DNA of 35,672 bases from Bacteroidales bacterium. Lineage in GTDB: Bacteria > Bacteroidota > Bacteroidia > Bacteroidales > UBA932. The DNA lies in NCBI GenBank assembly GCA_017555965.1, contig JAFZFH010000134.1, positions 1-35,672 of the forward strand. Direction: 5' to 3'. Below the pieces are notes generated by a model. That model made no database searches. It was given only the letters and a program-made list of their open reading frames with translations, and had not been told where the DNA came from. A program made the translations under genes and the position numbers. Shown here piece after piece: positions 1 to 35,672 of the stretch (position 1 is the stretch's first letter; every line of letters begins with the position of its first letter).

Positions 1-594
1 ATGAACGATCTGGTGTACTACAAATATGCCCAGAGCCTCTTCAGCGGAGGTATGGCTTCATGGGAGAGCGATGTAGACATGGGACAGGGTACCTCGTACG
101 GAGCTGAGTTCCTGCATGAATACGTTGGCAAGGACCTTTATGCAAGAGTCTCATATACCTGGTCGAAGACCAACAGGTTCGGATTCCCGAACATCAACGA
201 TGGCGGAGAGTTCCATGCAAGATTCGACCGCAGGCATGTGCTGAACGCCGTTGCACAGTGGAAGGGATTCAGCGCTGCTGTGACCCTTCAGAGCGGACAT
301 TGGGAAAACGGTGCGGCGGAGACGTACCCGATGCATGTACCGGGCGCAGAATGGACAGCGGACTATTTCTCAGGCGTGAACAACTACCACATGCCGACCG
401 TCTTCCGCCTCGACCTCGGCTACATGTTCTCGTTCGAGACCGGAAAGGTGAAGCACGACGTGAACGTCGGAGTCTGCAACGCAACCAACCACTTCAACCC
501 GTTCATGCTCTACTTCGACGCTGCAACCGAAGGATGGAAGATGATCGCCCTCCTGCCGATACTGCCAAATTTCAGCTACAGGATAAGCTTCTGA
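1..594 (+). CDS. TonB-dependent receptor, C-terminal end (partial)
   Basis: This reads as the last ~197 residues of an outer-membrane TonB-dependent receptor whose start lies before the window. The sequence has alternating aromatic beta-strand patterns (for example DLYARVSYTWSKTNRF and TVFRLDLGYMFSF), a typical late-barrel phrase (FDRRHVLNAVAQWKG), and ends in Phe, as outer-membrane barrels usually do. The ATG at base 1 is probably an internal Met, because a protein this short could not form the usual 22-strand barrel and has no signal peptide. One base separates its stop from the next gene, a DUF4249 lipoprotein. That pairing is common in Bacteroidota and suggests joint uptake of an unknown ligand. 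The substrate cannot be read from this fragment. Confidence 0.85.
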   Translation: MNDLVYYKYAQSLFSGGMASWESDVDMGQGTSYGAEFLHEYVGKDLYARVSYTWSKTNRFGFPNINDGGEFHARFDRRHVLNAVAQWKGFSAAVTLQSGHWENGAAETYPMHVPGAEWTADYFSGVNNYHMPTVFRLDLGYMFSFETGKVKHDVNVGVCNATNHFNPFMLYFDAATEGWKMIALLPILPNFSYRISF

Positions 595-595
595 T

Positions 596-1786
596 ATGAA
601 AACCATATTACATATAATCATATTAGCGATCATATCGCTCGCATGCCTGAACTCATGCGTCAAGGATGTAATTCTTGATGCGAAAGAGACACCTCAGGTG
701 GTTGTAGAATGTATTTTAAGTGATGATCCCATACAGATATTGAATATCTCTTTCACGAAAGGTGCGTCACTTTCCGAAGCTCCTTCATTGACAGAGGCGA
801 AGGCCGTGCTGTATGAAGCGGATGTGCTAGTAGGCGAATTCACAAGGCAGGAAAGCGGCGAATGGACATTGGAATACGCTGCGGTGCCAGGACTTATGTA
901 CCGTCTTGAGGTGCAGGTTCCCGGATATGACCTTATTTATGCCGAGCAGGAGATGCCGCAGGAACATGCACCTCTAAAATCTATGGAATATACCCATTTC
1001 GAATGTTATATTGAGCCTTGGTCCGGATGGGCTCCTGGGACTCCTAGTCTAATTGAGCCGTGGCATCCTCAGCCAGATAGGACATGGCCAGATGACGAAC
1101 CTTTCCCATCGCATGAAACCTTCTATGTCCAGTTTTCCAATTCACTGCCTTCATGGTTATTTGCCATAGACTATAATGCAGAAAGTAAGCGTCATGAATC
1201 AGCAGGTCTTATTTGCACGAATGCAGAGACTACAATGATGAATTATATCGGCTATGAATACCAGCCGCCACAATTGAATATTCCAAACCCGTATAAGTAT
1301 AATACAAGTGATCCTCAAAAGAAATATGAGGAATCATTCTATGATGCACATCTGTTGGAGCTTTATCCGTCTCTTGCAGGCATGCCGATGTATAAATCAT
1401 ATATCAGGCTACCTGAAAACAGGGCCCAGGTCTTTTATCTATCTGGAAAGTTCAGTGGCGACTATTGTGAGAAAGGCGTAGGAGATTGGGGATTTGCAGA
1501 AGACACTGATGACAAGGGATATATTCTTTGCATAGCTCCGTCAAAGGATTATGACAGGTATCTGCAGGATGCGTATAAATATATTGACATAAAGCAGTCA
1601 ACTTCCATGTCAGACATCTATCTGCGAGACAATATCTATTCGAACATAAATGGCGGTCTTGGAATCTTTGGTGCCATGATATCGCGTAAATATCCGTGGG
1701 CACGGACATATACCTACGTGGATTCCGGTATTCCAAGAGATAGCTTTACACCAGATGAATTCCCTGACCCTCGAAATAAGAAATAA
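596..1786 (+). CDS. DUF4249 family lipoprotein
   Basis: This 396-residue protein has a lipoprotein signal peptide: Lys2, a hydrophobic stretch and a lipobox LNSC with Cys21, so it is probably surface- or periplasm-anchored. The region after the signal (VVVECILSDDPIQILNISFTKG, then a segment assigning decoration to a value being 'conveyed' through strands) resembles DUF4249, a family usually encoded next to a TonB-dependent receptor. The gene starts one base after the receptor stop, which points to translational coupling. By analogy it may be an accessory surface subunit of that receptor, but the function of DUF4249 is not established. Many Trp, Pro and Tyr residues in the middle (WSGWAPGTPSLIEPWHPQ) could form a ligand-binding surface; this is inference. 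Confidence 0.8.
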   Translation: MKTILHIIILAIISLACLNSCVKDVILDAKETPQVVVECILSDDPIQILNISFTKGASLSEAPSLTEAKAVLYEADVLVGEFTRQESGEWTLEYAAVPGLMYRLEVQVPGYDLIYAEQEMPQEHAPLKSMEYTHFECYIEPWSGWAPGTPSLIEPWHPQPDRTWPDDEPFPSHETFYVQFSNSLPSWLFAIDYNAESKRHESAGLICTNAETTMMNYIGYEYQPPQLNIPNPYKYNTSDPQKKYEESFYDAHLLELYPSLAGMPMYKSYIRLPENRAQVFYLSGKFSGDYCEKGVGDWGFAEDTDDKGYILCIAPSKDYDRYLQDAYKYIDIKQSTSMSDIYLRDNIYSNINGGLGIFGAMISRKYPWARTYTYVDSGIPRDSFTPDEFPDPRNKK

Positions 1787-1843
1787 AGGCAAAAATTTCT
1801 TGAAACCGCGCAGTATTTCCTTTACATGGCAGTTATAAAGTAA

Positions 1844-3529
1844 ATGGAAGAGCAGGAACTGGCATTACGATGCGCACGGAAAGACAAGGCGGCACAACGG
1901 GAACTTTATGAAGAATATCGTTCCCGGATTCTTGCTTTGTGCCGTCGCTATGCCGAGAATCCTGCAGACGCCGAGGATCTGATGCAGGATGCATTCATCA
2001 AGATATTCAAGGTCATCGGCAACTTCAAATGGACACGTCCCGGTTCGCTGTACTCATGGATGTCTCGTGTTTCAATCAACCTTGCTTTCGATACGGCCAA
2101 ACGTCGCAGGAGACTCGCAAGTCAGTTGGTGGATGTGGACAACCTTGGAGAAGACATTCCGGAGGAACCTGCCTATAATGAAACGGCATCCGTACCTTCA
2201 GAAGTGCTGAACGAGATGATAGAGTCCCTTCCGGAGGGTTATCGTACCGTATTCAGACTGTACTGCATCGACGGTCTTTCCCATCGCGAGATCGGCGAAC
2301 TTCTCGGCATCAAGGAAAAGAGTTCATCCGCCAGCCTGTACAGGGCCAGGGCAATCCTCGCTGAAGCAATAAGGCAGTACTGGCGCTATCTTGACGATGA
2401 TTCGTCACCGGAGGGATGGACGCTTATCCTCAGAAAGATGCGTAGGGCAGAAATCAATCGCAGCATCACATTGACCCTGGCAATCCTCATCCCGGTAACA
2501 TCACTGTTGCTTTGGCTGCATCCTCGTCAGAGCCAAGACTATGTCGAACCGTACATTTCAGAGGTCGATTCAGAACATCCGGCAGTCATAATTCCTCATA
2601 CGCTTCAGAGCCCTCGTGGCCTTGCTGACAGGACAACGGTCATTACGGACGCCCCATCCGACATTCAGGACAGTATCCCTGACACCTATAGTGATGCTCC
2701 AGGAATTTCAGATTCCGGTTCTGACGGACGCGACACTATCGATCCAAATGAACATGACTATAGTCCTTCCATGAATGAAACATTCATGGGAGACGACTTC
2801 CCTATCCTTCCGGAAAAGACACGCCGTTCGCGTCCAAAGGTGTCGTTCAGCCTCAGGGCGGGATCAGGATCCGGTCGCAGGAATGAAAAGGTTACACTGG
2901 AATCATCGCCATATATTGCAGCTGTGACATATATGAACACTGTTGACCCAAGCGACCGTCCTAGCTGTTTATCAAATTCCAGCAATGCAATTCCTTGGTT
3001 TGACGAATACACATCCAAGAGTGGAGAAGCGGCAGAAGATGCTGCTGAAGTTGTGGGAAATGATGCTGCAAACCATTACCTACATGACCTTCCGATAACC
3101 TTAGGACTTACCGCTCGCGTCGATCTCAACTCCAGATTCGGTGCGGAATGTGGAATCGAATACACTTACATGCATTCAAGAGTCGAAACTGAAAGTGAGA
3201 AACTTTCCCAGGACCTGCATTTCATAGGCATTCCAGTACGATTTGATACTCAGATATGGTCATGGAAAGGGTTCGACATATATGCCGGATTGGGAATAAA
3301 GGCGGAAAAGTGCATCGCCGCATCCCTTGGCCAGGTTAAGTGCGAAGAAATAAGCCTGCAATGGTCAACAGGGGCATTTGCAGGCATACAGTACAACATC
3401 GGCAGGCGTACTCATCTGTATTTCCAGCCAGACTTCTCCTACTACCTTACCAAAACCGACCTGATCACTTACCGGACTGAGAATCCGATGACATTTTCCT
3501 TGAATGCAGGAATTCGTTTTGATCTTTGA
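1844..3529 (+). CDS. ECF sigma factor fused to a transmembrane segment and outer-membrane-type barrel domain
   Basis: One unbroken 561-codon frame holds three modules. Residues ~1-178 are an ECF sigma factor: region 2 at ~21-90 (ENPADAEDLMQDAFIKIFK, then a basic stretch AKRRRR) and region 4 at ~122-178 (SLPEGYRTVFRLYCIDGLSH, REIGELLGIKEKSS, SLYRARAIL). Residues ~207-226 form one hydrophobic segment (ITLTLAILIPVTSLLLWL). A Ser/Asp/Pro-rich linker (~227-330) leads to a strand-rich domain (~331-561) with phrases such as LPITLGLTARVDL and FDIYAGLGIKAEK, resembling PorT-like outer-membrane beta-barrel proteins. In many Bacteroidota an ECF sigma gene is followed by a separate gene for a membrane protein with this barrel; here they appear fused. 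Residues 188-201 (SPEGWTLILRKMRR) resemble the usual start of that partner. There is no frameshift or stop at the junction. The 57-base gap upstream has no good TAnnTTTG box. Confidence 0.85.
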   Translation: MEEQELALRCARKDKAAQRELYEEYRSRILALCRRYAENPADAEDLMQDAFIKIFKVIGNFKWTRPGSLYSWMSRVSINLAFDTAKRRRRLASQLVDVDNLGEDIPEEPAYNETASVPSEVLNEMIESLPEGYRTVFRLYCIDGLSHREIGELLGIKEKSSSASLYRARAILAEAIRQYWRYLDDDSSPEGWTLILRKMRRAEINRSITLTLAILIPVTSLLLWLHPRQSQDYVEPYISEVDSEHPAVIIPHTLQSPRGLADRTTVITDAPSDIQDSIPDTYSDAPGISDSGSDGRDTIDPNEHDYSPSMNETFMGDDFPILPEKTRRSRPKVSFSLRAGSGSGRRNEKVTLESSPYIAAVTYMNTVDPSDRPSCLSNSSNAIPWFDEYTSKSGEAAEDAAEVVGNDAANHYLHDLPITLGLTARVDLNSRFGAECGIEYTYMHSRVETESEKLSQDLHFIGIPVRFDTQIWSWKGFDIYAGLGIKAEKCIAASLGQVKCEEISLQWSTGAFAGIQYNIGRRTHLYFQPDFSYYLTKTDLITYRTENPMTFSLNAGIRFDL

Positions 3530-3535
3530 AAGCAG

Positions 3536-3543
3536 TATATTTG
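3536..3543 (+). promoter_or_regulatory. Bacteroidetes -7 box (TATATTTG) for the 3588 lipoprotein
   Basis: TATATTTG matches TAnnTTTG exactly and lies 44 bases before the next start codon. A TTTG occurs at 3518-3521, but its 14-base spacing is shorter than the usual 19-20. The box begins just after the sigma-fusion stop. Confidence 0.5.
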
Positions 3544-3587
3544 CGTATCGCAAGTTATATAAGTAAAACACTTAAACTCCATTACTT

Positions 3588-4100
3588 ATGAAACGTACGC
3601 TTATACTGATTGCGCTCTACACATTCGCATTTGCCGCAACATCATGCAGAAAGGACGACGGAACAATCCATACGCCCGACAACGACATGTCTGTAACTGC
3701 AAAGGTCACAATAACCAAGGGTGGTTCCAATGACAAAACCGTGACATTATTCAAAGAGATGGCAGTCTACAGGGAAAGTTCCATGGAAGGCAAGTCTTGG
3801 CTCACTGCACTCAGCGGAGGCAAGATGGTTTATGATGCATTCATGCTCAGCATTTACTTTGACTGCATAGACAATCTGAATGCCGGCGATACGATAACCC
3901 CGTCAAGATGCATGTTCACCTTCTTTTATTCAAGCGACAGCAATGCAACTACACACGGGTATGAGGGAACTATTTCGCTCGCAGACAAAAGTGCAGACCA
4001 AGCCATCATACATTTTGACAAGGTAAAATTCACCTGCTCATTCGGAGAATATATCATTGACGGATACCTCAATTGCCCTCTCTACGAAAGACACCTGTGA
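3588..4100 (+). CDS. Small hypothetical lipoprotein
   Basis: This 170-residue protein begins with a lipoprotein signal peptide (MKRTLILIALYTFAFAATSC, lipidated Cys20). The mature part has short strand-like segments (MSVTAKVTITKGG, and a late FGEYIIDGYLNCPL) and no motif I recognise. It lies 58 bases after the sigma-barrel fusion on the same strand with its own likely -7 box, so it could be separately transcribed or a target or partner of that system. Its stop codon is inside the left arm of a 10-bp inverted repeat (4095-4126). No function is proposed. Confidence 0.75.
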   Translation: MKRTLILIALYTFAFAATSCRKDDGTIHTPDNDMSVTAKVTITKGGSNDKTVTLFKEMAVYRESSMEGKSWLTALSGGKMVYDAFMLSIYFDCIDNLNAGDTITPSRCMFTFFYSSDSNATTHGYEGTISLADKSADQAIIHFDKVKFTCSFGEYIIDGYLNCPLYERHL

Positions 4101-4126
4101 CAATTTTCCAATGATCATTGTCACAG
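4095..4126 (+). terminator. Stem-loop overlapping the lipoprotein stop codon
   Basis: CTGTGACAAT (4095-4104) and ATTGTCACAG (4117-4126) form a perfect 10-bp stem with a 12-base loop. The stem contains the TGA stop at 4098-4100. No T-run follows, so it may protect the 3' end or pause transcription rather than act as a strong intrinsic terminator. Confidence 0.45.
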
Positions 4127-4143
4127 AGACCCTTCAGACAAAA

Positions 4144-4216
4144 CAAAATCCACAGATGTGGGCGAGCGAAGCATATACCTATGCTTCTGCGTAGCGAGCA
4201 ACATCTGTGGATTTTG
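4144..4216. repeat. 73-base palindromic element with 16-bp terminal inverted repeats
   Basis: CAAAATCCACAGATGT (4144-4159) and its exact reverse complement (4201-4216) bound the element. Inside is a second perfect stem, GAAGCATA (4168-4175) with TATGCTTC (4180-4187), 4-base loop. GCGAGC occurs as a direct repeat on both sides of the inner stem (4162-4167, 4194-4199). The structure could end transcription from both converging genes; its size and nested design also suit a small repetitive element. Whether copies exist elsewhere in the genome cannot be seen here. Confidence 0.65.
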
Positions 4217-4230
4217 ATTTATTGGTATGA

Positions 4231-4296
4231 GATCCCCGGTCAAGCCGGGGATGACAGGAAAGGTCAAGCCGGGGATGACAATAGGCCTGGGATGAC
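4231..4296. repeat. REP-like palindromic array, copy 1
   Basis: A full palindrome (ATCCCCGG at 4232-4239, loop TCAAG, CCGGGGAT at 4245-4252, then GAC) is followed by an 18-base copy of its right half (4262-4279) and a decayed right-half copy (4286-4296). The array ends just before the stop of the TlpA-like gene. The same design, palindrome plus right-half copies, recurs at 23518-23560 and 24656-24712. Confidence 0.75.
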
Positions 4297-4299
4297 AGG

Positions 4300-5415
4300 T
4301 TATTTCAGGACTGATGCGAGGAAGGCATCGAGTTCTTTGCCACGAAGGCCACGGGCAACAATCCTTCCATCAGGATTGATCAGAATATTGTCAGGAATAG
4401 AGTTTACACCATAGACTTCGGCAGCAACAGTCTTCCAATACTTGAGGTCTGAAAGATGAACCCAAGGCATATCCCATTCTACAATCGCCTTGACCCATGG
4501 TTCCTTTTCTCTATCGAACGAAAGGCCGACAACATCAAAGCCCTTAGACTTATACTTCTTGTATGCAGCAACCACATTAGGCATTTCCTGCTTGCATGGA
4601 CCACACCATGATGCCCAGAAATCCACGAGCACCCACTTGCCTTTGCCTACATACTCGCTAAGCTTGTGCATGTTTCCGTCGGGATCAGCCTCTTCAAGAT
4701 CGGTAAACATCTGACCGACAAAAGCTCTCTTGCGTTCTTCAGCTTCCCTTTCTCTTGCTGCAGCCTCATCCAACTTGCGCTTCATCTCAAGCACATACGG
4801 ATGCTGAGCAAACGGAGCACCAGAACCAACGAGTTCATTGACTTTGTCTGCACCACCGAGCGAACGAACTGAACCCATGAATGCCACCGGAATAAGGCTG
4901 TCCTTGTTATCATCAATCATACCGAAGAAGAAATCAGAGTATTTCTTGATTGCAGCACGATAGAGAGGCATGAACTCCTCCATCTTAGCCTGCTGTTCCT
5001 CTTCCGGAAGAGTCAGAAATGACTGAAGGAATGTATTGTACTCATCATATGCTTCGTCATTCTTTGCAAGGCATTCTGTAAGCTTCGCATTGAGGGCAGA
5101 TCCCGTCAAGTTGTCGGCAGCAACATCCACATTTACCTGCTCACCGTCATTGAAGAAGACAAATCCGCCTTCATGACCTTTAACTTCTATAGCCAGGAAA
5201 GCGTTCATGTCGGCTTTACCCTTCATCTTGAAAGAGCCTCCCGAAACAACTGCACTGTCAATATGTTCCATGGAAGTCCTGTCTGTCAGGTACACAACAC
5301 TTCCCTCTTCCGGAGCATTTGTTCCACTTACATAATATCTTACGCTGTCTTCCGAACAAGACACAAGTGCTGCAGCCGCTGCCAGCACAAAGAAAATGGC
5401 TGTTAATCTTTTCAT
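4300..5415 (-). CDS. TlpA/ResA-like thiol-disulfide oxidoreductase lipoprotein with DUF4369-like N-terminal domain
   Basis: This 371-residue protein has a lipoprotein signal (lipobox LVSC, Cys20), so it is probably anchored on the periplasmic side. Residues ~25-110 resemble the DUF4369 domain often fused to thioredoxins in Bacteroidota (VVYLTDRTSMEHIDSAVVSG). A charged, helical middle follows (~110-235, with AAAREREAEERKR). The C-terminal thioredoxin fold has the active site WCGPC (Cys271, Cys274) after VLVDFWAS and the conserved cis-Pro in NSIPDN (Pro341). It likely reduces or exchanges disulfides outside the cytoplasm; the substrate is unknown. It is a single gene with its own -7 box, separated from the ara operon by a terminator. 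Confidence 0.9.
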   Translation of the reverse strand: MKRLTAIFFVLAAAAALVSCSEDSVRYYVSGTNAPEEGSVVYLTDRTSMEHIDSAVVSGGSFKMKGKADMNAFLAIEVKGHEGGFVFFNDGEQVNVDVAADNLTGSALNAKLTECLAKNDEAYDEYNTFLQSFLTLPEEEQQAKMEEFMPLYRAAIKKYSDFFFGMIDDNKDSLIPVAFMGSVRSLGGADKVNELVGSGAPFAQHPYVLEMKRKLDEAAAREREAEERKRAFVGQMFTDLEEADPDGNMHKLSEYVGKGKWVLVDFWASWCGPCKQEMPNVVAAYKKYKSKGFDVVGLSFDREKEPWVKAIVEWDMPWVHLSDLKYWKTVAAEVYGVNSIPDNILINPDGRIVARGLRGKELDAFLASVLK

Positions 5416-5435
5416 GGTATTAATATGTTGTGATA

Positions 5436-5443
5436 CAAATATA
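5436..5443 (-). promoter_or_regulatory. -7 box (TATATTTG) for the TlpA-like gene
   Basis: On the minus strand TATATTTG ends 20 bases before the start codon at 5415, an exact TAnnTTTG match. The -33 element is weak and falls at the edge of the preceding terminator. Confidence 0.6.
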
Positions 5444-5457
5444 ACATATTTACATCA

Positions 5458-5494
5458 ATAAAGCCTGTCATTCCGGATGAACGACAGGCTTTAT
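5458..5494 (-). terminator. Terminator of the arabinose operon
   Basis: ATAAAGCCTGTC (5458-5469) and GACAGGCTTTAT (5483-5494) form a perfect 12-bp stem with a 13-base loop, 22 bases past the stop of the epimerase gene. In minus-strand RNA the stem ends in a short U run. Confidence 0.75.
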
Positions 5495-5515
5495 CTATTA
5501 TATATAAGGTATAAC

Positions 5516-6667
5516 TTACTCTGCTACGCTGAATTTGTAGATGCAGCGGTGTGTGTAAGTCTCACCTGGGCGGAGGAATGCCGATGGCCACTCCGGCTTG
5601 TTAGGTGAATCCGGATAGAGCTGAGTCTCGAGGCAGACAGCGGCTCTTCTTGGATAGTAAGTACCGTGCTTTCCTGCTACCTGGCCAGTAAGGAAGTTAC
5701 CAGTGTAAACCTGGATACCAGGCTGGTCTGTGTAAACATCGAGAACGATGCCAGTTGAAGGACAAGAAAGAGTTGTACATACCTTAGTGATGTCACCTGC
5801 AGTGTTGAGAACCCAGTTGTGGTCGAAACCGGCACCGAGAACAACCTGCTCATAGTCAGACTCAATGTCCTGAGCGATCACCTTAGGAGTACGGAAATCC
5901 ATTGGAGTACCCTCTACTGAAGCGAACTCGCCTGTAGGGATGAGGATATCGTTTGCAGGAGTGATATAGTCAGATGCCACGTAAAGAACGTGATCTGTAG
6001 CCTCCTGACCATGGTTTCCAGAAAGGTTGAAGTATGAGTGGTTTGTCATGCTCAATACTGTAGCCTTGTCTGTAGTACCGCTGTAAGAGATGTCGATAGC
6101 GTTGTCATCAGTAAGCTTGTAAGTCACAACAGCTGTAACTGTACCAGGGAAACCGTTGTCACCGTCTGGTGAAACGATTGTAAGCTCGATAGTCTGAGCG
6201 TCTACCTGATTAGCCTCATAAACCTGATACTGCCAGCCTGTAGGACCACCGTGGAGACAGTTTGTACCGTCGTTCTGTGCAAGCTGTACAGTCTCGCCGT
6301 CGAGCACGAACTTACCACCTTCGATACGGTTTGCATAACGACCGATAGAAGCACCGAAGTCGCTTGACTGAGTCATATAGTCGTTGATGTTATCGAAACC
6401 GAGAACAACGTCAACCATGTTGCCATCCTTATCAGGAACCATAACAGAAACGATACGTCCACCGAAGTTTGTAACGCAAACCTCCATACCGTTTGCATTC
6501 TTCAATGTATAGAGTGCAGTTGCCTTTCCGCCCTTCTCACCTACGAAAGCCTGAGGATCGAGACCTGAAAGGGTAAGTGTCTGCTTTTCAGCGCAAGCAG
6601 ACATGCAGAGGGCTGCCATGGCTACCCCTGCAAGTGTCTTGAAAATTCTTTTCATCTGTTCAATCAT
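5516..6667 (-). CDS. galM: Aldose 1-epimerase (mutarotase), lipoprotein form
   Basis: This GalM-family protein interconverts alpha and beta anomers of aldoses. Catalytic residues are visible: His210 in SMTNHSYFNLSG and Glu347 in CLETQLYPDSPNKPEWP. Unlike the cytoplasmic GalM encoded at 24719-25768, it carries a signal peptide with lipobox MSAC (Cys25), so it should work outside the cytoplasm. Its ATG shares one base with the araB stop (TAATG), so translation is probably coupled. A second in-frame ATG four codons later (6655) would also keep the signal. As the last gene of the ara operon it may present the right anomer of arabinose or of its oligomers to the symporter; that role is inference. 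Confidence 0.93.
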   Translation of the reverse strand: MIEQMKRIFKTLAGVAMAALCMSACAEKQTLTLSGLDPQAFVGEKGGKATALYTLKNANGMEVCVTNFGGRIVSVMVPDKDGNMVDVVLGFDNINDYMTQSSDFGASIGRYANRIEGGKFVLDGETVQLAQNDGTNCLHGGPTGWQYQVYEANQVDAQTIELTIVSPDGDNGFPGTVTAVVTYKLTDDNAIDISYSGTTDKATVLSMTNHSYFNLSGNHGQEATDHVLYVASDYITPANDILIPTGEFASVEGTPMDFRTPKVIAQDIESDYEQVVLGAGFDHNWVLNTAGDITKVCTTLSCPSTGIVLDVYTDQPGIQVYTGNFLTGQVAGKHGTYYPRRAAVCLETQLYPDSPNKPEWPSAFLRPGETYTHRCIYKFSVAE

Positions 6668-8316
6668 TATTTAGCTACTTCCTCGCAATATGCACCAAGC
6701 TTGAGATAACGCTGATAAACCTCATCGTAAATCTTCACCTGGTCTGGCTCTGGGAAGTATTCCTTAGCGAAACCTGAATTCATTGCATCCTGAGCATCAG
6801 CTACAGTTGCATACGCACCGGCTGCAGTTGCTGCGAACATTGCAGCACCGAGAGCACAAGCCTGGTCTGTGTTGCAGACCTTGATAGGCATGTTGAGTAC
6901 GTTAGAGAGAGTCTGCATTACAAATGGAGACTTGAGAGCGATACCACCGATACCGATAACGTCGTTGATACGCATTCCCTCTGACTTGAATCTCTCGACG
7001 ATTGCGCGTGAACCGAAAGCTGTTGCCTCAACAAGTGCACGGAAGATCATAGGAGCTGTAGTACCGAGGTTGATGCCGCTGATCGCACCCTGGAGAAGCT
7101 GATTTGCATCCGGAGTACGACGACCGTTCATCCAGTCTGTAGCCACTACAGAACTTTCGCCTGCAGGAATCTTCATAGCCTCAACTGTAAGTGCAGGGAT
7201 GATCTTGTCGCAAGCCTTCTCGAGAGCCTCTCCCTCAAGACCTGAAACGTTCTTGAGAGGCCACTCGAGTACACGGCGGAACCATGCGTAGATATCACCG
7301 AATGCTGACTGACCAGCCTCAAGACCGATCATGCCTGGCATTACAGAGCCGTCCACCTGACCGCAGATACCTCTTACGAGCTTGTCACCAAGTTCCTCAG
7401 GAGATACTGTCATGATGTCGCATGTTGAAGTACCGATAACGCGTACAAAAGTATTGTTCTTTGCACCAGCTCCGATAGCACCCATATGGCAGTCGAATTC
7501 GCTGCCGGCAACAACCACGTCTGTAGAGAGACCGAGGCGCTCAGCCCACTCAGGACAAAGCTTGCCTACCGGCTTCTCTGCTGTTGTAGTCTCGCTGTAG
7601 AGACGGTCACGGAATCCTGCGAGAACAGGATCGATGCTGCAGAGGAACTCCTCTGAAGGAAGACCACCCCACTTTGCATGCCACATAGCCTTGTGACCTG
7701 CTGCACAACGGCTGCGTGGAACCTCGTCGAGATTCTTTGCACCGATAAGGAGTGCAGGCATCCAGTCGCAGTGCTCTACGATAGAGTAAGCTGCCTCACG
7801 TACAGAAGCGTCCTCACGGAGAACGTGGAGAGCCTTAGCCCAGAACCACTCTGATGAGTAGATACCACCCTCGTATGAAGTGTAGTCGATCTCGTTAGCA
7901 TGGCATTTCTCGTTGATCTCAGCAGCCTCCTTTACAGCAGTGTGGTCCTTCCAGAGGACGAACATTGCGTTAGGGTTCTCAGCGAACTCTGGCTTGAGAG
8001 CAAGAGGAGTACCGTTCTCGTCAGTGAATACAGGAGTAGAACCTGTTGTATCGAAAGCGATACCGATCACGTTCTCAGCTGTTCCTGCAGGACAAGCTGC
8101 GAGAGCCTCCTTTACAGAGCCTTCAAGCACCTCTATATAATCAAGAGGATGCTGACGCCACTGGTTTGCTGAAGGTACGCAGTACATACCCTTCTTCCAA
8201 CGAGGATAGTATTTGACTGCTGTTGCAAGAGTCTTTCCATCAGCAACATCTACAACTACCGCACGTGCTGAATCTGAACCGTAGTCCAGACCGATTACAT
8301 ATTTAGTGTCTGCCAT
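6667..8316 (-). CDS. araB: Ribulokinase
   Basis: This 549-residue FGGY-family kinase phosphorylates L-ribulose to L-ribulose 5-phosphate with ATP. The N-terminal nucleotide-binding motif GLDYGSDSARAVVVD (residues 9-23) is typical of ribulokinase, and the C-terminal half has the sugar-kinase phrases VIGIGGIALKSPFVMQTLSN and DQACALGAAMFAA. The length fits the family (~550). It begins two bases after the araA stop and overlaps the start of the epimerase gene, so it sits within a tight araD-araA-araB-galM transcript. Confidence 0.97.
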   Translation of the reverse strand: MADTKYVIGLDYGSDSARAVVVDVADGKTLATAVKYYPRWKKGMYCVPSANQWRQHPLDYIEVLEGSVKEALAACPAGTAENVIGIAFDTTGSTPVFTDENGTPLALKPEFAENPNAMFVLWKDHTAVKEAAEINEKCHANEIDYTSYEGGIYSSEWFWAKALHVLREDASVREAAYSIVEHCDWMPALLIGAKNLDEVPRSRCAAGHKAMWHAKWGGLPSEEFLCSIDPVLAGFRDRLYSETTTAEKPVGKLCPEWAERLGLSTDVVVAGSEFDCHMGAIGAGAKNNTFVRVIGTSTCDIMTVSPEELGDKLVRGICGQVDGSVMPGMIGLEAGQSAFGDIYAWFRRVLEWPLKNVSGLEGEALEKACDKIIPALTVEAMKIPAGESSVVATDWMNGRRTPDANQLLQGAISGINLGTTAPMIFRALVEATAFGSRAIVERFKSEGMRINDVIGIGGIALKSPFVMQTLSNVLNMPIKVCNTDQACALGAAMFAATAAGAYATVADAQDAMNSGFAKEYFPEPDQVKIYDEVYQRYLKLGAYCEEVAK

Positions 8317-8318
8317 GA

Positions 8319-9860
8319 TTATTTGAGTGCTTTGTTCAACATGTAGTAAACCTCGTTGATTCTCATATCTCTCTTGAAGTTAGAGATAGTTGTATCATCG
8401 TTGATCACGAGCATCTCAACATCAGCGATCTCAGCATAGTCCTCCCAATACTCAGTAGTGAGGTCATATGAGAAGCTTGTATGGTGAGTACCACCTGCGA
8501 GCATCCATGCAGCAGCACCAACCTCGAAGCTTGGCTTAGGGATCCAGAGAGCTGAAGCTACAGGGAGCTTAGGAAGCGGCTTAGACTCGATACATCTTAC
8601 CTCGTTTACGATGAGGCGGAAACGGTTACCCATGTCAACTACAGTTGCAGCTACGCCGTCGCCAGTCTTGCTTGTGAACACGAGACGTGCAGTCTGAGTC
8701 TTGCGGACACCGATACCGAGGTGGTGTACCTCGAGCTTCGGCTTCTCTGCAGCGATTGCAGGGCTGATCTCAAGCATATGTGCCTGGAGAAGAGCTGAGT
8801 TCTCGCCGTCGAAGTGGATAGTATAGTCCTCGAGGAATGATGAACCCTTAGGAAGGCCCTGACCCATGTACCATGCTGTACGTACGAGAGCGGCAGTCTT
8901 CCAGTCACCCTCACCACCGAAACCGTAACCGTCAGCCATGAGGCGCTGTGAAGCAAGACCAGGAATCTGATCGAATCCCTTGCCTGTCTCAGCTACGTTT
9001 ACATCACCGAGGTCATCGAAGTTAGAAGTGAATGCCTTGGCACCATAAGCCTCGAGAACTGCACGGAGAGTAAGCTCTGCCTTTGCTGAGTTCCATACCT
9101 TCTTATAAGCCTCAGTAGCCTTGTCCTCAAGCTCAGGAGCGTGGTCATACTCATTGAAGTAAACCTGCACAAGCTCGTCGACAGCCTGATCCTCTACCTT
9201 CTCGAAGTAAGTCATAACCTCGCTGAATGGTACATAGTCAACGTGGAAACCAAAACGGATCTCAGCCTCAACCTTGTCACCGTCAGTAACGGCCACATTG
9301 TTCATCTGGTCACCGAAACGAATGATTCTCATATCCTGTGAATCTGCCCAAGCAGCTGCAACTCTCTGCCATACAGCGATACGCTCGAGAGTCTTAGGAT
9401 CCTGCCAGTGTCCGACAACAGTCTTACGACCCTTGCGGAGTCTTGAAAGGATGTGCGCATACTCTCTGTCGCCGTGTGCACTCTGATTAAGGTTCATGAA
9501 GTCCATATCCATTGTGTCCCAAGGAATCTCCTTGTTGAACTGAGTATGGAGGTGGAGAAGCGGCTTGCGGAGGATCTGCATACCGTGGATCCACATCTTT
9601 GCAGGAGAGAATGTGTGCATCCATGTGATCACACCGACACACTTCTTGTCAGCCTCTGCTGCTGTCATGATGTCTGCAACCTCTTTTGAAGAGTTTGCTG
9701 TTCCTTTATATACAACCTTTACAGGAAGTACGCCTGACGCGTTCATTCCGTCAACCATTGCTGACGAGTGGCCGTCAACCTGTACCACTGCATCACCACC
9801 GTAAAGAAGCTGCGCTCCTGTTACGAACCATATTTCGTGATTTTCAAATGCTTTGATCAT
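8319..9860 (-). CDS. araA: L-arabinose isomerase
   Basis: This 513-residue enzyme converts L-arabinose to L-ribulose. Family landmarks include EIWFVTGAQLLYGGDAV at the N-terminus, TWMHTFSPAKMWI, GFGGEGDWKTAALVRTAW (containing a metal-binding Glu) and the late AGGTHHTSFSYD. I start it at the ATG at 9860 (MIKAFENHEIWF) because the family begins there; an in-frame ATG at 9953 would add 31 residues with no family match and run into the end of araD. The gap from araD is 19 bases. Confidence 0.97.
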   Translation of the reverse strand: MIKAFENHEIWFVTGAQLLYGGDAVVQVDGHSSAMVDGMNASGVLPVKVVYKGTANSSKEVADIMTAAEADKKCVGVITWMHTFSPAKMWIHGMQILRKPLLHLHTQFNKEIPWDTMDMDFMNLNQSAHGDREYAHILSRLRKGRKTVVGHWQDPKTLERIAVWQRVAAAWADSQDMRIIRFGDQMNNVAVTDGDKVEAEIRFGFHVDYVPFSEVMTYFEKVEDQAVDELVQVYFNEYDHAPELEDKATEAYKKVWNSAKAELTLRAVLEAYGAKAFTSNFDDLGDVNVAETGKGFDQIPGLASQRLMADGYGFGGEGDWKTAALVRTAWYMGQGLPKGSSFLEDYTIHFDGENSALLQAHMLEISPAIAAEKPKLEVHHLGIGVRKTQTARLVFTSKTGDGVAATVVDMGNRFRLIVNEVRCIESKPLPKLPVASALWIPKPSFEVGAAAWMLAGGTHHTSFSYDLTTEYWEDYAEIADVEMLVINDDTTISNFKRDMRINEVYYMLNKALK

Positions 9861-9879
9861 GTCTGTATAAGTTTGAGTG

Positions 9880-10572
9880 TTATTTCTTTTTCTGTCCGTA
9901 ATATGCACCTGGACCATGCTTGCGATTGAAGTGCTTTTCAATGAGATGCTCATTCATCTTAAGGTCAGGATTTACACCGAATGCGATGTAAGCCATCTTT
10001 GCAACCTGCTCCATTACCACAGCGTTGTGGACTGCATCGAATGCATCCTTACCCCATGAGAACGGACCGTGGTTCTTTACGAGCACGCCTGGAGTGTGTA
10101 CCGGGTTCATGCCTTCAAAACGACGGATGATGACATTTCCTGTCTCAAGCTCGTATGCGCCCTTCACCTCTTCCTCAGTCATGAAGTCTGTACATGGGAT
10201 TTCCTTATGGAAATAGTCAGCGTGTGTTGTACCTATGTTAGGGAGGTCAAGACCTGCCTGTGCCCATGCAGTCGCATATGTAGAGTGTGTGTGGACAACA
10301 CCACCGATTTCCGGCCATGCCCTGTAGAGGGCAAGGTGGGTCGGAGTGTCTGAAGACGGGTTGAGGTCGCCCTCGACGATATTACCGTCGAGGTCAACCA
10401 CTACCATATCTGATGGTTTCATATTGTCATACGAAACTCCGCTTGGCTTGATCACCACAAGACCTGTCTCACGGTCGATTGCAGAAACGTTACCCCATGT
10501 GAAGATGACGAGTCCGTGCTGCACGAGTTCAAGATTGGCCTTGCAGACTTTCTCTTTAAGTGCTTCCAACAT
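9880..10572 (-). CDS. araD: L-ribulose-5-phosphate 4-epimerase
   Basis: This 230-residue class II aldolase-fold enzyme turns L-ribulose 5-phosphate into D-xylulose 5-phosphate, which enters the pentose phosphate pathway. Metal-site residues are visible: Asp75 in [11 protein letters not shown], His94 and His96 in [16 protein letters not shown], and His168 in [10 protein letters not shown]. The length matches the family. It lies between the symporter gene (20-base gap) and araA (19-base gap). Confidence 0.96.
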
Positions 10573-10592
10573 AGCTTTACCAAATTAGAAGA

Positions 10593-12578
10593 TTACCAGA
10601 GAGCAGCGTAAAGGATAACGATGATAATACCGATCGCAAGAGCACCCCATGCATATGTCTTGCTTGTCTCAAAGAGCTTGAGGTCAAGGCTATGTCCCTT
10701 AGGATCAATCTTCTTGTCGTTAGCATCTGACCAAAGCCATACTGCATTGCAACCGACAATTACACCAAAGAAGAAGAATGCCTGGAATCCGATATCGTTG
10801 AGGTAAGCGATAACGCTTGTGTCAGGAGTTGCAGTTGCAGGGAGGCAAGCACCCCAGATTGTAACGACAGCAGCGATTACGATGAAGAAGAGACCCGAAC
10901 CGCCGAGAATCTTCGCCCACTTGTTCATGGTAGCTCTGTCCTTCTGCTCAGGAAGCTCGCATGAAATGAACTTCTTGTCGATGAGGGAGATGATGATGAA
11001 CATTGAAACGAGGATCATGAACACATAACCTGCGCGGAGCTGGAACGCAACCTCAGGCATAGTGAGCTTGAAGAGGACTCCCATAGGGATTGTTGCGATT
11101 GCAGTCCATACGGCAGCCTTGTTGGAAGCACGCTTCCAGAGGAGACCGAGACCGAATACGATAACGATACCCGGATAAATGAATCCTGAATACTCCTGGA
11201 TATACTGGAATGCCTGATCGAGACCTCCGAGGAGAGGCTTGACCGCGATAGCAGCGATCACGAGAGCAACAAGCGAAGTAAGACGACCTGTATTCACGAG
11301 GTTCTTGTCAGAAGCCTTAGGATTGATATACTTCTTGTAGATATCCATTGTGAAGAGAGTCGAAGTCGAGTTGAACATCGATGCGAGCGACGAAATGATC
11401 GCAGCGGCAAGCGCAGCAAATGAAAGACCCTTCACTACAGGAGGTGCGAAGTTACGGATGAGCCAAGGATAAGCGTCGTCAGCGACATTGATCGAACCCT
11501 GGAGCATTGTGAACTGGTCAGCGTTCTGAGTCATGTAGTATGCACATACGCCTGGAAGCACAACGATGAAAGGAATGAGGAGCTTGAGGAGACCTGCGAA
11601 CACGAGACCCTTCTGAGCCTCATCGATGCTCTTCGCTGCAAGACCCTTCTGGATGATGTACTGGTTGAATCCCCAGTATCCGAGGTTTGTAACCCAGAGT
11701 GCACCTACGAGAGCAACAAGACCCGGCACGTTAGCGAATGCGCTAGGGTTGTGAGACTCCTGGATGACGAGGTGGAAGTGGGTATCCTTTGCATAGTCAC
11801 CTGTTGTGAGAGTTGTGTATACGTTTCTGAGACCCTCCATAGCAGCACCGTCACCGGCAGCCTTGAGAGCGAAGAACGCTGTGATGAGACCACCGCCCAC
11901 GAGGAATACCACCTGCATCACGTCAGTCCATGCAACTGATGCAAGACCACCGTAGATAGAGTAGATACCTGCAATGAGGAAGAGGAATACCACGATCACC
12001 ATTCTCATCGAGATCATTGTCTCGCCGAATGTGATGAACACTCCCTGAAGACCGAGGATCTGCTCGATTGCAAGAGCTCCGAGCCATGCCACAGAAGTAA
12101 GGTTCACAAAGATGTAGAGGAAGAGCCAGAGGATAGAGAAGGCAAGACCTACTCCGTCGCTATATCTCTCACGAAGGAACTGAGGGATAGTGAAGATCTT
12201 TCTCTTGAGCATCACAGGAAGAAGGAACTTACCGATGACGATAAGAGTGATGGCTGCCATGATCTCATATGCTGCAGTTGCGATACCGTCACGGAAACCG
12301 GTTCCTGACATACCGATAAACTGCTCTGCAGAGATGTTTGCGGCGATGAGCGAAGCACCTACTGCCCACCATGTCAATGTGTTACCTGCGAGGAAGTAGT
12401 CGTTTGCACTCTTCTCTTCGCCTTTCTTTGTTCTTCCGAGGAAGAGACCGAGACCCACGAGGACTACAAGATAAATGACCAGAATCACAAGGTCAATAGT
12501 CTTGAATCCTGATGCGCCGATGGCGGCACCGAGATCGATCGATCTCAAAGTCTCGCCGAATTGCTGTACAAAATTCAT
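10593..12578 (-). CDS. Sodium/solute symporter (SSS family), probably for arabinose
   Basis: This 661-residue membrane protein has the SSS/SGLT pattern: many hydrophobic segments, DYFLAGNTLTWWAVGASLIAANISAEQFIG near the start, GGLASVAWTDVMQ in the middle and LAAAIISSLASMFNSTSTLF, where Na+-site Ser/Thr residues lie. It probably moves a sugar across the inner membrane with Na+. Arabinose is inferred only from the adjacent araDAB genes. The 35 bases between tnaA and this gene hold near-tandem ATCAATA/ACTAATA heptamers but no clear promoter box, so it may be read through from tnaA or use a promoter inside tnaA. Confidence 0.92.
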   Translation of the reverse strand: MNFVQQFGETLRSIDLGAAIGASGFKTIDLVILVIYLVVLVGLGLFLGRTKKGEEKSANDYFLAGNTLTWWAVGASLIAANISAEQFIGMSGTGFRDGIATAAYEIMAAITLIVIGKFLLPVMLKRKIFTIPQFLRERYSDGVGLAFSILWLFLYIFVNLTSVAWLGALAIEQILGLQGVFITFGETMISMRMVIVVFLFLIAGIYSIYGGLASVAWTDVMQVVFLVGGGLITAFFALKAAGDGAAMEGLRNVYTTLTTGDYAKDTHFHLVIQESHNPSAFANVPGLVALVGALWVTNLGYWGFNQYIIQKGLAAKSIDEAQKGLVFAGLLKLLIPFIVVLPGVCAYYMTQNADQFTMLQGSINVADDAYPWLIRNFAPPVVKGLSFAALAAAIISSLASMFNSTSTLFTMDIYKKYINPKASDKNLVNTGRLTSLVALVIAAIAVKPLLGGLDQAFQYIQEYSGFIYPGIVIVFGLGLLWKRASNKAAVWTAIATIPMGVLFKLTMPEVAFQLRAGYVFMILVSMFIIISLIDKKFISCELPEQKDRATMNKWAKILGGSGLFFIVIAAVVTIWGACLPATATPDTSVIAYLNDIGFQAFFFFGVIVGCNAVWLWSDANDKKIDPKGHSLDLKLFETSKTYAWGALAIGIIIVILYAALW

Positions 12579-12613
12579 AAGGTTTGTTTATTAGTTATTG
12601 ATTATTGATTTTA

Positions 12614-13987
12614 TTAGAGTCTTTCAAGCTTTACAGTGAAGTGACGCATCAACTCTGTCTCCCATACGATCTTCACACCGCGTGTGATTTCATGACGACG
12701 GTCGTAAACGTTCTTGAGGGCGGCAGCGATCACATCCATGTGGTTATTTGTATAGACACGACGTGCGATGCAGAGACGGAGAAGGTCAAGGCCACCGAAA
12801 CGGTTCTCACGAGTCACAGGATCGCGGTCAGCGAGGATGTAACCGATCTCGCAGCCACGTACACCGGCCTCGATGTAGAGCTCGATTGCGAGAGTCTGTG
12901 CAGGGAACTCCTCCTTAGGGATCTGGTCGAGAACGCGGTCTGCGTCAACGAAGATAGCGTGACCACCTACAGGACGCTGATAAGGGATGCCGTACTCATC
13001 AAGCTTGGCAGCAAGGTACTGAACCTGACGTATACGTGTCTCGATAGTCTCGAGCTCAGTATTCTCGTCAAGACCTACAGCGAGTGCAGCCATATCGCGG
13101 CCGTTCATACCACCGTAAGTGAGGAATCCCTCGAATGGGATACAGAATCTCTTCGCTCCCTCGTACCAGTCCTCGTGACGTGTAGCGATGAAACCACCCA
13201 TGTTCACGAGACCGTCTTTCTTTGATGACATTGTCATACCGTCAGCGTATGAGAACATCTCCTTGCAGATTTCCTTGATTGTCTTGTCCGCATAGCCTTC
13301 CTCACGCTCATAGATGAAGAATGCATTTTCAACAAAACGCGCAGAGTCGAATACCACTCTCTTTCCGTACTTGTCGGCGATTGCGCGCACCTCACGGAGG
13401 TTCTGCATTGATACAGGCTGACCACCTGCAGTGTTGTTAGTGATTGTAACGATGATGAAAGGAACCTTGTCTGCATTCTCAGAGAGAACCTTTTCGAGCT
13501 TTGCAGGGTCTACGTTACCCTTGAAAGGAACCTCGAGCTGAGTATCCTTAGCCTCGTCTACCGTGCAGTCGACTGCGAACGCCTTGCGGCTCTCGATGTG
13601 ACCCTTTGTAGTGTCGAAGTGCGAGTTACCAGGAACAATTGCACCTGCAGTAACGAGGTGGCTGAAGAGAACGTTCTCGGCAGCACGACCCTGGTGTGTA
13701 GGGATGACATAGTCGAATCCTGTGATCTTATTGATGGTCTCCTTGAGCTGGAAGAAAGAAGCAGAACCTGCATAGCTTTCGTCACCCATCATCATTGCAG
13801 CCCACTGACGGTCACTCATTGCACCTGTACCTGAGTCTGTCAGACAATCAATGTAAACCTGGTCAGACTTGAGCTGAAAAAGGTTGTAATCAGCTTCTTT
13901 GATCCACTGTTCGCGCTCCTCACGTGTGCTTTTGCGAAGAGGCTCTACCATCTTGATCTTATACGATTCCGCGAAAGGTAATTCCAT
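12614..13987 (-). CDS. tnaA: Tryptophanase
   Basis: This 457-residue PLP enzyme splits L-tryptophan into indole, pyruvate and ammonia. Landmarks are FIDxLTDSGTGAMSD-like sequence at 46-59, GDESYAGS, IPTHQGRAAENV, DTTKGH and the PLP lysine region MSSKKDGLVNMGG (Lys256/257). I chose tryptophanase over tyrosine phenol-lyase because TITNNTAGGQPVS, FDSARFVENAFF and TTKGH resemble TnaA, where tyrosine phenol-lyase has different residues. It precedes the arabinose genes by 35 bases on the same strand. No TnaC-like leader peptide is visible in the 92-base upstream gap. Confidence 0.93.
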   Translation of the reverse strand: MELPFAESYKIKMVEPLRKSTREEREQWIKEADYNLFQLKSDQVYIDCLTDSGTGAMSDRQWAAMMMGDESYAGSASFFQLKETINKITGFDYVIPTHQGRAAENVLFSHLVTAGAIVPGNSHFDTTKGHIESRKAFAVDCTVDEAKDTQLEVPFKGNVDPAKLEKVLSENADKVPFIIVTITNNTAGGQPVSMQNLREVRAIADKYGKRVVFDSARFVENAFFIYEREEGYADKTIKEICKEMFSYADGMTMSSKKDGLVNMGGFIATRHEDWYEGAKRFCIPFEGFLTYGGMNGRDMAALAVGLDENTELETIETRIRQVQYLAAKLDEYGIPYQRPVGGHAIFVDADRVLDQIPKEEFPAQTLAIELYIEAGVRGCEIGYILADRDPVTRENRFGGLDLLRLCIARRVYTNNHMDVIAAALKNVYDRRHEITRGVKIVWETELMRHFTVKLERL

Positions 13988-14039
13988 GATTTTTAATGTT
14001 TTAGTTGTTATTATTATAATTTTTGAGTTTTCTAACTGA

Positions 14040-14047
14040 TAAAGATA
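14040..14047 (-). promoter_or_regulatory. Candidate -7 box for tnaA
   Basis: Minus-strand TATCTTTA differs from TAnnTTTG only at the last base. CTTT lies 19 bases upstream (14067-14070). It would give an AT-rich leader of about 46 bases before the tnaA start at 13987. Confidence 0.35.
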
Positions 14048-14079
14048 ACGATTTTTTGCCGCAATAAAAGATAAATCTT

Positions 14080-15207
14080 TTATTTTTTAACGAAATAACG
14101 GCTTTTCAGCCAAGAAGCGTAAATCGGGTCAGAAAAACAGATTTTTCCATCGACATTGCATATCACTCCCCTTTCCAGCAGAGCGACTTTTGAGCGGGAT
14201 GCAGATGTTGCAGACGAAATGCGATGACGATGCAGGACTTCAGATGTGCTGATGACGGTTTCGCCGGAGAGAACAGCATGGAGATAACATAGCTGCTGAG
14301 TGGTCAGACCTTCTGTCATATTCCTGAAAACCAGATCCATGTGAGTCAGGATGGTTTCATGAGCATCCAAAACGACATTTCTCGAACATTCGATCACGCT
14401 GCCAATACGTGCAAGATGAGCAAGCCGGTGGGTATAGAATGCATTGTTGCCGGCAAGATCGACTATCAGTTCGGCAACCTCCACATCGATATACTTCGCA
14501 TTATCCGCAAAATTGTCGCGGATAGATCTGACCATATCACTCCTCGACACCTGGGAAAGATGGATGACATCTCCGTAAAGATGAAACATCGGGGACTCTT
14601 TCAGGAATTTTTCCACAAGCGGAAGAGATGTTGCACAGATGCTATACGCAACCCCTTCATGACTTGTCCACTTTTTCTTGAAAAGCTCAAGAAGCGACTC
14701 CGGATCAGGGATTTGAGAGATGAGATGAAACTCGTCTATGCAGACGACCATCCTGACATTCAGTGCCGTTGCTACCGTATGAGGCAGATCCAGCAGTTCT
14801 TCACGATTCTGTCTGACCTCGCTCCAGTCTATATCCACAAAGAACTCCCCCGATGCATCAAAAGAAATCTTTGGAGTGGTGTGAGGGAAAAACCTCTTGA
14901 CATTCTCCACGACTTCTTCCTGATTGAGAGAAACCGCCTTGAGAACCCCTTGGGCCAGAAGTTCAAAAAAGGTCTCTTCACTCCTTACACCGGAAAGGTC
15001 CACAAAACAGAAACGAAGTTTCCTTTCGTTTTGAAAAGCATGTTGAGCAGCCACCTTGACTAGAGAAGACTTACCATAGCCTCTCGGAGCCAAAACCGCG
15101 GTATTTGTAAGAAACACAAAGTCTGACGAAAGTCTCCTGAGTTCATCTTTTCGACCTACAAACGGGTCCTTTACGATTATTGCGTTGTCATTAAATAAAT
15201 TATACAT
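14080..15207 (-). CDS. AAA-type ATPase with C-terminal winged-helix-like region
   Basis: This 375-residue protein has a Walker A motif APRGYGKSS (residues ~40-48) and a Walker B VVCIDEF (~154-160), in the layout of archaeal-type/STAND ATPases such as COG1672. The C-terminal ~90 residues (TTQQLCYLHAVLSGETVIST, then SSATSASRSKVALLERGVI) look like a winged helix that could bind DNA. I place the start at 15207 because the -7 box at 15229-15236 excludes the ATG at 15231. The cellular role of this family in Bacteroidota is poorly defined. It follows mutS but has its own strong promoter. Confidence 0.85.
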   Translation of the reverse strand: MYNLFNDNAIIVKDPFVGRKDELRRLSSDFVFLTNTAVLAPRGYGKSSLVKVAAQHAFQNERKLRFCFVDLSGVRSEETFFELLAQGVLKAVSLNQEEVVENVKRFFPHTTPKISFDASGEFFVDIDWSEVRQNREELLDLPHTVATALNVRMVVCIDEFHLISQIPDPESLLELFKKKWTSHEGVAYSICATSLPLVEKFLKESPMFHLYGDVIHLSQVSRSDMVRSIRDNFADNAKYIDVEVAELIVDLAGNNAFYTHRLAHLARIGSVIECSRNVVLDAHETILTHMDLVFRNMTEGLTTQQLCYLHAVLSGETVISTSEVLHRHRISSATSASRSKVALLERGVICNVDGKICFSDPIYASWLKSRYFVKK

Positions 15208-15238
15208 TTGCAGAATTATTATTTCCCACAAATGTATA
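15201..15238. repeat. Inverted repeat over the AAA ATPase promoter and start codon
   Basis: TATACATTTG (15201-15210) and CAAATGTATA (15229-15238) are perfect inverted copies 18 bases apart. The right arm contains the -7 box and the left arm the start codon, a position that would suit an autoregulatory operator. The arms also each resemble a -7 box, so the symmetry could be incidental. Confidence 0.4.
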
Positions 15239-15260
15239 ACAATTATTGTAATTACACAAA
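15229..15260 (-). promoter_or_regulatory. Promoter of the AAA ATPase gene
   Basis: Minus-strand TTTG (15257-15260), a 20-base spacer and TACATTTG (15229-15236) form a close match to the Bacteroidetes promoter. Transcription should begin near 15222, 15 bases before the chosen start codon. Confidence 0.75.
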
Positions 15261-15286
15261 ATGTAAATCAGATTTTGCAAATTGCT

Positions 15287-17935
15287 TTAATTCAATCCCA
15301 TTTTTTCCTTCAGACCCCTCAAGACATCGAAAGCCTGAAGAGGAGTAAGATTGTTCAGATCGACGGAATCGAGGTCTTCTTTAAGAGAAGAGAGCAGAGG
15401 ATCTTCAAGCTGAAAGAACGACAGCTGAAGCGAACCATCGCTCTCCACACGTCCTTCTCTGACATTATGTGGCTTGACCTTATCATTCTGAGATGGTCGA
15501 CGGGTCTTTGATTCAGCACCTCCGCTTTCCAACGAAGCAAGGGTCTTTTCCGCAGAGTCGAGGACCTGCTTCGGCATACCTGCCATACGGGCCACATGAA
15601 GACCGAAGCTATGCGCTACACCGCCTTCCTTAAGCTTACGGAGGAATATGACATTCTTTCCGACTTCCTTGACTGCAATATGGAAATTCCTTACCCTCGG
15701 ATAGATGTTTTCAAGATCGTTAAGTTCGTGATAATGAGTTGCAAAAAGCGTTTTTGCTCCTGCTCCAAATTCATGGACATATTCGACTATCGCCCGAGCT
15801 ATCGACATACCGTCATAAGTCGAGGTTCCACGACCTATCTCGTCGAGAAGCACAAGGGAACGCGAAGAAAGATTATGGAGAATCATCGAGGTCTCCAGCA
15901 TCTCGACCATAAAGGTGGATTCACCGCGTGAAATGTTATCGGAAGCACCCACACGGGTGAAAATCTTATCACAATAACCGATCCGGGCAGAATCAGCCGG
16001 CACAAAGGATCCGACCTGAGCCATAAGGACTATCAAGGCCGTCTGACGAAGAAGTGCAGATTTACCGGCCATATTCGGACCGGTAAGTATGATCACCTGC
16101 TGGGATGAATTATCAAGGAAAATGTCGTTCGGAACGAAATCCTCTCCCGCAGGCATCATTGTCTCGATTACCGGATGACGGCCATTCCTGATATCAAGAA
16201 CATGACCCTCGTCCATTGACGGACGGCAGTATCTGTTTGATACTGCAAGATCCGCAAAACCCGAAAGGACATCAAGACGAGCCAGGATACGGCAGTTCTT
16301 CTGAATGGCGGAAATATTCGCCTGAATCATCGACACAAGGGCGGCATATATCTGTGTTTCAAGGACATATATTCGCTCCTCTGCACCAAGAATCTTCTGT
16401 TCGTACTCCTTCAGTTCTTCGGTAATGTATCGTTCTGCGTTTACCAGTGTCTGTTTTCTCACCCATTCCTGAGGCACCTTGTCCTTGTGGGTATTACGAA
16501 CTTCGAGATAATAGCCGAACACAGAATTGTAACCGATCTTGAGCGACGGGATTTCTGTGCGCTCAGTCTCTCGTTCCTGTATCTTGAGGAGGTAATCCTT
16601 ACCATTTCGGGCAATGTCTCTGAGCTCGTCAAGCTCAGGAGAAACTTCAGGAGCGATGACATCGCCTTTACCTACCGCAGCCGCAGTCTCAGGATGCATG
16701 GTCTTTCCAAGATGGTCGAGGAGTTCCTGACAGTCAGTGATTGACTTCATCATATCGTCGAGAGCCTCAACACCCTTGCCCATACAAAGCCTCATGATCG
16801 GAGCCGTCTGGCTCAGACCCCTGCGAAGCTGCATGACCTCTCGAGGCATGATCTTGCCTGCAGCGGCTCTTGAGATTATTCTCTCAAGATCTCCGATCTC
16901 TCCAATCATGTTCTGAAGAGCAAGAAGATCATCGCCGCAATCGACGAAATGCTGTACAATCGAATGTCTGTCAGAGAGTTCCTTAAGGTCCATGACCGGC
17001 ATGGAAAGCCATGTACGCAACATTCTTGCACCCATCGGTGAAGAACATTTATCCATGACCTCGACAAGCGAAGTTCCTTCCTTTCCTGCTGTAGACGAGA
17101 ATATTTCAAGATTTCGGAATGTAAATCGGTCCATCCATACAAACGAACCTTCGTCAATTCTGGAGATCGAACAGATATTTGACAGTCCTGCATGCTGGGT
17201 CTGCTCCAGATAGACAAGCAAAGCGCCGGCAGAAGTTATTCCAAGAGGGAAATTGTCAATTGCAAATCCTTTGAGGGAGTCGACCTGAAGCTGTCTCTTC
17301 AGCTTTTCTACTGAATTGTCATAGATGAAAGCCCACTCATCAAGAGTCGAAATGTAATAACTGTCACCATAACGTTCCTTGACGCCTTTCTCATAACCTC
17401 TAGGCACAAGAAGTTCCTTCGGAGAAAACGAGCTCAGAAGCGAGCCGATATAATCCAGAGAACCTTCTGCAACCTGGAATGTTCCTGTCGAAACATCCAG
17501 GAAAGCGGCACCGCATTTATCTTTGTAGAAAGTAAGTCCGGCGATATAATTATGCTCCTTCTGCTCAAGAAGCTGTTCGTTGAAGGCAATACCGGGAGTA
17601 ATAAGCTCAGTCACTCCCCTCTTTACGATGTTCTTTGTAAGCTTAGGATCTTCCAGCTGGTCGCAGACAGCTACTTTATAGCCGGCTCTTACGAGTCTTG
17701 GAAGATATGTTTCCAGAGAATGGTGAGGAAAACCCGCCATCGGAATTGCACCAGGAATAGCACTGGAGCGCTTTGTAAGCACGATTCCTAGAACCTTGCT
17801 GGCAATAAGTGCGTCGTCTCCATATGTCTCGTAAAAGTCTCCGCATCTGAAGAGAAGTACTGCCTCAGGGTACTCGGCCTTGAAGGAGAAGTACTGCTTC
17901 ATCATCGGGGTTTCTGTCTGCTTTTTCTCTGCCAT
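15287..17935 (-). CDS. mutS: DNA mismatch repair protein MutS
   Basis: This 882-residue protein recognises mispaired bases and starts mismatch repair. The mismatch-reading Phe-x-Glu motif is in RCGDFYETYGDDA (Phe34, Glu36), the Walker A motif is LTGPNMAGKSALLRQ (~617-631), and STFMVEMLETS and SLVLLDEIGRGTSTYDG follow. I start it at the ATG at 17935 (MAEKKQTETPMM). An in-frame ATG at 17959 lies inside the -7 box at 17957-17964 and so would not be on the transcript. It is divergent from the glycosyltransferase gene. Confidence 0.97.
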   Translation of the reverse strand: MAEKKQTETPMMKQYFSFKAEYPEAVLLFRCGDFYETYGDDALIASKVLGIVLTKRSSAIPGAIPMAGFPHHSLETYLPRLVRAGYKVAVCDQLEDPKLTKNIVKRGVTELITPGIAFNEQLLEQKEHNYIAGLTFYKDKCGAAFLDVSTGTFQVAEGSLDYIGSLLSSFSPKELLVPRGYEKGVKERYGDSYYISTLDEWAFIYDNSVEKLKRQLQVDSLKGFAIDNFPLGITSAGALLVYLEQTQHAGLSNICSISRIDEGSFVWMDRFTFRNLEIFSSTAGKEGTSLVEVMDKCSSPMGARMLRTWLSMPVMDLKELSDRHSIVQHFVDCGDDLLALQNMIGEIGDLERIISRAAAGKIMPREVMQLRRGLSQTAPIMRLCMGKGVEALDDMMKSITDCQELLDHLGKTMHPETAAAVGKGDVIAPEVSPELDELRDIARNGKDYLLKIQERETERTEIPSLKIGYNSVFGYYLEVRNTHKDKVPQEWVRKQTLVNAERYITEELKEYEQKILGAEERIYVLETQIYAALVSMIQANISAIQKNCRILARLDVLSGFADLAVSNRYCRPSMDEGHVLDIRNGRHPVIETMMPAGEDFVPNDIFLDNSSQQVIILTGPNMAGKSALLRQTALIVLMAQVGSFVPADSARIGYCDKIFTRVGASDNISRGESTFMVEMLETSMILHNLSSRSLVLLDEIGRGTSTYDGMSIARAIVEYVHEFGAGAKTLFATHYHELNDLENIYPRVRNFHIAVKEVGKNVIFLRKLKEGGVAHSFGLHVARMAGMPKQVLDSAEKTLASLESGGAESKTRRPSQNDKVKPHNVREGRVESDGSLQLSFFQLEDPLLSSLKEDLDSVDLNNLTPLQAFDVLRGLKEKMGLN

Positions 17936-17956
17936 ATCTTTAGGGAAATATCTCAG

Positions 17957-17964
17957 CAAAATTA
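17957..17964 (-). promoter_or_regulatory. -7 box (TAATTTTG) for mutS; fixes its start
   Basis: Minus-strand TAATTTTG matches TAnnTTTG, with TTTT 19 bases upstream. Transcription should begin about 17950, which supports the mutS start at 17935. Confidence 0.65.
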
Positions 17965-17992
17965 CCGTTTTTTATTTAAAAATAAAAACGCG

Positions 17993-18000
17993 TATATTTG
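17993..18000 (+). promoter_or_regulatory. -7 box (TATATTTG) only 7 bases before the glycosyltransferase start
   Basis: TATATTTG is an exact match, with an AT-rich -33 region shared with the divergent mutS promoter. The expected transcription start coincides with or nearly touches the ATG at 18008, so the message may be leaderless. Confidence 0.6.
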
Positions 18001-18007
18001 TAGGATT

Positions 18008-19312
18008 ATGAAAAGGGTGCTGATCATAACATATTACTGGCCTCCGACTGGAGGATCCGGAGTGCAGAGATGGGTGAAGTTTGCCAAATATCTTCCTTCA
18101 GAAGGTTGGCAACCGGTAATCTATACTCCTGAAAATCCGGAACAGCTTGCCATAGACCACACTCTTGGATCAGAAATCCCTGAAGATGCAGAGATCATAA
18201 AGACAAGGATAATAGAGCCATACGAACTGTACAAGAAGTTCCTGAAGAGTTCCGGACACAGCAAGGAGGCTGTAGAAGTGAATCCGGTGAACGCTCAGAA
18301 CAAGTCTTTCCTGCAGAAGGCGGCAATGTGGGTGCGTGGCAATCTCTTCCGTCCGGATCCGAGATGTCTCTGGATCAAACCTTCAGTAAGATTTCTGAAG
18401 AAATATCTCGAAGAACATCCGGTGGACCTGATCGTCAGCACAGGACCTCCTCAGTCCATGCACATGATAGGCTGGAAACTGTCACGAGCAACCGGACTTC
18501 CATGGATCGCAGACTTCCGTGATCCGTGGACCAAGATATTCTATTTCAAGCACTTGTCCATGACTTCCGCAACAGAAAGATGGCACAGGAAGATGGAGCA
18601 GAAAGTGATTGATGATGCAACCGCAGTGGTCGCAGTATCCCCTCTCGTACAGAAGGAATTCCAGGAAATGACGAAGACTCCTGTACATCTCATTACCAAC
18701 GGTTTTGATGAATGTGACTTCATACAGGAAAATACCAGAGAGTCAGATGAGGACTTTACTGTCACTCATACCGGACTGTTTGCAGCGGACGGCAACCCAA
18801 CAGTTCTTTGGGAAGTCCTTTCAGAACTGTGCTCAAAAGACGAATCATTCAGAAAAGCTCTGAAGATCAAGCTTATAGGTAAGACTGACGACCAGATTAT
18901 TGCTGCAATCAAGGGCGCCGGACTTGAAGATAACCTGGTAAACATGGGCTATCTGCCCCACAATATTGCAGTAGAAGAACAACGAAAGGCATCTGTCCTT
19001 ATCCTGCCTTTGAGAAAGGAGCCGGAATACAAGGCAGTGCTTCCTGGAAAGCTTTTCGAGTACATGGCTTCGCAGAGACCGATCCTAGGAATAGGACAGC
19101 CGGACGGTGCGATGGCCATGATCATGGATCAGACAAAGACAGGCACCGTGCTTGATTGGGAAGATAAGGCCATACTGCATGATTTCATCATGGAGTGCTG
19201 GAACAGGCATACCAAAGGTGAGCTTAATCTTGAAAAATCGGATATATCCAGATTTACACGCCGTAATCTGACACGTCAGATGGCGGATTTATTCAACACA
19301 TTGACCAAATAA
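18008..19312 (+). CDS. Glycosyltransferase, GT4-like
   Basis: This 434-residue protein has a GT-B layout: an N-terminal MKRVLIITYYWPPTGGSGVQ strand and glycine loop, LVSTG-like and ADFRDPW segments, then a C-terminal half with KLIGKTDD, VNMGYLPHNIAVEEQ and LPGKLFEYMASQRPILGIG, which resemble the donor-binding motif of GT4 enzymes. It probably adds a sugar during cell-surface glycan synthesis; donor and acceptor are unknown. It is 16 bases upstream of a YfhO-like membrane protein, and the two likely form an operon. The ATG lies 7 bases after a -7 box, leaving almost no leader. Confidence 0.88.
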   Translation: MKRVLIITYYWPPTGGSGVQRWVKFAKYLPSEGWQPVIYTPENPEQLAIDHTLGSEIPEDAEIIKTRIIEPYELYKKFLKSSGHSKEAVEVNPVNAQNKSFLQKAAMWVRGNLFRPDPRCLWIKPSVRFLKKYLEEHPVDLIVSTGPPQSMHMIGWKLSRATGLPWIADFRDPWTKIFYFKHLSMTSATERWHRKMEQKVIDDATAVVAVSPLVQKEFQEMTKTPVHLITNGFDECDFIQENTRESDEDFTVTHTGLFAADGNPTVLWEVLSELCSKDESFRKALKIKLIGKTDDQIIAAIKGAGLEDNLVNMGYLPHNIAVEEQRKASVLILPLRKEPEYKAVLPGKLFEYMASQRPILGIGQPDGAMAMIMDQTKTGTVLDWEDKAILHDFIMECWNRHTKGELNLEKSDISRFTRRNLTRQMADLFNTLTK

Positions 19313-19328
19313 AGACGTTTCAAGGAAT

Positions 19329-21947
19329 ATGAACAAGGAACTGATAAAGAAAATACTGGTTTACGCAGGAATCATCCTGCTTTTTGCTGTCCTCGCATAC
19401 GGCTTCGTACCACAGGTTCTTGAAGGCAAGATAGTGAACCAGAGCGATATCGCATCATGGAAGGGAATGGCAAATGAGGCAATGACCCATAATAGAGCCC
19501 ATCCCGAAGATCCGACAGCATGGACAAATTCGATGTTCGGAGGTATGCCAACAACCGCAACGATAGATGATTTCCACGGCGATTGGACAGACCACATCTA
19601 CGACCTTCTTCTGACAGGTAAAAGGCCGGCGACTTATCTCTTCCTGACTCTCGTCGGAGCATTTCTTCTGATGCTTTCGATGGGAATAAACGGCATCGTG
19701 GCTGTTGCAGGAGCGATTGCCGTAGCCTTCTGTTCATATAACATGCAGATCATCCAGGTGGGTCACAACACAAAAATGCAGGCAATCGCATATTTCCCAT
19801 GGGTTCTGGCCGGCATCATATTCACCTACAGATCAGCACTTTCAAAAGCAGAATCCTGGAGAGAGTGGCTGCCTAAGACGGTTCTGGGCTCTACCCTGTT
19901 TGCCTTTGCTCTCAGCATGCAGATAAAGGCAAATCACATTCAGATCACGTACTATCTGGCAATCGTCATCTTCGTTTATGCAGTTGCACTTCTCATCAGC
20001 CTCTGCATAGACAAGGAAAAGAGGGATAAGATCAGCAGATTCTTTACTGCTTCTGCCTTTCTTCTGGTCATCGGATGCATAGGAATCGCGACAAACGCCA
20101 ACAAGCTCATTCCGACATATGAATACACACCATATACAATGCGTGGAGGTTCCGAGCTGTCCGGAAGCGGAGACGGACACAATGCTGACGGCCTGGATCT
20201 CGAATATGCCACAGCTTGGTCGTACGGCATCGAAGAAATGCCTAACTTATTGATTCCAAACTATAATGGAGGTTCTTCATCCGGTCCTCTGGAGATGGAC
20301 TCGGAAACAGGAAAGCTCCTTAAGAGAGCCGGTCAGCCTAACCTCAGACAGACATTGAAGGCAATGCCTCTTTATTGGGGACCTCAGCCGTTCACTGCCG
20401 GACCAATGTATATGGGAGCAATTTCGGTATTTCTCTTCATGCTCGGACTCTTCCTCATCAAGGGAAGAGAGAAATGGTGGATTGTAGTTGCGACCGTAAT
20501 TGCCATTCTTCTGGCATGGGGAAGCCATTTCATGTGGTTCACCAAACTCTGGTTCAACTATGCGCCGTTCTACAACAAGTTCAGAACAGTATCAATGGCA
20601 CTCATTGTACTTCAGGTGACATTGCCTCTGCTTGGATTCTACGCGCTTGACAGAGTAATCAAGTGGAAATATACCCTGCAGGAATTCGGCAAGGCCTGCC
20701 TTCCTGCATATGTCCTCACTGGTGTATTCTGCCTTGCATGCGCAATTATGCCGGGAATAGCAGGAACTTTCGTATCTGCTTCAGATGCACAGTATGGAGA
20801 AATTCTGGCTGAGACCCTTGCTGCAGACAGAGCAGCACTGCTTAAGGCGGATGCCTGGAGATCATTCTGGCTCATAAGCATATCTGCAGCACTTATTCTT
20901 TGGGCATATTGGTCAAAGAAAGGAAGCATGATGATTGTTGCATTTGCGATGGTGGCTCTAGTAGGATTTGACCTTATCCCTATGGGAAAACGTTACCTTA
21001 ACAAGGACCATTTCGTAACACCGAAGGACTTTACCGCACAGTACGACCTCAGACCGGTCGACGAAGTCATCCTTGAAGACAATTCATTGGATTACAGAGT
21101 ATTGGACATCAGCGTCAATACCTTCAACAGTTCGATTCCAAGCTACCATCACAAGACAATCGGCGGTTACAGCCCTGTAAAGCTGCAGAGATACCAGGAT
21201 CTCATCGAGCAGTACATAACACCTGAAATCTATAAGCTCTACGATGTTGTCGGTAATGCGGCAACTATCTCGGACATTGAAGAAAATCTTCCTGAACTGA
21301 AGATCATTTCAATGTTGAACGGAAAATACATCATTCTCGGAGCGGATTATCCTCCTGTAGTGAATCCATACGCATACGGCAATGCCTGGTTCGTATCATC
21401 GGCTGTAGCCGCAGCCAACCCTGATGAGGAAATCGCACTTCTGGAATATACAGACCTGCACGAGAGTGCAGTCATCGGAGCGGATTTCGCCTCTGTGAGA
21501 ACCTGTAAAGCGTTTGATACCCCTGTTATAATGTCGAGCGTCCCTGCTGTCATGTCGAGCGAAGTCGAGACATCCCCTTCAATCACATTGACACACTACG
21601 CACCTAACGAACTGAGATACAGCTACAGCACAGATTCTGAGCGTGCAGCGATATTCAGCGAAATCTATTATCCGAAAGGATGGAAGGCATGGATAGAGCC
21701 TGCAGGAAAGTACGGAGAGGTAAGTAACGGCCATTATAACCCGACAGAAGAAGCACAGGAGACAGATATCTTCCGTGCAGACTGGATGCTCCGTGGAGTA
21801 GTCGTTCCTGAGGGAGAGGGTCAGATCATCATGCGATTCGAACCAGACTCTTACCAGCTCGGAGAGAATGTCTCACGAGCCAGTTCGATAATTCTGATTC
21901 TTATGCTCCTGCTTTCAATTGCAGGAGTATGCAGAAAGTTAAATTAA
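19329..21947 (+). CDS. YfhO-family multi-pass membrane protein
   Basis: This 872-residue protein has a hydrophobic N-terminal helix (~8-28), many further membrane segments to about residue 540, a soluble region, and a final hydrophobic helix (ASSIILILMLLLSIAGV). The early soluble loop (SDIASWKGMANEAM, and MFGGMPTT) matches the pattern of Bacteroidota YfhO proteins, which relate to GT-C glycosyltransferases. Its role is probably cell-envelope glycosylation with the upstream glycosyltransferase. Residues ~735-752 (MSSVPAVMSSEVETSPSI) are encoded by a palindromic repeat and probably an insertion in the extracytoplasmic C-terminal part. The 3' end overlaps the convergent NSS transporter gene by 9 bases. 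Confidence 0.85.
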   Translation: MNKELIKKILVYAGIILLFAVLAYGFVPQVLEGKIVNQSDIASWKGMANEAMTHNRAHPEDPTAWTNSMFGGMPTTATIDDFHGDWTDHIYDLLLTGKRPATYLFLTLVGAFLLMLSMGINGIVAVAGAIAVAFCSYNMQIIQVGHNTKMQAIAYFPWVLAGIIFTYRSALSKAESWREWLPKTVLGSTLFAFALSMQIKANHIQITYYLAIVIFVYAVALLISLCIDKEKRDKISRFFTASAFLLVIGCIGIATNANKLIPTYEYTPYTMRGGSELSGSGDGHNADGLDLEYATAWSYGIEEMPNLLIPNYNGGSSSGPLEMDSETGKLLKRAGQPNLRQTLKAMPLYWGPQPFTAGPMYMGAISVFLFMLGLFLIKGREKWWIVVATVIAILLAWGSHFMWFTKLWFNYAPFYNKFRTVSMALIVLQVTLPLLGFYALDRVIKWKYTLQEFGKACLPAYVLTGVFCLACAIMPGIAGTFVSASDAQYGEILAETLAADRAALLKADAWRSFWLISISAALILWAYWSKKGSMMIVAFAMVALVGFDLIPMGKRYLNKDHFVTPKDFTAQYDLRPVDEVILEDNSLDYRVLDISVNTFNSSIPSYHHKTIGGYSPVKLQRYQDLIEQYITPEIYKLYDVVGNAATISDIEENLPELKIISMLNGKYIILGADYPPVVNPYAYGNAWFVSSAVAAANPDEEIALLEYTDLHESAVIGADFASVRTCKAFDTPVIMSSVPAVMSSEVETSPSITLTHYAPNELRYSYSTDSERAAIFSEIYYPKGWKAWIEPAGKYGEVSNGHYNPTEEAQETDIFRADWMLRGVVVPEGEGQIIMRFEPDSYQLGENVSRASSIILILMLLLSIAGVCRKLN
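21531..21573. repeat. Palindromic repeat inserted in frame in the YfhO-like gene
   Basis: An imperfect palindrome (ATGTCGA at 21552-21558, TCGAGACAT at 21565-21573) is preceded by a half copy, ATGTCGAGCG (21531-21540), which repeats at 21552-21561. The 21-base offset keeps the frame. It encodes MSSVPAVMSSEVETS. The family differs from the GATCCCCGG elements elsewhere in the window. Confidence 0.7.
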
Positions 21948-23282
21948 TCCCGAAAGGAATATCGAGATAATAGCGATAGGACATACATAACGGATGAGGA
22001 ACCAGAGAAGGCCGAAAAGCTTTGCGTTGCGGCTGAGGGTTCCTCCGTTTGTAAATTCGTCGTAAATGTCTGTCTTCTTCAGTCTCCAGCCGACAAAAAG
22101 CACTGTCAGAAGGCTGCCGAGCGTCATAAGGATATTTGACGAAAGGTGGTCAAACAGGTCGAAGATTGAGCGACCGGTGATCTTTATATCTGCAAGCGGT
22201 CCGAACGAAAGCGCGCAAAGTGCACCGACTGCCCAGCAGATTGCAAAGAGTGTGACACATGCCGCCTTTCTGGAAAAATTCTTCTCCTCAACGAGATATG
22301 CCACAGCAACTTCCATCATCGAGATGGATGATGTAAGAGCTGCAACAAGGAGGGAAACAAAGAATAATATCGCAATGACTCCTCCTGCAGGCATCTGTGA
22401 AAACACGAACGGAAGGGTCTCGAATACAAGTCCCGGTCCCGACTGTGGATCGAGTCCGAATGCGAAGACCGCCGGCATGATTGCAACTCCTGCAATCAAT
22501 GCGAACATAAGGTCTGAAGCTGCTGTTGCAGAGCTCTGATACAGGATGTCTTCCTTCTTATCCACGTATGAAGCATAGGTAAGAATTGTACCGAATCCGA
22601 GAGAAAGCGAGAAGAATGCCTGTCCCAAAGCGGAGGAAATGGACTTGCCGTCGATCTTGGAGAAGTCCGGATTGAAAAGATAATCAAGACCCTTGTCTGC
22701 TCCAGGGAGAGTAAGCGAGTAAAAGGCAATCGCCATGACCATAAAGAACAGCAGAGGCATCATCACCTTACTGAACTTCTCTATTCCGTCCTTGATTCCC
22801 ACAACGACAATAAGAGTCGTTGCCAGAAGGAAGAATGTATGGCAGGCCAACGGTCCCCATGTAGAGGTGACGAAGTCCGTGAACATTGTACTCATCGCAG
22901 ACTGCTGTGCTCCTCCCGTAAAGGAGAATGTCGCCGACTTAAGCAGGTATTCTATTGACCATCCGCCGATTACGCTATAATACGAAAGCACGATAAGCGG
23001 TACGATTACAGTCAGCAGTCCCACCCATTTCCAGGCAGAACCACCCGAAAGGTCACGGAATGCAGCATATGCATTCTTCTGACTTCTGCGTCCGAGCACA
23101 AACTCGGAGATGAATATCGGCAAACAGATAAGAAACACCATTGCTACATATACAATGATGAAAGCGGCGCCTCCATTTTCTCCGACAAGATATGGGAAGC
23201 GCCAAAGATTACCCAATCCCACTGCAGATCCGGCCATTGCCACTAATGCTCCGAACCTGCTTCCAAAGCTATCTCTGCTCAT
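21939..23282 (-). CDS. Neurotransmitter:sodium symporter (NSS) family transporter
   Basis: This 447-residue LeuT-fold protein has the TM1 signature GSAVGLGNLWRFPYLVGENGG (residues ~18-38), the core of its Na+ and substrate site. Later it has LGQAFFSLSLGFGTILTYASY (TM6) and LVAALTSSISMMEV (TM8, another Na+ ligand segment). It probably imports an amino acid or similar solute with Na+; the substrate is unknown. It follows folA by 20 bases and looks like the last gene of the suf-folate cluster. Its end overlaps the YfhO-like gene end to end, with no terminator between them. Confidence 0.9.
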   Translation of the reverse strand: MSRDSFGSRFGALVAMAGSAVGLGNLWRFPYLVGENGGAAFIIVYVAMVFLICLPIFISEFVLGRRSQKNAYAAFRDLSGGSAWKWVGLLTVIVPLIVLSYYSVIGGWSIEYLLKSATFSFTGGAQQSAMSTMFTDFVTSTWGPLACHTFFLLATTLIVVVGIKDGIEKFSKVMMPLLFFMVMAIAFYSLTLPGADKGLDYLFNPDFSKIDGKSISSALGQAFFSLSLGFGTILTYASYVDKKEDILYQSSATAASDLMFALIAGVAIMPAVFAFGLDPQSGPGLVFETLPFVFSQMPAGGVIAILFFVSLLVAALTSSISMMEVAVAYLVEEKNFSRKAACVTLFAICWAVGALCALSFGPLADIKITGRSIFDLFDHLSSNILMTLGSLLTVLFVGWRLKKTDIYDEFTNGGTLSRNAKLFGLLWFLIRYVCPIAIISIFLSGLI

Positions 23283-23302
23283 ATTTTAAATTTCTATTTC
23301 TT

Positions 23303-23842
23303 TTAACGTACGTATTCGACGAATTCGAAGTCGTACCCGCTCTCTTCGTCGTGGAAGAGTTCCGAGCGGTTCCCGACCGTCCATACCGACGGGTCGATCT
23401 CCGGAAAGAAGGTATCTGCACCTTCGATGACGGTATGTACATGGGTCACGACAAGAGAGTCGACGTCATTCAAGGCCTGTGCATAGATCTGACCGCCGCC
23501 GATGACGAAGCAGCGGGGATTCCCGATCGAGTCGGGAATGACGGGCTGGTCGGGAATGACGGACTGGGCAGAAATGGCGGCAGAAGCAGCCAAATAAGCC
23601 TCTTCGAGTGACGGAACTACCACAACCCCTTCCGGAGCCTCAAAGCCTCGGGAAACGACGATATTCGTACGTTTCGGTAGCGGACGTCCGATTGATTCGA
23701 ATGTCTTGCGTCCCATGATTACAGGACAACCCGAAGTCGTCCTCTTGAAGAACTTCAGGTCTTCAGAAATATGCCATAGGAGGGCGTTGTCCCTTCCTAT
23801 GGCATTATTATCTGATATTGCTACTATGATGCTTTTCTGCAT
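23303..23842 (-). CDS. folA: Dihydrofolate reductase with a repeat-encoded insertion
   Basis: This 179-residue enzyme reduces dihydrofolate to tetrahydrofolate with NADPH. It has the catalytic acid Glu27 in WHISEDLKFFK, KTFESIGRPLPKRTNIVVSR and the FVIGGGQIY loop. It is about 19 residues longer than the usual ~160. The excess lies at ~90-109 (ending QSVIPDQPVIPDSIGNP), just before the strand leading into FVIGGG, and is encoded by a palindromic repeat (23518-23560). The position is a surface loop in known structures, so activity is probably kept; this is inference. It starts 11 bases after thyA, so dTMP synthesis and folate recycling are co-transcribed. Confidence 0.95.
   Translation of the reverse strand: MQKSIIVAISDNNAIGRDNALLWHISEDLKFFKRTTSGCPVIMGRKTFESIGRPLPKRTNIVVSRGFEAPEGVVVVPSLEEAYLAASAAISAQSVIPDQPVIPDSIGNPRCFVIGGGQIYAQALNDVDSLVVTHVHTVIEGADTFFPEIDPSVWTVGNRSELFHDEESGYDFEFVEYVR
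23518..23560. repeat. REP-like palindrome inside folA, copy 2
   Basis: ATTCCCGA (23519-23526), loop TCGAG and TCGGGAAT (23532-23539) plus GAC form a perfect 8-bp palindrome, followed by a second right-half copy TCGGGAATGAC (23550-23560). The arrangement matches the array at 4231-4296. On the coding strand it reads VIPDQPVIPDSIGNP. Confidence 0.75.
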
Positions 23843-23853
23843 GTTCTGAATTG

Positions 23854-24648
23854 TTATACGGCTACCGGTGCAGGAATGCGTGGATACGGATCGTAATCCA
23901 CCAGTTCGAAATCCTCATACTTGAAGTCGAAGATGTCCTTCACATCAGGATTTATCTTCATCTTCGGAAGGGCACGAGGCTCACGACTGAGCTGCAGGGC
24001 AACCTGTTCGAAATGGTTCGAATAGATATGCGTATCTCCTGTCGTGTGGACGAACTCACCCGGCTGAAGTCCACATACCTGTGCGATCATCATTGTCAGA
24101 AGCGCATAGGAAGCAATGTTGAACGGAACACCGAGGAAAACATCCGCGCTACGCTGATAAAGCTGACACGAAAGCTTTCCGTCAGCCACATAGAACTGGA
24201 AAAGCGAGTGGCAAGGAGGAAGGGCCATCTTTTCAACTTCAGCAACATTCCATGCAGAAACGATCATTCTTCTCGAATCCGGACTGTTCTTTATCTGGTT
24301 GATGACATTTGAAAGCTGATCGACAGTTCCTCCGTCAGGAGTAGGCCAGCTGCGCCACTGGTGTCCATAAACTGGTCCAAGATCGCCGTTCTCATCTGCC
24401 CACTCATCCCAGATAGTCACACCATGATCCTGAAGATACTTTACATTTGTATCGCCGGCAATGAACCATAAAAGTTCATAGATAATGGACTTAAGGTGCA
24501 CCTTCTTGGTTGTGAGCAGAGGAAAGCCCTCACTCAGGTCGAAACGCATCTGATATCCGAACACACTCTGTGTGCCGGTACCGGTGCGGTCGCTCTTCAT
24601 AGCTCCGTTTTCACGGATATGTTTCAGGAGATCCAGATACTGTTTCAT
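23854..24648 (-). CDS. thyA: Thymidylate synthase
   Basis: This 264-residue enzyme methylates dUMP to dTMP using methylene-tetrahydrofolate. The nucleophile is Cys146 in [14 protein letters not shown], and [13 protein letters not shown] and [20 protein letters not shown] are standard motifs. I start it at the ATG at 24648 ([14 protein letters not shown]), as in the family; an in-frame upstream ATG at 24846 would read through the REP-like repeat and into galM. The 70-base gap before it is filled by that repeat. Confidence 0.97.
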
Positions 24649-24655
24649 AGGTATA

Positions 24656-24712
24656 GATCCCCGGTCGAGCCGGGGATGACTTTTATTGGGGATGACTTTT
24701 ACTCGGGTGACT
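24656..24712. repeat. REP-like palindromic array upstream of thyA, copy 3
   Basis: ATCCCCGG (24657-24664), loop TCGAG and CCGGGGAT (24670-24677) plus GAC form the palindrome. Right-half copies GGGGATGACTTTTA (24688-24701) and the eroded GGGTGACTTTTA (24704-24715) follow. It lies between galM and thyA in one cluster and may form an RNA hairpin that alters their relative expression. Confidence 0.75.
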
Positions 24713-24718
24713 TTTAAA

Positions 24719-25768
24719 TCAGCGTGTTCCGAATGCGTAGATGATTGCCTGCTCATAAACTTCACCCGGGCGAAGTACACAGTTAGGATAATCAGGCTTG
24801 TTTGGTCCGTCAGGATAGTTCTGGCACTCGATGGCGATACCGTCATTCATGCCGTACACATGTCCGTTCTTACCTGCAGGGCATCCTGCAAGCCAGTTTC
24901 CTGTATACACCTGCACACCTGGCTGAGTTGTATAGATATTGAGGGTACGTCCGCTCTCCGGAGCATAAAGCTCGCCGCAGAACTGGAGCTGTCCAGGCTC
25001 GGCACCGTCAATTACCCAGCAGTGGTCATAACCGCTTCCGATCTTAAGCGCCTCAAAATCAGCTCTGATATCCTGTCCTACCGGCTTTTCGTTGACGAAA
25101 TCCATTGGAGTTCCTGCTACAGGTGCACTTTCACCAAGAGGAATCTGGGTGTCATCTGTAGGGAGATACTCCGAACAGTTCAGTCTCAATGTGTGACCGA
25201 GAATGTTTCCGTTTCCTTCGCCGTTAAGATTGAAGTATGCGTGGTTTGTAAGGTTGATTACAGTCGGAGCATCTGATTCTGCTGTGAATGTCATACGGAG
25301 CTCGCACTCATCTGTCCACTCATAGTGCAATACAGTCTTTACAGCACCAGGATATCCCTGCTCGCCGTCTTCAGAGTAATACATGAATTCAACTCCGCCT
25401 TCAACCTCACGGCTTTCCCATACTCTGCTCTGGAATCCGTCAGGACCGCCATGAAGGTGATTAGGACCACAGTTTACAGGAAGAGTATATTCCTTTCCGT
25501 CGAGGGTAAACTTACCTGCAGCGACACGGTTTGCATATCTTCCAGGGGTTTTTCCCATACATGGACCATCTCCGAAATAGCTCAGAGGGTCCGCATATCC
25601 GAGGGATACGTCTGCAAGGTTTCCATCCTTGTCAGGAACAACTACAGACACGATGGCAGCACCGATGCTTCCGAGCTGTACATATGCTCCTTTTGAATTT
25701 GTAACAGTGTAAAGATAGATGTCTTTTCCGCAAGGCGTCTTGCCCCAAAGTTCCTTTTTCACTTCCAT
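24719..25768 (-). CDS. galM: Aldose 1-epimerase, cytoplasmic form
   Basis: This 349-residue GalM-family mutarotase has no signal peptide, unlike the lipoprotein GalM at the end of the ara operon. Catalytic His176 lies in [13 protein letters not shown] and Glu314 in [24 protein letters not shown] and [12 protein letters not shown] are family landmarks. It follows glyS by 24 bases in the long cluster, where no sugar genes are nearby. Its in vivo sugar is not evident. Confidence 0.95.
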
Positions 25769-25792
25769 GGTATATCAGTTTTAGTAGGTTAT

Positions 25793-27334
25793 TTATTTAA
25801 GCTGCTTAAGGATGTTGCTGAGGTTAACCTCCTTAGAGATGATTGCGTGAAGGTCCTCGATCTTTACGCGCTCCTGTGTCATTGAATCACGATGACGGAT
25901 AGTAACGCAACGGTCATTGAGTGAATCGTGGTCAATAGTCACGCAGAAAGGTGTACCGATCGCGTCCTGACGACGATATCTCTTACCGATAGAATCCTTC
26001 TCATCGTACTGGCAGTTGAAGTCGTACTTGAGATCGTCCATAATCTCTCTTGCAAGCTCAGGAAGACCATCCTTCTTTACAAGTGGAAGAACGGCTACCT
26101 TAACCGGTGCGAGAGGTGCAGGAATGCTGAGAACTACGCGGCTTTCACCATTCTCGAGCTGCTCCTCCTTGTAAGAGTTAGAAAGAACTGCAAGGAACAT
26201 ACGGTCAACTCCGATAGATGTCTCAACTACGTAAGGTACATAGTTCTCACCAAGCTCAGGGTCGAAGTACTGAATCTTCTTACCTGAGAACTTCTGATGA
26301 TTTCCAAGGTCGAAGTCTGTACGTGAGTGGATGCCCTCAAGCTCCTTGAATCCGAATGGGAAGCGGAACTCGATATCTGTAGCCGCATTTGCATAGTGAG
26401 CAAGCTTGTCATGATCGTGGAAACGATAGTTCTCGTCACCCATTCCAAGAGCCTTGTGCCATGCCATACGGTTCTCCTTCCACTTTGCGAACCAGTCAAG
26501 CTCTGTACCCGGCTTGATGAAGAACTGCATCTCCATCTGCTCGAACTCTCTCATACGGAAGATGAACTGACGTGCAACGATCTCATTTCTGAATGCCTTA
26601 CCGATCTGTGCGATACCGAAAGGTATCTTCATACGGCCGGTCTTCTGTACGTTAAGATAGTTCACGAAGATACCCTGTGCTGTCTCAGGACGGAGATAGA
26701 TGATGTTAGACTCACCAGATACGCTACCGAGCTGAGTAGAGAACATGAGGTTGAACTGACGAACGTCTGTCCAGTTCTTTGTACCAGAAATAGGACATGC
26801 GATCTCGCAGTCAACGATGATCTGACGGAGCTCTGCAAGGTCATTTGCATTGAGAGCGTCTGCCATTCTCTTCTTTACCTCATCAATCTTCTTCTGATTT
26901 CTGAGTACGTTAGGGTTTGTAGCCTTGAACTGCTCCTCGTCAAATGCCTCACCGAATTTCTTCTTGCCCTTTTCAACGTCCTTCTCGATCTTCTCCTCGA
27001 GTTTTCCGATATAATCCTCGATGAGAACGTCAGCGCGATATCTCTTCTTTGAATCCTTGTTGTCTATAAGCGGGTCGTTGAAAGCACCTACGTGACCTGA
27101 TGCCTCCCAGATCTTAGGATGCATGAAAATAGCCGAATCAATACCAACGATATTCTCGTTGAGTCTTGTCATAGCCTCCCACCAATATCTCTTGATATTG
27201 CTCTTGAGCTCTGAACCAAGCTGTCCATAGTCATATACGGCACCGAGACCATCATAGATCTCGCTTGAAGGGAAAATGAATCCGTACTCCTTACAGTGAG
27301 CAACCAGAATCTTAAAAAGTTCTTCCTGTGTCAT
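25793..27334 (-). CDS. glyS: Glycyl-tRNA synthetase (alpha2 type)
   Basis: This 513-residue class II synthetase charges tRNA-Gly. It starts with LFKILVAHCKEYGFIFPSSE and YDYGQLGSELKSNIKRYWW. The motif 2 region reads IGKAFRNEIVARQFIFRMRE, and motif 3-like residues are in VVETSIGVDRMFLAVL. The C-terminal anticodon-binding domain (APVKVAVLPLVKKDGLPELA) is present. The single-chain alpha2 form is usual in Bacteroidota. It begins 7 bases after the folK stop. Confidence 0.97.
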   Translation of the reverse strand: MTQEELFKILVAHCKEYGFIFPSSEIYDGLGAVYDYGQLGSELKSNIKRYWWEAMTRLNENIVGIDSAIFMHPKIWEASGHVGAFNDPLIDNKDSKKRYRADVLIEDYIGKLEEKIEKDVEKGKKKFGEAFDEEQFKATNPNVLRNQKKIDEVKKRMADALNANDLAELRQIIVDCEIACPISGTKNWTDVRQFNLMFSTQLGSVSGESNIIYLRPETAQGIFVNYLNVQKTGRMKIPFGIAQIGKAFRNEIVARQFIFRMREFEQMEMQFFIKPGTELDWFAKWKENRMAWHKALGMGDENYRFHDHDKLAHYANAATDIEFRFPFGFKELEGIHSRTDFDLGNHQKFSGKKIQYFDPELGENYVPYVVETSIGVDRMFLAVLSNSYKEEQLENGESRVVLSIPAPLAPVKVAVLPLVKKDGLPELAREIMDDLKYDFNCQYDEKDSIGKRYRRQDAIGTPFCVTIDHDSLNDRCVTIRHRDSMTQERVKIEDLHAIISKEVNLSNILKQLK

Positions 27335-27341
27335 AATTGTA

Positions 27342-27797
27342 TTATAGTTTATAATTAATTTCCTTTAACGGGATCATAACGAAATCCCTGTCATACATGT
27401 GCTTATGTGGAACGGTAAGTTCCTCGCAATCAATATTGTTGTCTCCGAAGAGCAATATGTCGATGTCTATAGGGCGGTCAGTGTATATCCTTTCGCCCGT
27501 TGCAGTGTAATGCGGATTGCCTTTTCTGCCGAGCCTCCTCTCCACACTCTTGCATATTTCGAGAATCATCAGTCCCTCTGCTTCTGGATTGTAACCTCTC
27601 TTGAGGTCAAGCTCATACAATACCGCGGCATTCACGAACCTGTTTTCTGATTCAAAACCCCATGGTTCTGTCTCGAGAAAACTCGAAACGGCTTTATAGG
27701 GAGTGCCGAATTCAATATTCAGAAGACTTATCGCATCTTCAATATTCTTCTTCCTGTCTCCCTGGTTGGAGCCTAACGAAAGATATAATTCAACCTT
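27342..27797 (-). CDS. folK: HPPK (folate pathway pyrophosphokinase), start codon absent
   Basis: This frame encodes a complete 6-hydroxymethyl-7,8-dihydropterin pyrophosphokinase: YLSLGSNQGDRKKNIEDAIS, ETEPWGFESENRFVNAAV, ERIYTDRPIDIDILLFG and VPHKHMYDRDFVMIPL. Read in frame backwards from the domain it reaches the TGA stop of the sufT-like gene (27828-27830) without any ATG, GTG or TTG. The first such codon, GTG at 27635, would delete the essential SLGSN region. AAG at 27795-27797 sits where an initiator would give MVELYLSLGSN, so a single-base change may have removed the start. Alternatives are stop readthrough, giving a sufT-folK fusion, a non-standard start, or a sequencing error. The listed start is that AAG position and is a guess. 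Confidence 0.8.
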   Translation of the reverse strand, partial: KVELYLSLGSNQGDRKKNIEDAISLLNIEFGTPYKAVSSFLETEPWGFESENRFVNAAVLYELDLKRGYNPEAEGLMILEICKSVERRLGRKGNPHYTATGERIYTDRPIDIDILLFGDNNIDCEELTVPHKHMYDRDFVMIPLKEINYKL

Positions 27798-27827
27798 TTC
27801 CCTGTCTTCTCTCTCCCCTTCCGGCCT

Positions 27828-28202
27828 TCAGTCTTCGTCAAGTCCAAGCTCGACAAGTGCCTCTTCTGTCATTCTGCTCTTATCCCAGACAGGCTCCCAC
27901 ACGAGGTCAATCTTCACGCTCACCACTCCCGGAACATCTTCAACAGCAGCCTTCACCTGCTCCACGACATAATCAGCCATAGGACAGTTCGGAGCTGTCA
28001 GAGTCATCTGTATATACACATTGTGGTCATCATCGACCTTCACCTCGTAAATAAGTCCGAGATCATATACATTGACCGGAATCTCAGGGTCGTAAACCTG
28101 CCTGAGGGCCATTATGATATCTCTTTCAAGTCTCATCTTCCTTTCTTTGTCTTCCTCTGCAATCTCAGCAGATTTTCGTTTAAATAAATCCTTAAGTCCC
28201 AT
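27828..28202 (-). CDS. SufT-like Fe-S assembly protein (DUF59/MIP18 family)
   Basis: This 124-residue protein has a charged N-terminal helix (MGLKDLFKRKSAEIAEEDKE), then the DUF59 domain with DPEIPVNVYDLGLIYEV (residues ~38-54) and the conserved Cys73 in LTAPNCPMADYV. Family members help assemble or deliver Fe-S clusters. Its ATG shares a base with the sufE stop (TAATG). Its stop is directly followed, in frame, by the start-less folK frame. Confidence 0.93.
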   Translation of the reverse strand: MGLKDLFKRKSAEIAEEDKERKMRLERDIIMALRQVYDPEIPVNVYDLGLIYEVKVDDDHNVYIQMTLTAPNCPMADYVVEQVKAAVEDVPGVVSVKIDLVWEPVWDKSRMTEEALVELGLDED

Positions 28203-28612
28203 TACGCGTTAATTCCGGCTATTTCTCGAATCTTGGCAATCATGGACACAAGTCCGTTTGCTCTTGTCGGCGAAAGATTCTCCTTCAGTCCGATCTTTTC
28301 GACAACTGAGAAATCTGACGATAAGATTTCTTCCGAGGTCCTGCCGGAATAGAGTCCTATCAGGAGAGAAATTATTCCCTTTGTTATGATGGCGTCACTA
28401 TCAGCATTGAAGATAATTCTTCCATCCTCTACCCTGTAATCCAACCATACTCTTGACTGACAGCCCTTGATAAGCTTATCATCAGTCTTTGCTGACTCCG
28501 GATAATCCTTGAGAGATTTTCCCAACTCGATCAGGTATTCATATTTATCAAGCCATTCCTCATACATTGAAAATTCATCAATGATGGCGTTTTCTGCTTC
28601 TCTTAATGTCAT
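28202..28612 (-). CDS. sufE: SufE-like cysteine desulfurase activator
   Basis: This 136-residue protein takes sulfur from SufS. The acceptor Cys51 lies in DKLIKGCQSRVWL, at the same position as in E. coli SufE. I start it at the ATG at 28612 (MTLREAENAI), which overlaps the sufS stop as ATGA. An in-frame ATG at 28642 would add 10 residues but overlap sufS by 34 bases. Confidence 0.93.
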   Translation of the reverse strand: MTLREAENAIIDEFSMYEEWLDKYEYLIELGKSLKDYPESAKTDDKLIKGCQSRVWLDYRVEDGRIIFNADSDAIITKGIISLLIGLYSGRTSEEILSSDFSVVEKIGLKENLSPTRANGLVSMIAKIREIAGINA

Positions 28613-29835
28613 ATCAACATATCTATCGCCCTGTTCAGGCATTTAACAAAATACTCAGCCTCTTCCATCGTATTGTAAGGAGCAACCGAGGCCCTCAACA
28701 TTCCGGTAACTCCGAATCTGTCCATAAGAGGTTCTGCACACATCTGTCCTGACCTTACAGCAATACCCATCTTATCGAGGATCAAAGACAGATCTTCATG
28801 ATGTACACCTTCGACTGTAAAAGAGAACAGAGGAATCTTTTCATCCATTGTTCCACGAGGAACACCATAGATCCTTATGCGACTATCATTTGAAAGTTCA
28901 GTGAAAAGATAATCTCTGATATTATCGATATTTCCCACTAACTCCTTATCATTCAATAAATTAACAAATTCGAGAGCCGGTTTGAAGGTCGCGGTAGACG
29001 CAAAATTCTGAGTACCTGCTTCAAATTTCATCGGAAGCGGAGCATAGGTCGTTTCCTCAAAAGAAACCGTTCCGACCATCTCTCCTCCTCCCATGTATGG
29101 AGGCATTGCATCCAGGTATTTCTTCTTTCCGTATAAAACTCCTGTACCGGTAGCGGCATAGAGCTTATGTCCTGAAAGAACATAGAAATCGCAATCCATC
29201 TCCTGAACATCAACCTTGCAATGTACGGCACCTTGAGCACCATCCACAAGCACAGGAACACCTTTGGAATGGCATTTCTCAATGATTTCCTTTACCGGAT
29301 TTATAATTCCGAGCACATTGGAAATATGGGTAACTGCCATTATACGTGTCTTGTCCGAGAGCAGTTCATCCAATTTTTCCAAAACAAGACGGCCGCTGTC
29401 ATCTATCGGAAGAACCTTCAGAACAGCACCCTTTCTCTTACACATCAACTGCCAAGGGACAATGTTGGAATGATGTTCGGCTTCAGTTACAATAACCTCA
29501 TCACCTTCCCTGAGAAAAGCCTCACCGAAACTGTAGGCTACAAGATTCACAGATGCGGTAGTACCGCTGGTAAATATGATTTCTTCACGGCACGATGCAT
29601 TTAGAAACTCCTTCACAGCATCTCTGGACTGCTCATAAGCCTGAGTAGCTTCGTCAGAAAGACGATGTACGGCCCTATGAATATTTGCATTCGATTCAGA
29701 GCTTATTCTCATCCACATATCCAGGACAGACTGCGGACGCTGGCTTGTAGCGGCATTATCGAAATACACCAGATCCTTTCCATAAACCTTTCTGGAAAGA
29801 ACCGGGAACATACTGCATATTTCTTTAACTTTCAT
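28609..29835 (-). CDS. sufS: Cysteine desulfurase SufS
   Basis: This 408-residue PLP enzyme removes sulfur from cysteine for Fe-S cluster assembly. It has YFDNAATSQRPQSV near the start, AEHHSNIVPWQ, VDGAQGAVH, the PLP Lys224 in LSGHKLYAATGTG and the catalytic Cys366 in RSGQMCAEPLMDRFG. The last motif is usually R-x-G-H-H-C in group II enzymes; Gln-Met replaces the His-His pair here. It is the first gene of the long minus-strand cluster. No sufBCD genes are in the window. Confidence 0.95.
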   Translation of the reverse strand: MKVKEICSMFPVLSRKVYGKDLVYFDNAATSQRPQSVLDMWMRISSESNANIHRAVHRLSDEATQAYEQSRDAVKEFLNASCREEIIFTSGTTASVNLVAYSFGEAFLREGDEVIVTEAEHHSNIVPWQLMCKRKGAVLKVLPIDDSGRLVLEKLDELLSDKTRIMAVTHISNVLGIINPVKEIIEKCHSKGVPVLVDGAQGAVHCKVDVQEMDCDFYVLSGHKLYAATGTGVLYGKKKYLDAMPPYMGGGEMVGTVSFEETTYAPLPMKFEAGTQNFASTATFKPALEFVNLLNDKELVGNIDNIRDYLFTELSNDSRIRIYGVPRGTMDEKIPLFSFTVEGVHHEDLSLILDKMGIAVRSGQMCAEPLMDRFGVTGMLRASVAPYNTMEEAEYFVKCLNRAIDMLI

Positions 29836-29875
29836 AATCTCTCAATCAAATGCACATTTGGGTCCTAAAAACCTG

Positions 29876-29883
29876 CAAATTTA
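29876..29883 (-). promoter_or_regulatory. -7 box (TAAATTTG) for sufS
   Basis: Minus-strand TAAATTTG matches the consensus and leaves a leader of about 34 bases before the start at 29835. No TTTG is found at the usual -33 distance. Confidence 0.5.
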
Positions 29884-29895
29884 ACAAAAACAATC

Positions 29896-29926
29896 TTTCT
29901 TTATATAGATTAATATCATAATTTTG
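29896..29926 (+). promoter_or_regulatory. Promoter of ruvA
   Basis: TTTC (29896-29899), a 19-base spacer and TAATTTTG (29919-29926) match the Bacteroidetes promoter. Transcription should begin near 29933, 22 bases before the ruvA start. It is divergent from the sufS promoter. Confidence 0.65.
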
Positions 29927-29954
29927 CAGAAAGTAACCTTAAATACAGCAGGAT

Positions 29955-30542
29955 ATGATAGATTACATCAAAGGCAGTTTAGTTGAAATTACACCTACTG
30001 ACATGGTTCTGGAGTGCTATGGAATCGGTTACAAGATACTGATATCCCTACAGACATATGAGGCGTTGAACGGCAAGGCAGATACTCTGGCATACATCCA
30101 TCACTACATCAGAGAAGACGAAGAGCTCTACTATGGATTTGCCACAAAAGATGAGCGTGAGCTGTTCAGACTGCTGATCGGAGTATCTGGAATCGGTGCA
30201 TCGACAGCACGTATGATGCTATCATCGCTTACCTCTGAGGAAATAAGAAATGCCATTCTTGCAGAAGACATCAACAAGATAAAAAGCATAAAGGGAATCG
30301 GCCTCAAGAGCGCCCAGAGACTGATTCTGGAACTGAAAGACAAGGTTGTGAAGGGAGCAGGCACTGATACTTCCCCACTGTTCCAGACGGGTTCACCAGG
30401 AGTGACCGAAGAAGCAGTTACAGCACTTGTAATGCTAGGCTTCACAAAAGCCAACGTAAACAAGGCTGTAAGCGCAGTACTTAAAGAATCACCAAACGCA
30501 TCATTGGAAGAGATCATTAAATTATCTCTGAAAAGATTGTAA
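29955..30542 (+). CDS. ruvA: Holliday junction DNA helicase subunit RuvA
   Basis: This 195-residue protein binds Holliday junctions and partners with RuvB in branch migration. Domain I (MIDYIKGSLVEITPTDMVLE) is followed by two helix-hairpin-helix motifs (LLIGVSGIGASTARMML and IKSIKGIGLKSAQRLILELK) and a C-terminal RuvB-binding domain (EEAVTALVMLGFTKANVNKA). It is a single gene; ruvB and ruvC are not nearby. Its stop codon ends in the first base of a 44-base perfect palindrome. Confidence 0.97.
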   Translation: MIDYIKGSLVEITPTDMVLECYGIGYKILISLQTYEALNGKADTLAYIHHYIREDEELYYGFATKDERELFRLLIGVSGIGASTARMMLSSLTSEEIRNAILAEDINKIKSIKGIGLKSAQRLILELKDKVVKGAGTDTSPLFQTGSPGVTEEAVTALVMLGFTKANVNKAVSAVLKESPNASLEEIIKLSLKRL

Positions 30543-30585
30543 TAAAAAGAAAAAGAGTTCCACGTGGAACTCTTTTTCTTTTTAT
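30542..30585. terminator. 44-base perfect palindrome: two-way terminator with parS-like core
   Basis: The 22-base arms pair exactly around the centre of CACGTG (30561-30566). The core is GTTCCACGTGGAAC, flanked by AAAAAGA on the left and T-rich sequence on the right, so RNA from either strand would make a GC-containing stem followed by a U tract. It includes the last base of the ruvA stop and the whole mnmG stop, so it suits both converging genes as terminator. The core is also a parS-like motif. Confidence 0.8.
30557..30570. promoter_or_regulatory. parS-like site 1
   Basis: GTTCCACGTGGAAC is the inner 14 bases of the widespread ParB-binding parS consensus TGTTCCACGTGGAACA; the flanking bases here are A and T. 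An identical 14-mer lies 536 bases away inside mnmG. Binding is inferred, and this copy also serves as the terminator core. Confidence 0.5.
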
Positions 30586-32684
30586 CTTCCGAAATATACT
30601 AGCAGAACCGATATATCTGCTGGAGAAACTCCTGATATTCGAGATGCCTGTGCTATTGTTCGTGGAGAATACTTCTTAAGTTTCTGACGACATTCTATTG
30701 AAAGACTCTCTACTTTATCGAAGTCAAAACCTTCAGGAATTGCAAGGTTTTCAAGCCTCATGATCTTGTCCGCCATCTGCTGCTCCCTCTGGATATATCC
30801 CTTATACTTGATAGAAATCTCAGATGAATCCATGATTTCTCTAGTATAATTAGAATCAACAGTAGAATTCAAGACACCGGCATCAAGATTTGAAACAGGA
30901 TATTCCGTATTGAATTTTAAAGCATAAACTGCATCCTGATACGATCCTCCTGAGTAATCTTCATTAAAGAAAGCATCTACAGAAGTTCTGTTTCCATACT
31001 GTAAAAGATCAGAATAAGAAACACCACCATTGATAAGACCAGTCAGAGGAGATGTAAATTGATCATCGATATTAATGTTGAATTTAGAAAAAGTTCCACG
31101 TGGAACCAAATTAAAGATTTCCGATAATTTTGTCTGTGGTCTGGAGATAAGTTCTGCTATTCTCTTTCTAGAGTTGATTTCAGATGTGGACACAGATCTC
31201 AGATAGTCATTTATATACTCTGGCTTTATAGATGCATCTTCAAAGAAAGTGTTGAATCTCTCAACAGAATCATACTTTCTCATTGTATAATCGTATCTGA
31301 ACTTATCTGCGAGTCCGATATTGTAAGACGCAGGAGTGAGCCTTATATCTGCATTATCCTGTCTGAGCAATATTCGATATTCTGCTCTTGAAGTAAACAT
31401 TCTATATGGCTCATCAACACCCTTGGTAATGAGGTCATCAATCAGGACACCAATATACGCCTGGTCACGTTTCAAGATGAACGGATCATTGCCGACAACC
31501 TTCAGATGCGCATTTATACCTGCCATCAGACCCTGGGCAGCGGCTTCTTCATAACCGGTTGTACCGTTTACCTGACCAGCGAAAAAAAGACCCTCGATGT
31601 TTTTGAGTTCAAGAGTCGGCTTCAACTGAGTAGGGTCAAAATAATCGTACTCCACGGCATACGCCGGTCTGTAAACCTTTGCATTTTCAAGACCGACAAT
31701 ATTATGAAGAGCCTCCATCTGGACATCGAGAGGGAGTGAAGAAGAGAATCCTTGGAGATAGTATTCATTCGTTCCCCTACCCTCCGGCTCAAGGAAAAGC
31801 TGGTGCTCAGTCTTGTCAGCAAAAGTTCTCAACTTATCTTCAATGCTTGGACAATACCTTGGACCGATACCGGTGATAAGACCGGAAAATAATGGTGAGT
31901 CTCCGAAACCGCTCTTAAGGATATCATGCACCTTCTGATTTGTATGAACCACAAAACAAGGCATCTGAGGAGTACCGTTCTGAGCTGTTGACAAGAAAGG
32001 CAGATATGAAAACTTCTCAGGATCTTCATCACCGAACTGATGGATCATTTTTGAAGTATCAACCGAAGATATGTCAATTCTCGGAGGAGTACCTGTCTTC
32101 ATCCTTGCAGTCCTGACTCCCATAGAAACGAGCTGGGCGGTCAGACCATGTGAAGGCAGCTCGCCTATTCTGCCACCCTCGAACATAGTGCGGCCTATGA
32201 ACATCTTACCGTCAAGGAAGGTTCCGGCGGTAAGAATAACTGTCTGAGAATTGAATTTTGCGCCAGTAGTCGTACATACGCCCGAAATTTTCGAACCATC
32301 GAAAAGAAATTCGGTCACTGTATCTTGATAAAGGTCTAATTTACAGGCACTTTCGAGTATTTTTCGCCAGTATAGAGAAAATTGTATTTTATCACACTGT
32401 GCGCGTGGGCTCCACATAGCCGGACCCTTGGATCTGTTAAGCATCCTGAACTGTAGAGTAGATGCATCAGTGATGATGCCGGTATATCCTCCTAAAGCAT
32501 CTATCTCTCTGACTATCTGACCTTTAGCTATTCCTCCGATTGCAGGATTACATGACATCTGACCAAACTTGTTCATATCCATGGATATGAGCAATACGGA
32601 CGAACCCAACCTTGCAGCTGCCATGGCAGCCTCACAACCGGCATGTCCTCCTCCAACGACTATGACATCGTATGTCTTATTCAT
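30582..32684 (-). CDS. mnmG: tRNA uridine-5-carboxymethylaminomethyl modification enzyme MnmG (GidA), long form
   Basis: This 700-residue FAD protein acts with MnmE to modify the wobble uridine of tRNAs. It has the FAD motif [21 protein letters not shown] (~8-28), [18 protein letters not shown], the [10 protein letters not shown] and [18 protein letters not shown] regions, and a C-terminus ending in [19 protein letters not shown]. It is about 70-80 residues longer than typical members (~625). The excess lies between [11 protein letters not shown] and [13 protein letters not shown] (~518-624), where E. coli MnmG has ~29 residues. That extra segment contains VPRGT (527-531), encoded by a parS-like palindrome. 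It begins 3 bases after ybeY. Confidence 0.95.
31093..31106. promoter_or_regulatory. parS-like site 2, inside mnmG
   Basis: A second exact GTTCCACGTGGAAC, here without flanking palindrome or T-tracts, so it is not a terminator. It encodes Val527-Pro-Arg-Gly-Thr531 in the extra segment of MnmG. Its recurrence without terminator context argues for a protein-binding motif. Confidence 0.6.
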
Positions 32685-32687
32685 ATA

Positions 32688-33107
32688 TTAAACGAGTTCT
32701 CTTAATGAAAGGTAGTAGTTCTCCTTCTTCCTCATCATGGCGATGTCCTTATCGTTATGATCGTCATAACCTATGAGATGAAGGATACCATGAACTATTA
32801 CACGATTGAGCTCCTCCTTAAATTCAGTACCATACTCCTGGGCATTCTCTCTGACAGAATCAACACTGATGAAGAGGTCACCGGAAAGACGATCACCTTC
32901 GCAATAATCAAAAGTGATGATATCAGTAAAGTAATCGTGCTGGAGATATTGCTGGTTTACATCTAATATATAGTTGTCAGAACAGAAGATGATCGAAATG
33001 TCTCCAATCTTTCTGATTTCGCTTTCTGCTACCAGTCGTAACCACTTACTGTTTTTGGCCTTACCCCTAAAAATGAAGTCTGTATCTTCAAAATAATATG
33101 AAATCAT
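32688..33107 (-). CDS. ybeY: Endoribonuclease YbeY
   Basis: This 139-residue protein is an rRNA-maturation endonuclease. The metal motif is VHGILHLIGYDDHNDKD; it keeps the first two His four apart, while the third His is one residue later than in the usual H-x3-H-x5-H. It also has ITFDYCEGDRLSGDLFIS. Its promoter gives a short leader. It is the upstream gene of ybeY-mnmG, both acting on structured RNA. Confidence 0.93.
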   Translation of the reverse strand: MISYYFEDTDFIFRGKAKNSKWLRLVAESEIRKIGDISIIFCSDNYILDVNQQYLQHDYFTDIITFDYCEGDRLSGDLFISVDSVRENAQEYGTEFKEELNRVIVHGILHLIGYDDHNDKDIAMMRKKENYYLSLRELV

Positions 33108-33124
33108 AACGAATTTATTTTCTG

Positions 33125-33155
33125 CAAATCTACAAAATGTATAAAAAGTTTGAAA
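33125..33155 (-). promoter_or_regulatory. Promoter of ybeY-mnmG
   Basis: Minus-strand TTTC (33152-33155), a 19-base spacer and TAGATTTG (33125-33132) match the consensus. The leader before the start at 33107 would be about 11 bases. The -33 box overlaps that of the divergent tonB promoter. Confidence 0.65.
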
Positions 33156-33179
33156 TAAAAAATATAATTTCTAACTTTA
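33149..33179 (+). promoter_or_regulatory. Promoter of tonB
   Basis: TTTG (33149-33152), a 19-base spacer and TAACTTTA (33172-33179, one mismatch) fit the consensus. Transcription should begin near 33186, 29 bases before the start codon. Confidence 0.6.
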
Positions 33180-33214
33180 CCGGGCAAAATGGAATATAAA
33201 AACTAACAATCAAT

Positions 33215-33904
33215 ATGGAAATCAAAAAGTCAGACAAAGCCAACTTGGAAAACAAGAAGCTCCTTTTTGTTGAGATCGGTCTTGTTGTAGCGTTGGGTAT
33301 CACACTCTTTGCATTTGAGTGGACAAGTAAGGAAACAAAGGTGTCTACACTTGAAGAGACTACTGTTATTGCTCTTGAAGAGGAAATTATTCCTATTACA
33401 CAGGATACTCCTCCTCCTCCTCCAGCAGCACCAAAGATTCCTGTACTTTCAGACCAGATCGATATCGTTGATGACGAAATCGAGATTGAGGACGATATGT
33501 TCATGAACCTTGAGGATGACGCAAGCCTTGGAGTTGAGATTATGGACTACGTTGAAGTAGAAGAGGAAGAAGTAGAGGAAGAGGCTATCCCATTCCAGTT
33601 GGTAGAGGAGAAGCCATCATTCCAGGGTGGTGACGCTAACCAGTTCTCTAAGTGGGTGAACCAGAGACTCGTTTATCCTGAGATCGCTAAGGAAAATGGT
33701 GTACAGGGACGTGTTACTCTCCAGTTTACTGTAGAGAAGGACGGTACAGTTACAAAGGTAAAGGTTCTCCGTGGTGTTGACCCATCACTTGACAAGGAGG
33801 CTGTACGTGTTGTATCATCATCTCCTAAGTGGAAGCCAGGAAAGCAGAGAGACCGCGCGGTTCCTGTAACCTATACCTTCCCAGTTATCTTCCAGTTGAG
33901 ATAA
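33215..33904 (+). CDS. tonB: Energy transducer TonB
   Basis: This 229-residue protein passes inner-membrane proton-motive energy to outer-membrane TonB-dependent receptors. A single membrane helix (~16-35, LLFVEIGLVVALGITLFAF) is followed by a short Pro run (PPPPP, 66-70), then a strikingly acidic spacer (DDEIEIEDD, VEVEEEEVEEEA) instead of the Pro/Lys-rich spacer of E. coli TonB. The TonB C-terminal domain (~150-229) has LVYPEIAKENGVQGRVTLQF, VLRGVDPSLDKEAVRVV and PKWKPGKQRDRAV. No exbB/exbD genes are next to it. Confidence 0.95.
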   Translation: MEIKKSDKANLENKKLLFVEIGLVVALGITLFAFEWTSKETKVSTLEETTVIALEEEIIPITQDTPPPPPAAPKIPVLSDQIDIVDDEIEIEDDMFMNLEDDASLGVEIMDYVEVEEEEVEEEAIPFQLVEEKPSFQGGDANQFSKWVNQRLVYPEIAKENGVQGRVTLQFTVEKDGTVTKVKVLRGVDPSLDKEAVRVVSSSPKWKPGKQRDRAVPVTYTFPVIFQLR

Positions 33905-33925
33905 TTATTTGATTTACAAATATAT

Positions 33926-33963
33926 AATAAGTCCGATCAATATATTTGACCGGACTTATTTTT
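33926..33963 (+). terminator. Terminator between tonB and hflX
   Basis: AATAAGTCCG (33926-33935) and CGGACTTATT (33951-33960) form a perfect 10-bp stem followed by TTT. Inner TCAA/TTGA pairs extend the stem. Confidence 0.75.
33941..33948 (+). promoter_or_regulatory. Candidate -7 box for hflX inside the tonB terminator
   Basis: TATATTTG lies in the loop of the tonB terminator, 26 bases before the hflX start. The match is exact but no TTTG sits at the right distance upstream (TTTG at 33908 is 29 bases away), so the promoter is tentative. Confidence 0.4.
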
Positions 33964-33974
33964 GATTAAGATTT

Positions 33975-35165
33975 ATGGCAAAAATTACAGTAGAACAACA
34001 TAATGAAAAGGCTGTGTTCGTCGGTGTCATAAAACAGGGTGACGACGAGCGCCAGGTTATGGAGTATCTTGATGAGCTTGAGTTTCTTGCTGAGACAGCA
34101 GGTGCCATAGGCGTAAAGAAGTTTATTCAGAAGGTAGACAGACCGGATTCAAGGACATATATCAGAAGCGGAAAACTTCAGGAGATAAAGCAATATGTTG
34201 AAGAGAATGAAATAGAGGTGGTTATATTTGATGATGAACTCTCCCCTACTCAGCTCAGAAACATTGAAAGAGAACTTGAAATCCGCATCCTGGACAGAAC
34301 TAATCTCATTCTGGATATCTTCGCTCAGAGAGCTAAGACAGCATATGCGAAGATGCAGGTAGAACTTGCTCAGTATCAATACCTTCTCCCTCGTCTTACA
34401 CGTATGTGGACCCACCTTGAGAGACAGAAGGGTGGTATCGGTATGCGAGGTCCCGGTGAGACTCAGATCGAGACTGACCGCCGTATCATCCAGGATAAGA
34501 TTTCAAGATTGAAGGAGCAGCTTAAGAAGGTTGACCAGCAGATGGCTTCGCAGCGCGGAAACAGAGGTTCTATGGTGCGCATTTCCCTTGTAGGATATAC
34601 AAACGTAGGTAAGAGTACCTTGATGAATCTGCTTGCCAAGAGCGATGTTTTTGCAGAAAACAAGTTGTTCGCTACTCTTGATACAACTGTAAGAAAGGTT
34701 GTTATAGAGAATGTACCCTTCCTTCTGAGTGATACTGTAGGTTTCATCAGAAAACTTCCTCATCAGCTTGTTGAAGCTTTCAAGAGTACACTTGACGAGG
34801 TGCGTGAGGCTGATATCCTGATGCATGTGGTGGATATCTCTCATCCAAATTTTGAGGATCATATCCGTGTTGTAGAGGAGACTCTCAAGGATATCAAGGC
34901 TATAGACAAGCCTATTTTCGTTGTATTCAACAAGATTGATGCATATAGGTATGAAGAGTACGATGAGTTCTCTTTGGAGCCTAAAAAACAGGAAAATTAC
35001 ACTTTGGACGAGTTCAAGAACAGCTGGATAGCGAAGGAAAATACTCCTTGTATCTTCATTTCTGCTCGTGAGAAGATAGGTATCGACAAACTTCGTGGTG
35101 ATCTTTATAAGATGGTTGCTGAAATCCATGCAGGTCGTTATCCTTTCGATAATTTCCTTTGGTAA
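33975..35165 (+). CDS. hflX: GTPase HflX
   Basis: This 396-residue GTPase rescues or splits stalled ribosomes. The N-terminal HflX domain has GKLQEIKQYVEENEIEVVIF and the diagnostic MRGPGETQIETDRR (157-170). The G domain has G1 GYTNVGKS (207-214), G3 DTVGF (253-257) and G4 NKID (319-322). A helical coiled segment (RLKEQLKKVDQQM) joins the two. Length and start fit the family. Confidence 0.97.
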   Translation: MAKITVEQHNEKAVFVGVIKQGDDERQVMEYLDELEFLAETAGAIGVKKFIQKVDRPDSRTYIRSGKLQEIKQYVEENEIEVVIFDDELSPTQLRNIERELEIRILDRTNLILDIFAQRAKTAYAKMQVELAQYQYLLPRLTRMWTHLERQKGGIGMRGPGETQIETDRRIIQDKISRLKEQLKKVDQQMASQRGNRGSMVRISLVGYTNVGKSTLMNLLAKSDVFAENKLFATLDTTVRKVVIENVPFLLSDTVGFIRKLPHQLVEAFKSTLDEVREADILMHVVDISHPNFEDHIRVVEETLKDIKAIDKPIFVVFNKIDAYRYEEYDEFSLEPKKQENYTLDEFKNSWIAKENTPCIFISAREKIGIDKLRGDLYKMVAEIHAGRYPFDNFLW

Positions 35166-35184
35166 TACCGAAATCTATATTAAA

Positions 35185-35247
35185 ATAATAAACAGTGGAT
35201 ATTAATTAAGGTGACATGCCACCGGAATTAAATCCACTGTTTATTAT
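35185..35247. terminator. 63-base structured two-way terminator
   Basis: ATAATAAACAGTGGAT (35185-35200) pairs exactly with 35232-35247. Inside, TTAATT (35202-35207) pairs with AATTAA (35226-35231) and GGTG (35210-35213) with CACC (35220-35223), leaving a 6-base loop. It lies between the ends of hflX and the convergent peptidase gene. Confidence 0.75.
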
Positions 35248-35270
35248 ATATAGATATCTGATACAGATTA

Positions 35271-35672
35271 CTATTTTGCGCTATCGATCTGATTCAGAAG
35301 GGCTTTGACTGCTGCTTCGAGCTGTTCGTCACGGCCTTTGACTACAAGTTCCTTTGTATTCTCGATGTCAATGTCCGGATTGAGCTGGTCGTTCTCAAGG
35401 TAGGTTCCGTCAGCCTTACGATATCCTACTACAGGTATACCGAAATAGACTGTTGCATCCTGAAGATTTTCCCAAGTTACGGATGTCATTGTACCTGGTA
35501 CCGGCTTTCCTACAAGAAGTCCCATATCCTTATGCTTGTAGACCCAAGGTGTTCCATGAGCATTTGAATAATTGGCCTCTCCGATGATCATGATTGAAGC
35601 CTTGTTATAACGGCGGCTAGGCATGTCACAGGCATCCTTTCCTCTGATTTCCTGAGTAAGGTATTTTTCACC
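35271..35672 (-). CDS. S41-type peptidase, C-terminal end (partial)
   Basis: The frame is open to the window edge and codes for 133 C-terminal residues, so the gene starts outside the window. KASIMIIGEANYSNAHGTPW followed by YKHKDMGLLVGKPVPGTMTS resembles the tricorn/C-terminal processing protease (S41) catalytic region, with Ser in YSNAH as the likely nucleophile. The next part (VGYRKADGTYLENDQLNPDI) matches the usual substrate-channel end of these enzymes, and the tail (VKGRDEQLEAAVKALLNQI) is helical. These proteins are usually exported; the signal would be in the missing part. Confidence 0.8.
   Translation of the reverse strand, partial: GEKYLTQEIRGKDACDMPSRRYNKASIMIIGEANYSNAHGTPWVYKHKDMGLLVGKPVPGTMTSVTWENLQDATVYFGIPVVGYRKADGTYLENDQLNPDIDIENTKELVVKGRDEQLEAAVKALLNQIDSAK

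Follow-up and report, generated by a model that had tools for sequence, protein, structure and literature searches.

An ECF sigma factor fused to a Dma-type membrane protein in Bacteroidales, with a probable origin apart from Dma3-like fusions

The fused gene described here lies in a stretch of 35,672 nucleotides of a draft Bacteroidales genome (contig JAFZFH010000134.1; the window). It likely encodes a member of the Dma family that works as an autoregulated, one-protein device for cell-surface signalling, and in which an ECF sigma factor has been fused to the dual membrane-spanning anti-sigma factor encoded downstream of it. At the level of sequence, this reading is supported by the fused frame, the order of its domains, a retained anti-sigma segment, a pair of promoter-like elements and, in the sigma tree, a position separate from that of a second type of fusion, which we call Dma3-like. 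The topology of the chain, its inhibition in cis, the signal, proteolytic release and the recognition of the promoters by the fused sigma factor are what we infer beyond that. The architecture itself is already known; new are the probable separate origin, the retained segment and the paired promoter-like elements.

Domain organisation of the fused gene

Reading the DNA of the window gave a single frame with an ATG start and 561 codons, free of internal stops (Table 1). Both sigma regions scored above the Pfam cut-offs, Sigma70_r2 at residues 21-90 (E 2.3e-14) and Sigma70_r4_2 at residues 121-170 (E 1.4e-13). The best NCBIfam model of the sigma part was the general TIGR02937 (2.1e-28), and residues 2-179 contain matches to solved ECF sigma factors. 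The protein has a single hydrophobic segment, near residues 208-225, where mean hydropathy is 2.26; every other stretch of 18 residues stayed at or below a mean of 1.5. The C-terminal part matched OMP_b-brl (residues 418-559, E 0.007) and OMP_b-brl_2 (E 0.029), both below the Pfam cut-offs. The genome also has an ordinary sigma pair (C93) whose 401-residue partner protein aligns with residues 412-561 (E 9.8e-9) and itself matches OMP_b-brl_2 above the cut-off (8.4e-11). The predicted barrel is better backed by kinship to Dma-type barrels than by Pfam, and its nearest named kin is the Dma barrel. The original prediction, made from the letters alone, had placed sigma regions 2 and 4, one hydrophobic segment and a barrel in one 561-codon frame, and Pfam, hydropathy and kinship agree with it. 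It had also called the barrel PorT-like. A barrel remains the likely reading on kinship; the PorT label was too specific, the matches being to general OMP_b-brl families.

Table 1. Coordinates of the fused gene, its parts and associated features (window positions unless a locus is named)
Feature	Position	Strand	Residues or length	Basis or remark
Fused gene (sigma, anti-sigma segment, transmembrane helix, tether, barrel)	1844..3529	+	561 aa	
ECF sigma domain	1844..2377	+	1-178	Pfam, NCBIfam TIGR02937
Cytosolic anti-sigma segment, retained	2378..2458	+	179-205	HMM of two-gene Dma N-terminal segments
Transmembrane helix	2459..2521	+	206-226	Hydropathy
Periplasmic tether (predicted), fast-changing	2522..2848	+	227-335	Identity among three fused proteins
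Outer-membrane-type barrel (predicted), C-terminal RFDL	2849..3526	+	336-561	Pfam and kinship
Promoter-like element 1	1809..1837	+		CGCAGTATTT-N13-GTTATA: -35 CGCAGT, 17-base spacer, -10 GTTATA
Promoter-like element 2	3531..3559	+		Precedes lipoprotein gene; one base after the fused gene's stop codon
Lipoprotein gene (probable)	3588..4100	+	170 aa	Lipobox-like ATSC near N terminus, by eye
Radical SAM/SPASM protein, downstream of Dma3-like fusion	L099 125-1189			
Radical SAM/SPASM protein, downstream of Dma3-like fusion	L139 3279-4340			
Methyltransferase, downstream of Dma3-like fusion	L147 3235-4014			
Methyltransferase, downstream of Dma3-like fusion	L109 2111-2890			
CotH-like protein, downstream of Dma3-like fusion	L144 2-877			

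Dma proteins form a recently described class of regulators in Bacteroidota, linked to vesicle production and glycan use (PMC13088901). Section 6 of the same source gives their plan: an anti-sigma domain at the N terminus, then a transmembrane helix, a tether that is long and disordered, and a barrel at the C terminus. The window protein matches this order with a sigma factor added in front, which we count in favour of a fused Dma. The natural reading of the fused frame is also the one proposed at the outset, a single chain that would run from RNA polymerase to the outer membrane. Barrel, topology and the docking of the anti-sigma segment are here presumed from sequence.

Two further genomes of the genus carry the same fusion, with proteins 60% (G024) and 56% (G665) identical to that of the window. 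Their sigma domains are 78% and 71% identical to the window's, respectively. Among the three fused proteins, identity is 59-74% over the 27 residues at 179-205, 38-48% in the helix, 24-27% in the tether of about 110 residues and 59-63% in the barrel part. In another locus (L046 5542-7071) we saw by eye a Dma tether with a long internal repeat, so that tether length may vary with repeat number.

Retention of the anti-sigma segment

In the two-gene relatives of the window gene, the cytosolic segment reads roughly KDW.DA.RE......P..GW..I..RMRRA. We built an HMM from 15 two-gene Dma N-terminal segments (one of 16, that of L060, was left out) and searched it against 12 fused proteins. It matched residues 187-206 of the window protein (profile positions 18-37 of 41, i-E 6.3e-5), the G024 protein at profile positions 5-37 (i-E 1.5e-7) and the G665 protein at positions 5-40 of 41 (i-E 1e-9). 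The match falls between the sigma domain and the helix, so the window gene joins a sigma gene to its Dma gene. The first residues of the segment (KDW...) are lost in the window protein or merged into the last sigma helix. The span of the match in G665 speaks against retention of just half of the segment in the window type, although the match in the window protein is shorter. In the Dma3-like fusions, sigma region 4 passes directly into the helix, and just one of the nine was listed at all by the HMM, with an i-E of 9.3. By this profile, the window type retains much of the cytosolic anti-sigma segment and the Dma3-like type shows none. The original prediction was incomplete in this respect: it overlooked the retained segment and also both promoter-like elements and the lipoprotein gene conserved downstream, which are described below.

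Promoter-like elements and neighbouring genes

The motif CGCAGTATTT followed by 13 bases and GTTATA, upstream of the sigma sequence, is common to the window-type fusions and most two-gene relatives. Separately encoded sigma genes above 200 bits provided 23 upstream regions, and from 17 of these, hand-picked by motif, we made a matrix that includes no fused gene; near-copies (L018, L115, L042, L025) and regions lacking a clean motif (L043, L118) were left out. In the window, its top site is at 1809 (27.5 bits) and its second at 3531 (19.1 bits), the third reaching 10.5. In 100 simulated windows (first-order Markov), the median of the best values was 11.8 and none went above 18.3. The G024 locus scored 27.5 bits upstream and 24.3 before the lipoprotein gene, and the G665 locus 18.2 and 27.5, the first of these being no higher than the best simulated value. 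By the matrix, an element precedes both the fused gene and the lipoprotein gene in all three window-type fusions. The pattern CGCAGTAN{14,17}GTTATA has a single match in the window's own genome, the element at 1809, and a near-identical pattern matched once in the window against 0.02 expected. With at most two mismatches there are four sites in this genome: 1809 (none), 3531, C30:38509 and C120:9312 (two each). At up to three mismatches there was no clear genome-wide excess, with 24 sites against 15 for the reversed pattern.

The site at C120:9312 lies at the 3' end of an opposite-strand gene and does not resemble a promoter, though the matrix gives it 17.4 bits. The site at C30:38509 stands ahead of a DUF4249 lipoprotein gene and beside a paralogous barrel remnant. 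That locus (L172 2811-4184, i.e. G000:C30, about 38,310-39,683) holds the C-terminal remnant of a second barrel gene, followed by the copy of the promoter element and the DUF4249 lipoprotein gene.

The -10 of the first element (region 1832-1844) stops 6 bases 5' of the ATG, and the transcript of the fused gene may thus be leaderless. Comparably short spacing between -10 and ATG was seen by eye in many relatives. Directly upstream of the fused gene are a partial gene that looks outer-membrane-receptor-like by eye (1-594) and a gene for a DUF4249 protein (596-1786). None of the top eight matrix sites of the window falls in 1-1786, the start of the first gene lying outside the window.

In four two-gene relatives (G754, G008, G675 and G699) an extra site of 15.1 to 24.8 bits precedes the Dma gene. 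Extra copies between sigma and Dma in two-gene relatives lie at L128 2699, L133 4818, L129 3764 and L130 3715. Such a copy might increase the supply of anti-sigma factor once the system is activated. In G003 and G632, whose pairs are closest to the fusions, the top four sites per locus include only the other two, and the matrix scan found no copy at the junction of sigma and Dma in the three fusions.

The lipoprotein gene has no Pfam family above cut-off and is 49-52% identical to the gene that follows the copies of G665, G024, G003, G754 and G632. Among the eight intact Dma3-like loci considered (all but L147), six carry upstream a variant motif with GCAGTC, the exceptions being L139 (GCGGTC) and L054 (the window-type motif). 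By eye, a second promoter copy starts within about 40 bases of the fused gene's stop in seven of nine loci (all except L140 and L106), and a strict pattern finds it in three of nine. Behind the downstream copy are genes for radical SAM proteins (L099, L139), methyltransferases (L147, L109) and a CotH-like protein (L144), or genes with no Pfam family (L145, L101). The fused gene of the window appears to control itself and the next gene. The pairing of motif and sigma type supports, without proving, the idea that each fused sigma factor is active and drives itself and one neighbour; from this association we infer that the fused sigma factor recognises the paired elements.

Proposed mode of action

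We propose that the sigma domain would be held at the inner membrane, where tethering and the anti-sigma segment would both inhibit it in cis. The tether would traverse the periplasm and the barrel, in the outer membrane, would be the sensor. Perturbation of the barrel or of the envelope would free the sigma domain, most likely by site-1 and then site-2 (RseP-like) proteolysis, as in IutY. The freed sigma factor would then transcribe the fused gene and, from the second copy of the promoter, the lipoprotein gene, giving positive feedback and an output. Release by regulated, probably intramembrane, proteolysis is plausible in view of IutY of Pseudomonas putida, a sigma/anti-sigma hybrid whose sigma part is released by Prc and RseP (PMC5411451). 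According to a review of 2022, IutY was the sole ECF sigma factor with characterised proteolytic activation (PMC8999054). An M50 protease scoring above the Pfam cut-off is encoded in the window's own genome, but this is weak evidence for release because all 14 control genomes encode one too.

One might speculate that the sigma domain stays attached and works at the membrane in an anchored holoenzyme, a signal shifting the docking of the anti-sigma segment with no proteolysis at all. We find this unlikely, while deserving serious thought. The retained segment would make a conformational switch possible, and the window's own genome offers few good target sites, two of which lie next to the fused gene. 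Yet, the sigma part of IutY is cut free, as described in PMC8999054 and PMC5411451, and in the Dma3-like type there is no anti-sigma segment whose docking could shift. It is somewhat less probable that the full-length chain is an intermediate, always cut, or restarted at the in-frame Met199, into a free sigma factor and a separate Dma, in which case the fusion would have no regulatory meaning. Met199 lies between the anti-sigma motif and the helix, is found in the three fused proteins and in the two-gene G003 and G632, and the fusion is patchy among the matching genomes (see below). But an internal start would lose the GW motif of the anti-sigma segment, which is conserved among the fusions, and the Dma3-like type lacks that segment altogether, its sigma factor passing straight into the helix. 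Regulated release of the sigma domain from the tethered chain is the mode of action that we prefer.

Distribution and authenticity of the fusion

We searched 400 genomes of the genus with the fused protein, scoring up to 3 candidates in each, and 27 had a match at E<=1e-46. The DNA of three of these 27 has a stop-free frame spanning query positions 1-561: the window's own genome, G024 (public contig JAFYME010000056.1) and G665. A search for the same fusion had been suggested with the original prediction, as had the possibility that two separate genes are the usual form; the first found these two further genomes, and the second was seen in all non-fused relatives read in DNA. In the near relatives, sigma and Dma genes are neighbours that overlap or lie a few to some tens of bases apart, and in some pairs they share a frame with one stop between them. 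A long open frame in a match row is no proof of fusion: the DNA has a stop between sigma and barrel in G097, G150, G120, G070, G078, G146, G029, G308, G458, G304 (two loci), G491, G551, G555, G1161 and G1272.

Six of 149 genomes of the family matched at E<=1e-46, and the window's own row was the only one in this search to cover the whole query. The DNA has separate genes in four of the other five, the fifth (G1196) being represented by its match row. A phylum sample of 247 genomes gave 12 with matches at E<=1e-40; apart from the window's own, none of the rows listed looked fused, a judgement made on match rows and not on reading DNA. All counts of fusions are lower bounds, since few candidates were scored per genome.

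Is the fused gene decaying and heading for loss? A paralogous barrel remnant with stops is found on C30 and two Dma3-like loci (G501 and G258) have short, early-ending frames. But among the three pairs of fused genes pN (0.15-0.26) is far below pS (0.52-0.73) in the sigma and barrel parts, and both promoter-like elements are retained in all three window-type fusions, which makes decay very improbable and already disfavoured. That an assembly error or a missed stop joined two genes, as one could fear from an incomplete draft (86% complete, 165 contigs), is effectively refuted by the relatives: the junction, with conserved residues, recurs in two other genomes, and a Dma3-like fusion is present in a genome of a single contig (G526). 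The same holds for the missed stop feared at 2380-2460, this region corresponding to residues 179-205 or so and being conserved across the three fusions. As the fusion recurs in two further genomes of the genus, we regard that of the window as a real gene and not as an assembly artefact.

Origins of the fusions

Intact Dma3-like fusions number at least nine genes in eight genomes (G126, G526, G556, G420 with two, G587, G564, G576 and G846), and G126 belongs to the genus of the window. A query made from an alignment of four of them matched nine of 393 sampled genomes of the order at E<=1e-60: six with intact fusions, two with early-ending frames (G501, G258) and one with a two-gene pair (G458). 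In another family, one of 118 genomes matched, which is one of 38 within the genus of that genome. The two interrupted genes, L141 (G501) and L143 (G258), measure 312 and 249 aa from stop to stop.

A quick tree of 100 sigma domains, with SH-aLRT support and no bootstrap, placed the Dma3-like fusions and the two interrupted members in one clade (SH-aLRT 100). The window sigma domain lies inside a clade of 17 rows (SH-aLRT 99), 14 of which are separately encoded genes, and the window-type fusions adjoin the two-gene pairs of G003 and G632, the five together having an SH-aLRT of 97. The three window-type fusions group together on a weak branch (SH-aLRT about 20), and from this grouping a single origin within the type is likely. 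One clade for both types of fusion was rejected with the two interrupted Dma3-like members included (p-AU 0.0124). Placing these two rows outside the group gave p 8.8e-46, an inflated value, and we use 0.0124. The fusion groups were defined after the first tree had been inspected; five long-branch rows were removed before the one-clade tests and kept in the tree. Since the window gene sits in a clade of two-gene pairs, apart from the Dma3-like type, the fusion of sigma and Dma probably arose at least twice.

Implications

Tentatively, and with almost as much reason to believe it as to doubt it, we suggest that the fused sigma-barrel is a recurrent, self-contained Bacteroidales module, flanked by two copies of its own promoter, with at least two origins, and in which tethering can replace the anti-sigma domain. 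If so, one protein would both sense at the outer membrane and act as a sigma factor, and the second promoter copy would drive an exchangeable output gene, a lipoprotein here and a radical SAM protein, methyltransferase or CotH-like protein beside the Dma3-like fusions. If one origin kept the anti-sigma segment and the other discarded it, covalent tethering alone could replace an anti-sigma domain. A comparison of the two types would be a direct test of whether tethering suffices to silence a sigma factor. A fusion sets the ratio of sigma to anti-sigma at 1:1 and removes the question of which sigma factor pairs with which Dma. The fused version also offers a single gene with a predicted promoter as reporter.

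Comparison with known systems

Several known systems share parts of this plan. ECF48, ECF52 (SCO4117) and ECF53 of Actinobacteria are likewise sigma factors with a C-terminal membrane-anchored regulatory extension; this extension is of the zinc-finger anti-sigma type, and the account of these groups in PMC8999054 mentions no barrel. In the same phylum as the window, ECF240 (with an example from Chryseobacterium) has a row in that review's table of ECF sigma factors with regulatory extensions, and is likened here by this row, which does not give the type of extension. IutY has sigma factor, transmembrane segment and anti-sigma function in one chain and responds to an outer-membrane signal. Yet, as its sources describe it, IutY has a periplasmic anti-sigma domain and a separate receptor, IutA, whereas the window chain includes its predicted barrel.

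The closest likeness is within the Dma family. Dma1/Das1 and Dma2/Das2 of Bacteroides thetaiotaomicron, as far as they are described in our source, share the anti-sigma segment and helix and the predicted tether and barrel of the window protein, and the dma2 operon also has a third gene. They differ in that sigma and anti-sigma are encoded by separate genes, where the window has one. One criterion of the family is a sigma partner of group ECF21; the best NCBIfam model of the window sigma domain is the general TIGR02937.

The original prediction knew of no described system of this form. The form is not undescribed because of Dma3 of B. thetaiotaomicron, already in print as a dual membrane-spanning anti-sigma factor with its own sigma domain (PMC13088901, Discussion). 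Besides Dma3, we found no sigma-barrel fusion in the literature covered; most subscription papers fell outside its scope, and hence this is no proof of absence. The dma3 locus, BT_2778-2779, has no adjacent sigma gene according to the same source (PMC13088901), and BT_2778 is labelled a sigma-70 family factor in PMC10434189. From this label and the shared architecture, we take the Dma3-like type to be that of Dma3 itself. As described there, Dma3 resembles the window protein in that its dual membrane-spanning anti-sigma chain begins with a sigma domain. The Dma3-like fusions (Dma3 itself was not compared by sequence) differ from the window type in belonging to another clade, in having no anti-sigma segment and, mostly, in carrying another promoter motif.
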